A stretch of 41,005 nt of DNA from Pirellulales bacterium. GTDB taxonomy: Bacteria > Planctomycetota > Planctomycetia > Pirellulales > JAICIG01. Location of the stretch: positions 1 through 41,005 of the forward strand of contig DATLUO010000173.1 in assembly GCA_035533075.1 (NCBI GenBank), read 5' to 3'. A program made the position numbers and the translations under genes. This document shows positions 1-41,005 of this stretch, one piece after another; the first letter of the stretch is position 1; each line of letters begins with the position of its first letter. The notes under the pieces are model-generated. The model worked only from the letters and a program-made list of their open reading frames with translations, did no database searches and was not told the DNA's origin.

Positions 1-164
1 TGGCTGGGGCAGAGCTTGGCCATGTTGCGGTTGGCAGTGGTTTACGGTGTCGAGGCCAAGCGATGCCCCGGTTGATTCGGCTTCGGTCCACCACCGGGGC
101 GTCGCCTGGCCGCCGGACGGAATGAACTGCTAGCCTGGCACCGGTCAGGCTCTGCCCCAGCCAC
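1..164. repeat. Nested palindromic repeat, copy 1
   Basis: Outer arms (1-20, reading TGGCTGGGGCAGAGCTTGGC, and about 144-164) are near reverse complements. Inside them a second pair of arms (54-72 and about 94-112, core GATGCCCCGGT / ACCGGGGC) forms another hairpin. The same nested design with nearly the same bases recurs at 19996-20151, so this is a dispersed element. The left end may run past the window edge. It lies just upstream of the heme protein gene. No coding frame inside it looks real. It could be a non-autonomous mobile repeat or a structured RNA/terminator. Confidence 0.75.
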
Positions 165-222
165 CCCCGGTCACCATGCCTATTGACGGGCCAGGAGGCC
201 CTTCCTCCCAGAGACCCAACAA

Positions 223-3200
223 ATGAAACAAACTCTGCGATGCGGCCTGCTGGTTTGGGCTGCAATGGTTTCCTTTGCCACCGCGGCCGAAAACGATTTT
301 CCGCGGCCTTACGACAGCGAGACCGACTTGTCGGCCGTGCGGCTGGCGCCCGATGCGGCCGCCGCGGCGTTTCGCGTGTCCGATGGATTTCACGTCGGCG
401 TGTTCGCGGCCGAGCCCGATGTCTGTAACCCGATCGCCGTGACCTGGGACACGCGCGGCCGGCTGTGGGTGGCCGAGAATTACACATACTCGGAGCAACC
501 GAAGAAGTTCGATCTGGAACTGCGCGACCGCGTGCTGATCTTCACCGACCGCGACGGCGATGGCCGCTTCGACGAGCGCCGCGTGTTTCTCGACGACGCC
601 CAACGGTTGACCAGCGTCGAAGTCGGCCGGGGCGGCGTGTGGCTGATGTGCCCGCCGCGGTTGCTGTTTGTTCCCAACCGCGACGGCGACGACCGCCCCG
701 ACGGACCGGCCGAAACGGTGCTGGAAGGCTTTGATGTGCCACCCGAAAACTATCACAACTTTGCCAACGGCCTGCGTTGGGGACCCGATGGCTGGCTCTA
801 TGGCCGTTGCGGGGCTTCGTCGCCGGGAGAGATACGCCGGGCAGACGCTCCCGAAGCCTATCGCGTGCCGCTGCGCGGCGGCGTGTGGCGCTATCATCCG
901 GTGCTCAAGCAGTTCGAGGCGATTTGCCACGGCACAACGAACCCTTGGGGACACGACTGGGACCGTCTCGGCGAAGCGTTCTTCATCAACACCGTCAACG
1001 GGCATCTCTGGCATACGATCGCCGGCGCCCACTTAGAGCGGCCGCACACGATCAACGCCAATCCGCTGGTCTACGAGCCGATCGAAATGCACGCCGACCA
1101 CTGGCACTTCGACACCGGCAAGGGCTGGACCGACTCGCGCAAGGCCAGCGGCGAGCACGACCGGCTCGGCGGCGGCCACGCCCACGTCGGCATGACCATT
1201 TACTTGGGCCAACAGTGGCCGGCGGCTTATCAAGGCCGGCTGTTTACGCTCAATCAGCACGGGCGACGGATGAACGTCGAGCGGCTGGAGCGTGAGGGGA
1301 GCGGTTACGTCGGAAGGCACGAACCCGACATCTTGCAGTCCGGAGATCCCTGGTTCCGCGGCGTCGAAGTTACCTATGGACCCGATGGCGGCGTGTATCT
1401 CGTCGATTGGAGCGACACGGGCGAATGCCATGAAAACACGGGCGTACACCGCAATTCGGGCCGCATTTACAAGGTCACGTATGGCCGGCCCGAAGCGAAG
1501 CCGGCCGATGATCTCACGCGCCTGGACATCGCGGAACTGGTCGCGATCGAGAGTGGTGCGAACGAATGGCTGGTGCGTGCCGCACGCCGCGAACTGACCG
1601 ATCGAGCGGCCCGTGGCGGCGACGTGCAGCCGGCGGTCGAAGCACTTAACCGGCTGGTCGCATCCGACGATGCTGTGGTGCGCCTACGTGCGATCTGGGC
1701 GCTTACATCGCTGGCCGCCACGTCTCGCTCGCAACTCATGGCCATGCTTGCCGACCACGACGAGCACGTCCGCACTTGGGGCGTCCGTTTGCTGACGGAT
1801 CTTTGGCCGCTCGACACGGCCATGGGTACCTCGCGGGCCGAAGCCGTCGTGCCTGATGAAGAGGTGCTCGCCGCACTGGTCGCGCGAGCTCGCGACGACC
1901 ATTCCGGCCTGGTGCGTCTGGCGTTGGCATCGACGTTGGGACGCTTGCCGATCGCCCTTCGACCGAAGCTGGCCGCGGCACTGCTGGCGCATGACGAGGA
2001 CGTGGCCGACCATAATCTGCCGGCGCTGATCTGGCAGACGTTGATTCCGCTGGCCGACCGCCAACCGCGGCAGCTCTTACCGTTGGCCGTCGATGCCCGG
2101 CTGCCGCAGTTCCGCGTGTGGACCGCGCGACGCCTGGCGGAGCTGGCCGGCAAACAGCCTGAGCTGCTGGCCGAGTTGTTTCGCCGCGTCGTTGACAAGC
2201 AGTATGAAGTGCGGCGCGACGTGGTGTTGGGCGCGGTCGTCGGGCTGGCCGGGCAACGCAAGGCGTCCCAGCCCGATCGCTGGCCGGCCCTACTGGCGTC
2301 GTTCTCGCCGCCGCCGGCCGAAGTGCAAGACGCCCTGCGGACGTTGGGCGTGGTGTTTGGCGACGGTCGGGCCTTGGATGAGGTCCGGCGACTGGCGCTC
2401 GACGACAAAGCCGAGCTCGACCACCGCCGCGCCGCTCTCGAAACGCTGGTCGAAGCCGGTCCGTCGGACTTGCGCCAGGTCTGCGAAAAGCTGCTCAAAG
2501 TGCGGTTTTTGAACACCGCGGCCCTGGCGGGGCTGGCGCGCTTCGACGATCCGGCCATCGGCCGCCAGCTTGCCCGAAGCTATCGAAATTTTCATCATTC
2601 CGAACGGGCGGCCGTGATCGAAACGCTCGTCTCGCGGCCGAGTTTCGCCGGCGAGCTGCTCGACCAGATGGCCGCCGGTGCAATCGCCCGCGGCGACGTG
2701 AGCGCCGTACAGGCCCGGCAGATTCGCAGCTTCGGCGACGCAAAGTTGACCGAGCGACTGGCCGCCGTCTGGGGCGAGCTGCGCGACTCACCACAGGACA
2801 AGCAGCAGCTCATCGACACGCTGAAGCAGCAACTCTCGGCGGCGCGGCTCTCGAACGCCGACAAGAGCCGCGGCCGTGCGATTTTCGCCAAGTCGTGCGC
2901 CACCTGTCACCGGATGTTCGGCACGGGCGGCGAGATCGGCCCCGATTTGACGGGCGGCAACCGCAAGAACCTCGATTACTTGCTTTCCAACATCGTCGAT
3001 CCCAGTGCCGCGGTGAGCAAAGACCATCTCATGTCGGTGCTGCTGCTGAGCGACGGCCGCGTGGTGAACGGCATCGTGCTGGCCGAGACCGAGGCGGCCG
3101 TGACCGTGCAGACCGCGCAAACTCGCCAGGTTATCTCGCGGATCGAAATCGAGGAGCGGTCACCCTCGAAGTTGTCGTTGATGCCCGATGGCCTGTTGCA

Positions 3201-3309
3201 ACCTTTGCAGCCGCGCGACATCGCCGACCTGTTCGGCTATCTCATGAGCGACACGCAGGTGGAGATGGCGGCGAGCGCGGGAGCGTCGAGCGCTGGTGCC
3301 GGGCCATAG
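223..3309 (+). CDS. PVC-type heme-binding CxxCH protein with membrane-bound dehydrogenase domain
   Basis: 1028 aa with an N-terminal signal peptide (cleavage near ATAAEN). The N-terminal half, about residues 45-420, resembles the planctomycete/verrucomicrobial membrane-bound dehydrogenase (beta-propeller) domain, with the characteristic GLRWGPDGWLYG and YGPDGGVYLVDWSDTGECH stretches. Residues of about 430-850 are helical and HEAT-like. The C-terminus is a cytochrome c domain with heme motif CATCH at residues 892-896 followed by GGEIGPDLTGG. Such proteins are exported and thought to oxidise carbohydrate or other substrates by passing electrons to c-type heme; the substrate here is unknown. The start at 223 gives a clean signal peptide. 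It is monocistronic and convergent with the next three genes, four bases away. Confidence 0.93.
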   Translation: MKQTLRCGLLVWAAMVSFATAAENDFPRPYDSETDLSAVRLAPDAAAAAFRVSDGFHVGVFAAEPDVCNPIAVTWDTRGRLWVAENYTYSEQPKKFDLELRDRVLIFTDRDGDGRFDERRVFLDDAQRLTSVEVGRGGVWLMCPPRLLFVPNRDGDDRPDGPAETVLEGFDVPPENYHNFANGLRWGPDGWLYGRCGASSPGEIRRADAPEAYRVPLRGGVWRYHPVLKQFEAICHGTTNPWGHDWDRLGEAFFINTVNGHLWHTIAGAHLERPHTINANPLVYEPIEMHADHWHFDTGKGWTDSRKASGEHDRLGGGHAHVGMTIYLGQQWPAAYQGRLFTLNQHGRRMNVERLEREGSGYVGRHEPDILQSGDPWFRGVEVTYGPDGGVYLVDWSDTGECHENTGVHRNSGRIYKVTYGRPEAKPADDLTRLDIAELVAIESGANEWLVRAARRELTDRAARGGDVQPAVEALNRLVASDDAVVRLRAIWALTSLAATSRSQLMAMLADHDEHVRTWGVRLLTDLWPLDTAMGTSRAEAVVPDEEVLAALVARARDDHSGLVRLALASTLGRLPIALRPKLAAALLAHDEDVADHNLPALIWQTLIPLADRQPRQLLPLAVDARLPQFRVWTARRLAELAGKQPELLAELFRRVVDKQYEVRRDVVLGAVVGLAGQRKASQPDRWPALLASFSPPPAEVQDALRTLGVVFGDGRALDEVRRLALDDKAELDHRRAALETLVEAGPSDLRQVCEKLLKVRFLNTAALAGLARFDDPAIGRQLARSYRNFHHSERAAVIETLVSRPSFAGELLDQMAAGAIARGDVSAVQARQIRSFGDAKLTERLAAVWGELRDSPQDKQQLIDTLKQQLSAARLSNADKSRGRAIFAKSCATCHRMFGTGGEIGPDLTGGNRKNLDYLLSNIVDPSAAVSKDHLMSVLLLSDGRVVNGIVLAETEAAVTVQTAQTRQVISRIEIEERSPSKLSLMPDGLLQPLQPRDIADLFGYLMSDTQVEMAASAGASSAGAGP

Positions 3310-3312
3310 TTA

Positions 3313-3729
3313 TCAGTGTTTTGCCGGCGGAAAGGGACCGTGGACCGCGCAAATGAGTTGCTCGGCAAGAAGCTGCCGGTGCTTAAGCGAATCATTTGTT
3401 TCCGGCTCGCCGAATGCAAGACTTGGTATCTCGGCATGTCCTGGCGCATCGTCATCTGGTTTAGGCACGATTTCAATGCCTGCGGCGCGCAAGTCGCCCG
3501 CGCGCAGTTCCAAGACATAGTAACCGTGCTTGCTCGCCCCCCGGGCCGTTTCGTCCAGTTTCCTGAACTTCGCGCGAAAGACGGAAAGGCCGGTAGTATC
3601 ATCACGGCGAGGCTGAAATGCTTCCGGCAATACCTCGTCGACGCTCTTCACCCAGCCTGTTGACACCGGGACGCGACGATAAAGGACCTCGTCATCTGCG
3701 ATCGTTTCGTGCTCGCCGGGCAGAGGCAT
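3313..3729 (-). CDS. Conserved hypothetical protein, third gene of the TIGR04255 cassette
   Basis: 138 aa, soluble, no signal or membrane segment. The N-terminus MPLPGEHETIADDEVLYRRV and the later DDTTGLSVFRAKF, LRAGDLRAAGIEIVP and GHAEIPSL blocks look like a conserved globular family that I have seen only as hypothetical proteins. It starts 8 bases after the stop of the 145-aa gene, so the three minus-strand genes (4990 to 3313) probably form one transcript. It ends four bases from the convergent heme protein gene, with little room for a separate terminator. Function unknown. Confidence 0.75.
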   Translation of the reverse strand: MPLPGEHETIADDEVLYRRVPVSTGWVKSVDEVLPEAFQPRRDDTTGLSVFRAKFRKLDETARGASKHGYYVLELRAGDLRAAGIEIVPKPDDDAPGHAEIPSLAFGEPETNDSLKHRQLLAEQLICAVHGPFPPAKH

Positions 3730-3737
3730 GTCGCACG

Positions 3738-4175
3738 CTATCTTCGCTCGCTTGCCAGGTAGGCTCTGTAGACCAGTGCCGAATTCCTAAACCCAACAAC
3801 TTCCATTTCACCACGACGATTGACGGTCAGTCTATCGACGCACTGGCCTGATTTCCACTCAAAGACGACGCCGCCGATCGCATCTTGGATGACGTGGGTA
3901 GGAGCGACGGCGCCGTTTTTGCGCAACTGTCTTGCAAGGTTAGATGCTGACGCGATTGCCTGCCCGCTCGGAAGCATGTAGCCATCCTCGTCAAGGCGCT
4001 CCTCGGGGTCGCTATGCTTTGGACCAAGGTCAATTAGCTGGTCCTGCACGTCGTCCCAATCGTGGTCAATCGATGTCAGTGCTGGGGTGGCCAAGCTCTC
4101 CGACAGCGCAACGGTCGTCTTGGCCGCATTGATGGCCGGGCTAGACAGGCTAAGAGCCGACTCGATGGTCTTCAT
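3738..4175 (-). CDS. Hypothetical protein, second gene of the TIGR04255 cassette
   Basis: 145 aa. The first 30 residues are Ala/Ser/Leu-rich. The middle is acidic (DHDWDDVQDQ, DPEERLDEDGYMLPSGQ), and the C-terminal half (HVIQDAIGGVVFEWKSGQCV) is predicted beta-rich. No known family recognised. Its ATG overlaps the stop of the TIGR04255 gene in an ATGA arrangement, implying translational coupling. Codon third positions are less GC-biased than in the flanking genes, hinting at a different origin. Confidence 0.75.
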   Translation of the reverse strand: MKTIESALSLSSPAINAAKTTVALSESLATPALTSIDHDWDDVQDQLIDLGPKHSDPEERLDEDGYMLPSGQAIASASNLARQLRKNGAVAPTHVIQDAIGGVVFEWKSGQCVDRLTVNRRGEMEVVGFRNSALVYRAYLASERR

Positions 4176-4990
4176 TGCGTTCGATTCCAGATCCGTTGGG
4201 CGTATTCAGTCGTCAAATCCGCAAATGCCCTCACAATGGTTTCGTGACCCAAATCGAGACCGGCGAGGAGATCTGTGCCGTCGCTGTGCGCAGGTCCGCG
4301 CGCAGTCAACACGAGCAAGAGAATCGCTTCTGGACCGTCGTTCTTACGCCAAGCGCTTTTTAGCTGCACGTGCAGCCTGCCACGCTGTGGCACTATCTCA
4401 TAGTGCCACTCGCCCCCAAAACTCTCGGCTTTGGTCCCTGCCGGGCTTCCTGGAGAAGCAATCAAATGTCGGAACGGGGCCGCCCATTCGTGAGTGTCCT
4501 TCCACACAGTGCCCATGGGGAGATGATTCAGGTAGGTCACCTCCCATTGGTTTGGGCGAAGGTCACCAAGCTGGTGTTCCGATAAGAAGTGGCTTAGGCG
4601 TGCTGCCGCAGCTTCGAATTCTGGCCTGACGAAATCGTAGCTCGGATATCCGATGCCAGAATCACCAAGCCAATTAAAGGAAAGACGGCCATTCTGAAGC
4701 TGGATCATCCGATCGTTGGAGGCATTGCGCGCTTGCATCCGCAGCGCGATTTCCTGTGTCAACTGGAACTGAACGCCCATGTTTTCCCAGGAAACTACCG
4801 GCTCAAATCGCTCGAATTGGGCAGGCAACGGGGGAGCGTCAGATGCATTCGCCCACTCCTTGCCGAGATAATGAAGAAAGAGGCCCAGGTGGGTGTTGTT
4901 GAATTTAGGGACCGGGTCGAACTGGACGCTCAAAGCAGTTTCGACAACCGGAGGATCCTTGAACTTCGGCAGTCGCTCGACGTCAGCCAT
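4172..4990 (-). CDS. TIGR04255 family protein
   Basis: 272 aa. The opening block (LPKFKDPPVVETALSVQFDP, then LGLFLHYLGKEW) is the hallmark start of the sporadically distributed TIGR04255 family, and the length agrees with that family. No catalytic motif, signal peptide or membrane segment is visible. It is first in a three-gene minus-strand unit with a 4-base overlap to the next gene. The family is known for patchy distribution; its biochemical role is not established. The cassette is visibly AT-richer than the surrounding chromosome, which suggests horizontal acquisition. Confidence 0.85.
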   Translation of the reverse strand: MADVERLPKFKDPPVVETALSVQFDPVPKFNNTHLGLFLHYLGKEWANASDAPPLPAQFERFEPVVSWENMGVQFQLTQEIALRMQARNASNDRMIQLQNGRLSFNWLGDSGIGYPSYDFVRPEFEAAAARLSHFLSEHQLGDLRPNQWEVTYLNHLPMGTVWKDTHEWAAPFRHLIASPGSPAGTKAESFGGEWHYEIVPQRGRLHVQLKSAWRKNDGPEAILLLVLTARGPAHSDGTDLLAGLDLGHETIVRAFADLTTEYAQRIWNRTQ

Positions 4991-5336
4991 GGTCTCAAGG
5001 TCGGGTGTGTTCAGAATGCCTTACCTTAATCGCCGCCCCTCGAAAAGGCAATACATTCGCATGGCGGCTTAATCGATTCTAGCATCCGATGGCATCGAAA
5101 GGCGACCTGACGTTTTTCCCTGTATCGCCGCGATGAGCCGCCGTAAGAAGGTGCTCCCCTTCCTGATGGGCATTTGGTGGCTGAGCACCACGGGGTTCCA
5201 GACTCACTCGCAGCGCAAGCTCGCTTGTCCCACCCTATGCCCGGCTGCTACGATTAACTCGCAGAGGCCGGCACGACGTAGCGGTCGGCCGCCGATTCAT
5301 CCTGTTTGGTCCGGACCTGAGTCCGGTGTTCGGCTG
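4991..5336. other. Intergenic region with dispersed-repeat-like segment
   Basis: 346 bases between the divergent TIGR04255 cassette and the MMPL gene, so promoters for both should lie here. I see no convincing -35/-10 pair. The part at about 5177-5241 (TGGTGGCTGAGCACC, then CGCAAGCTCGCTTGTCCC) resembles a boilerplate repeat and is open in the MMPL frame, which artificially lengthens that frame upstream. No RNA gene seen. Confidence 0.4.
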
Positions 5337-7715
5337 TTGACGATTTACCAGCGTCTGGCAAAGGGCGTTTCACGGTGGTGGCTGCCGGTCATGTTGATGT
5401 GGCTGGGTGTCGCCGCGGGCGTGCGCTATGCCGCGCCACGATGGGATGACGTCACGCGCGACGGCGACCTGGCTTATCTGCCCGACGAAACGGCCAGCGT
5501 TCGCGGCGAGAAACTGCTTCACGAAGCGTTTCCCAACCACCGCTCGAGGAGCCAGATGGTGCTGGTCTGCGAGCGGGCCGACGGACCGCTCACTTCCGAC
5601 GACCGGCGAGCGCTGTTCGACGTCTCGACGCGGTTGGCCGCCGGCGACGACGAGGAGCTGCCGGTAGTCGATGTCTGGTCGCCCTGGACCGAGGTGATCG
5701 GCAAAAAGCTCACCAGCCACGACCGGCACGCGGCCTTGATTGTGCTGCTCATTCGCAATGAATTCATGGCGGTCGACAATATCCGCCTGTTGGCGCGGCT
5801 GCGGGCGCTGGTCGACGAGGTGCGGCACGCGCCCGATTTTCCGCAGGGGCTGCGGCTGGAGATCTCCGGCTCGGCGGCAATCGGCGGCGACATGAACGAC
5901 GCCGCTCAGGAGAGCATCAAGAATACCGAAGCGGCCACGATCGCCCTGGTCGTGGTGATTCTGTTGCTGGTCTATCGGGCACCATTTCTGATCGCCATTC
6001 CGCTGATCACGATCGGCGTATCGATCGTGGTGTCGCTGGGAGTGGTGGCGGCGTTGACCGAGCACTGCGCGCTGCCTCGATGGCAAGTGGTGGGCGGAAA
6101 CCCGACGCTTGAGTGGCTCGACTTCAAAGTGTTCAAGACCAGCAAGATTTTTATCGTGGTGATCTTGTTCGGCTCCGGCACCGATTTCTGCCTGTTTCTG
6201 ATCTCGCGGTTCAAGGAGGAGCTGCAACGCGGGGTCGATCGTGTGCAAGCCGTGACCAACTCGCTGGCCAATGTGGGCGAAGCCCTGGTAGGCAGCGCCA
6301 TGACCACGATCCTGGGCCTGGGCACGATGCTCTTCGCCGATTTCGGCAAGTACCGCAACAGCGGACCGGCCATCGCCATCTGCCTGGCCGTGACGTTGGT
6401 CGCCTGCTTGACGCTGGCCCCCGCCTTGTTGCGGGCCATGAGCCGTTTCGTATTCTGGCCCTTCACGCCGGCCGTCCGTGCGGCTACTGGGCCGAGCGAA
6501 ACCGAGACCGAGGGCGTGGCGCTGGGCGGTCTGTGGCAAAAGATCAGCCGCGGCATCATCGCCCGGCCGGGGCTGATCCTGACGGTGAGTTGCTTGGCGA
6601 TGGTGCCCTTGGCCTATCACGGCCTGTCGGTGCCCGTCACCTACGATCTGTTGGAAGAATTGCCGCGCACTTGCACCAGCGTGGTCGGCACGGAGCTGCT
6701 CAAACAGCACTTTCCGGCCGGCGACATGGCGCCGATCACGGTCCTGGCCGAGCGGAGCGACGCCGAATTCGACTCGCGCCAAGGGATGAAGCAGATCGCG
6801 GGCCTCACCAAGCTGCTCTACGACCTGCGCGGCGTGGAAAGCGTGCGCAGCCTAAGCGAGCCGCTGGGCGACAAGCCGGGAGCGCTGCGCCTGGCGAAGC
6901 TGGCGGTGCTCCGCCATCCGCGCACAAAATCGCTCTACCTGGCCCAGTCGGAAAAGCTGGCCGGACAAGTCACGCGTTTCGACGTCATCACGCATTACGA
7001 CCCGTTTTCGATCGAAGCCGCCGACCTGCTCGACCGCATCGACCGCCGGCTCGACAAGCTGACTCAGGACGAAGCATCGGTCTGGCACGGCACGAATTTC
7101 GTCTATGCCGGAACGACCGCCGGCGTGCGCGATCTCAAGGCGGTGACGCTCAGCGATCAGTGGCTCATCGAACGGCTGGTGGTGATCGCCGTGCTGGCGG
7201 TGCTGATCGTCATTCTGAGGCGGCCGTTGATCTGTGTCTATTTGATCGTGACGGTGCTCTTCAGCTACCTGGTGACGATCGGGGCCACGGAGTTGGTGTT
7301 CTCCAGCATTTCTCAGCCGTATACGGGCCTCGATTGGAAGGTGCCGATCTTCTTGTTCGTGATCCTTACGGCCATCGGCGAAGATTACAATATCTATCTG
7401 GTGACGCGGGTGCTGGAAGAACAGCGCCGGCACGGGCTGGTTGAGGGGCTGCGAGTCGCCGTGGTCCGCACCGGCGGCATCATCACGAGTTGCGGCGTGA
7501 TTATGTCCGGCACGTTCATTTCGATGATGTTCGGCTCGCTGCGGGGCATTTCGGAGCTGGGTTTTGCCCTGAGCCTGGGCGTGCTGCTCGACACGTTGGT
7601 GGTGCGGACCGTGCTGGTTCCGGCGTTCCTGGCGCTGGTTTACCGCTGGCGCGAGGCCGTGCCCGAACCGGCCCTCGAACCGCCTCGCGACGGCGAATGG
7701 GCCGGCGGGGGATAG
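5337..7715 (+). CDS. MMPL/RND-family transporter
   Basis: About 792 aa from a TTG at 5337. The frame is open from 5133, but the first 68 codons are repeat-like and the family-like sequence begins at LTIYQRLAKGVSRWW. There are two halves, each with one membrane helix, a large external domain and a five-helix bundle. The first helix is at about residues 14-33. The core motifs GSGTDFCLFLISRFKEEL (near 279) and AIGEDYNIYLVTR (near 680) carry the acidic residues used for proton coupling in MmpL-type proteins. It sits in the cytoplasmic membrane and probably exports lipids or other hydrophobic compounds; substrate unknown. No periplasmic adaptor or outer-membrane gene adjoins it. The start is uncertain (CTG 5334 or ATG 5133 are alternatives). 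Confidence 0.9.
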   Translation: MTIYQRLAKGVSRWWLPVMLMWLGVAAGVRYAAPRWDDVTRDGDLAYLPDETASVRGEKLLHEAFPNHRSRSQMVLVCERADGPLTSDDRRALFDVSTRLAAGDDEELPVVDVWSPWTEVIGKKLTSHDRHAALIVLLIRNEFMAVDNIRLLARLRALVDEVRHAPDFPQGLRLEISGSAAIGGDMNDAAQESIKNTEAATIALVVVILLLVYRAPFLIAIPLITIGVSIVVSLGVVAALTEHCALPRWQVVGGNPTLEWLDFKVFKTSKIFIVVILFGSGTDFCLFLISRFKEELQRGVDRVQAVTNSLANVGEALVGSAMTTILGLGTMLFADFGKYRNSGPAIAICLAVTLVACLTLAPALLRAMSRFVFWPFTPAVRAATGPSETETEGVALGGLWQKISRGIIARPGLILTVSCLAMVPLAYHGLSVPVTYDLLEELPRTCTSVVGTELLKQHFPAGDMAPITVLAERSDAEFDSRQGMKQIAGLTKLLYDLRGVESVRSLSEPLGDKPGALRLAKLAVLRHPRTKSLYLAQSEKLAGQVTRFDVITHYDPFSIEAADLLDRIDRRLDKLTQDEASVWHGTNFVYAGTTAGVRDLKAVTLSDQWLIERLVVIAVLAVLIVILRRPLICVYLIVTVLFSYLVTIGATELVFSSISQPYTGLDWKVPIFLFVILTAIGEDYNIYLVTRVLEEQRRHGLVEGLRVAVVRTGGIITSCGVIMSGTFISMMFGSLRGISELGFALSLGVLLDTLVVRTVLVPAFLALVYRWREAVPEPALEPPRDGEWAGGG

Positions 7716-7775
7716 CTGCGGACTTACGTCGGCCGTACAATCCAGGCATCGAAAATCCAAAACTCGAACAAGCCC

Positions 7776-8327
7776 ATGCCCACACCACCCCTCGCTGAAA
7801 CCCTTGCCGGCGTTCCGCTGTTTGCCGGTTTCAACCCGGACGATCTCGACAGCTTGTTGAAGAGCTTCGAAGAAGTCTCGTACCCGGCCGACGGTATCGT
7901 GTTTCGCGCCGGCGAGCAGGATCCGGCGCTCTATCTGATCATCAGCGGCGCGGTCGAAATCGTACTCGACGTGCCGGGCGGCCAGGAAGCGGTGATCGCG
8001 ACGCTTGAACCGAAAAACGTCTTCGGCGAGAGCAGCTTCTTTCATCCCGCCCCGCACAGTGCCACGGCCCGCTGTCCGCGGGCGAGCACGCTCATGCGGC
8101 TGTCGCGCCGCGAATACGAGCGCTTGCTCGATGCCGGATCGTTGGCGGCCTTTCGTTTGGCGACGGCGGCGGCGGAGATTCTGGCGGCCCGGCTGCAAGC
8201 CACCGACAAATGGACCGCGGATCTGCTGAGCGAAGAAAACCAGCAACTCGCGGCGACCTGGCGCCGGTTTCGAGAGCAGATCGGCGTCTCGTTCGATTTT
8301 CCGCATGGGTTCGTGCATCCGTACTAA
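7776..8327 (+). CDS. Cyclic nucleotide-binding domain protein (Crp-like sensor domain)
   Basis: 183 aa. Residues 10-125 form a cNMP-binding beta-roll: [34 protein letters not shown] and NVFGESSFF before a short helical phosphate-binding segment. The C-terminal 50 residues are helical, with no helix-turn-helix, so it is a sensor or scaffold rather than a classical Crp/Fnr regulator. It lies 60 bases after the MMPL gene and 14 bases before the aldolase gene, so all three may be co-transcribed. The upstream bases 7739-7765 include a fragment of the AATCCAAAA-type repeat. The ligand (cAMP, cGMP or none) cannot be told. Confidence 0.85.
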
Positions 8328-8341
8328 CCATGGAGCCCTCG

Positions 8342-9139
8342 ATGAAAACCAACCCCGTCAAACGCCTGCTGCGCGAAGGGAAGCCGACGTTCGGCACCTG
8401 GCTGTCGCTGGGCGACCTGTATGCCACTCGCGTGCTGGCCCGCAGCGGCTTCGACTGGCTGACGCTCGATATGGAGCACTCGCCGATCGACTGGTCGCAG
8501 GCGGCCACGGTTTTTGCCGCCATCGCCGACGCCGGCTGCGTGCCGCTGGCCCGCGTGCCCAAGGGGAACCACGACTACATCAAGCGCGTGCTCGACGGCG
8601 GCGCCTGGGGCATCGTGGTGCCGATGGTCGACACGGTCGAGCAGGCCCAGATCGCGGTCCGCGCCGCCAAGTATCCGCCGGTCGGCAATCGCAGCCTCGG
8701 CGGCGGCATGCACGCCATGAACTTCGACACTTCGTCGGGCGAATACTTCCGCAAAGCCAACGACGAGATCCTGGTGGTGTTGCAGACCGAAAGCCCCACC
8801 GGCGTGCGCAACGCCGAAGCGATCTACAGCCTGCCGGGCGTCGATGCCATCTTCGTCGGCCCCGTCGATCTGCGGGCCAACATGCGGTCGGCCGACGGAC
8901 GCGAGGCCGGCGACGCCGAACTGGAAGAGATGCTGGCCCGTGTGGTGGCGGCTGGCAAAAAGGTCGGCACGCCGACCGGCATGCATACCATGGATCCCAA
9001 AGCGGCTCTGGCCCGCGCCGAGCAAGGGATGCAGTTCATCGCCATCGGCAGCGAATTGCGGTTCATGACGCAGCGTGCCCTGGAGGTGATTCGCGCGGTG
9101 CGGCCGGAGCTGGGCGACAAAGACCTGGCGCGATATTGA
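8342..9139 (+). CDS. HpcH/HpaI family aldolase
   Basis: 265 aa TIM-barrel class II pyruvate aldolase. DMEHSPID (residues 43-50, general base His46), [11 protein letters not shown] with the metal-ligand Glu, and [12 protein letters not shown] with the metal-ligand Asp are all present. Such enzymes reversibly cleave 2-keto-3-deoxy acids to pyruvate and an aldehyde; the length and [14 protein letters not shown] segments resemble 2-keto-3-deoxy-rhamnonate or HpaI-like members. The ATG at 8342 has GGAG at a good distance; an ATG at 8330 is the alternative. The Rieske gene follows after 3 bases, so the two are an operon. Confidence 0.9.
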
Positions 9140-9142
9140 GCG

Positions 9143-9472
9143 ATGGCCGAGTTCGTTACCATTACGAAAGCCGGCTCGATTCCCGAGGGGCAGGGCGCGA
9201 CGTTCGTGGTCAACGGCCGGCTGGTGGCGGTGTTCTATGAGAAGGGGCAATATCACGCCATCGACGACCTTTGTCCGCACATGGGGGCGTCGCTGGGCGC
9301 GGGCGAGGTCTGCGACGGCGTGGTTACTTGCCCGTGGCACGCTTGGCGATTCAGCGTCTGCGACGGCACCTGGCGCGACAACCCGAAGCTCAAGATCGAG
9401 CACTTCGAGGTGCGGGTCGTGGGCGACGAGGTGCAAGTCTACGTGCCAGAGAAGAAGGCGGCGGCGGGGTAG
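9143..9472 (+). CDS. Rieske-type [2Fe-2S] ferredoxin (NirD-like)
   Basis: 109 aa, a single Rieske domain. Cluster ligands are Cys44/His46 in CPHMG and Cys63/His66 in CPWHAWRF. Length and layout match the small NirD/bphF-like ferredoxins that pass electrons to an oxygenase or reductase. No oxygenase is encoded nearby; the only partner in the operon is the aldolase 3 bases upstream, so the electron acceptor is unknown. It is cytosolic, with no signal. Confidence 0.93.
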   Translation: MAEFVTITKAGSIPEGQGATFVVNGRLVAVFYEKGQYHAIDDLCPHMGASLGAGEVCDGVVTCPWHAWRFSVCDGTWRDNPKLKIEHFEVRVVGDEVQVYVPEKKAAAG

Positions 9473-9513
9473 GTCTACTTGCCCAATCAGGCCGCTAGTC
9501 CTATCTTAGCGCT

Positions 9514-9810
9514 ATGCCCGACGACTTGCCGAAATTGCGTGCCACGCTGGTGGAACTGCGCCGCGAACTTGAAGCGGCGGGCAGCCTCGACGCCGATTCA
9601 CTGGCTATGATGCGGCAGGTGATGGCCGATCTCGAGCAAGCCATCGCGCGCAGCGAGGAGGCCGGGCGGCCGTTGGATGCCCAATCGGCGCAGCGCGGCT
9701 CCGTCGTGCGACGGCTGGGCGACGCCGCCCGCGGCTTCGAATCGACGCACCCCATGCTCTCCGGCGCCATCGGCAGCGTCATCGACGCCCTGGCCCAGAT
9801 GGGAATCTAG
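9514..9810 (+). CDS. DUF4404 family protein
   Basis: 98 aa, mostly helical. The LRATLVELRRELEAAGSLD start and the HPMLSGAIGSVIDALAQMGI ending match DUF4404 proteins, small soluble proteins of unknown function. It lies 41 bases after the ferredoxin gene. The amidohydrolase frame opens 5 bases after its stop, with a repeat at the junction. Confidence 0.85.
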   Translation: MPDDLPKLRATLVELRRELEAAGSLDADSLAMMRQVMADLEQAIARSEEAGRPLDAQSAQRGSVVRRLGDAARGFESTHPMLSGAIGSVIDALAQMGI

Positions 9811-9815
9811 GGATT

Positions 9816-9845
9816 GTGGATTTTCGATTTTGGATTTTGGATTGC
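9816..9845. repeat. AATCCAAAATC-type dispersed repeat
   Basis: T-rich stretch reading GGATTTTCGATTTTGGATTT on plus (AATCCAAAATCGAAAATCC on minus). Near-identical stretches occur at 20154-20177 and 32410-32440, with a partial one at 7739-7765, each beside a gene start. Here it supplies the first ten codons of the amidohydrolase frame. Confidence 0.65.
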
Positions 9846-11063
9846 GAGCACACAAACCCGAAGCGCAAGCGAGGCGCACCCGCTCGTCGTCCTCGCTTGC
9901 GCTTAGGGTTTGTGTTTAGCCTGCTGGCCAGTGTGGCTGGTGCGCAAGAGGCGCCGCTCGATGGCCGCGAGGGGCGAGAGCTGCTCTTGGATCGCTTCCG
10001 CCCGCGGTCGCAATTGAAGGTCGAGCCGCATCCGTTGACGCGGGCCAAATTTCCGGCCGTCGACGTTCACGTACACCCGCGGATTCGCCTGCGGCACTCG
10101 CCCGAAGAACTGGACGACTTCGTGCGCCTCATGGACCGTCAGAACATCGCCGTGTGCGTCAGCCTCGACGGCGGCATGGGCGAGGCGTTCGACGAACACT
10201 CCAAGTATCTCTGGACCAAGTACCGCCCGCGGTTCGTGATCTTCGCCAACATCGATTGGCAGGGCGACGGCAAGTCCGGCGAGCCGGCCACCTGGGACTG
10301 CCAGCGGCCCGACTTCGGAAGGCGGATGGCCAAAGAGCTCGCGCGGCTCAAAGCGGCGGGCATCAGCGGGCTGAAAGTCTTCAAGGATTTTGGCCTCAAG
10401 TATCACAACGCCGATGGCTCGCTCATCAAGATCGACGACCCGCGCTGGGATCCGATCTGGCGGGCATGCGGCGAGTTGGGACTGCCGGTGATCATGCACA
10501 CCGCCGATCCGGGCGCGTTCTTCGAGCCGCTCGACGAGACCAACGAGCGCTGGGAAGAGTTGCACCGCCATCCCGACTGGAGCTTTTTCGGGCCGCAATG
10601 GCCGTCGCGTGCGGAGTTGCACGCGGCGCGAAACCGCGTGATTGCCCGGCATCGGCAGACCACGTTTATCGGCGCCCACCTGGCCAACGACGGCGAAGAC
10701 CTGGCCCAGGCGGGCCGCTGGCTCGACGAGCACCCGAACCTGGTGCTGGAGATCGCCTCGCGGATCAACGAGCTAGGCCGTCAGCCCTACACGGCCCGCG
10801 ACTTTTTCCTGAAATATGCCGACCGCATTCTCTTCGGCACCGACGGTCCTCGCTCGCCCGACCGGTTGGTGCTTTATTGGCGGTTTCTGGAGACGCGCGA
10901 CGAATACTTCCCGTATGCCGAGACGCCGTTTCCGCCGCAGGGCTTTTGGCGAATCTACGGCCTGCACTTGCCCGACGACGTGCTGAAGAAGATTTATTCC
11001 GAAAACGCCGCACGAATTATTCCCGGCGTAAAGGAGCGGTTGGCGAAGCGAGCCGGGGAATAA
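9816..11063 (+). CDS. Secreted amidohydrolase-family metal hydrolase
   Basis: 415 aa from a GTG at 9816. After an Arg-rich leader and short hydrophobic stretch (FVFSLLASVAGA) comes a TIM-barrel amidohydrolase: FPAVDVHVHPR carries the HxH metal ligands, GLPVIMHTADPG a third His, FIGAHLANDGED a fourth, and RILFGTDGPRSP the catalytic Asp. This resembles the amidohydrolase_2 (ACMSD-like) group of decarboxylases and hydrolases; substrate unknown. The leader is encoded largely by two dispersed repeats (9816-9845 and 9850-9915), so the start is unsure; GTG 9912 is an alternative but would leave a very short signal. It follows the DUF4404 gene directly. Confidence 0.88.
   Translation: MDFRFWILDCEHTNPKRKRGAPARRPRLRLGFVFSLLASVAGAQEAPLDGREGRELLLDRFRPRSQLKVEPHPLTRAKFPAVDVHVHPRIRLRHSPEELDDFVRLMDRQNIAVCVSLDGGMGEAFDEHSKYLWTKYRPRFVIFANIDWQGDGKSGEPATWDCQRPDFGRRMAKELARLKAAGISGLKVFKDFGLKYHNADGSLIKIDDPRWDPIWRACGELGLPVIMHTADPGAFFEPLDETNERWEELHRHPDWSFFGPQWPSRAELHAARNRVIARHRQTTFIGAHLANDGEDLAQAGRWLDEHPNLVLEIASRINELGRQPYTARDFFLKYADRILFGTDGPRSPDRLVLYWRFLETRDEYFPYAETPFPPQGFWRIYGLHLPDDVLKKIYSENAARIIPGVKERLAKRAGE
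9850..9915. repeat. AACCCGAAGCGCAAGCGAGG palindrome, in coding sequence
   Basis: Two 25-base arms at 9850-9874 and 9891-9915 are reverse complements with one mismatch, around a 16-base loop. Single related units occur at 29526-29545 and 29559-29577. The element is translated in the amidohydrolase frame and gives the NPKRKRG and RLRLGFVF residues of its signal peptide. Confidence 0.8.
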
Positions 11064-11109
11064 ACGGCCCGATGAACCCCATTCCGACTCCGAATCGCCT
11101 TCGTTCGCT

Positions 11110-12129
11110 TCAGCAGGTGTGGCGAGCTCGTCGCACGAAGTCGGCCTGGGGCGGAGCAAGCTGTGCGAGCGATGCCTCGTCGATGCGCGTGCCGATATCG
11201 AGCCGGGCCGCGCGGGGCTCGCCGGCAACCGTGAACGTCGCACCAAATAACGACGCTCCCCGAAGGTCGGCGCCGTTCAGGTCGGCGGCACTGAAGTCGG
11301 CGCCTTCCAGGTCGGCGGCCGCGAACGTCGCGCCGCGCAGCTCTGCGCCGGCAAAATGGGCGTTCGCCAGATTGGCGCCGTCGAAACTGGCCCGTGCCAG
11401 CACGCACTCGCGGAAGTCGGCGTTGCGCAACACCGCGCCCCGCGCGTCAAGGCCGGTCAAGTCGTGGCCACGCGCCTGCAGGCTGAGCAGGTTCAGCCCC
11501 GCGAAGCTGCGAGCGGCCAGCAGGCGCCGCATCTCGTGCCGGCTGACGTCGGCCGCGATGTAACGCTCTTCTCGCCACGGGTCGGCCACGTTGTGGTAGC
11601 CCGCTTCGCCTTCCCAGTAGCCCAAGCGGTCGGCGGCCAGTAGCTCGATCCGCTGGAGCCATTTGAGGCTTTTGTAGAAATAACGGCCCGGAACCACCAG
11701 CCGCACCGGCCCGCCATGCTCCACCGGCAAGGGACGGTTTTCGACCTCCAATGCCACGAACGCCCCCAAATCCAGCGCATCGCTCAGCACCAGTGAAGTC
11801 GAGTGGCCGCGATCGCTGCGGGCGACAAACGAGACGAAGCGGGCCAGCGAGGTCGGCTCGGCCGCGGCCAGCAGGTCGGCCAGTTCGACGCCGGCAAAAT
11901 CGACCGCCAGTTTCGACCACCGCGTCACGCAATGAATATCGACCGGCCGCCGATGCCAGCGCAGCCGCCGCAACGCCGCAAGGTCGTAAACGCGGGGCGT
12001 GGCGACGCAGCCGCTGACGGTGACGGTCCAGTCGCCGTCGTGCTGCGCGGGACTACGCTCGCCCACCAGAGGCCATTTGCCGGGCGCGGCGAGTTGTTGA
12101 CCGGGAGGTAGCGGAGGAGCGTCGGGCAT
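11110..12129 (-). CDS. Molybdopterin-dependent oxidoreductase fused to pentapeptide repeats
   Basis: 339 aa. Residues 30-200 form a sulfite-oxidase-fold molybdopterin domain: VDIHCVTRWSK with the likely Mo-ligand Cys67, GVELADLL, then HGGPVRLVVPGRYFYKSLKWLQRIEL and LGYWEGEAGYHNVADPW. Residues of about 207-300 are an A(D/N)LxG-type pentapeptide array (for example ATFAAADLEGADFSAADLNG), a right-handed beta-helix. There is no Tat signal, so it may be cytosolic. The natural substrate is unknown; MsrP/YedY-like enzymes reduce sulfoxides. The fusion is unusual. It is divergent from the zinc-ribbon gene across about 50 bases. Confidence 0.88.
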   Translation of the reverse strand: MPDAPPLPPGQQLAAPGKWPLVGERSPAQHDGDWTVTVSGCVATPRVYDLAALRRLRWHRRPVDIHCVTRWSKLAVDFAGVELADLLAAAEPTSLARFVSFVARSDRGHSTSLVLSDALDLGAFVALEVENRPLPVEHGGPVRLVVPGRYFYKSLKWLQRIELLAADRLGYWEGEAGYHNVADPWREERYIAADVSRHEMRRLLAARSFAGLNLLSLQARGHDLTGLDARGAVLRNADFRECVLARASFDGANLANAHFAGAELRGATFAAADLEGADFSAADLNGADLRGASLFGATFTVAGEPRAARLDIGTRIDEASLAQLAPPQADFVRRARHTC

Positions 12130-12181
12130 GGGCGGTGGTTTGAAGTTGCCTCCATTCTAGCGACGGTTACGATAAACACTT

Positions 12182-12811
12182 ATGCCAACGATTCAATTCG
12201 GCTGTCCTCGATGTCACTCGACGGTACAGGCCGACAGCGCGCAGGTAGGCAGGGCGGTCAGTTGTCCGACGTGCGGCAGCTCGGTGTTCGTCGCCCCGCC
12301 ACCACCACCTGTGGCTGGCGCTCCGCCCCCTTTGCCGAATAAGGCCCCGCCCGTCGCCGGTGGACCGCCGCCCATCGCCGGTTTTCCACCGCGACCGGGC
12401 ACGCCGCCGGTTCCGTCGGGGCCGCCGCCGATCGGAGGCGGCGCGGGAGCCGTTTCTTCGGTCCCACCGCCCAGGCCGGGCATGCCGCCGCCGATGGTCC
12501 GCTTCCCGCCGCCGCCGGCCGCGGCCCCAGTTGCCAGCGCACCGGCCACGGCTGTGCCGGCCATGGGGCTGGGACGCCCGGACGGTCCGCCTGCGCCGGC
12601 ACCGATCGCGGCGCCATTCAGGCCCAGCGCCGTGCCCGTTTCAGCGCCAGGACAAGCGCAATCGTTGCCGCGAGAGCGCGATCGCAACATCGAACGGTTG
12701 ACGATGGAAGAAAAGGAGCAGCGGCGTCTGCGCCGCAACATCATCACCGCTACTGTGGGCGTGGTGTTGTTGCTGATGTTGACGTTGATTCTGATGAAGA
12801 TCGCGGGGTAG
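12182..12811 (+). CDS. Zinc-ribbon, proline-rich, tail-anchored hypothetical protein
   Basis: 209 aa. A small zinc ribbon lies at the N-terminus (CPRC at residues 8-11, CPTC at 28-31). About 125 residues of Pro/Gly/Ala-rich low-complexity sequence follow, then a charged helix (MEEKEQRRLRRN) and a single C-terminal membrane helix (ITATVGVVLLLMLTLILMKI). The order suggests a cytoplasmic zinc-ribbon head tethered to the membrane. No specific function can be assigned. It converges with mtdB across a repeat. Confidence 0.85.
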   Translation: MPTIQFGCPRCHSTVQADSAQVGRAVSCPTCGSSVFVAPPPPPVAGAPPPLPNKAPPVAGGPPPIAGFPPRPGTPPVPSGPPPIGGGAGAVSSVPPPRPGMPPPMVRFPPPPAAAPVASAPATAVPAMGLGRPDGPPAPAPIAAPFRPSAVPVSAPGQAQSLPRERDRNIERLTMEEKEQRRLRRNIITATVGVVLLLMLTLILMKIAG

Positions 12812-12883
12812 GGATGAGAGATGAGGGACGAGAGATCAGGGACAGGGATGGCCCTCGTCTATCCCTCATCCCTCATCCCTGTC
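12811..12883. repeat. GGGATGAGGGATGAG inverted repeat between convergent genes
   Basis: GGGATGAGAGATGAGGGA on the left faces TCCCTCATCCCTCATCCC on the right, giving a long imperfect hairpin. It lies between the convergent zinc-ribbon gene and mtdB and could serve as a bidirectional terminator. The right arm is translated as the last residues of MtdB (GMRDEG, then stop), so the repeat has set the protein's C-terminus. Confidence 0.65.
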
Positions 12884-13734
12884 GCAATGCCGTAAAGCTC
12901 TTCGGCGTCGAGCAACTGGTCGTTCGTTTCGAACAGACGCTGAATCGCCCGCTTGTGAATCTTCATTTTGAGGCCGCCCACTCCGACCGCTCCGTAGCAG
13001 ATCACTCGCTCGCGTTCGACGCCGCGGTCCGTGACTTCCACGCCGCCCAACCCGGCGGGCGGCACCGCGTTGAGATCGATCGCCACCTTCAAGCTGCCCG
13101 CCCTGTGCCGTGCCTCGCTCGACGCCAACTCCACACCGGCCGCGCCCGTCGCAATCACCAGCGAGGCGTCTGTCAGAGCCGTGATCGTTTCTTCCTCAGA
13201 ACTGGCCCGTGCGGGGACGATCTTCGCCGCCGGATACCGTGCGGCAACGGCGTCGCAAACGGCCTGAGCCCGTTCGAGGCGACGCGAAACGACGCGCACG
13301 GCCGCGCCTTCCAGGGCCAACAGGCGCACGGCGCGTTGGCCCACCGGTCCCGTGGCGGCCAGCACGACCGCGGTGGCGCCGCAAAGCGTGAGGTGCTTGC
13401 CCGCCGCCGCCACCGCCGCCGCGGCGGTGGTGTTGGCGCCCGAGGGATCGAGCATCACCGAGACCTTCATCGGTCCGAAAAAGGCGCGGCGAACTTCGGC
13501 CAACACCGCTTCGGCGGCGGCGACATTCGAGCCCCCGATAAAAATCGCCGTGTGGTGCAAGTCGCCCGGTCCGCGGGTGAAGATGGCCCCGTGGACGCGG
13601 TCGCGCACGTTCTCGGAGGTAATGGCATGCTGGCGCAGCAGGTGATCGGCGCCGGCGTCGATCGCCACCACGCTGTCAAACACGCTCGGCTGCTCGTCGG
13701 TGTCGAGCTGCAACAGGATCTTCGGCTTGCTCAT
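12859..13734 (-). CDS. mtdB: Methylene-tetrahydromethanopterin dehydrogenase, NAD(P)-dependent
   Basis: 291 aa. N-terminal H4MPT-binding part (KILLQLDTDEQPSVFDSVVA, GAIFTRG, HHTAIFIGGSN) and a Rossmann domain with VLAATGPVGQRAVRLLA. SVMLDPSGANTTAAAAV and DLNAVPPAGLGGVEV are typical of the MtdA/MtdB/MtdC family. It oxidises methylene-H4MPT to methenyl-H4MPT in the formaldehyde-oxidation pathway. It lies 12 bases downstream of fae in the same direction, which supports the H4MPT assignment. The symbol is tentative because MtdA, MtdB and MtdC cannot be told apart safely by eye. The last six residues come from a dispersed repeat. Confidence 0.88.
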   Translation of the reverse strand: MSKPKILLQLDTDEQPSVFDSVVAIDAGADHLLRQHAITSENVRDRVHGAIFTRGPGDLHHTAIFIGGSNVAAAEAVLAEVRRAFFGPMKVSVMLDPSGANTTAAAAVAAAGKHLTLCGATAVVLAATGPVGQRAVRLLALEGAAVRVVSRRLERAQAVCDAVAARYPAAKIVPARASSEEETITALTDASLVIATGAAGVELASSEARHRAGSLKVAIDLNAVPPAGLGGVEVTDRGVERERVICYGAVGVGGLKMKIHKRAIQRLFETNDQLLDAEELYGIATGMRDEG

Positions 13735-13746
13735 CGCAATCCGACG

Positions 13747-14244
13747 CTAGAACCCGCGGAACGGATGCTTGGCGCTGTCCTTGCCGGCGATCATTTCTTC
13801 GACGCTCGGCTTGCTCTTCATCGCGTTGGCGATCGCCATTTTCGTCGCTTCATAGTTGTAGTCGTGGATTTTCTTGTCGTCCTCGGCTGCCGGGTGGATG
13901 AACACTCCGCAGACGATCACCAAATCTTCCGCCTGGTCTTTGCGAATGACGCCGGCGGCCACCGAATCGGCCACCGCCTTGGCCACTCCCGACTGGGCCG
14001 GGCCGAACATCTGCACGGCCTGCTTCATGCCCTTGATCGTCACCTTGGTGATGAGCACCGTCGCCGGCTTGACCGCCAAGTTGGGGGTTAACACCGCCAG
14101 CAGGTTCGAGTGGCCTTCGCTCTGCCGCGCCAGCGCATTGGCAAAGGCGTTGCCGACAGGCCCGTCTTTGCTGCCGATCAACAGGTCGATATGAGCAATT
14201 TCGTTGCCGTCGCCCGCCAGAGCCTCACCGATAAACATCGACAT
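13747..14244 (-). CDS. fae: Formaldehyde-activating enzyme
   Basis: 165 aa, the usual length. IGEALAGDGNEIAHIDLLIG includes the catalytic His18. GPVGNAFANALARQSEGHSNLLAV and TVLITKVTIKG are diagnostic. The enzyme condenses formaldehyde with tetrahydromethanopterin to give methylene-H4MPT, the entry step of the C1 pathway. The start is backed by AAGGAGAT nine bases upstream. It is the first gene of a two-gene operon with mtdB. Planctomycetes are known to carry these archaeal-type C1 genes. Confidence 0.96.
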   Translation of the reverse strand: MSMFIGEALAGDGNEIAHIDLLIGSKDGPVGNAFANALARQSEGHSNLLAVLTPNLAVKPATVLITKVTIKGMKQAVQMFGPAQSGVAKAVADSVAAGVIRKDQAEDLVIVCGVFIHPAAEDDKKIHDYNYEATKMAIANAMKSKPSVEEMIAGKDSAKHPFRGF

Positions 14245-14502
14245 CGCCGGATCTCCTTAGTTGCTTGTAAGTGGACCATCGCCGCGCTCGCGATGGATGG
14301 CAAGGGGCAACAATAACAAACGCACGGCCAAATGCAATGACCCCGCGGGAAAGCGGGTGCCTCGCCACACCTTCCCCGCCGCCACCCCCTTGCAACCTAC
14401 CGCCGGGCTGCTACATTAGTCCGCTTCGGCGGAAAACTCCGCTCCCACGGAAAAGGCTTCACAGTCTTCCCACCTTGCCGTCGCTCGCGGCGGCTCATGG
14501 AT
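14245..14502. other. Divergent regulatory region between fae and the CAP gene
   Basis: Part of the 419-base gap holding promoters for the two divergent operons. It contains an operator-like short palindrome (CCATCGC...GCGATGG at about 14277-14297) and a UUCG-loop hairpin (CCGCTTCGGCGG, 14421-14432). No convincing -10/-35 boxes and no coding frame are visible. Confidence 0.35.
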
Positions 14503-14640
14503 GGCTCGGCCCGGCATCTTCGCCGGGCGGCACTGAGCCTACACACTAGGCACGAAAGTCCTGCTGCGCACTCGTTTTACGTTCGGACGACGGTGTCCGG
14601 CCACGCGCAGGACTGCACGAATCGGAACGGCGAACGTTCC
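14503..14640 (+). promoter_or_regulatory. Structured 5' leader of the CAP/ATP-grasp operon
   Basis: Three hairpins in a row end 7 bases before a consensus Shine-Dalgarno. Hairpin 1 has outer arms GGCTC/GAGCC (14503-14539) around a perfect GCCCGGC/GCCGGGC stem. Hairpin 2 has GTCCTG/CAGGAC arms (14558-14613) around CGGAC/GTCCG. Hairpin 3 is GGAACG/CGTTCC (14624-14640). This looks like a folded untranslated leader, perhaps regulatory; I cannot match it to a known riboswitch. Confidence 0.4.
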
Positions 14641-14663
14641 ACACACCAAGGAGGAGAGCAACG

Positions 14664-15110
14664 ATGCTGTTTGAGTCGCTACTTTTAGTTGCCGCGATCG
14701 GCTTTTGTGACGGGCCGCAGGCGGACGTATCGGAGGCACCGAAGGCGGAGACGGCGAAGCCCGTTGAGGCCGTGCCCCTTTTCCCGGCGGAAAATGAAAT
14801 CGTCCAATGGACGAACGCTCAGCGAAAGCGGCACGGCCTGCCGCCGCTGGTGGTCGATGCGTCGCTGGAGAAGACCGCCCGGAACCACACCTTTTGGATG
14901 GCCTCTGTGCAAAGCTTGCAGCACGCGCAGGGAGCGTGGGCCGAAAACATTGCTCAGGGGCAGATTTCTGCCCAGCATGCGGTAAGCTCTTGGATGAACT
15001 CGTCGGGTCACCGGGCGAACATTTTGAACCGCCGGCACCGCCGCATCGGCGTGGCCGGCTTTGTGGGCCGCAACGGCCAGGTCTACTGGTGCCAGCAGTT
15101 TAAGGAGTAA
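14664..15110 (+). CDS. CAP-domain (SCP-like) exported protein
   Basis: 148 aa with a short N-terminal hydrophobic stretch (LFESLLLVAAIGF). A CAP domain starts at about residue 48: IVQWTNAQRKRHGLPPL, NHTFWMAS, AENIAQGQ and SSWMNSSGHRANIL carry the family's conserved His/Glu positions. Bacterial CAP proteins are secreted and of mostly unknown function. An AAGGAGG sequence (14648-14654) precedes the ATG at ideal spacing, stronger than most sites here. It lies 9 bases upstream of the ATP-grasp gene and is probably co-transcribed with it, in an otherwise C1-metabolic locus. Confidence 0.88.
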   Translation: MLFESLLLVAAIGFCDGPQADVSEAPKAETAKPVEAVPLFPAENEIVQWTNAQRKRHGLPPLVVDASLEKTARNHTFWMASVQSLQHAQGAWAENIAQGQISAQHAVSSWMNSSGHRANILNRRHRRIGVAGFVGRNGQVYWCQQFKE

Positions 15111-15119
15111 CGGCGGCAA

Positions 15120-16244
15120 GTGGGTACACCGCTCCTGATCGTGGGGGCGAGCGTGCGGGCCGCCGCCCAGTCGGCGGTCCGGCTGGGGCTGGTGCCCGTC
15201 TGCGGCGACCTTTTTGGCGACGCCGACCTGCCCGACGTCAGCGTCGGGCAGGTCGCGCGGTCGTTTCCCCGCGACCTGGTCCGTATCGCGGATCAGGCGC
15301 CGGCCGGTCCCTGGATGTACACAGGTGGTCTGGAAAACCATCCGCGCGTCGTCGCCAGAATCTCGCGGCGGCGCGAGCTGCTGGGCAATTCGCCGGCCAA
15401 CCTGCGCAAGCTACGCGATCCGTTCACGTTGGGCCGCGTGCTCGATGACGCCGGTTTCCTTTTTCCTGAATGTCGCGATTCGAGCGACGGGCTGCCGCGC
15501 GACGGCCGTTGGTTGCGAAAGCACCGGCGGTCGAGCGGAGGTCTGCGCGTCGAGCGATGGTCGGGCGAGCGCGGGTCGTCCGAGGCACGCGGCTCCTATT
15601 ATCAGCGCTACCTCGACGGCCTGCCGCTGGGGGCGGCGTATATAGCCGCGGCCGGGCGATCGCGCCTTCTCGGCGTCAGCGAGCAGGTCGTGGCCGGCAC
15701 TCCGCAAGCGCCGTTTCGCTATGGCGGGTCGATTGCGCCCATCAAGCTGCCGCCACAGCAGCACGAATATCTGTCGGCACTCGGCGAGGTGCTGGCTCGT
15801 CAATTCGACTTGCGGGGTCTGTTCGGCGTCGATCTGATTGCGGCGGCCGACTGTCTTTGGGCCATCGAAGTCAACCCGCGCTACACCGCTTCGGTCGAAC
15901 TGTTCGAGCGAGCATATTCGTTCAATGCCATTGAACTGCACCTCGCCGCGTGCCGCGATGGTCGGCTGCCGGATCTACAGACGAAGCCGCACGCGCGATG
16001 TTACGGCAAGTCGATTCTCTACGCCGACCGTCCGCAACGTGTGACGAATACACTCACATCCGCACTGTGTGGCCTCAACGCATCGGGCATGTGGCCGACA
16101 GTGGCCGACATTCCGCGTGCCGGGACGGAGATCACGACGGGTCAACCGGTGGTCACCGTGTTTGCCGAAGCCGCGGACCGGTCGACGTTGGGAGTCGCGC
16201 TACACCGCAGGATGGAGGACGTTCGATTCCTACTCGGCGCGTGA
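15120..16244 (+). CDS. ATP-grasp enzyme of the H4MPT/C1 locus
   Basis: 374 aa from GTG 15120. The N-terminus (LLIVGASVRAAAQSAVRLGL, then CGDLFGDADL) is a pre-ATP-grasp fold. The C-terminal ATP-grasp part includes YYQRYLDGLPLGAAYIA, FGVDLIAAADCLWAIEVNPRYTASVELFE (the metal-binding E.NPR motif) and a downstream beta domain. Proteins of this type sit in bacterial tetrahydromethanopterin/methanofuran gene clusters and are thought to ligate a carboxylate to an amine during cofactor assembly; this is inferred from the neighbourhood of fae and mtdB. The exact reaction is unknown. Confidence 0.85.
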   Translation: MGTPLLIVGASVRAAAQSAVRLGLVPVCGDLFGDADLPDVSVGQVARSFPRDLVRIADQAPAGPWMYTGGLENHPRVVARISRRRELLGNSPANLRKLRDPFTLGRVLDDAGFLFPECRDSSDGLPRDGRWLRKHRRSSGGLRVERWSGERGSSEARGSYYQRYLDGLPLGAAYIAAAGRSRLLGVSEQVVAGTPQAPFRYGGSIAPIKLPPQQHEYLSALGEVLARQFDLRGLFGVDLIAAADCLWAIEVNPRYTASVELFERAYSFNAIELHLAACRDGRLPDLQTKPHARCYGKSILYADRPQRVTNTLTSALCGLNASGMWPTVADIPRAGTEITTGQPVVTVFAEAADRSTLGVALHRRMEDVRFLLGA

Positions 16245-16579
16245 GGGTTCGGCATCAGGTTTCAGACGCCTGGCGCCTGATGCCCGACGCCTCAATTCGC
16301 GGGCGTGTTTTGTTCGTTTCCGGGCGGCTTGGCGCGCAACGCCAGGTGCGGTTGCGGCCGCGGATGGGGTGCGTCGAAAAGACGCCGCAAGATCAGCCGG
16401 CCGACGAGGCGCGGTCGGGCATGGCTCGTACGCATGGTCATGTTGGCACCTTTGCTCTCTGTCTCTCCCTCGCTCCCTCTCCCTTTCTTCCCTCGCCGAC
16501 CGTCGGCCTCGCACGCCGCCGCCCTCAGGACTGTGGCGGCGGCCGCGCGAGTGCCAAACGCAGGACGACGACCGACCGC
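16245..16579. other. Intergenic region with repeat and pyrimidine tract
   Basis: 335 bases without a supported gene. At 16252-16292 there are repeated CCTGATGCCCGACGCC-like units in direct and inverted form (GGCATCAGG...CCTGATGCC), a dispersed-repeat signature. At about 16450-16500 lies a run of almost pure C/T. Open frames here have no recognisable content. It separates the ATP-grasp gene from a convergent small lipoprotein gene. Confidence 0.4.
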
Positions 16580-16813
16580 TTACAGGGCCGGTTGCACGGT
16601 CGTCATCGGACCGGGCAATCCGCTCTCCATGCTCGGAGCGCCCATGCACGGATCGGTATAGGTGCTCGCGGCAGGATAAGCCTCCGTGGCCGGATAGCCG
16701 GTCGCGCCAGTCGCGCACGGATTGCACTGCGCGCCGCGATTGAACCAGCGCCAGCAGCCGGCGGTGCTCGCCGTCAGCAGCGCCAAGGCCGTCAAAATCA
16801 AGAGCCTCTTCAT
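16580..16813 (-). CDS. Small predicted lipoprotein
   Basis: 77 aa. N-terminus MKRLLILTALALLTASTAGC is a classic lipoprotein signal with lipobox TAGC and acylated Cys20. The 57-residue mature part is Gly/Pro/Ala/Tyr-rich with three more cysteines and no known domain. Planctomycetes have many such short lipoproteins. It is divergent from the alpha/beta hydrolase gene. Function unknown. Confidence 0.75.
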   Translation of the reverse strand: MKRLLILTALALLTASTAGCWRWFNRGAQCNPCATGATGYPATEAYPAASTYTDPCMGAPSMESGLPGPMTTVQPAL

Positions 16814-17031
16814 GGCTTGTCTTCCCTTTCAGAAAAATCGGAACTGCCGGGCGAGGCTGTGGGGTCAAGCAACTCTACAACACGCCGCACGATGTGCAAA
16901 CGCAACGCACGGATTTTTTTCACCGAGCGTTGCCGTTTGCCATCACGCCCCGGTTTTAGCGGGTACATTTCAATAGCCCGGCGGTTCTCCGGCCGGGCGG
17001 CAACCGACGAAGGCATGAATTGGCAACTTCG

Positions 17032-18234
17032 ATGCGGCAGCGTTTCGCTTTGATCCTGATGCTCCAGTTCGCGGCCTGGGCGGTGCTTGGCGGCCGCGCC
17101 GCCGCCGTCGAGCGCGCGGCCGACCCACGGAGCGCGGAGACGCCTTCGCAACAAGGCTCTCTAGGGAACGCCCTCCGTGGCGTTCCGCCCTCTGTAGGGA
17201 ACGCCCTCCGTGGCGTTCCGCGGCCAACCGAGGGATTTTCCCTTGTTTTGCCCCGGAACGCCACGGAGGGCGTTCCCTACACAGCCAGCGACGTTACTCG
17301 CGCGGATAGTTATCCGCAGACCGCCGCACCAATGGTCCCCAGCCAGCTCTGGCTGGTCAGCACCCGTTCGTTGCCCCACGGGCCGCCCGGCTCCTCGCGC
17401 CGCGCGGTGCCTGAGGTCAGCCGATATGAGCAAGACGTCTGGCAGCCGTCGTCGCTCGACGATCTCATGGCCGCGCGCGATCCGCGGCTGACCACCGTCG
17501 TGCTGGTCCACGGCAACGACACCGACGACGACCAGGCGCGCAGCAAAGGACTGGGGGTGTATCCCTCGCTGGTCGAACGGGCCGACCAACCCTTTCGCTT
17601 GATCATCTGGTCGTGGCCGGCCGATTACGTCCGCGGCAGTATGCGGCAGGACGTTCGCGTCAAAGCCGAACGGGCCGATTTCGATGCCTTTTATCTGGCG
17701 CAGTTCATCGACGAGCTCAACGGCAGCGACCCGGTCAGCCTCGTGGGCTATAGCCTGGGGGCGCGCGTGACTACCGGCGCCTTGCACCTGCTGGGCGGCG
17801 GCCCGTTGGCGGGAAGAAGCATGGCTGCCGAGCGCCGCGCGGGTCGGCCTCCCCTCCGCGCGGTGTTGATGGCCGCCGCCGTCGACGAAGACTGGCTGTT
17901 GCCCGGTCGCCGGCAGGGCCACGCCCTGGACGTCGTCGAGCGCATGGTGTTGCTGGTCAACCCGCGAGACCGCGTGTTGCGCTGGTATCGCTTCCTTTCT
18001 CCCGGCCGCGGGGCCGCCGCGCTCGGCTCGCGGGGATTTACGTCGTTGGCCACGTTGGGCGCGCTGCGTCAAAAAATCGAGCAGATCAACGTCAATCCGA
18101 TGATCGGCGGCCAGCACGGCTGGGCAAGCTATGCCAGCTCGCCGGAGATTCTGGAACAACTGAAACGCGAGGTGATGATCGGCACCGTGCGGCGGAAGGA
18201 GCTGTTGGGCGGGCAGGTGGAAAGCCGGCGGTAG
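17032..18234 (+). CDS. Exported alpha/beta hydrolase-like protein
   Basis: About 400 aa. The ATG at 17032 gives a clean signal peptide (MRQRFALILMLQFAAWAVLG, then GRAAA); a TTG at 17020 is possible. The catalytic core starts near residue 150: TTVVLVHGNDTDDDQARSKG with the oxyanion HGND, SLVGYSLGARVTTGAL with the nucleophile Ser, and later NPRDRVLRWY where the acid may lie. It is a lipase/esterase-fold protein, possibly DUF900-like; substrate unknown. Residues of about 43-83 are encoded by three copies of a 26-base palindrome (17162-17279) absorbed in frame between signal peptide and core. Confidence 0.82.
   Translation: MRQRFALILMLQFAAWAVLGGRAAAVERAADPRSAETPSQQGSLGNALRGVPPSVGNALRGVPRPTEGFSLVLPRNATEGVPYTASDVTRADSYPQTAAPMVPSQLWLVSTRSLPHGPPGSSRRAVPEVSRYEQDVWQPSSLDDLMAARDPRLTTVVLVHGNDTDDDQARSKGLGVYPSLVERADQPFRLIIWSWPADYVRGSMRQDVRVKAERADFDAFYLAQFIDELNGSDPVSLVGYSLGARVTTGALHLLGGGPLAGRSMAAERRAGRPPLRAVLMAAAVDEDWLLPGRRQGHALDVVERMVLLVNPRDRVLRWYRFLSPGRGAAALGSRGFTSLATLGALRQKIEQINVNPMIGGQHGWASYASSPEILEQLKREVMIGTVRRKELLGGQVESRR
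17162..17279. repeat. Three copies of the GGAACGCCCTCCGTGGCGTTCC palindrome, in coding sequence
   Basis: Identical 26-base units at 17162-17187 and 17195-17220, and an inverted copy at 17254-17279. Each unit is itself a hairpin (GGAACGCC/GGCGTTCC). All three are read through in the hydrolase frame, as GNALRGVP twice and NATEGVP once. A degenerate version may be present at 29601-29634. Confidence 0.85.
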
Positions 18235-18253
18235 GGAAATCGCGAACGGCACA

Positions 18254-18487
18254 ATGCCTGACGCGATCAAAGAAAACCAATCGTCTCGCTCCTACAATCC
18301 AGGACTGACCACCGCGGTGATCATGTTTCTACCCGCTGGGGCCTTTGCCATTCTTGAACTGTAAGTGACCGGCGAGGTTGGCTGGCGTTACCACGTGCTC
18401 GGACTACTGACGGCGATTGCGGGCCATGTGGCAATTGTCGGCTACTGTTTGCGCCGTACCAACCCGATGCGCCAGCCAGGAACGTGA
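18254..18487 (+). pseudogene. Small two-helix membrane protein gene interrupted by an in-frame TAA
   Basis: From ATG 18254 the frame reads 36 codons, including a helix-like TTAVIMFLPAGAFAILEL. It meets TAA at 18362-18364 and continues in the same frame through a second hydrophobic segment (VLGLLTAIAGHVAIVGYCL) to TGA at 18485. The total would be 78 codons. A single nonsense change or base-call error would explain this. The alternative is two tiny proteins, the second starting at GTG 18365. No family recognised. Confidence 0.4.
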
Positions 18488-18627
18488 AAAAGAGGGCAAT
18501 ACTTCGCTTGCGATTCGCGCATAGGGAAATCGGAACGGATTCAGCGAAGCTTTACGGCCCGCGAGACGTGAATCCCCGAGACCCGCGCTCCCTTCCGCGT
18601 TTCCCGTTTACCGTCTACCATTGAGTC

Positions 18628-19992
18628 ATGGGAGTCGCTCAAGTCGTCATCGTCGGCCGCCCGAATGTGGGCAAATCGAGCCTGTTCAACTGGATCATCA
18701 ACCGGCGCGTCGCCATTGTCGACGACCAGGCGGGCGTGACACGCGATCGTTTGACCCAACTGATGTGCGTCGGCGATCGCTACTTCGAGCTGGTCGATAC
18801 CGGCGGCATCGGCATCGAAGATGTCGACAACCTGACCAGCCACATCGAAGAGCAGATCGAAACGGCGATTGAGTCGGCCAATATCATCCTGTTTGTGGTC
18901 GATACGCGCGACGGCCTGGTGCCGCTCGACGAGGACGTCGCCAAGCGGCTCCGCTACACCAAGGTGCCGGTGATCTGCGTGGCCAACAAGACCGACGCGG
19001 AACCGCTCGACGCCCAGGCCAATGAGTTCTATCGGCTGGGCCGGGGCAAGCTGGTCCGCGTCAGCACCCAGCAAAACCGCGGCAAGCAGGAGCTGCTCGA
19101 TGAAATCTTCGAGCGTTTGCCCGACGAGACGGCCGAGGGACCGCCCCCGGAACCGATGATGAAAGTGGCCATCGTCGGCCGCCGCAACACGGGCAAGAGC
19201 ACGTTCGTGAACACGCTGGCCCAGGCCGAGCGGATGATCGTCAGCGAGGTGCCGGGCACCACGCGCGACAGCGTCGACGTGCGGTTCGAGCTCGACGGCA
19301 AGGCGTTCATGGCCATCGACACGCCGGGCCTGCGCCGCCGCAAGAGCATCTCGACCGACATCGACTTTTACAGCACGCACCGGGCCGAGCGGAGCATTCG
19401 CCGGGCCGACGTGGTGTTGCTGTTCCTCGACGCCACCGAGCGAATCAGCAAGGTCGACAAGCAGCTTTGCGGCTACATCGCCGAACAATACAAACCGTGC
19501 ATCTTCGTAGTCAACAAGTGGGACATGATGGCGGCCAGCCTGCCGACGGAAAAATGGGTCCACTACCTCCGCGACACCTTTCGCACCATGCGCTACGCGC
19601 CGATCGCTTTTGTCACCGGCAAGACCGGCAAGAACGTCAAGGCGTTGTTGAATCACGGCCAGATGCTGTTCAAGCAGGCCCGCACGCGGGTGAGCACCTC
19701 CGACCTGAACCGCCTGCTGAAAGCGGCGATCGAGAACAATCCGCCGCCCTTGTATCGCAACCGCCAGCCCAAGATCTATTATACCACGCAGGTGGGCGAG
19801 GAACCGCCCACGGTAGTGCTGTTTTGCAATCAGCCGCAAGCCATCAGCGAGAACTACCGCCGTTACCTGCTGGGCGTTTTCCGCGACAATCTGCCGTATG
19901 CCGAGGTGCCGATCAAGCTCTATTTGCGGAAGCGCGAGAGCGCCGAGCCAGCGGAGGCTGTGGAAGGAGAGAGGCAGCCGGCGGCAAAATAG
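18628..19992 (+). CDS. der: Ribosome-assembly GTPase Der (EngA)
   Basis: 454 aa with tandem G domains and a C-terminal KH-like domain, the unique Der layout. Domain 1 has P-loop GRPNVGKSS (residues 9-17), DTGGI and NKTD. Domain 2 has GRRNTGKST, DTPGLRRR and NKWD. The C-terminal part (ENNPPPLYRNRQPKIYYTTQ) is the KH-like domain. Der binds the 50S subunit during its maturation. The ATG at 18628 gives the expected N-terminus. It is followed at 4 bases by a nested palindromic repeat. Confidence 0.97.
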   Translation: MGVAQVVIVGRPNVGKSSLFNWIINRRVAIVDDQAGVTRDRLTQLMCVGDRYFELVDTGGIGIEDVDNLTSHIEEQIETAIESANIILFVVDTRDGLVPLDEDVAKRLRYTKVPVICVANKTDAEPLDAQANEFYRLGRGKLVRVSTQQNRGKQELLDEIFERLPDETAEGPPPEPMMKVAIVGRRNTGKSTFVNTLAQAERMIVSEVPGTTRDSVDVRFELDGKAFMAIDTPGLRRRKSISTDIDFYSTHRAERSIRRADVVLLFLDATERISKVDKQLCGYIAEQYKPCIFVVNKWDMMAASLPTEKWVHYLRDTFRTMRYAPIAFVTGKTGKNVKALLNHGQMLFKQARTRVSTSDLNRLLKAAIENNPPPLYRNRQPKIYYTTQVGEEPPTVVLFCNQPQAISENYRRYLLGVFRDNLPYAEVPIKLYLRKRESAEPAEAVEGERQPAAK

Positions 19993-19995
19993 GTC

Positions 19996-20151
19996 GGTGG
20001 CTGGGGCAGAAGCTGGCCGGGGTGCGGTCGTGCAATCCGTAAGACGCCGTCGGCCAGCGATGCCCCGGTGGTGCTGCTACCGGGGCATCGCTTGGCCGCA
20101 GGGCTTGTTGGCAAATCCAGCCCCACCCGGCCAAGCTCTGCCCCAGCCACC
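19996..20151. repeat. Nested palindromic repeat, copy 2
   Basis: Outer arms 19996-20018 (GGTGGCTGGGGCAG...) and 20129-20151 (...CTGCCCCAGCCACC) are nearly perfect reverse complements. Inner arms at 20052-20069 and 20079-20096 (GCGATGCCCCGGT / ACCGGGGCATCGC) form a second hairpin around a 9-base loop. It has the same design as copy 1 at 1-164. It fills the gap between der and the alanine dehydrogenase gene and may act as a terminator. Confidence 0.85.
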
Positions 20152-20153
20152 AC

Positions 20154-20177
20154 CAATCCAGAATCCAAAATCCAAAA
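20154..20177. repeat. AATCCAAAATC-type dispersed repeat at the ald start
   Basis: CAATCCAGAATCCAAAATCC plus AAAA runs directly into the ATG of the alanine dehydrogenase gene; the start codon's A belongs to the repeat. No Shine-Dalgarno is visible because the repeat occupies that position. Same family as 9816-9845 and 32410-32440. Confidence 0.65.
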
Positions 20178-21289
20178 TGATCGTCGGCGTTCCCAAAGAG
20201 ATCAAACGCGATGAATACCGCGTCGCCATTCTGCCGGTCGGCGTCGAAGAGCTGACGCGGGCCGGGCACACCGTGCTGGTGCAATCCGGGGCGGGACTCG
20301 GTTCGGGGATTCCGGACGAGCGCTACGCCGAGCAGGGTGCCAGGCTCGTCGATCGGGCGGACGAGATCTTCGCTCAGGCCGAGTTGATCATGAAGGTCAA
20401 GGAGCCGTTGCCGGCCGAATGGCCCCTGCTGCGTAGAGGGCAGACCGTGTTCACCTATTTCCATTTTGCCGCCGACCGCGAGCTGACCGAGGCGGTGCTG
20501 GCATCGGGAGCGACGGCCGTGGCTTATGAAACGCTGCGCGACGATCGGGGCCGGCTGCCGCTGTTGACGCCGATGAGCGAGGTCGCCGGTCGCATGAGCA
20601 TTCAAGAGGGGGCAAAGTATCTGGAGCGGCCGCAAATGGGGCGCGGCATTCTGTTGGGCGGCGTGCCCGGCGTGGCGCCGGCCCACATTACGGTTCTGGG
20701 TGGCGGCGTGGTGGGGGCCAACGCGGCCAAAGTGGCGGCCGGATTCGGGGCCAGCGTGGGCCTGCTCGACATCAACATGGACCGGCTGCGGTATCTCGAC
20801 GACGTCATGCCGCCCAACGTCGATTGCCTGTTCAGCGACCGGCACACGATCCGCGAGCAGCTCAAGCGGGCCGACCTGGTGATCGGCGCCGTGCTGATTC
20901 CCGGCGCCAAAGCGCCCCGCCTGATCGACTACGACGACCTGAAACTGATGCAGCCGGGCAGCGTGATCATCGACGTGGCGATCGACCAGGGCGGTTGCGT
21001 GGCCACCAGCCGGCCGACGACGCACAGCGAGCCGACGTTCATCGTCGAGCAGGTGCTGCATTATTGCGTCACCAACATGCCCGGCGCCGTTGGCCGCACG
21101 AGCACCTACGCCTTGTGCAATGTGACCTTGCCGTGGGCCATGCAGATTGCCCGGCGGGGCATCGAAGCGGCCGCGCGGGCGCTGCCTCCCATCGCCAGCG
21201 CCGTCAACATTATGGACGGCGAAGTCACCAACGAAGCCGTCGCCGCCAGCTTCGCGTTTCCCTTCCGCCCGCGCTTCGCGGAAGCGTGA
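20177..21289 (+). CDS. ald: Alanine dehydrogenase
   Basis: 370 aa, the usual length. The N-terminus MIVGVPKEIKRDEYRVAILP is typical. The substrate Lys (MKVKEPLP, residue 75) and catalytic His (TYFHFAADREL, residue 96) are present, as is the NAD site VLGGGVVGANAAKVAAGFGA. The enzyme interconverts L-alanine and pyruvate plus ammonia with NAD. The frame opens earlier, but only this ATG yields the family N-terminus. Translation must start without a Shine-Dalgarno, as a dispersed repeat abuts the ATG. Confidence 0.97.
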   Translation: MIVGVPKEIKRDEYRVAILPVGVEELTRAGHTVLVQSGAGLGSGIPDERYAEQGARLVDRADEIFAQAELIMKVKEPLPAEWPLLRRGQTVFTYFHFAADRELTEAVLASGATAVAYETLRDDRGRLPLLTPMSEVAGRMSIQEGAKYLERPQMGRGILLGGVPGVAPAHITVLGGGVVGANAAKVAAGFGASVGLLDINMDRLRYLDDVMPPNVDCLFSDRHTIREQLKRADLVIGAVLIPGAKAPRLIDYDDLKLMQPGSVIIDVAIDQGGCVATSRPTTHSEPTFIVEQVLHYCVTNMPGAVGRTSTYALCNVTLPWAMQIARRGIEAAARALPPIASAVNIMDGEVTNEAVAASFAFPFRPRFAEA

Positions 21290-21423
21290 GCTATTCGATC
21301 GTTCTACGTCGCGCGGCCCGACCCAGGCTGGTCACCTCGCGGAGCGCCGCCCGTCATCGTACTCGGAACTCGGCGAAGGAGTCGGGTCACACGACCACCG
21401 CCAGATGGTCGAACTTAACCGTT

Positions 21424-21786
21424 TCACAGGAGCGACTGGAGCCTTTCAATGGCCTTCCGTTCTTCGCGGCGACGCTTGCTGCGCCGGCGCTTGCGGGAGG
21501 TGGTGGCTTTTGCGGCCGCCTCGCCTTTTGGAAGGCTGCCAACCCCGTCGAAGGCCGCAACGCTTGGCGCCGCGTCACGCCGCAGCTCCACCTCCAACAC
21601 GGCGGAATTTGGAAGGCTGCCAGCCGTTTCGAAGGCTGCCATCCGCGGCGCCGCCGCGCCGTCCGAAACAGTTTGTTCCGCCACGCCCGAATCAGGAAGG
21701 CTGCCAACCGTTTCGAAGGCTGCCACGGTTTGCGACGATTCGTAACGCCGGAAGTAGCCGAGCAGTTTTTGGCTAGTTGAAAGCAT
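21424..21786 (-). CDS. Repeat-built hypothetical protein
   Basis: Possible 120-aa protein from ATG 21786, overlapping the stop of the HNH fragment by 14 bases. After MLSTSQKLLGYFRRYESSQ it contains three copies of a VAAFETVGSLP-like unit encoded by a DNA repeat (21531-21724). It ends in a strongly basic tail (SRKRRRSKRRREERKAIERL). It could be a real basic protein or the decayed 3' half of the HNH gene overrun by repeats. No family recognised. Confidence 0.35.
   Translation of the reverse strand: MLSTSQKLLGYFRRYESSQTVAAFETVGSLPDSGVAEQTVSDGAAAPRMAAFETAGSLPNSAVLEVELRRDAAPSVAAFDGVGSLPKGEAAAKATTSRKRRRSKRRREERKAIERLQSLL
21531..21724. repeat. Three spaced GAAGGCTGCCAACCGTTTCG repeats
   Basis: Units at 21531-21560, 21612-21641 and 21695-21724 share GGAAGGCTGCC followed by a GTTTCGAAGGCTGCC-like half, so each unit is a short direct duplication. 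Spacers are 51 and 53 bases and unlike one another. The units keep an open frame on the minus strand. Confidence 0.7.
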
Positions 21787-21976
21787 CGTGATAGTTGCGC
21801 GAGCATGATCGAGCACAACAGTAGATGAGATTGTCGTCGCTGTCGTCACCGCCGGCGCACACGCGGTGGTAATGATCGACCGACAATGCGCCGGCCGAAT
21901 CCGTCTCCGAGACGCCGCAGTAGCCGCACAAATGCGAGAATCTCGCCCTGACCTGCCGGTGTCGCTCGTGGGCCAC
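21773..21976 (-). pseudogene. Truncated HNH endonuclease
   Basis: 67 aa. CGYCGVSETD, LSVDHYHRVCAGGDDSDDNLIYCC and NYHDAF form a recognisable HNH core with paired cysteines and the DH of the active site. Full-length relatives continue for 50 or more residues after this core; here the frame stops right after it, and the following DNA is repeat-rich. It starts 6 bases after the coiled-coil gene and was probably its operon partner. It is likely inactive or a minimal relic. Confidence 0.6.
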
Positions 21977-21982
21977 GCGGCT

Positions 21983-22276
21983 TCATTCCTTGACGCCAAG
22001 CAACTGGCGCGTCCGTTCACTCAAGGCGGCTTCCGTTGCCGAAATCTCGGACTCAAGCTCGTCTCGGCGGGCGCGTAGCGCAGCTTCTTGCTGTTCGAGC
22101 TCCGCGATCGCGCGCTTGGCCGCCCCGAGCGCGGGCAACTCAGTGGGGGCGCACTCGGTGTCTTGAAGCCGTCGGAGCCAGTCCGCGTAAAACTGCCGAT
22201 CGGCGTCAGACAGCGATTGCCCGCGAGTTGCTTTCAAATGCAACGGCCACCAACGGTCGTAATCGTGCTGATTCAT
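21983..22276 (-). CDS. Hypothetical coiled-coil protein upstream of the HNH relic
   Basis: 97 aa from ATG 22276, which has GGAGGAG about eight bases upstream and so decides the start. The N-terminus (MNQHDYDRWWPLHLKATRGQ) is followed by LSDADRQFYADWLRRLQ, and residues 50-95 are a coiled coil (KRAIAELEQQEAALRARRDE). It looks like a conserved partner of small HNH nucleases, by position only. Function unknown. Confidence 0.7.
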   Translation of the reverse strand: MNQHDYDRWWPLHLKATRGQSLSDADRQFYADWLRRLQDTECAPTELPALGAAKRAIAELEQQEAALRARRDELESEISATEAALSERTRQLLGVKE

Positions 22277-22461
22277 AGCTGTCACTCCTCCGGCCATTTT
22301 ACACCCCGGCGGCACCAACATCAATTTGCGCGGTTCAAGTCTATGGGTTCGCCAATGCGAGCCGCCGAGCCAAAGCAAAACCCGCCTCATTCTTAAGTGC
22401 AGAAAGGCCTGTCGATCTTCCGTAGCAGCTCCACGTCTTCAATCCGTCGAACCTCCGGAGG

Positions 22462-23919
22462 TCACGCGATGATCTCTTCCATCGGCTCGCCGTAATCGAT
22501 CTCCAGCCGCTTGTGGCCCGGCACTTCCAGCCGCCGGGCGTCGAGACCGAGCTGCCGCATCAGCGTGGCGTGAACGTCGGTCACATAGTGCGGATGCTCG
22601 ACGGCGTGGAATCCGATCTCGTCGGTCGCCCCGTGAACGACGCCCCCCTTCAGCCCGCCGCCCGCCATCAACACCGAAAATCCATAGGGATGATGATCGC
22701 GTCCGTTGCCGCCCTGCGAGCCGGGCGTGCGGCCAAACTCGGTGGCGAACACCACGATCGTCTCCTGCAGCATGCCCCGCTGCTTCAGGTCGGCCAGCAG
22801 CCCGGCGAGCGGCAGGTCGACCTGCGCCGCCAGGCCGGCGTGATTGGCCCGCAGGTTCGAGTGCGCGTCCCAGGCGCCCGCGGCGCCGTCGCCGTGCATG
22901 ATCTGAATGAACCGCACGCCCCGCTCCACCAGCCGCCGCGACGCCAAAAGCTGCATGCCGAAGGGCCGCGTCGTCGGGTTGTCGAGGCCGTACGTTTTCT
23001 GCGTGGCCGCCGTCTCGCCGTCGAAGCGGATCACTTCGGGCACGGCCTGCTGCATGCGAAACGCCAGCTCGTAGCTTTTGAGCCTTGCCCGCAGCGATTC
23101 GTCGTCGGGATTTTTTTTGGCGGTGCTGCGATCGAGCCGGCCGATCAGGTCGAACTCCAACTCCTGTTCTTCGGGCGACAGGTCGAGTTGCGGCTTGGCG
23201 AAGGGGAGCGGGTTGGCCGGATCGACCGCCAGCGGCACCGCGTCGTAGGCGGGGCCGAGATAGTGCGCGTCGCGCGTGTCGAAGAACCGCGGCCCCATCG
23301 AAATGAACTGCGGCAGGTTCTCGTCGAGCGTGCCCAGGCCGTAGTTGATCCAGGCGCCGATGGTCGGAAAAAAGCCGTCGAGCATGTGCCGGCCGGAGTG
23401 AAACTGCACCTGCGCGCCGTGGTTGTCGTCGGTGGTCCACATCGAGCGGACGACGGCCAGGTCGTCGATGACGCCGCCGAGGCTCGGGAACCAGTCGCTC
23501 ACCTCGATGCCGCTTTGACCGTGCTTCTTGAAGCCGACTTGCAGTGGATAGAGCACTTTTCGCTGCTGGCCGTTGGCGTCGTTCACCACGACCACGCGGA
23601 CCTTCTTGAGCCGTTCCGGGTTTTGCACGCCGGCAAACGGCGTTTCGTCGATCGACTTGCCGGCGTACTGGTTGAGCGCCGGCTTCGGATCGAAGCTTTC
23701 CAGGTGGCTGACGCCGCCGCGCATGAAGAGCCAGATCACGCTCTTGGCCTTGGGCGGAAAGTGCGGCCGGCCATCGGGCCGCTGAAAGCCTTCGGCACCC
23801 TGCCCGTCACGGGCCAACAGCGCGGCCAGCGCGATGCCGGAGATTCCCCGCGCACCGTCAAAGAGGAACGATCGTCGCGACTGGCAGTGACATTGCGGGT
23901 GTTGGGGGAGCAGGTTCAT
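22462..23919 (-). CDS. DUF1501 domain-containing protein (sulfatase-like, Tat-type signal)
   Basis: About 485 aa. A twin-arginine-like signal ([20 protein letters not shown]) opens the protein; ATG 23919 is favoured, with ATG 23946 as alternative. The body is a DUF1501, alkaline-phosphatase-superfamily fold: [53 protein letters not shown] and [18 protein letters not shown]. These exported proteins are abundant in planctomycetes and normally sit directly downstream of a DUF1553 cytochrome gene. Here that partner is 1.25 kb upstream, beyond toxin-antitoxin genes. Confidence 0.93.
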
Positions 23920-24013
23920 GGCGATCAAGTTGAGTCCGGCAGTCATCCCAGCCCCGGCTACGGGGTCCCGCCATTTTTTCTGGAATCCTTCTTTTTCGAT
24001 TTGCGCGGTTGCT

Positions 24014-24280
24014 TCACACCCTTCCGAGGCATGAAGTTTTCCAAAATTCGTCGTGCGGAATGCCGCGGCCCTCTCGAATGGATTTTCGAGACTTGTCGAG
24101 AATCGCTTGCAGGCGTGGCGAGTACGCCATCAAGAGTCGCTCGATCTCATCCTCATCATCGATGGCAACGAGAACGGCAACTGGCCTGCCGTCCCGCGTC
24201 ACGACAATCGGCCCGGTTTCACTGGCCTCTACAAATGCATTGAACTGTGATCCTACTTCAGTGACTGACGCAATCTTCAT
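24014..24280 (-). CDS. Phd/YefM-type antitoxin, orphan
   Basis: 88 aa. [20 protein letters not shown] and [20 protein letters not shown] make the Phd/YefM DNA-binding fold. The C-terminal [20 protein letters not shown] and [11 protein letters not shown] would wrap a RelE/ParE toxin. Its ATG overlaps the stop of a short frame that looks like the end of such a toxin (24277-24378). No intact toxin is nearby. The DUF1501 gene follows within about 95 bases. Confidence 0.85.
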
Positions 24281-24378
24281 AGCTCGATTTCCTTGCCGCC
24301 GATCAGCAGGCGTTCTCTAACTTTCTCCCCGGTAGCCAGGACGTGAACCGATCGGTCTTCTTCATCGACGTCGAGCAT
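24277..24378 (-). pseudogene. Remnant of a RelE/ParE-type toxin
   Basis: A 33-aa frame (MLDVDEEDRSVHVLATGEKV, then [12 protein letters not shown]) ends in an ATGA overlap with the antitoxin. In many toxin-first RelE modules the toxin ends with a similar beta-strand pair and an IGGxEIEL tail. Upstream the same frame is broken by a TAA four bases before this ATG, after MHYFARIKGIWQSRLLP. I infer that the toxin has decayed. Confidence 0.5.
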
Positions 24379-24622
24379 AGCTTAAGGCAAAAGGCGGCTT
24401 TGCCATATTCCTTTGATTCTGGCGAAGTAGTGCATGGCGTCAAGGCGTGGCAGCAGCATGCGTGTCTCCGGCTTCATGATAACTGCAACCCGGTAGCTCC
24501 GACACTCTGTGGCGGAGGTCGACGGTCGCCTTGCGACCGCAGTTTCCCGTCACGGAGTGCCGGGGTTGCTTGGCACGTCGCGCATTGTTGCGAGCGGCAG
24601 AGACGTTCGGTAACATGGTGAC

Positions 24623-24841
24623 ATGCACATGGATCAGCCGATCATCACCTCATCGCCCGATATTCTGAGCGGGGCGCCGGTGTTTGCCGGAACGCGCGTT
24701 CCGGTGCATACGCTCGTGGAGTACTTGGCTGCCGGCGACTCGATCGACGATTTTCTGGATGGCTTTCCATCCGTCTCGCGCGATCAAGTCATCGCATTCT
24801 TGAGCCGAGCTGAAGATCTCGTCTGCGGTCCGCGAAGTTGA
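24623..24841 (+). CDS. DUF433 family antitoxin
   Basis: 72 aa. ILSGAPVFAGTRVPVHTLVEYL and FLDGFPSVSRDQVIAFL are the DUF433 (VapB-like) signature. These small proteins are paired with DUF5615 PIN-like toxins. Its stop overlaps the TTG start of the toxin gene (TTGA), a normal arrangement for the pair. It probably binds and neutralises the toxin and represses its own promoter, as in similar modules. Confidence 0.88.
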   Translation: MHMDQPIITSSPDILSGAPVFAGTRVPVHTLVEYLAAGDSIDDFLDGFPSVSRDQVIAFLSRAEDLVCGPRS

Positions 24842-25158
24842 ACGTGCTCCTTGACGAATGTGTCGATGCCCGCCGTGCGCGCGAGATCGTCGGCCATCAC
24901 GTTCAGACGGTGCCCCAAGTCGGTTGGGCGGGACTTAACGACGGCGAGATTCTCAAGAATGCCGAGAGACGATTCGACGCGCTCGTGACGACCGATGCCA
25001 ACCTTGAGTTCCAACAGAACCTGGCGAGTTTCAATCTCGCTGTAATCGTGCTTCGTGCGGCAACAAACCGGCTAGCGGACTTGAAACCGTTGGTTCCCGA
25101 GTTGCTCTCGGTGCTGCCCACGGCCCCGAAGCGTCAAGCGACCTACGTTCGCGCGTAA
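24838..25158 (+). CDS. DUF5615 PIN-like toxin
   Basis: 106 aa from TTG 24838, coupled to the antitoxin. NVLLDECVDARRAREI carries the first acidic pair; GLNDGEILKNAERRFDALVTTDANLEFQQ carries the other conserved Asp and Asn of the PIN-like fold. Such proteins are presumed RNases. The reading frame looks complete. It lies antisense to, and 11 bases from, the 3' end of the DUF1553 gene. Confidence 0.88.
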   Translation: MNVLLDECVDARRAREIVGHHVQTVPQVGWAGLNDGEILKNAERRFDALVTTDANLEFQQNLASFNLAVIVLRAATNRLADLKPLVPELLSVLPTAPKRQATYVRA

Positions 25159-25169
25159 ACCCTAAGCCG

Positions 25170-27923
25170 TCATCGGATTGTCACAAAGTCGTTGTGGTTC
25201 AGCAACGCATGAACCAAATCTTCGCGAGCGCGCGCTTCGGGCAGCGGGTGATTCTGGGTCGTCAATAACTGCTTGATCCGCGACAAAGATTCTAAACAGG
25301 CGGCGCGCTCCTCACCGTCGGGCAAACGGCAAAGAACTGTCTCGAACGCCGCGTCGACGAACAGGGCGTCATCGACCGGGCCAAGTTCCAGGTTCAGCCG
25401 CCCGGCGAGTTGCCGGGCCATGGCCAGCGTCAAGCGGCTGTTGGCCATGGTCAGCGCCTGCTGCGGCACAATGCTCTCGGTGCGGCGATAACAGCGGAAA
25501 ATATCGGCGTCGTCGAACATCGACAGGAACTCATGGCGGTGGTCGCGCGAGTGCGTGAAGTACAGGCTGCGGCGAAAAACGGTCACGTCTTGCTTGGGGT
25601 CGAGGGTCGGGCCGCCCATCGCCGGATCGAGCGCGCCGGCAAGCTGCAACAGACTATCTCGAACGACCTGCGACTCCATCCGCATCGGCCGCCGTCGCCA
25701 AAAAAAGGCGTTGTCGGGGTCGCTTTTGACCGTGGCTTCCTCCGCGCCGGCAATCGACGTGCTCAGCCGGTAGGCTCGCGACGTCACCATCAGACGGTGC
25801 AGGTGCTTCATGCTCCAACCGGCGTCCATCAGCTCCACCGCCAGCCAGTCGAGCAGGTCGATGAGCGGCGGCCGCGGCGCGCGGCGGCCAAAGTCTTCGA
25901 CCGACTCGACCAGCGGCTGCCCGAAGTGACGCATCCAGATTTGGTTCACCGCCACGCGGGCCGTGAGCGGGTTGTCGCGACGGGCGATCCATCGGGCAAG
26001 CGCCGTGCGCCGGCCGGTGCTGGCGTGGGGATAAGGCGCATCGCGGGAGTCGGCCTTTTCATCCGGCCCTTCCAAGGCCTTGAGCGAAGCACGGATCGGG
26101 ATGTACTTGTCGCCCGGCTGTGCAACCGCCGCCTCAGCTTTGGCGAGCGCCTCACGGGCGGCATGGAGCTGCTTTTCTACTTCGGGCCGGGCCTTGTCGT
26201 CGGCCGCAGCCAGTCTCTGCTCGGCCAATGCGAGCTGCTCGGCCGTTTTGGCCAGTTCATATCGCCGGCTGGCCAGCGCGGCGGCGGTCACGAGTTTCAT
26301 GATCTCGTCGCCCGGCATGTCGCGAGACTGAGCCACCGCGGCGGCATGGGCGGCGCGCAATTGATCCGGCCGCAACTCGGCAGCCAAGAGCGTTTTTTCC
26401 GCAACGGCCGCCGCGAGTCGGGCGGCCGCGGTCGTCAGTGGTTGGTCACTGCCGGAAGCCGGGACGAGCGGCGATTGCTCGGCGTCGCGTTGTTCGGCCG
26501 CCGCCAAATCGTCGCGGGCCTTGGCCAGCGCGGCCCGCTTCAGGTCGATCTCCCGATCGGTGGCCCGTAATTGATCGTCGAGCACAAACGGCTGCACCGC
26601 GGGACTGAACGACTCCGGCGGCAAATCAATCGGCGAAACCGCGAACTCGCCGGCCAGCGCCGCAGGCGCGCCCGGATCGATCGAACGGCTCTTATCGGGA
26701 TCTTTTTCATTGCCGCGGCGGTGCAGCCAGGTCGTCGCGTCGAGATGGGCGTCGAACGCTCGCGGCAGGCCGTCGCGCTCCAAATCGACCTCGCCGGGGC
26801 AAACATCGAGCCGCACCTGGTGTGGTTCGAAGACCGCCCGCAGGCGATAGTAGTCGAGCTGCGAAAGCGGGTCGTATTTGTGGTCGTGGCACTTGGCGCA
26901 GTTGATCGTCAGGCCCAGAAACGCTTTGGCCGTGTGTTCGATCGTGTCGTCGAGCCAGGTCGTGCGGTTGAAGAGATAATAGTTGCGGGCCAAAAAGCCC
27001 GTGGCCCGCAGCACGTCGCGGTCGGCGGGCGACACTTCGTCGCCGGCCAGCATCTCGACAATCATCCGGTCGTAACCCTTATCGGCATTGAGCGACTCGA
27101 CGATCCAATCGCGCCAATGCCAGAGATGCTTCTGGCTGTTGCGCAATTGGTCGCCCAGGCCGAACCAGTCGCTGTAACGCCAGACGTCCATCCAATGCCT
27201 CCCCCATCGCTCGCCATACCGCGGACTGCCCAGCAGACGATCGACGACCCGCTCGTAGGCGTCGGCCCGCTCGTCCGTCAGAAAGGCGTGCAGCTCGTCG
27301 CGCCTCGGCGGCAGGCCGATCAGATCGAGATAGACCCGCCGCAAGAGCAACGACTTCGGCGTTTCGCCCACGGGTTTCAACTCCAGCCGCTCCTGCTCGG
27401 CCGCCAGCAGGGCGTCGATCGGGTTTCGCAGGCCGGGCGACTGCGCGGCGGGTGACACTGCCGCATCCGGGCCGGCGGGACGCCGACGCCGCAACGCGGG
27501 CCGTTGCGGCCGTTGAAACGCCCAATGTTGTCGCGGATCCGCTTCCGGTTGCTCGTCGGTCGGTGCCGGCGCCCCCGCGGCAATCCACGCCGAGAGCCGG
27601 GCGATTTGTTCGGGCGTGAGCGGCTTTCCTTCCGGCGGCATTCGCTCCGCCTCGTCGGCGGCGGCAACGCGCTTCAGCAGCAGGCTTTGCTCGACGTTGC
27701 GGGCCACGACCGCCGGCCCACTGTCGCCGCCCTGGAGCAACGCGGCCGCGGTATCGGCGCGCAATCCGCTTTCTTGCTTGAGCGCCCCATGACAGGCGAA
27801 ACAGCGTTCTTTAAGCAGGGGTTTGACTTCGCGCAAATAATCGACGGCCTTCGCCGCCGGCGAGGTCGAAAGCCAAACCGCGATAGTGATGACCGTCAGG
27901 TTTCGCACAAGCAACCCAGGCAT
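25170..27923 (-). CDS. PSD1/DUF1549/DUF1553 c-type cytochrome protein
   Basis: About 917 aa from ATG 27923, giving a signal peptide (LLVRNLTVITIAVWLSTSPA). An N-terminal planctomycete cytochrome C domain has heme motif CFACH (near residue 43), and ERMPPEGKPLTPEQIARLSAWI follows. DUF1549 comes next with a second CAKCH motif (near 341). A long Ala-rich coiled coil of about residues 455-625 separates it from DUF1553 (RWIARRDNPLTARVAVNQIW, FRRSLYFTHSRDHRHEFLSM). It is exported and pairs with DUF1501 proteins in many planctomycetes; biochemical role unknown. A farther-upstream ATG at 27959 is possible. Confidence 0.93.
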   Translation of the reverse strand: MPGLLVRNLTVITIAVWLSTSPAAKAVDYLREVKPLLKERCFACHGALKQESGLRADTAAALLQGGDSGPAVVARNVEQSLLLKRVAAADEAERMPPEGKPLTPEQIARLSAWIAAGAPAPTDEQPEADPRQHWAFQRPQRPALRRRRPAGPDAAVSPAAQSPGLRNPIDALLAAEQERLELKPVGETPKSLLLRRVYLDLIGLPPRRDELHAFLTDERADAYERVVDRLLGSPRYGERWGRHWMDVWRYSDWFGLGDQLRNSQKHLWHWRDWIVESLNADKGYDRMIVEMLAGDEVSPADRDVLRATGFLARNYYLFNRTTWLDDTIEHTAKAFLGLTINCAKCHDHKYDPLSQLDYYRLRAVFEPHQVRLDVCPGEVDLERDGLPRAFDAHLDATTWLHRRGNEKDPDKSRSIDPGAPAALAGEFAVSPIDLPPESFSPAVQPFVLDDQLRATDREIDLKRAALAKARDDLAAAEQRDAEQSPLVPASGSDQPLTTAAARLAAAVAEKTLLAAELRPDQLRAAHAAAVAQSRDMPGDEIMKLVTAAALASRRYELAKTAEQLALAEQRLAAADDKARPEVEKQLHAAREALAKAEAAVAQPGDKYIPIRASLKALEGPDEKADSRDAPYPHASTGRRTALARWIARRDNPLTARVAVNQIWMRHFGQPLVESVEDFGRRAPRPPLIDLLDWLAVELMDAGWSMKHLHRLMVTSRAYRLSTSIAGAEEATVKSDPDNAFFWRRRPMRMESQVVRDSLLQLAGALDPAMGGPTLDPKQDVTVFRRSLYFTHSRDHRHEFLSMFDDADIFRCYRRTESIVPQQALTMANSRLTLAMARQLAGRLNLELGPVDDALFVDAAFETVLCRLPDGEERAACLESLSRIKQLLTTQNHPLPEARAREDLVHALLNHNDFVTIR

Positions 27924-28020
27924 GCCCCCATCATCGCCCAAGCGTCCGGCAAAAATCAACTGTCGGATTCCGACAGTTGGCCAATGGTGGGGGCAAGCCC
28001 CGTGGTGGCGGGTCCGGATC
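27924..28020. other. Short intergenic stretch upstream of the DUF1553 gene
   Basis: About 97 bases that should hold the promoter of the minus-strand DUF1553 gene. It includes a small inverted repeat (CTGTCGGATTCCGACAG, about 27960-27976), a good operator or hairpin candidate. No -10/-35 boxes that I would defend. Confidence 0.35.
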
Positions 28021-28425
28021 GACGCCGATCTTCATCGCCGCGCGAATCGCCGCCAGGCAGGCGCCGCGATCGGTGCGGAAATCCAGAAGACCAGCAAGAC
28101 TTCGACGGAGTATCGCAAAACCGAAAACGAAACGCACGAGGTCGAGCGCGGGGGCGACTACGAAAAAAGCGTCGTTTCCAGCGAGACGCACGAAATCTCC
28201 GTCAAACGCAGCGAGACCGTCGAAACCCGCCGCGGCGTAGGTCGGGCCTTCCAGCCTGGTGTGCTTCCCGCGGATTGGCCCGCGGCGCTTCCCGACCAGT
28301 TCCGCCTCTCCCTCTCCGGCGTCCGGCCCGAAACCTCCCAGGACGCCGCGCGCTTCGACGGCAATTACATCTTGGACCTCGTCGACCGCGACGCCGCCGT
28401 CAGGGGTCCGCCGAGAACACCATGA
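28021..28425 (+). pseudogene. Start-less coding relic
   Basis: This plus-strand frame keeps strong G/C at third codon positions over about 120 codons but has no sensible start. KTSKTSTEYRKTENETHEVE and VVSSETHEISVKRSETVET are Thr/Glu-rich repeats of a surface or phage-baseplate style. DQFRLSLSGVRPE and FDGNYILDLVDRDA follow. It ends inside the 3' end of the opposite-strand glycosyltransferase gene. It is probably the 3' fragment of a lost gene; family not recognised. Confidence 0.3.
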
Positions 28426-30250
28426 TCAGCGGAACGTCGAGCCGCCAAGGGCCGATGCCCCACGTGGGCGGGCGTATGGTTTTGCTGAATGCGGGCGTTT
28501 CATGTTCCACCAGCCAGCGATCGCGCGAGCTCCAAAAGGTGGGCCGGCGCTGAATGACGCGCCAGCGATATTCGCCCGGCTCGCCGCGCCGCCAGCCGCG
28601 GCGCAATGTTCCCCATTGCCGCATCAGCGCCAGGTTGTCGTGCGAGGGCACCGAAAACTCGATCTTTTCGTCGGCGGCGGTGTGCGCGTGCAGCCAAGCG
28701 AGCACTTCGCCGTCCAAGGCGTCCCAGTAGTAGGTGGCTTCCATTCCGGCGGCATCGGCGCCGCGCAACCCGCCGATGAGCAGATTGTAGTAGCTCAGCC
28801 ACTGCGGAGCGTACCATATCAGGCTGCTGGCCGAGCCGAGGTAGACGAGTCCGATTCCGGCGAGCACCGTTCGGCGGCTGAGCCACGTTGGGCCCATCTG
28901 TACGCAACGCCCTCGCGCGGCGCGCCGGGCCTCCGTGGCGGAGGAATTGACGGACCGATCGCTGGTCCGCGCCCAGCCGAGCAGCGCGTGGCTGCCGACG
29001 CCCGCCAGCGCGGCCAGAAAGGCAAAGCTGGGCAGAATCAACCGCTCGGCGTCGTGGACGGGCGTTCCGGGCAACGCACGCACGACGATCAGCACCAGCC
29101 AGTTCAGCAAGATCAGCATGCCTTGGCCGTCCGCCGCCCAGCGGCGCAGCACGCTGGCGATGCCCACGCCCGCCAAAAGCAGCGTTCCCACCGGCACGGT
29201 GATCGCCGTCCAGACCAGCGTGTTGTACCACGGCAGTCCCGAAAGCGTCGTGTATTGCGTGCCGAAGAACAGCGTCGGAATATCGAGCCCGGTCCCCGCG
29301 CGGTTGAGGTTCAAATCGAAGAACATCCGCAGGCCGTCGAGCGGGTGATGCCATAGGCGCGGGTTCGCCAGCCAAAAGGTGGCCAGCGCGGTCACCAGAC
29401 CGATGGTCAGCGTTCGCGCCGTCCTGCGATTGCCATAGACTGCCGCACAGGCCACAAACGGCAGCGGAGCGAGCCAGCCGGTAAACTTGCAACTCATGGT
29501 CGCGCCCAACGCGATGCCCCACACCAACCCGAAGCGTGAGCGAGGCAGGCTGTTCAGTAACCCGAAGCGCCAGCGAGAAAAGGGCCTGCGCGGCAATTCT
29601 GTAGGGAACGCGCTCTCCCGGCGCGCCGGGATTCCGTTCGTGTTTGCCTCCTCGGCGGCCGGCGCGAACGTCGCCCAGGCCAGAATCCAGCAAGCCGTCA
29701 GCGATCCGTCATACGAAGCGAAATGCGCGTGGGCGAAAAGCCGCGGCATGGTGACCAGCGCCGCCACGCCAGCGGCCGCTGCGACGAGCGAGTATTGCCG
29801 GGCCAGCCGATAGAACATGGCACCGGTCGCGAGGGCGAACAGCACCATCGGTCCCAGCCGCGCCGCGGTGAGCGGCGACAGCCAGCCCGCCCCTAGCCAT
29901 TGGCCAGACGCGATCGCGATCCCATACAGCGCCGGATGCCCTTCGATCGTCACCGTGTACGGCCAACCATCTTTGATCCGCTCCGAAGAAAATGCGCGCG
30001 TGTTCCAGCCGGCAACGTCCCTGAACCACCTGCGAACGTGCGCCGCGCGGTCGATCGACATGCCTTCGTCCCACGTCATGGCAAGCATGGGCGACGTCCC
30101 AAGAAGGGCCGCTAAGCAGGCGATGGCAACGATGGCCGGTAGCCAGCATTGGGAAGATCGGAAGCTCGCAATGAAAGGCCGCACGTCCCTGCTCAAGAAA
30201 GCGTCCAAGCGGTCCTCGCCTCGATTATCGTTATGATTCCCGTCGGTCAT
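28400..30250 (-). CDS. GT39-like (ArnT/PMT-type) membrane glycosyltransferase
   Basis: 616 aa from ATG 30250, whose ATGA overlaps the stop of the YfhO-like gene. The frame is open far upstream, but only as a shadow of that gene. It has multiple membrane helices. The first extracytoplasmic loop has MTWDEGMSIDRAAHVRRWF, the Asp-Glu pair typical of lipid-linked sugar transferases, and VPVHDAERLILPSFAFLAAL is a later family-like motif. It probably transfers a sugar from a polyprenyl carrier to protein or lipid outside the membrane. A loop of about 40 residues (NTNGIPARRE...SRFGLV) is encoded by dispersed repeats, and another at about 28915 may be too. Last gene of the operon. Confidence 0.87.
   Translation of the reverse strand: MTDGNHNDNRGEDRLDAFLSRDVRPFIASFRSSQCWLPAIVAIACLAALLGTSPMLAMTWDEGMSIDRAAHVRRWFRDVAGWNTRAFSSERIKDGWPYTVTIEGHPALYGIAIASGQWLGAGWLSPLTAARLGPMVLFALATGAMFYRLARQYSLVAAAAGVAALVTMPRLFAHAHFASYDGSLTACWILAWATFAPAAEEANTNGIPARRESAFPTELPRRPFSRWRFGLLNSLPRSRFGLVWGIALGATMSCKFTGWLAPLPFVACAAVYGNRRTARTLTIGLVTALATFWLANPRLWHHPLDGLRMFFDLNLNRAGTGLDIPTLFFGTQYTTLSGLPWYNTLVWTAITVPVGTLLLAGVGIASVLRRWAADGQGMLILLNWLVLIVVRALPGTPVHDAERLILPSFAFLAALAGVGSHALLGWARTSDRSVNSSATEARRAARGRCVQMGPTWLSRRTVLAGIGLVYLGSASSLIWYAPQWLSYYNLLIGGLRGADAAGMEATYYWDALDGEVLAWLHAHTAADEKIEFSVPSHDNLALMRQWGTLRRGWRRGEPGEYRWRVIQRRPTFWSSRDRWLVEHETPAFSKTIRPPTWGIGPWRLDVPLIMVFSADP
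29526..29634. repeat. Repeat cluster inside the GT39 gene
   Basis: Two AACCCGAAGCG(T/C)(G/C)AGCGAG units (29526-29545 and 29559-29577), a degenerate TAGGGAACGC unit at 29602-29611 and a CCCGGCGCGCCGGG palindrome at 29617-29630 stand side by side. All are translated in the glycosyltransferase frame without a stop. Confidence 0.75.
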
Positions 30251-32517
30251 GGTTTGCGTAGCACGGCGAGTACGGCAATCAGACTCACACCACAGACCGA
30301 ACAAATTAGGCCGCAATAAAACGATCGCGGCACATAGGCAAACTCGACCAGGTGCCGCCCCGCCGATAACGGCACGCCCCGGAAAACGCCGTGCGCAGCC
30401 TGAATCGCAACGGGATCCCCGTCGACCATACACGTCCAGCCGGGATAGTAAGTATCGGCCACCACTAACATGCCCTTGCGCGCAGACGTCGTCTCCACGA
30501 GCAACCCGCGTGGTGTTTCGTCGAGAACACGCACGTTCGGCGACAAGCCGTCGCGCAGGGCAGCCAGCGTTTGTTCGTCGCTTTCTTCGATCGGCAGCGA
30601 GCATAGGTGCGCTGCCTGGCTGCCGATAAAACGAATTCGCGGCAGCCGGCCGCGCACTTGCCGCCAGGATCCTGGCGACGGCGTCACATATTGGCAGCCG
30701 CTCAGGGGCAATACGGTGTCGGGATGGCGCTCGATGGCAGAGTAGAGTCGATCGAGAGCTTCGGGCAGCACTCCGCCGTCGTTGGTGTTGATGGCCGAGC
30801 GCCGCGCGGCGAGCGCCATCGGTGCCACGCTGCTGAACTGGAGCGCTACGCGCGATACTTTTGGCCAGTTGGGCGCGCGGGCGAAGCGCACGCGCGGGCC
30901 GACCGCGGCAATCCTCGGCGCCATCGTTTCCGGCACGACGGCGTCGAGCGAAAAGCGGCCGGCCGAGTTGCTTCCCAGATCGACGACCGCCAGCATGAGA
31001 ACGACCGAGTACATTTCCATTGGCCAACGCTGACCCCAGCGCCGCGCGGCGATGAACGAGCCGCCGGACGCCGCAACGATGACCGCAAATTCGGCATAGC
31101 GGCCGCCGAGATTCTCGCGCGCGAAAGCCATATACCTGCGCCAACCAACCTGCTCGAGCCAATCAGCTGCAAAGTAACCGACGAGCACGACCGTGCAGCA
31201 AGCGGCCAGTCGCGCCGACCAGCGGCCACGACGCGACGCAGGCGCATCGGCGCGCACCACGGCGTCGAGGCCCCGCGCCGCCATGAGCGGCAGCAGAACC
31301 GACGCTAACGCAAGCGCGCGGCCCTGACAGCGGAACCACAGCAAGCCGGGCAAAACTTTGCCGGCGAAGCCCAAGAGCGGCGTACCGTTCCCTAAACCGA
31401 TCACGAGCGCCAGCGGGAGCAACCAAGCGGCAAAATGCTGCCAGCGCGCGGCCGTCGCGCGTCTTAGCCCTGCGTAGGCCAAGGCGATCGTGATCAGCCC
31501 CACGTAGCCGGCGCGTTCGTGCAGCAGACCGTCCGACGCCAGCTCGCGCAGGCCCTCGAGCCGATCGCCTTTGAAAAACGGCACGACAAGCCGCGCAAAA
31601 TCTCCACCGTCCATCGCAAACAGTCCGGCATAGGCGAGCGTACCGCGGCCCGTCCCGCCAAGTCCGCCGCGCGCCAACTCGGCACCCGGCAGCCATTGAA
31701 TCGAAGCCGTCAGCAACGCGCAGGTCGCCCCGACCGCCAGCCAGACCACGAGGCGCCGGCGATGGACGGCGCCTTCGCCTACGGCCAGCGAAAACAGCAT
31801 CCAGGTGGCGCCGGCCAGCAAGGCGTAATACAGCATTTGGGGGTGGCCGACCAGCGCGAAGAGCGCCGTCACCCCCGCAAGCGCCGCGCAGCTTCGCGCC
31901 CCGGGCGCGCGGATGAACCGCGCCAGCGCCAACAGGAACCACGCGGTCAGAGGATACCCGAATACCAGCGTGATATGACCCACGAGCAGATGATCGACGA
32001 GAAACACGCTCCAGGTGGCAACCAGCGCGGCGAAGCTGGCCGCGGGAGGGCTGACATCGAGTTGCCGCGCCAGCAGGTACTGCCCCGTAAAGCAAATCGC
32101 GAGATGCAGAAAGAGACTCAGCTTAATGCCGTCGTTCGCTCCCGCGGCGAGGACAAACGGCATGAGCAGCGGATAGCTCAGCGCGGCCTGCTGGCTGGCG
32201 TGCAGCGGCGTACCGCAGCCGAGATACGGCAGCCACAGTGGCAGCCGTCCGGCGAGGATTTCGTCGCGCGCGAATTGCTGGACGGGAATCTGATAGCACG
32301 CCACGTCGAAGGCGTTCCATCCGCCGACCACGCGCTCGTCGCCCGCAAGCAGGGCGGCAAACGGTGCCATCGCAATCAGGAAGACGATGGCGGGAAAACA
32401 TCCGACCGAATTTTTGATTTTCGATTTTGGATTTTGGATTGCCGCAGACGAATCCACCCTGTCCCTGCGGGAGAGGGCCGCGGTGAGGGGCGTCGGAGCA
32501 TGGGGGGCGTCTTCCAT
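30247..32517 (-). CDS. YfhO-like polytopic membrane protein
   Basis: 756 aa from ATG 32517, 4 bases after the stop of the preceding gene. Many membrane helices are followed by an extracytoplasmic C-terminal domain with MLVVADTYYPGWTCMVDGDP and GVPLSAGRHLVEFAYVPRSF, the YfhO signature. YfhO proteins are GT-C-like membrane proteins that modify cell-surface polymers with sugars. The first 36 residues are not family-like: they come from two dispersed repeats (32410-32440 and about 32455-32500), and the conserved part begins near VGCFPAIVFLIAMAPF. Internal starts are therefore possible. The ATGA overlap with the next gene indicates tight coupling. Confidence 0.85.
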   Translation of the reverse strand: MEDAPHAPTPLTAALSRRDRVDSSAAIQNPKSKIKNSVGCFPAIVFLIAMAPFAALLAGDERVVGGWNAFDVACYQIPVQQFARDEILAGRLPLWLPYLGCGTPLHASQQAALSYPLLMPFVLAAGANDGIKLSLFLHLAICFTGQYLLARQLDVSPPAASFAALVATWSVFLVDHLLVGHITLVFGYPLTAWFLLALARFIRAPGARSCAALAGVTALFALVGHPQMLYYALLAGATWMLFSLAVGEGAVHRRRLVVWLAVGATCALLTASIQWLPGAELARGGLGGTGRGTLAYAGLFAMDGGDFARLVVPFFKGDRLEGLRELASDGLLHERAGYVGLITIALAYAGLRRATAARWQHFAAWLLPLALVIGLGNGTPLLGFAGKVLPGLLWFRCQGRALALASVLLPLMAARGLDAVVRADAPASRRGRWSARLAACCTVVLVGYFAADWLEQVGWRRYMAFARENLGGRYAEFAVIVAASGGSFIAARRWGQRWPMEMYSVVLMLAVVDLGSNSAGRFSLDAVVPETMAPRIAAVGPRVRFARAPNWPKVSRVALQFSSVAPMALAARRSAINTNDGGVLPEALDRLYSAIERHPDTVLPLSGCQYVTPSPGSWRQVRGRLPRIRFIGSQAAHLCSLPIEESDEQTLAALRDGLSPNVRVLDETPRGLLVETTSARKGMLVVADTYYPGWTCMVDGDPVAIQAAHGVFRGVPLSAGRHLVEFAYVPRSFYCGLICSVCGVSLIAVLAVLRKP
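32410..32500. repeat. Two dispersed repeats at the YfhO 5' end
   Basis: 32410-32440 is the TTTTCGATTTTGGATTTTGG repeat seen at 9816 and 20154. Beside it, at about 32455-32490, lies CCCTGTCCCTGCGGGAGAGG followed by GCCGCGGTGAGGG, a unit that resembles common planctomycete boilerplate repeats. Both are read in frame in the YfhO gene. Confidence 0.65.
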
Positions 32518-32521
32518 CGTT

Positions 32522-34165
32522 TCACCACATGACGCGCACGTATCTCGCCAGCAATATGCACGACGCGGCCTGCAAAAACACCAACAGCCCCGCGCACCAG
32601 CCGCGCAGGCGGGGCTCGAGTTCGCGGACCGCCTGCGCGGCCAACACGCCGCCGAACGGCATGAAAGGCAGCCAGAGCCGGGCCACCTCGCCCATGTTCA
32701 GCCCCGAGAGATTAAGCGCGGCCAGGATGCCCGCCCAACTCAGGGCCAAAGCGTCGAACGAATTGCCGGCCAGGAACCGCCTGAGCTCGCCCGCGACGCG
32801 CCACGCCGCGAACACCGTAACGGGCACGCCCATCGCGACGGCGAACTCCAGGGGATTTATCCACAGCCAGCTTTCGTACGTCCGCGGGTTCGCCAGATAA
32901 AAAGCGCCATGTTCAGCGAGGTTGTATCGCCATATCGCCACGATGTTACACCGCCAGCCCAGATACAGCACCAGTGGACCGACGAGCCACCCGCCGGCCG
33001 CGCATCCGAGCGTGGCGAGTCCCGGCGCGCCGGGACGTAAGCCTCGCGGCAGTACCATCCACCGCATACGCCGGCGCCGACCACCGTTCGGTGCTTGCGA
33101 AAGAAGACGGCCGGCGGCTTCACGCGGCCGCGCCGGCGCGCCTGCCTGCAACCACTCCAGCGCCACCATCAAGCCGCCCATCGCCGCCACCACCGCGAAG
33201 GCCAGCGAGACGAACATGCCCAGCCAGACGAGCAACCCCGCGGCTGCCGCGGCCAGCGGCGACCGCCGCTCGAACGCACGGCAGACCAGGGCCACGATCA
33301 GCGCCGCCAGCGTCGGATAGACCGAATCTTGTCTCGGCGCGAACAGCATCGCGGCAGGTGTCAGCCCAGCCAGCGTCCCCGCCAGCAGTGCCAGCCCACC
33401 GCAGCCGTCACGCTCCGCGTGATGATCGCCCCTGGCAAGCCGCATGGCCGCCAACCACACCACGGGCAGCGCGACGGTGATCGCCAGCGCGCGGCTGACG
33501 ACGGCGACGGTGCATAAGGTCGCTCCGGCGGCGGGCGAAGCCGCGCGCGGATCTTTCGACCCGATGCTGCACAATTCGCGGCGCACACTGGCCGGCTGCG
33601 ACGCCGCGACTGCTCGCGCAACCGCTCCATGCCCCTCAAAAAAACCCGACAGCGCGCGATACGCCAGTATCAGGCCCGGCGGGTTGTTCGTAATGTGCGT
33701 TCCGCGCCCCCGCGCCACCCCCTCGAAGTCGCTCAGAAGGTCACCGTTGGACGCCCCGCGATCGCTGGCCAGCGTGAAGACGCCGTTCACCTGGCGCGAG
33801 TGCAACACGCCGATCCATGCCGCCGGGCCGCCTCGCAAGACGAAATCGCCGCCGAGCTGTAGGGAGCCAACCAGCAACAACACGACTAAGAACGCGGCCG
33901 TTCGCCGCCTGACGCTCACGCCGCGTCGACCGCGTGCCGACAACGCGCCGACGACCGCCAGTGCGGCGGTCGCGAGGAGCAGCCACAAGCCCACCCCGGT
34001 CCAGACCGCACAGTCGCGTATAGGCAGCCGCCGCCAAGTCCACTCGTGCCGCAGACCCAGCGGAACGGCTGGCGAAGCGGCCATCAACGCGCAAACGGCC
34101 ACAGCCGCGGCGGAGATGCAAACCGCAATGATCGCCGATAATCGACCGTAAGGTTCGTGATTCAC
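32522..34165 (-). CDS. Large polytopic membrane protein of the prepilin operon
   Basis: 547 aa from GTG 34165, whose GTGA overlaps the stop of the DUF1559 gene. It has about ten or more hydrophobic helices. THITNNPPGLILAYRALSGF and YLANPRTYESWLWINPLEFA are the most distinctive loops; the ending (LNMGEVARLWLPFMPFGGVL) resembles polytopic GT-C glycosyltransferases such as mannosyltransferase-like proteins, so a sugar-transfer role is inferred. An 18-base palindrome (33019-33036) is translated inside one loop. Exact family uncertain. Confidence 0.78.
   Translation of the reverse strand: MNHEPYGRLSAIIAVCISAAAVAVCALMAASPAVPLGLRHEWTWRRLPIRDCAVWTGVGLWLLLATAALAVVGALSARGRRGVSVRRRTAAFLVVLLLVGSLQLGGDFVLRGGPAAWIGVLHSRQVNGVFTLASDRGASNGDLLSDFEGVARGRGTHITNNPPGLILAYRALSGFFEGHGAVARAVAASQPASVRRELCSIGSKDPRAASPAAGATLCTVAVVSRALAITVALPVVWLAAMRLARGDHHAERDGCGGLALLAGTLAGLTPAAMLFAPRQDSVYPTLAALIVALVCRAFERRSPLAAAAAGLLVWLGMFVSLAFAVVAAMGGLMVALEWLQAGAPARPREAAGRLLSQAPNGGRRRRMRWMVLPRGLRPGAPGLATLGCAAGGWLVGPLVLYLGWRCNIVAIWRYNLAEHGAFYLANPRTYESWLWINPLEFAVAMGVPVTVFAAWRVAGELRRFLAGNSFDALALSWAGILAALNLSGLNMGEVARLWLPFMPFGGVLAAQAVRELEPRLRGWCAGLLVFLQAASCILLARYVRVMW
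33019..33036. repeat. GTCCCGGCGCGCCGGGAC palindrome in coding sequence
   Basis: A perfect 18-base palindrome translated as part of GLRPGAPGL in the membrane protein. The same core (CCCGGCGCGCCGGG) occurs at 29617-29630, and a related GCGCGGCGCGCCGGG at about 28914-28928, all in glycosyltransferase-type genes of one operon. Confidence 0.65.
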
Positions 34166-35115
34166 TTGATCATTGCATCGTCGATGGGCACGCCGTCTTG
34201 CCGGTTGCCCAGCCGCCGATGAACACTGGCGTCGATTTCGAAACCGATCTGCCGCACGGATCCGTCGCAGAGCACGACTTGAAAACCATTGGGGTGGGCG
34301 CTGCCGAATTCTTGCACGGGCGTGCCGCCCTGATCGTGCAGCGGCGGGCGGAGGGTCCAGCGGACTGTGTCGTAGTCGTAGCCCGCGTAAAGCCCTTGGT
34401 CGTCGCCGTAGTCGACCGGGCCCAAGGTGACGCACTTTTCGCCCACCAGATAGGTGTGGCTGGTGCCGTCGCGGATTTGCGCCAACTCGACCTCGCTGCG
34501 CAGGTGAACGACACCGGTACACCTCGACGTGTCCGGCCACTGAAAGGAACCGTTCTCGGCGGCAGTGTAGGACGCAGGCCCCGAGGTCGGTACGACCACG
34601 TAGTCCCCCGCGTTCACCGCGTAGTCGCCCTCCGCGATGCCCGGCGGAACGTTAAAGTTTCGCGGCTGGACGTTTGGATCGAACGGGGAGATTTCCAGGG
34701 GCCGGCGCGTGGGGCAGTTGAAGACATCCAGCGGAATGGACAGGATGGCGGTCACCGCCGCCTTTTTTTTCTGCTCGTCGGTGATGCCCGCTCCCATTCG
34801 CCCGAGGTCGTTGCGTTCCAGATACGGGAGGAGATTGAAGGCCCAGCCGCCGGGCTGATCTACTCCGGTTCCACGATCAGGGTCGCCCACCCAGGCAAGG
34901 CCCCAGCCGGTCGAGGGCAGAAATCGTTTGGCCGACTCATGGTTCAGCATTGCCAACCCAAGCTGCTTGACGTGGTTCTGGCACGTGTTCCGCCGCGCCG
35001 ACTCCCGCGACGCCTGCACCGCCGGCAGCAGCAGCGACATCAGCATTCCGATGATCGAGACCACGACGAGCACTTCCACGAGCGTCATCGCCGAACGCCG
35101 ACATGCGCGAATCAT
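34162..35115 (-). CDS. DUF1559 prepilin-like protein
   Basis: 317 aa. The N-terminus (SAMTLVEVLVVVSIIGMLMS, then LLLPAVQASRESARRNTCQNH) is a type IV prepilin/pseudopilin-like signal and the DUF1559 start. The C-terminus has SAHPNGFQVVLCDGSVRQIG, the H-x9-DG motif of the planctomycete family. AAGGAGA lies about seven bases before the ATG. These are abundant surface or secreted proteins of unknown role. An IS ends 46 bases upstream, so its original promoter may be cut off. The next gene starts in its stop codon. Confidence 0.93.
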   Translation of the reverse strand: MIRACRRSAMTLVEVLVVVSIIGMLMSLLLPAVQASRESARRNTCQNHVKQLGLAMLNHESAKRFLPSTGWGLAWVGDPDRGTGVDQPGGWAFNLLPYLERNDLGRMGAGITDEQKKKAAVTAILSIPLDVFNCPTRRPLEISPFDPNVQPRNFNVPPGIAEGDYAVNAGDYVVVPTSGPASYTAAENGSFQWPDTSRCTGVVHLRSEVELAQIRDGTSHTYLVGEKCVTLGPVDYGDDQGLYAGYDYDTVRWTLRPPLHDQGGTPVQEFGSAHPNGFQVVLCDGSVRQIGFEIDASVHRRLGNRQDGVPIDDAMIK

Positions 35116-35160
35116 GTTTTCGTCTCCTTGGCAGGTTTCTCCGGGACAATCAGCAGCGTG

Positions 35161-36833
35161 GGACGTGACCGCCTTCCCGCACTACGCAGCTTGAGCATAT
35201 AGCGCATCCTGTTCATGTTCAATCCGGTGCTCGACGAAGTCGTGCCAGTCGCCGTTGAGGTATAATGCGCGGAGGTGAAGCATGGCTGGCGCACCTTCCA
35301 AGCTCCAACGCATGCCAGTGCATGCCATACGATCCTTGACAACGTGACCGCAGGCACCTTCGGCCACGCCACTGCCGATGGGATACCCGGCGGCCAGATA
35401 CTCGTTGTATCGCATGTGCCGCCGGTTGTTCGTGTAGTAGGTGATGGTCGCCGTGAGGCGTTTGAGTTTTTCGCCCGTCAGGTGATGGGTCGTAATCAGC
35501 TTCCGGAATGAGCGGATGACCGTGCCGACGCGGCCTTCCAAGATCGTCCGCAGGTAGCGTTCGACAAACCGCTTTGCCTCGTCGCTGTTTTCGGGGTGAA
35601 AACATTCGGCCGCTTGCCGAAGCCGCTTCATCACGTGGTAAATGTCCAAGATTCCCACGGCCCGCCTCAGCCAGTCCTCCTGCAGTTCCCAAAATTGTTT
35701 TTCGCCGTCCAGCAAGCAGATCAGTTGTTTGTTCTTGCCTGGGTTGCGCGCGTGACATTCGACAGCCAACTCGGCGAACAGGTAAGTCGGGCCGTGCGTT
35801 AACAGGCCCTTCTTCGAGTCGTCGCCCGGCCGCGTCATTTTCGCCCAGACGTGCTTGTGCTTTGGAGCGGGCCGATCCTTCGCGCGCCGTTTGCGAAGCA
35901 GTTCGTCAAGGATCTCGTCGCTGGTACGGACGAACGGATCGATCGTGTAAATGGCCCCCACGTAGGCCATTTGGTACTTTTGGGCGCCCTCCCCTTTGCT
36001 GCCGCGAGAGGGGACGCGGTGCTGCTCCTTGGGATCTAAAGAACGATCTAAAGAACGCCGCATGGGGACCGATGTGCCATCCGCAGTGACCACCAGAAGC
36101 GGGCCTTCCTCACGTGCCGGCGGCATGGCTTGCGACGCGCGAAAGGAAGCCGCATGCTGCGCCATCTGGCGGCAATGCTCTTCAGCCGTATCGACGGAAA
36201 GCTTCGCGCGAACGCCCAACAGGGCGACCAGCGAATCAACCGAGTCGCGAAACGCATCCTTCACGCACATACGCTCGAGCCAATCCTCCAACACATACGA
36301 AATATCTCCCGCCGGGAGCCCCAACCGGGCGTCGAGCGGAACGTGTTTGATCTCTTGCGCTTCCCGCGTCCCATAGACATAACGCGAAATGTCAATCGGC
36401 CCGTAGATCGACCGATAACAACGCTTGTGCTGGCCCTTAAGACGCAAGAGAGTTTCACCCCCGCGTTCCAGATGCTTCCCTACATTCCCGTCCCCCTGAC
36501 GGGCCACGTGAGCCGTCAGGGCCATCAAGCCCATGTCCATCAATACCGTGAACAATTCACGCTCCACTTCGTGAATCGGCAACTCTTCGTCGAACGCCTG
36601 ATCGACCAACCTCTTCAATTTTGAAACCTGTTCCTCCACCTTGTGCAGGGCGTCTTCCTTTGTGATCATGGCTCGGGTCTCCTGTGCAAAGATTACCAGC
36701 CAAGCCAAGTGCTAGCACAACGGCTCGGCTCTTGACGTAGAATCCTATGCACGAAGGCCACTTTTGTCTGCTAGCACCATTCGTAAGTCCTTTAACACAA
36801 AGCTTTCTAAAACGCGGAAAGGCGGTCACGTCC
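35161..36833. mobile_element. ISKra4-family insertion sequence
   Basis: About 1.67 kb with terminal inverted repeats 35161-35180 (GGACGTGACCGCCTTCCCGC) and 36814-36833, matching 19 of 20 as reverse complements. It holds one transposase gene that nearly reaches the left end. I find no clear target duplication (flanks GCAGCGTG and TAAGCCAC), so exact ends may be off by a few bases or the duplication has decayed. The intact transposase suggests a fairly recent insertion. Confidence 0.85.
35182..36669 (-). CDS. ISKra4-family transposase
   Basis: 495 aa from ATG 36669 with AGGAG ten bases upstream. The frame opens 13 codons earlier without support. DDE-type residues are likely in LLVVTADGTSVPMRR (near 193), LICLLDGEKQFWELQ (near 320) and GYPIGSGVAEGACGHVVKDR (near 433), the last being diagnostic for ISKra4 transposases. 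It appears full-length and uninterrupted. The stop lies two bases from the left inverted repeat. Confidence 0.93.
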   Translation of the reverse strand: MITKEDALHKVEEQVSKLKRLVDQAFDEELPIHEVERELFTVLMDMGLMALTAHVARQGDGNVGKHLERGGETLLRLKGQHKRCYRSIYGPIDISRYVYGTREAQEIKHVPLDARLGLPAGDISYVLEDWLERMCVKDAFRDSVDSLVALLGVRAKLSVDTAEEHCRQMAQHAASFRASQAMPPAREEGPLLVVTADGTSVPMRRSLDRSLDPKEQHRVPSRGSKGEGAQKYQMAYVGAIYTIDPFVRTSDEILDELLRKRRAKDRPAPKHKHVWAKMTRPGDDSKKGLLTHGPTYLFAELAVECHARNPGKNKQLICLLDGEKQFWELQEDWLRRAVGILDIYHVMKRLRQAAECFHPENSDEAKRFVERYLRTILEGRVGTVIRSFRKLITTHHLTGEKLKRLTATITYYTNNRRHMRYNEYLAAGYPIGSGVAEGACGHVVKDRMACTGMRWSLEGAPAMLHLRALYLNGDWHDFVEHRIEHEQDALYAQAA

Positions 36834-36934
36834 TAAGCCACCGTGCCTTACGCAACAACCCCCGCCGGTGCCAGTGGCTTTGGCGCGAGCCCGCAAAGAC
36901 CCCAGAATCATCTTGCCCCGCCACTGGAAAGCCA

Positions 36935-38005
36935 TCAACTGGGAGATCCCCCGACCGGCTTACTCCGCTGCCTCGCGCGGCGAGCGTACAGCCATGCACC
37001 GCATGCTAACGCAACGAGCAGCCAAAAATACGAGCGGTCAAACGGGTACAGGCGCCGCGACCGAGATGGCGGCGCATCAGGAATCCCAAAAGCTGTTAGA
37101 GTGAACTGGCTATCGTCGACATCGCCGCGCACCACCCTCATGAATTCAACCTCTGTAAATCGCGGGTTGGCGTTCTTAGAACCCGACAAGATCGTCTCCG
37201 TGCGTACAGACTTCGGCACAACCGCCCCGTCCTGCAGGCGCTCGCACTTGACTAGGCCTTTTCGGACAAACCTGACCTTGCTCCCGGGGCGAATGTCGAA
37301 TGAGATCTCGTACTCGCGCACCGCGAACTCCAGCGAGGGGTCCAGCACGGCGCGCGCCGCGCGCTTGTTGGGGCTCTCTGGAAATGCGAGGTCGAGCTCG
37401 TAGCAGTCACGCGCTTCACGGGACACGATATGGACCTTGAACCGCGTCTGCGGGTCGTCTAGGCAAGCCGGAATCGAAAGATCAAATATTTGGAGCGCAG
37501 CGTTGACGAATGGGTCGACGTTCACAGCGATGCCCGCATTGACCTGCTCGCGCCGCGCAGCGTCGGTTGATCGGTCGAGTGAGGCAACCTCGTAAGGGCC
37601 GTTTGGGTCCGCGCGCCGTAGGTGAAAGCCGATCGCTGGGGCGCTACTTACGACGAGCGAACGCTCCCTGCCGGCATCAGATGGTGATGCACCGTCTTGG
37701 ACTAGCTGCCGCGATTTCCCTTTTGCGTACATCGCGCCGACTAGTTCCTCGACTTTGCCATCCGTGTCCGTCTTTGAACAACGGAACTCGCAACGGATGT
37801 TTGCGGTCGCCTCGTTCAGCCTCGCAGCATGCTTGCGGTACTCGACAAGAAATCGCGCCGTAGAATCGTCCGCGCCGTCCGAATCGCGCGCACGGACTTG
37901 CGACAGGCCCGCTAGACATGCCAGAAAAAAAACGAGAGCAGCGCATGGGATACTTGACCGCACCAACGGCATCCATGCGCCACCCTTGAACGAGTCCGGA
38001 CTCAT
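36935..38005 (-). CDS. Exported hypothetical protein with C-terminal membrane helix
   Basis: About 356 aa. ATG 38005 has GGAGG at a 6-base distance; ATG 37972 (MPLVRSSIP) would give a shorter n-region. A signal peptide (CAALVFFLACLAGLSQVRA) precedes an extracytoplasmic beta-rich domain, loosely like planctomycete outer-membrane lipoprotein-sorting (LolA-like) proteins: NEATANIRCEFRCSKTD, VGAMYAKGKSRQL, FTEVEFMRVVRGDVDDSQFT. One C-terminal helix (FWLLVALACGAWLYARRA) follows. It lies downstream of the cysteine-rich peptide gene. Function unknown. Confidence 0.7.
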   Translation of the reverse strand: MSPDSFKGGAWMPLVRSSIPCAALVFFLACLAGLSQVRARDSDGADDSTARFLVEYRKHAARLNEATANIRCEFRCSKTDTDGKVEELVGAMYAKGKSRQLVQDGASPSDAGRERSLVVSSAPAIGFHLRRADPNGPYEVASLDRSTDAARREQVNAGIAVNVDPFVNAALQIFDLSIPACLDDPQTRFKVHIVSREARDCYELDLAFPESPNKRAARAVLDPSLEFAVREYEISFDIRPGSKVRFVRKGLVKCERLQDGAVVPKSVRTETILSGSKNANPRFTEVEFMRVVRGDVDDSQFTLTAFGIPDAPPSRSRRLYPFDRSYFWLLVALACGAWLYARRARQRSKPVGGSPS

Positions 38006-38118
38006 CATCCTCCTCCGCCGGTGCGACCGCCACAGTCTCCCAGAGGATTGACCCTCCGCATGGTACGGTTCTCGCACGCTGCTGTGTAGGCTGTCACGGT
38101 GCGATGGGCGCCGAAAGG

Positions 38119-38379
38119 TTAGCATCCGATGCCCCCCGCAATACATCCCGCCGATCCGCCGCTGGTTACACAGCAAAGGTACCCAATGCAGTTCGAGCAG
38201 GAGCCGCCGCCGCTGTAGCAGTTATGGAAGTATTCGGTCTCCACATCACAGCAGTCCAGTGCGCAGTTCTCGGCGGTCTGAGCCAGTGCCTCACGGACAT
38301 GTACGACCGTCGCGCAACTGAACAAGAGCACGAGAACCACGGACGCGCAAAGCGAAAGCCCTTTCGCAAACATTTTCAT
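38119..38379 (-). CDS. Cysteine-rich exported peptide
   Basis: 86 aa. ATG 38379 is preceded by GAGGAG at 6 bases, which decides the start over 38397. A hydrophobic leader (LSLCASVVLVLLFSCATVV) ends in HVREALAQ. The mature part of about 51 residues has ten cysteines, as DCC, LCC and single Cys, and ends in GGSAGCIAGGIGC. The REALA segment before the cysteine-rich core recalls the NVEALA leader peptides of Bacteroidota, also often found beside DUF1573 genes; this likeness is only an inference. It could be a disulfide-rich secreted or surface peptide. Confidence 0.7.
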   Translation of the reverse strand: MKMFAKGLSLCASVVLVLLFSCATVVHVREALAQTAENCALDCCDVETEYFHNCYSGGGSCSNCIGYLCCVTSGGSAGCIAGGIGC

Positions 38380-38459
38380 AACATTCTCCTCATTCATGGT
38401 GATCAGCCCCTTGTGTCCACTCGCTCGTCAGCGCGAGCCTCCGACACGCGCGGCTGGCG

Positions 38460-38984
38460 TCACAACGCTCGAGCCGCGTCGGTCGGATCCGCGAAAAACA
38501 ACAGCGACGCAGTCAGCGCGGCCTCGCCGTCACGGTCAGTCCACACCGTAATCCCCGTCCTCCCGACGCGAAGCGCCTTTTTCTTGATCACAACCGGAAA
38601 GCTAGTCGACTCGCCAGGATCAACAACAAGCGGAAAACCCGTCGCCGCGGCGCACGGGCAGCCGCTCGCGGCGCCGAGTAGCCTCACCGGCTGATCGCTG
38701 CAGTTATACACGCGAAAGGACTGTCGCACTTCCCGTTCCGGAGGCGAGTGAGGGTCGATCGCGACAGCCACCCGTGAGGGCACAAGGATAATTCGGCGCC
38801 CGCCCAGGATCTCGAATGCGGCTTCGCAAGATCCGAAGCGCACCAAGCCCCATGCGGCAACCGCACCCGCTGCAGTAAGCAACAGCCCTAACCATATTAG
38901 CACGGCAGGTCGGCGAACGCGCCAACGTGGGCGACTACTGCATGGTTCGCCTTTCGTTAGTGGATTCGTGATTATGTTGGTCAT
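38460..38984 (-). CDS. DUF1573-like membrane-anchored protein, second copy
   Basis: 174 aa from ATG 38984 (GTG 38993 possible). An N-terminal membrane helix (AVLIWLGLLLTAAGAVAAWG) is followed by an Ig-like DUF1573/ASH-type domain: REVRQSFRVYNCSDQPVRLL, GAASGCPCAAAT with the family's (S/G)CxC, and VDPGESTSFPVVI. It anchors in the membrane and faces outward. It is the paralogue of the gene at 39165. The pair flanks a tiny coupled frame. Function unknown. Confidence 0.75.
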   Translation of the reverse strand: MTNIITNPLTKGEPCSSRPRWRVRRPAVLIWLGLLLTAAGAVAAWGLVRFGSCEAAFEILGGRRIILVPSRVAVAIDPHSPPEREVRQSFRVYNCSDQPVRLLGAASGCPCAAATGFPLVVDPGESTSFPVVIKKKALRVGRTGITVWTDRDGEAALTASLLFFADPTDAARAL

Positions 38985-39066
38985 TAGGCCCACCGATTAA
39001 GCAGTCGTCTATTTGTAAGCGGAGCGTCGCTGCGCTCCTCAAACGCTTCAAGGCATAATTGGAGTC

Positions 39067-39168
39067 TCACCTCTCGCGGCTCCTTTTCGCCCGAGCGGTC
39101 GCCAGCACGGCGGCCGCGCACGCAAACCAGCAACCTAGCGTCCTGAGCGCGTGTTTTGCTCGCCTCAT
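39067..39168 (-). CDS. 33-aa peptide translationally coupled to DUF1573
   Basis: Short frame starting in the stop codon of the DUF1573 gene (ATGA at 39168-39165). The product MRRAKHALRTLGCWFACAAA, then VLATARAKRSRER, has a basic start and an Ala-rich hydrophobic stretch like a signal or leader peptide, with a basic end. The ATGA overlap is the main evidence that it is real. It could be a small membrane peptide or only a translational relay to the next gene. Confidence 0.35.
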   Translation of the reverse strand: MRRAKHALRTLGCWFACAAAVLATARAKRSRER

Positions 39169-39716
39169 CGTACCACCTCCTGCGATCGCGAAATGCGGTC
39201 AACGTTTCGCGAATGCCCTGGTTCCGCAACCACCTGCACCGCGACGCTGCCAACGAACCGTTCCTTTCCGAACGCGTCGAAACATTGAAACTCCGGACAT
39301 AGCCCGCCGACGAATTCAGGGTCGTCGGAAAGGTCGATTCTCGCCGTCGCGTGCATGGTGCCGTGCGGTGCGATTCGCACGTTGGCAAGCTCGACGGTCA
39401 GGCAAGGGCAGCTTGTCGGAACACGCGAAATCTCGATCCACGAATCGCAACCGTTGGTGAATCGTAGCCGCGCTGCCGCACGGCCGCCCGCCACGACGGT
39501 GCCGAGATCGACCGACGCCGAAGCGCCTTCAGCGATGAGATCCCCGACTGGGTACCCAACACCTTGCGCCCGCTCATCGCCGATCGAAGGGCGAGCCAAC
39601 GTCCGCGTTGCTACCACTGGTATAAGGCAGGCAAGCCCAAGGCCGGCGATACCGATGCCGGCCAAACGAATCAGCCAACGTCGCCATTTCATCCAGGGGG
39701 GCCTTGCTTCGTCCAT
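39165..39716 (-). CDS. DUF1573-like membrane-anchored protein, first copy
   Basis: 183 aa from ATG 39716, or 175 aa from ATG 39692. An N-terminal helix (IRLAGIGIAGLGLACLIPVV) precedes a DUF1573 domain: ASVDLGTVVAGGRAAARLRF, RVPTSCPCLTVEL with the SCxC motif, and IAPHGTMHATARIDL. The 39716 start has GAGG at nine bases and overlaps the sigma gene by 28 bases. The 39692 start overlaps the sigma stop in ATGA. Either way translation is linked to the sigma frame. Confidence 0.82.
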   Translation of the reverse strand: MDEARPPWMKWRRWLIRLAGIGIAGLGLACLIPVVATRTLARPSIGDERAQGVGYPVGDLIAEGASASVDLGTVVAGGRAAARLRFTNGCDSWIEISRVPTSCPCLTVELANVRIAPHGTMHATARIDLSDDPEFVGGLCPEFQCFDAFGKERFVGSVAVQVVAEPGHSRNVDRISRSQEVVR

Positions 39717-40585
39717 CGGATTCGACCTCGTTCGTCCACAGTGACCCCGCCGCAGTCTGGCGTCCGGCCGTCCTGCATCGCCTCTATTAACCTATACGGA
39801 ATGGCCTTACACTTCCGCTCCATTTTTTGTCGGATTCGCCAGACCCGGCCCGACCTATTGTTTGTTTGTGTGTGTGTGTGGGGGGGGGGGGGCAAGTCAT
39901 GCCCACCGTTGGTAGCACGTGCTTTGGGAGCGAGCCCGCGGGCTTCCAGTTCGGGACCGAGCTTTTTTCCCCCACGCGAGCGATGCGTGTAGACGGCGGA
40001 GAGGGAGATGCCAAGCTCCTTGGCGAGTTCGGCCGCCGGCGCGATGCCGCCTGGGGAGCGGGCATCCGCCAGCAGAACAGCTCGCTCATGGGACGAAAGA
40101 CGCTCATCCATCGCTTTCAGTATTTCGGGCCGAATGTCCGTAGCGTCCGTGGCAGCGTCTTCGATGGCGACGTCCGCGTGCGGGTCCGGCAGGGCCTCCT
40201 GCCAATCGTCGTTGGCCGCCGTCGCGCGATCGCAGTTTTTGTGCCACGGCGCGCCAAGCTCGTCGAGCGCCAGGTGGTCGGCAATCGTCCAGAGCCAGCC
40301 CTTGAGCGTGCCTTTTCCCGTATCGAACGCCGCGCGGCGCTCCCAGGCATGCTCGATGGCCGAGATGGCGATTTGGTCAGCCGCGTCCTGCGACAGTGAC
40401 GGGCCGTATTTCCGCCATAGCGTTGACGCGAGTTTGGCATGCGCCCACCGCAGGGCCGCGCCCACAAGCCGCACGTTGCCGGCGCGCCATCGCTCGCCTG
40501 TTAGCCGTGCGGCAGCACGGCCATTGCGAGCAACCCTGACGCGCTCCGATGAGGCAGCCCAATGGGCCGAAATAACGCCATCCAT
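39689..40585 (-). CDS. ECF-like RNA polymerase sigma factor with tract-encoded tail
   Basis: 298 aa from ATG 40585, preceded by GGAGG at seven bases; the frame upstream of this is unsupported. Region 2 is DAADQIAISAIEHAWERRAA to GTLKGWLWTIADHLALDELG; region 4 is LSSHERAVLLADA to LAKELGISLSAVYTHRSRGG. The DNA-binding core ends near residue 225. A (TG)7-G13 tract (39867-39892) then encodes PPPPHTHT, and a 67-residue tail runs to the overlap with the DUF1573 gene. The tail keeps G/C-rich third positions, so it looks coding. It could also begin as a separate peptide at MERKCKAIP. A one-base change in the tract would alter the tail. No anti-sigma gene is seen. Confidence 0.82.
   Translation of the reverse strand: MDGVISAHWAASSERVRVARNGRAAARLTGERWRAGNVRLVGAALRWAHAKLASTLWRKYGPSLSQDAADQIAISAIEHAWERRAAFDTGKGTLKGWLWTIADHLALDELGAPWHKNCDRATAANDDWQEALPDPHADVAIEDAATDATDIRPEILKAMDERLSSHERAVLLADARSPGGIAPAAELAKELGISLSAVYTHRSRGGKKLGPELEARGLAPKARATNGGHDLPPPPHTHTQTNNRSGRVWRIRQKMERKCKAIPYRLIEAMQDGRTPDCGGVTVDERGRIRWTKQGPPG
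39867..39892. repeat. (TG)7-G13 simple-sequence tract in the sigma gene
   Basis: Seven TG units run directly into thirteen G. Such tracts slip during replication. Reading the minus strand with C13 gives the 67-aa tail joined to the DUF1573 gene. C12 gives a 34-aa tail ending at 39787. C11 or C14 gives a tail of about 11-12 aa ending at a TAG near 39856. Homopolymers are also prone to sequencing error. Confidence 0.9.
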
Positions 40586-40887
40586 CACGGATCCTCCGCA
40601 TTCAGTCGTGAAGGGCGAAGCACCTGGCCGTCGCAGGCTCGTTGATCGCGCGGCAACGACGTAACAATTCGCTCGTGAAATGGGGCCGTGGATCCACCAC
40701 GCGAACCTCACGGCATGGCCGTCATCCTAATCTTCGCGCCGCGGGTGTCAAGGGTTCCGGCCCGTGCGGCTTGGCCGGAAGGCAGGCAAGTGAGGGGCGC
40801 TCCGGTTCGCAAGTCTCGTGGCGGCCGCGGAATCCCGCCGGGCCGGGACTCCGCGAGAACCACGCGGTCGGTTATCATGCGTTGTGA
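40586..40887. promoter_or_regulatory. Divergent intergenic region with hairpin
   Basis: 302 bases between the sigma gene and the divergent GT39-like gene, so it should contain both promoters. A near-perfect hairpin at 40826-40855 (CGCGGAATCCCG / CGGGACTCCGCG, one mismatch, 6-base loop) stands out, about 33 bases before the plus-strand start. It may be an operator or another dispersed palindrome. No clear promoter boxes seen. Confidence 0.4.
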
Positions 40888-41005
40888 ATGAAGCCGCCTC
40901 GCCGAATATCGGTTGTCTGCCTGCTGGCCGGCCAGGCGCTCGCGCTGCTCACGAGCGCGGCGCTGCACAGTCCGGTCATGGATGAGGCCGCGCACCTGGC
41001 CGCCG
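40888..41005 (+). CDS. GT39-like membrane glycosyltransferase, N-terminal part (cut by window edge)
   Basis: 39 codons from ATG 40888. A hydrophobic helix (ISVVCLLAGQALALLTSAAL) is followed by SPVMDEAAHLAA, the Asp-Glu motif of the first extracytoplasmic loop in planctomycete GT39/PMT-like transferases. The rest lies outside the window. The call rests on this motif and the helix before it, so it is tentative. Confidence 0.55.
   Translation, partial: MKPPRRISVVCLLAGQALALLTSAALHSPVMDEAAHLAA

Follow-up and report, generated by a model that had tools for sequence, protein, structure and literature searches.

A Compound Microsatellite Late in an ECF-Like Sigma Factor Gene of a Pirellulales Bacterium: A Candidate Switch of the C-Terminal Tail and of Coupling to the Next Gene

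Results and Discussion

The window analyzed here is a stretch of 41,005 nucleotides from a Pirellulales bacterium, and positions are those of the whole stretch. On its minus strand, an ECF-like sigma factor gene carries a compound microsatellite past region 4, and this slippage-prone repeat may act as a switch of the C-terminal tail of the protein and of the coupling to the next gene. We propose this reading tentatively and give it slightly less than an even chance. The tract, the reading frames behind it, the paralogues, and the rarity of such repeats in the genome are observed directly. The strongest fact on the tract is that a paralogous sigma gene carries a (CA)20 array at the homologous site.

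The Sigma Gene and Its Operon

The sigma frame starts at GTG 40588 or ATG 40585 and, read from the GTG, stays open across the tract as far as TGA 39691-39689, giving a protein of 299 aa in the present phase (39689..40588, minus strand). Its assignment is based on profiles and on two paralogues. Matches were obtained with TIGR02937 (E=1e-6; 28.4 bits against a cut-off of 42.9), Sigma70_r2 (E=7.8e-5; 22.8 against 24), and Sigma70_r4_2 (E=1.2e-3; 18.9 against 25.7). Several sigma models agree, and the ECF-like identity is consistent across models but weak, all scores being under the curated cut-offs. No PDB match to the sigma profile was found, and the AlphaFold model computed without an alignment had a mean pLDDT of 46 and is not interpretable. 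A consensus scan upstream of the gene located a promoter-like TTGACA-16-TAGGAT (40724..40751, minus strand), one site being found against 0.1 expected in shuffles, and its TTGACA aligns in both paralogues.

The sigma gene appears to head a run of genes for exported proteins, all on the minus strand: two DUF1573-like, one Cys-rich, and one more. The first DUF1573-like gene (39165..39692; PF07610, E=5e-7) starts at ATG 39692, with an alternative start at 39716, and overlaps the sigma stop; the second (38460..38993) matches PF07610 below the cut-off (E=0.0017). An ORF at 38119..38397 encodes a Cys-rich protein of 92 aa with an N-terminal hydrophobic stretch, and another at 36935..38176 a protein that is probably exported and has a hydrophobic segment at its C-terminus. 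The start of the latter is uncertain, as its longest ORF runs into the Cys-rich gene. Neither protein matched a family in Pfam or NCBIfam. The operon is adjoined, downstream of the gene for the probably exported protein, by an ISKra4-family transposase gene (window 35182-36708). The DUF1559 and DUF1573 genes of the genome agree with the earlier description of the DNA as planctomycete.

The Repeat Tract

Read directly on the plus strand, the tract consists of (TG)7 at 39867-39880 followed by G12 at 39881-39892; on the coding strand this is C13 followed by (AC)6A (39867..39892, minus strand). To reach 13 bases (39880-39892), the G run must include the final G of the TG array, and the label (TG)7-G13 given in the sequence-only reading thus counts one base twice, as common to both parts. 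With this adjustment the tract is confirmed where that reading had placed it, within the sigma coding region and past region 4. C13 plus (AC)6 inside the sigma frame is long enough to slip at a high rate.

To set these repeats against the composition of the genome, a first-order Markov model was derived from about 75 kb of it, with expectations given per genome and for both strands. Arrays of at least seven TG units are expected 0.018 times and arrays of 20 units effectively never, so that the array is exceptional; runs of at least 13 G are expected 0.33 times, and the G run by itself is not far above composition. Across the 8.54 Mb of the genome (296 contigs), at least seven TG/CA units in a row occur at only two loci, the window tract and the (CA)20 array of the paralogue on contig C169. 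Runs of at least 11 G are likewise limited to two places, the window tract and a G13 on contig C229 (C229:8653-8665), and runs of at least nine G are rarer than expected (9 places, one of them at a contig edge, against about 76).

Among the 56 other genomes of the order, 53 have no array of at least seven TG units, and the remaining three have one place each, none with this sigma. In contrast, 37 of 57 genomes of the order have runs of at least 11 G; such runs are common, and the G run alone is therefore weak evidence. Two genomes of the order, G001 and G401, have more than 200 G11 matches each, and a relative has a run of 65 G inside a contig (G421:C30:81279-81343); such runs, whether real or artefacts, are widespread in the order. 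In a further genome of the order, contig G420:C114 ends in G24 directly before a sigma-like frame (L107:1501-1524), and this could be a real tract or a contig-edge artefact.

Close relatives carrying the sigma gene were found neither in the genome of the same family, nor in 392 genomes of the phylum, where the best other matches (about 1e-13) are distant sigma genes, nor in the GTDB r220 contigs. A scan of GTDB contigs for (TG)7 plus a short motif proved too unspecific, with at least 115 stretches, and none of the loci examined encodes this sigma factor.

Three Phases and Their Predicted Products

In the present phase (C13) the tail has 77 aa after GLAPK, and the stop of the 299-aa protein falls on the DUF1573 start (ATGA). 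With C12 the predicted tail is 44 aa (...TIGRAGSGESDKKWSGSVRPFRIG) and the protein 266 aa, its stop lying 97 nt before the DUF1573 start; with C14 they are 22 aa (...NKQ) and 244 aa, with the stop 165 nt before that start. Changes in the number of AC units yield the same three phase classes as changes in the C run. The tails of 67, 34, and about 12 residues predicted by the sequence-only reading were recovered when counted after GHDL, and correspond to 77, 44, and 22 after GLAPK. All three proteins keep regions 2 and 4, as in the layout of C-terminal phase variation. No phase switches the sigma factor off, because both regions are upstream of the tract.

If the strands slipped and mispaired during replication, the C run would gain or lose 1 base, or the AC run 2, and the ribosome would thereby enter one of three frames past region 4. 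One of these would end at once (...NKQ), one would give the tail in ...TIGRAGSGESDKKWSGSVRPFRIG, and the present one reaches the DUF1573 start. The sigma domains would always be intact, and such a switch would adjust the tail and how translation of the next gene is coupled, not turn the sigma factor on or off. Length variation, an effect of the tail, and an effect of coupling are the parts of this explanation that we infer.

As had been claimed, only the present phase meets the DUF1573 start, the sigma TGA overlapping ATG 39692, and the 28-base overlap named as the other option corresponds to an in-frame earlier ATG at 39716. Inspection of the sequence before ATG 39692 gave no clear Shine-Dalgarno, which makes coupling to an upstream frame plausible. 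Even so, a small ORF (MQDGRTPDCGG...GPPG; 39689..39778, minus strand) lies within the present sigma frame, with its own ATG at 39778, and ends on the same ATGA; DUF1573 could therefore be coupled without read-through of the sigma gene. This ORF is kept open in the paralogue on contig C91 and not in C169. The claim that slippage alters both the tail and the coupling thus stands in part: the predicted tails differ and the stop would move by 97 or 165 nt, but a change in DUF1573 translation may be bypassed by this built-in alternative.

Sigma Paralogues and a Second Candidate Gene

The genome has two paralogues of the sigma gene, on contigs C91 (78% aa identity) and C169 (63%). The (CA)20 of C169 (C169:15615-15654; L048:5616-5655 in G000:C169) is at the position homologous to the window tract. 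The C169 frame has an HT-repeat tail and stops at once after the array (...HTHTPQ); with (CA)19 or (CA)22 it would read ...TTIAPGVSGESEKNGRAR. C91 has no tract, only a degenerate CA-poor stretch at that position, and ends ...TIGRAGSGESDKNGAEV; the tail of the 266-aa phase of the window gene resembles it. The chance of a second array landing at the homologous sigma position is about 7e-6, and the two homologous arrays therefore share ancestry or a common cause. Past the tract, the window copy, C91, and C169 read three different frames. As this is expected by chance in 6/27, it is no evidence by itself. The frame TI...SGES(D/E)K can be reached in all three copies, and each tract allows any of the three frames.

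The proposal of a phase-variable switch is borne up by the slip-prone tract, the three tails, the single coupled phase, and the paralogue with (CA)20, but the frame of the tail differs among the paralogues and C91 manages without a tract. The (CA)20 paralogue and the lack of such arrays elsewhere in the genome lend real support to a contingency locus, though this support is still circumstantial.

The G13 on contig C229 lies within a DUF1573 coding sequence (L047:8653-8665; G000:C229), where 13 G keep a frame of 462 aa; with 12 or 14 G the C-terminal third would be cut or rewritten, which makes this gene a second candidate for phase variation. We regard it as unlikely, though worth stating, that the paralogues of the sigma operon use (CA)20, C13(AC)6, and the G13 of C229 as a contingency set that would diversify the sigma tail as well as expression of the secreted Cys-rich and DUF1573 proteins. 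The C229 cluster resembles that of the window, and among its other products are a Cys-rich protein and a C39 peptidase-like protein (L047:5804-6562). The C91 copy is flanked by another C39-peptidase-like protein (L049:1458-2132) and a PMT-like membrane protein. In both clusters the C39-peptidase-like proteins are near Cys-rich or TAT-signal proteins, and they may process secreted peptides.

Constraint on the Tail and on the DNA past the Tract

The paralogue comparison, with codon positions counted from the frame of 40711, separates the sigma core from what follows the tract. In the core, 41 of 90 differences from C91 and 76 of 181 from C169 are at third positions, as expected of a protein under selection. 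Past the tract, the differences from C91 fall 1/1/1 by codon position in the tail, and in the leader 5 of 7 fall on first positions. Compared with C91, the window copy has one additional A, which disrupts the frame of the tail. The post-tract frame thus appears free of protein-level constraint, which weakens the case for a function of the tail without excluding it. Within the gene, conservation is lowest in the DNA next to the tract, with 68% identity to C91 and 43% to C169, against 86% and 73% in the core, a pattern that we count in favour of the switch.

Given the lack of protein-level constraint on the tail, a tolerated microsatellite stays a serious rival. A CA-rich stretch already present in the ancestor of the paralogues would have expanded by slippage at the unconstrained 3' end of the sigma gene and would persist because sigma is harmed in none of the phases, and its length may vary inconsequentially. 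This explains most of the facts too, and we consider it a real possibility, if not the probable one. The paralogue tails differ in frame and sequence, the stretch in C91 is degenerate and CA-poor, no phase touches the sigma regions, and shared descent accounts for the homologous position of the arrays. Neutral expansion, however, should not be confined to one site, and the 8.54 Mb hold no other array, intergenic DNA included. Decay should also have removed the array, which is still present in two of three copies that have diverged to 63-78% aa identity.

The post-tract DNA (39690..39864, minus strand) was delimited by the paralogue alignment; it is common to the three paralogous loci and may serve the genes downstream as promoter or leader. 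Identity to C91 is 92-96%, higher than in the core, although the genes downstream there are unrelated, and the element occurs in exact form only at these three loci. Conservation as DNA, in a promoter or leader, accounts for the region better than conservation of a protein tail. If the repeat, with its alternating purines and pyrimidines and its G run, is kept as DNA beside a promoter in this element, its length could tune transcription of the DUF1573 operon as a spacer, and the frame effect would be a by-product. We find this rather improbable, since no sigma-70-type promoter was found inside the element and since, compared with C169, it is about 69-76% identical and no better conserved than the core. 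The element was also tried as a wider regulon motif, with fewer hits elsewhere than in the control. As RNA, the region was less stable than shuffles (z=+1.9), and a consensus of the three sequences had an unfavourable covariation term.

In draft assemblies, homopolymers and dinucleotide arrays are prone to errors. The repeat may exist with a true length, and hence a present frame, that differs from the assembly; a C10 run stands at the start of one contig of this genome, and the contig of a relative mentioned above ends in G24. We think such an error very improbable: independent arrays at two paralogous loci secure the existence of the repeat, and a wrong length would mean that another phase is the current one but would leave the possible phases as they are. 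Slippage of RNA polymerase or of the ribosome on the 13-base homopolymer within the coding region, which would make several tails from one DNA length with no genetic switch, we hardly credit at all, as there is no stable RNA structure around the run and C169 carries a dinucleotide array, which is not a usual slippery site.

Comparison with Known Systems

If real, the sigma tract would be a variant of C-terminal phase variation, comparable to the C tract of Mga in Group A Streptococcus (S. pyogenes), where a C8 tract was shown to vary, revert, and change target expression (PMC10330708). There too a C tract lies late in a regulator gene and gives C-terminal length variants or read-through into the neighbour, with the N-terminal part intact (PMC10330708). 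In contrast, Mga is not a sigma factor, its tract variation was shown whereas that of the sigma tract is predicted, and the sigma tract is compound, with a dinucleotide array in a paralogue. In Helicobacter canadensis, changes in a homopolymer near the 3' end alter the C-terminus while expression continues; population-level variation supported those repeats, the paper mentions no sigma factor, and it found no dinucleotide-mediated candidate (PMC2823697). Classic contingency loci share the long simple repeats in a reading frame and the three phases, but mostly turn surface genes on or off (PMC11868660), whereas the sigma regions here are intact in all phases.

ECF sigma factors with an extended C-terminus, such as ECF56 SigG1, also have a sigma2-sigma4 core followed by extra sequence, but the SigG1 extension is a SnoaL_2 domain (PMC7730460), whereas the sigma tail here is short and low-complexity and its frame is not conserved. 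A comparative microsatellite study reported a C2/C3 length difference in sigM between the genomes of M. tuberculosis and M. bovis (PMC1501019); this is an indel in a short run rather than a long tract. Among open-licence papers, we found none on a phase-variable sigma factor.

Most known cases of phase variation by repeats concern surface genes in bacteria adapted to a host. To our knowledge, no other sigma factor is phase-variable by C-terminal switching, and the present one, if true, would be the first. It would be a random tail switch in a transcription factor of a large-genome bacterium, repeated at a sister locus. A recent review of contingency loci covers neither sigma factors nor planctomycetes (PMC11868660), and the finding, if true, would extend repeat phase variation to sigma factors and to a group that this review does not mention.
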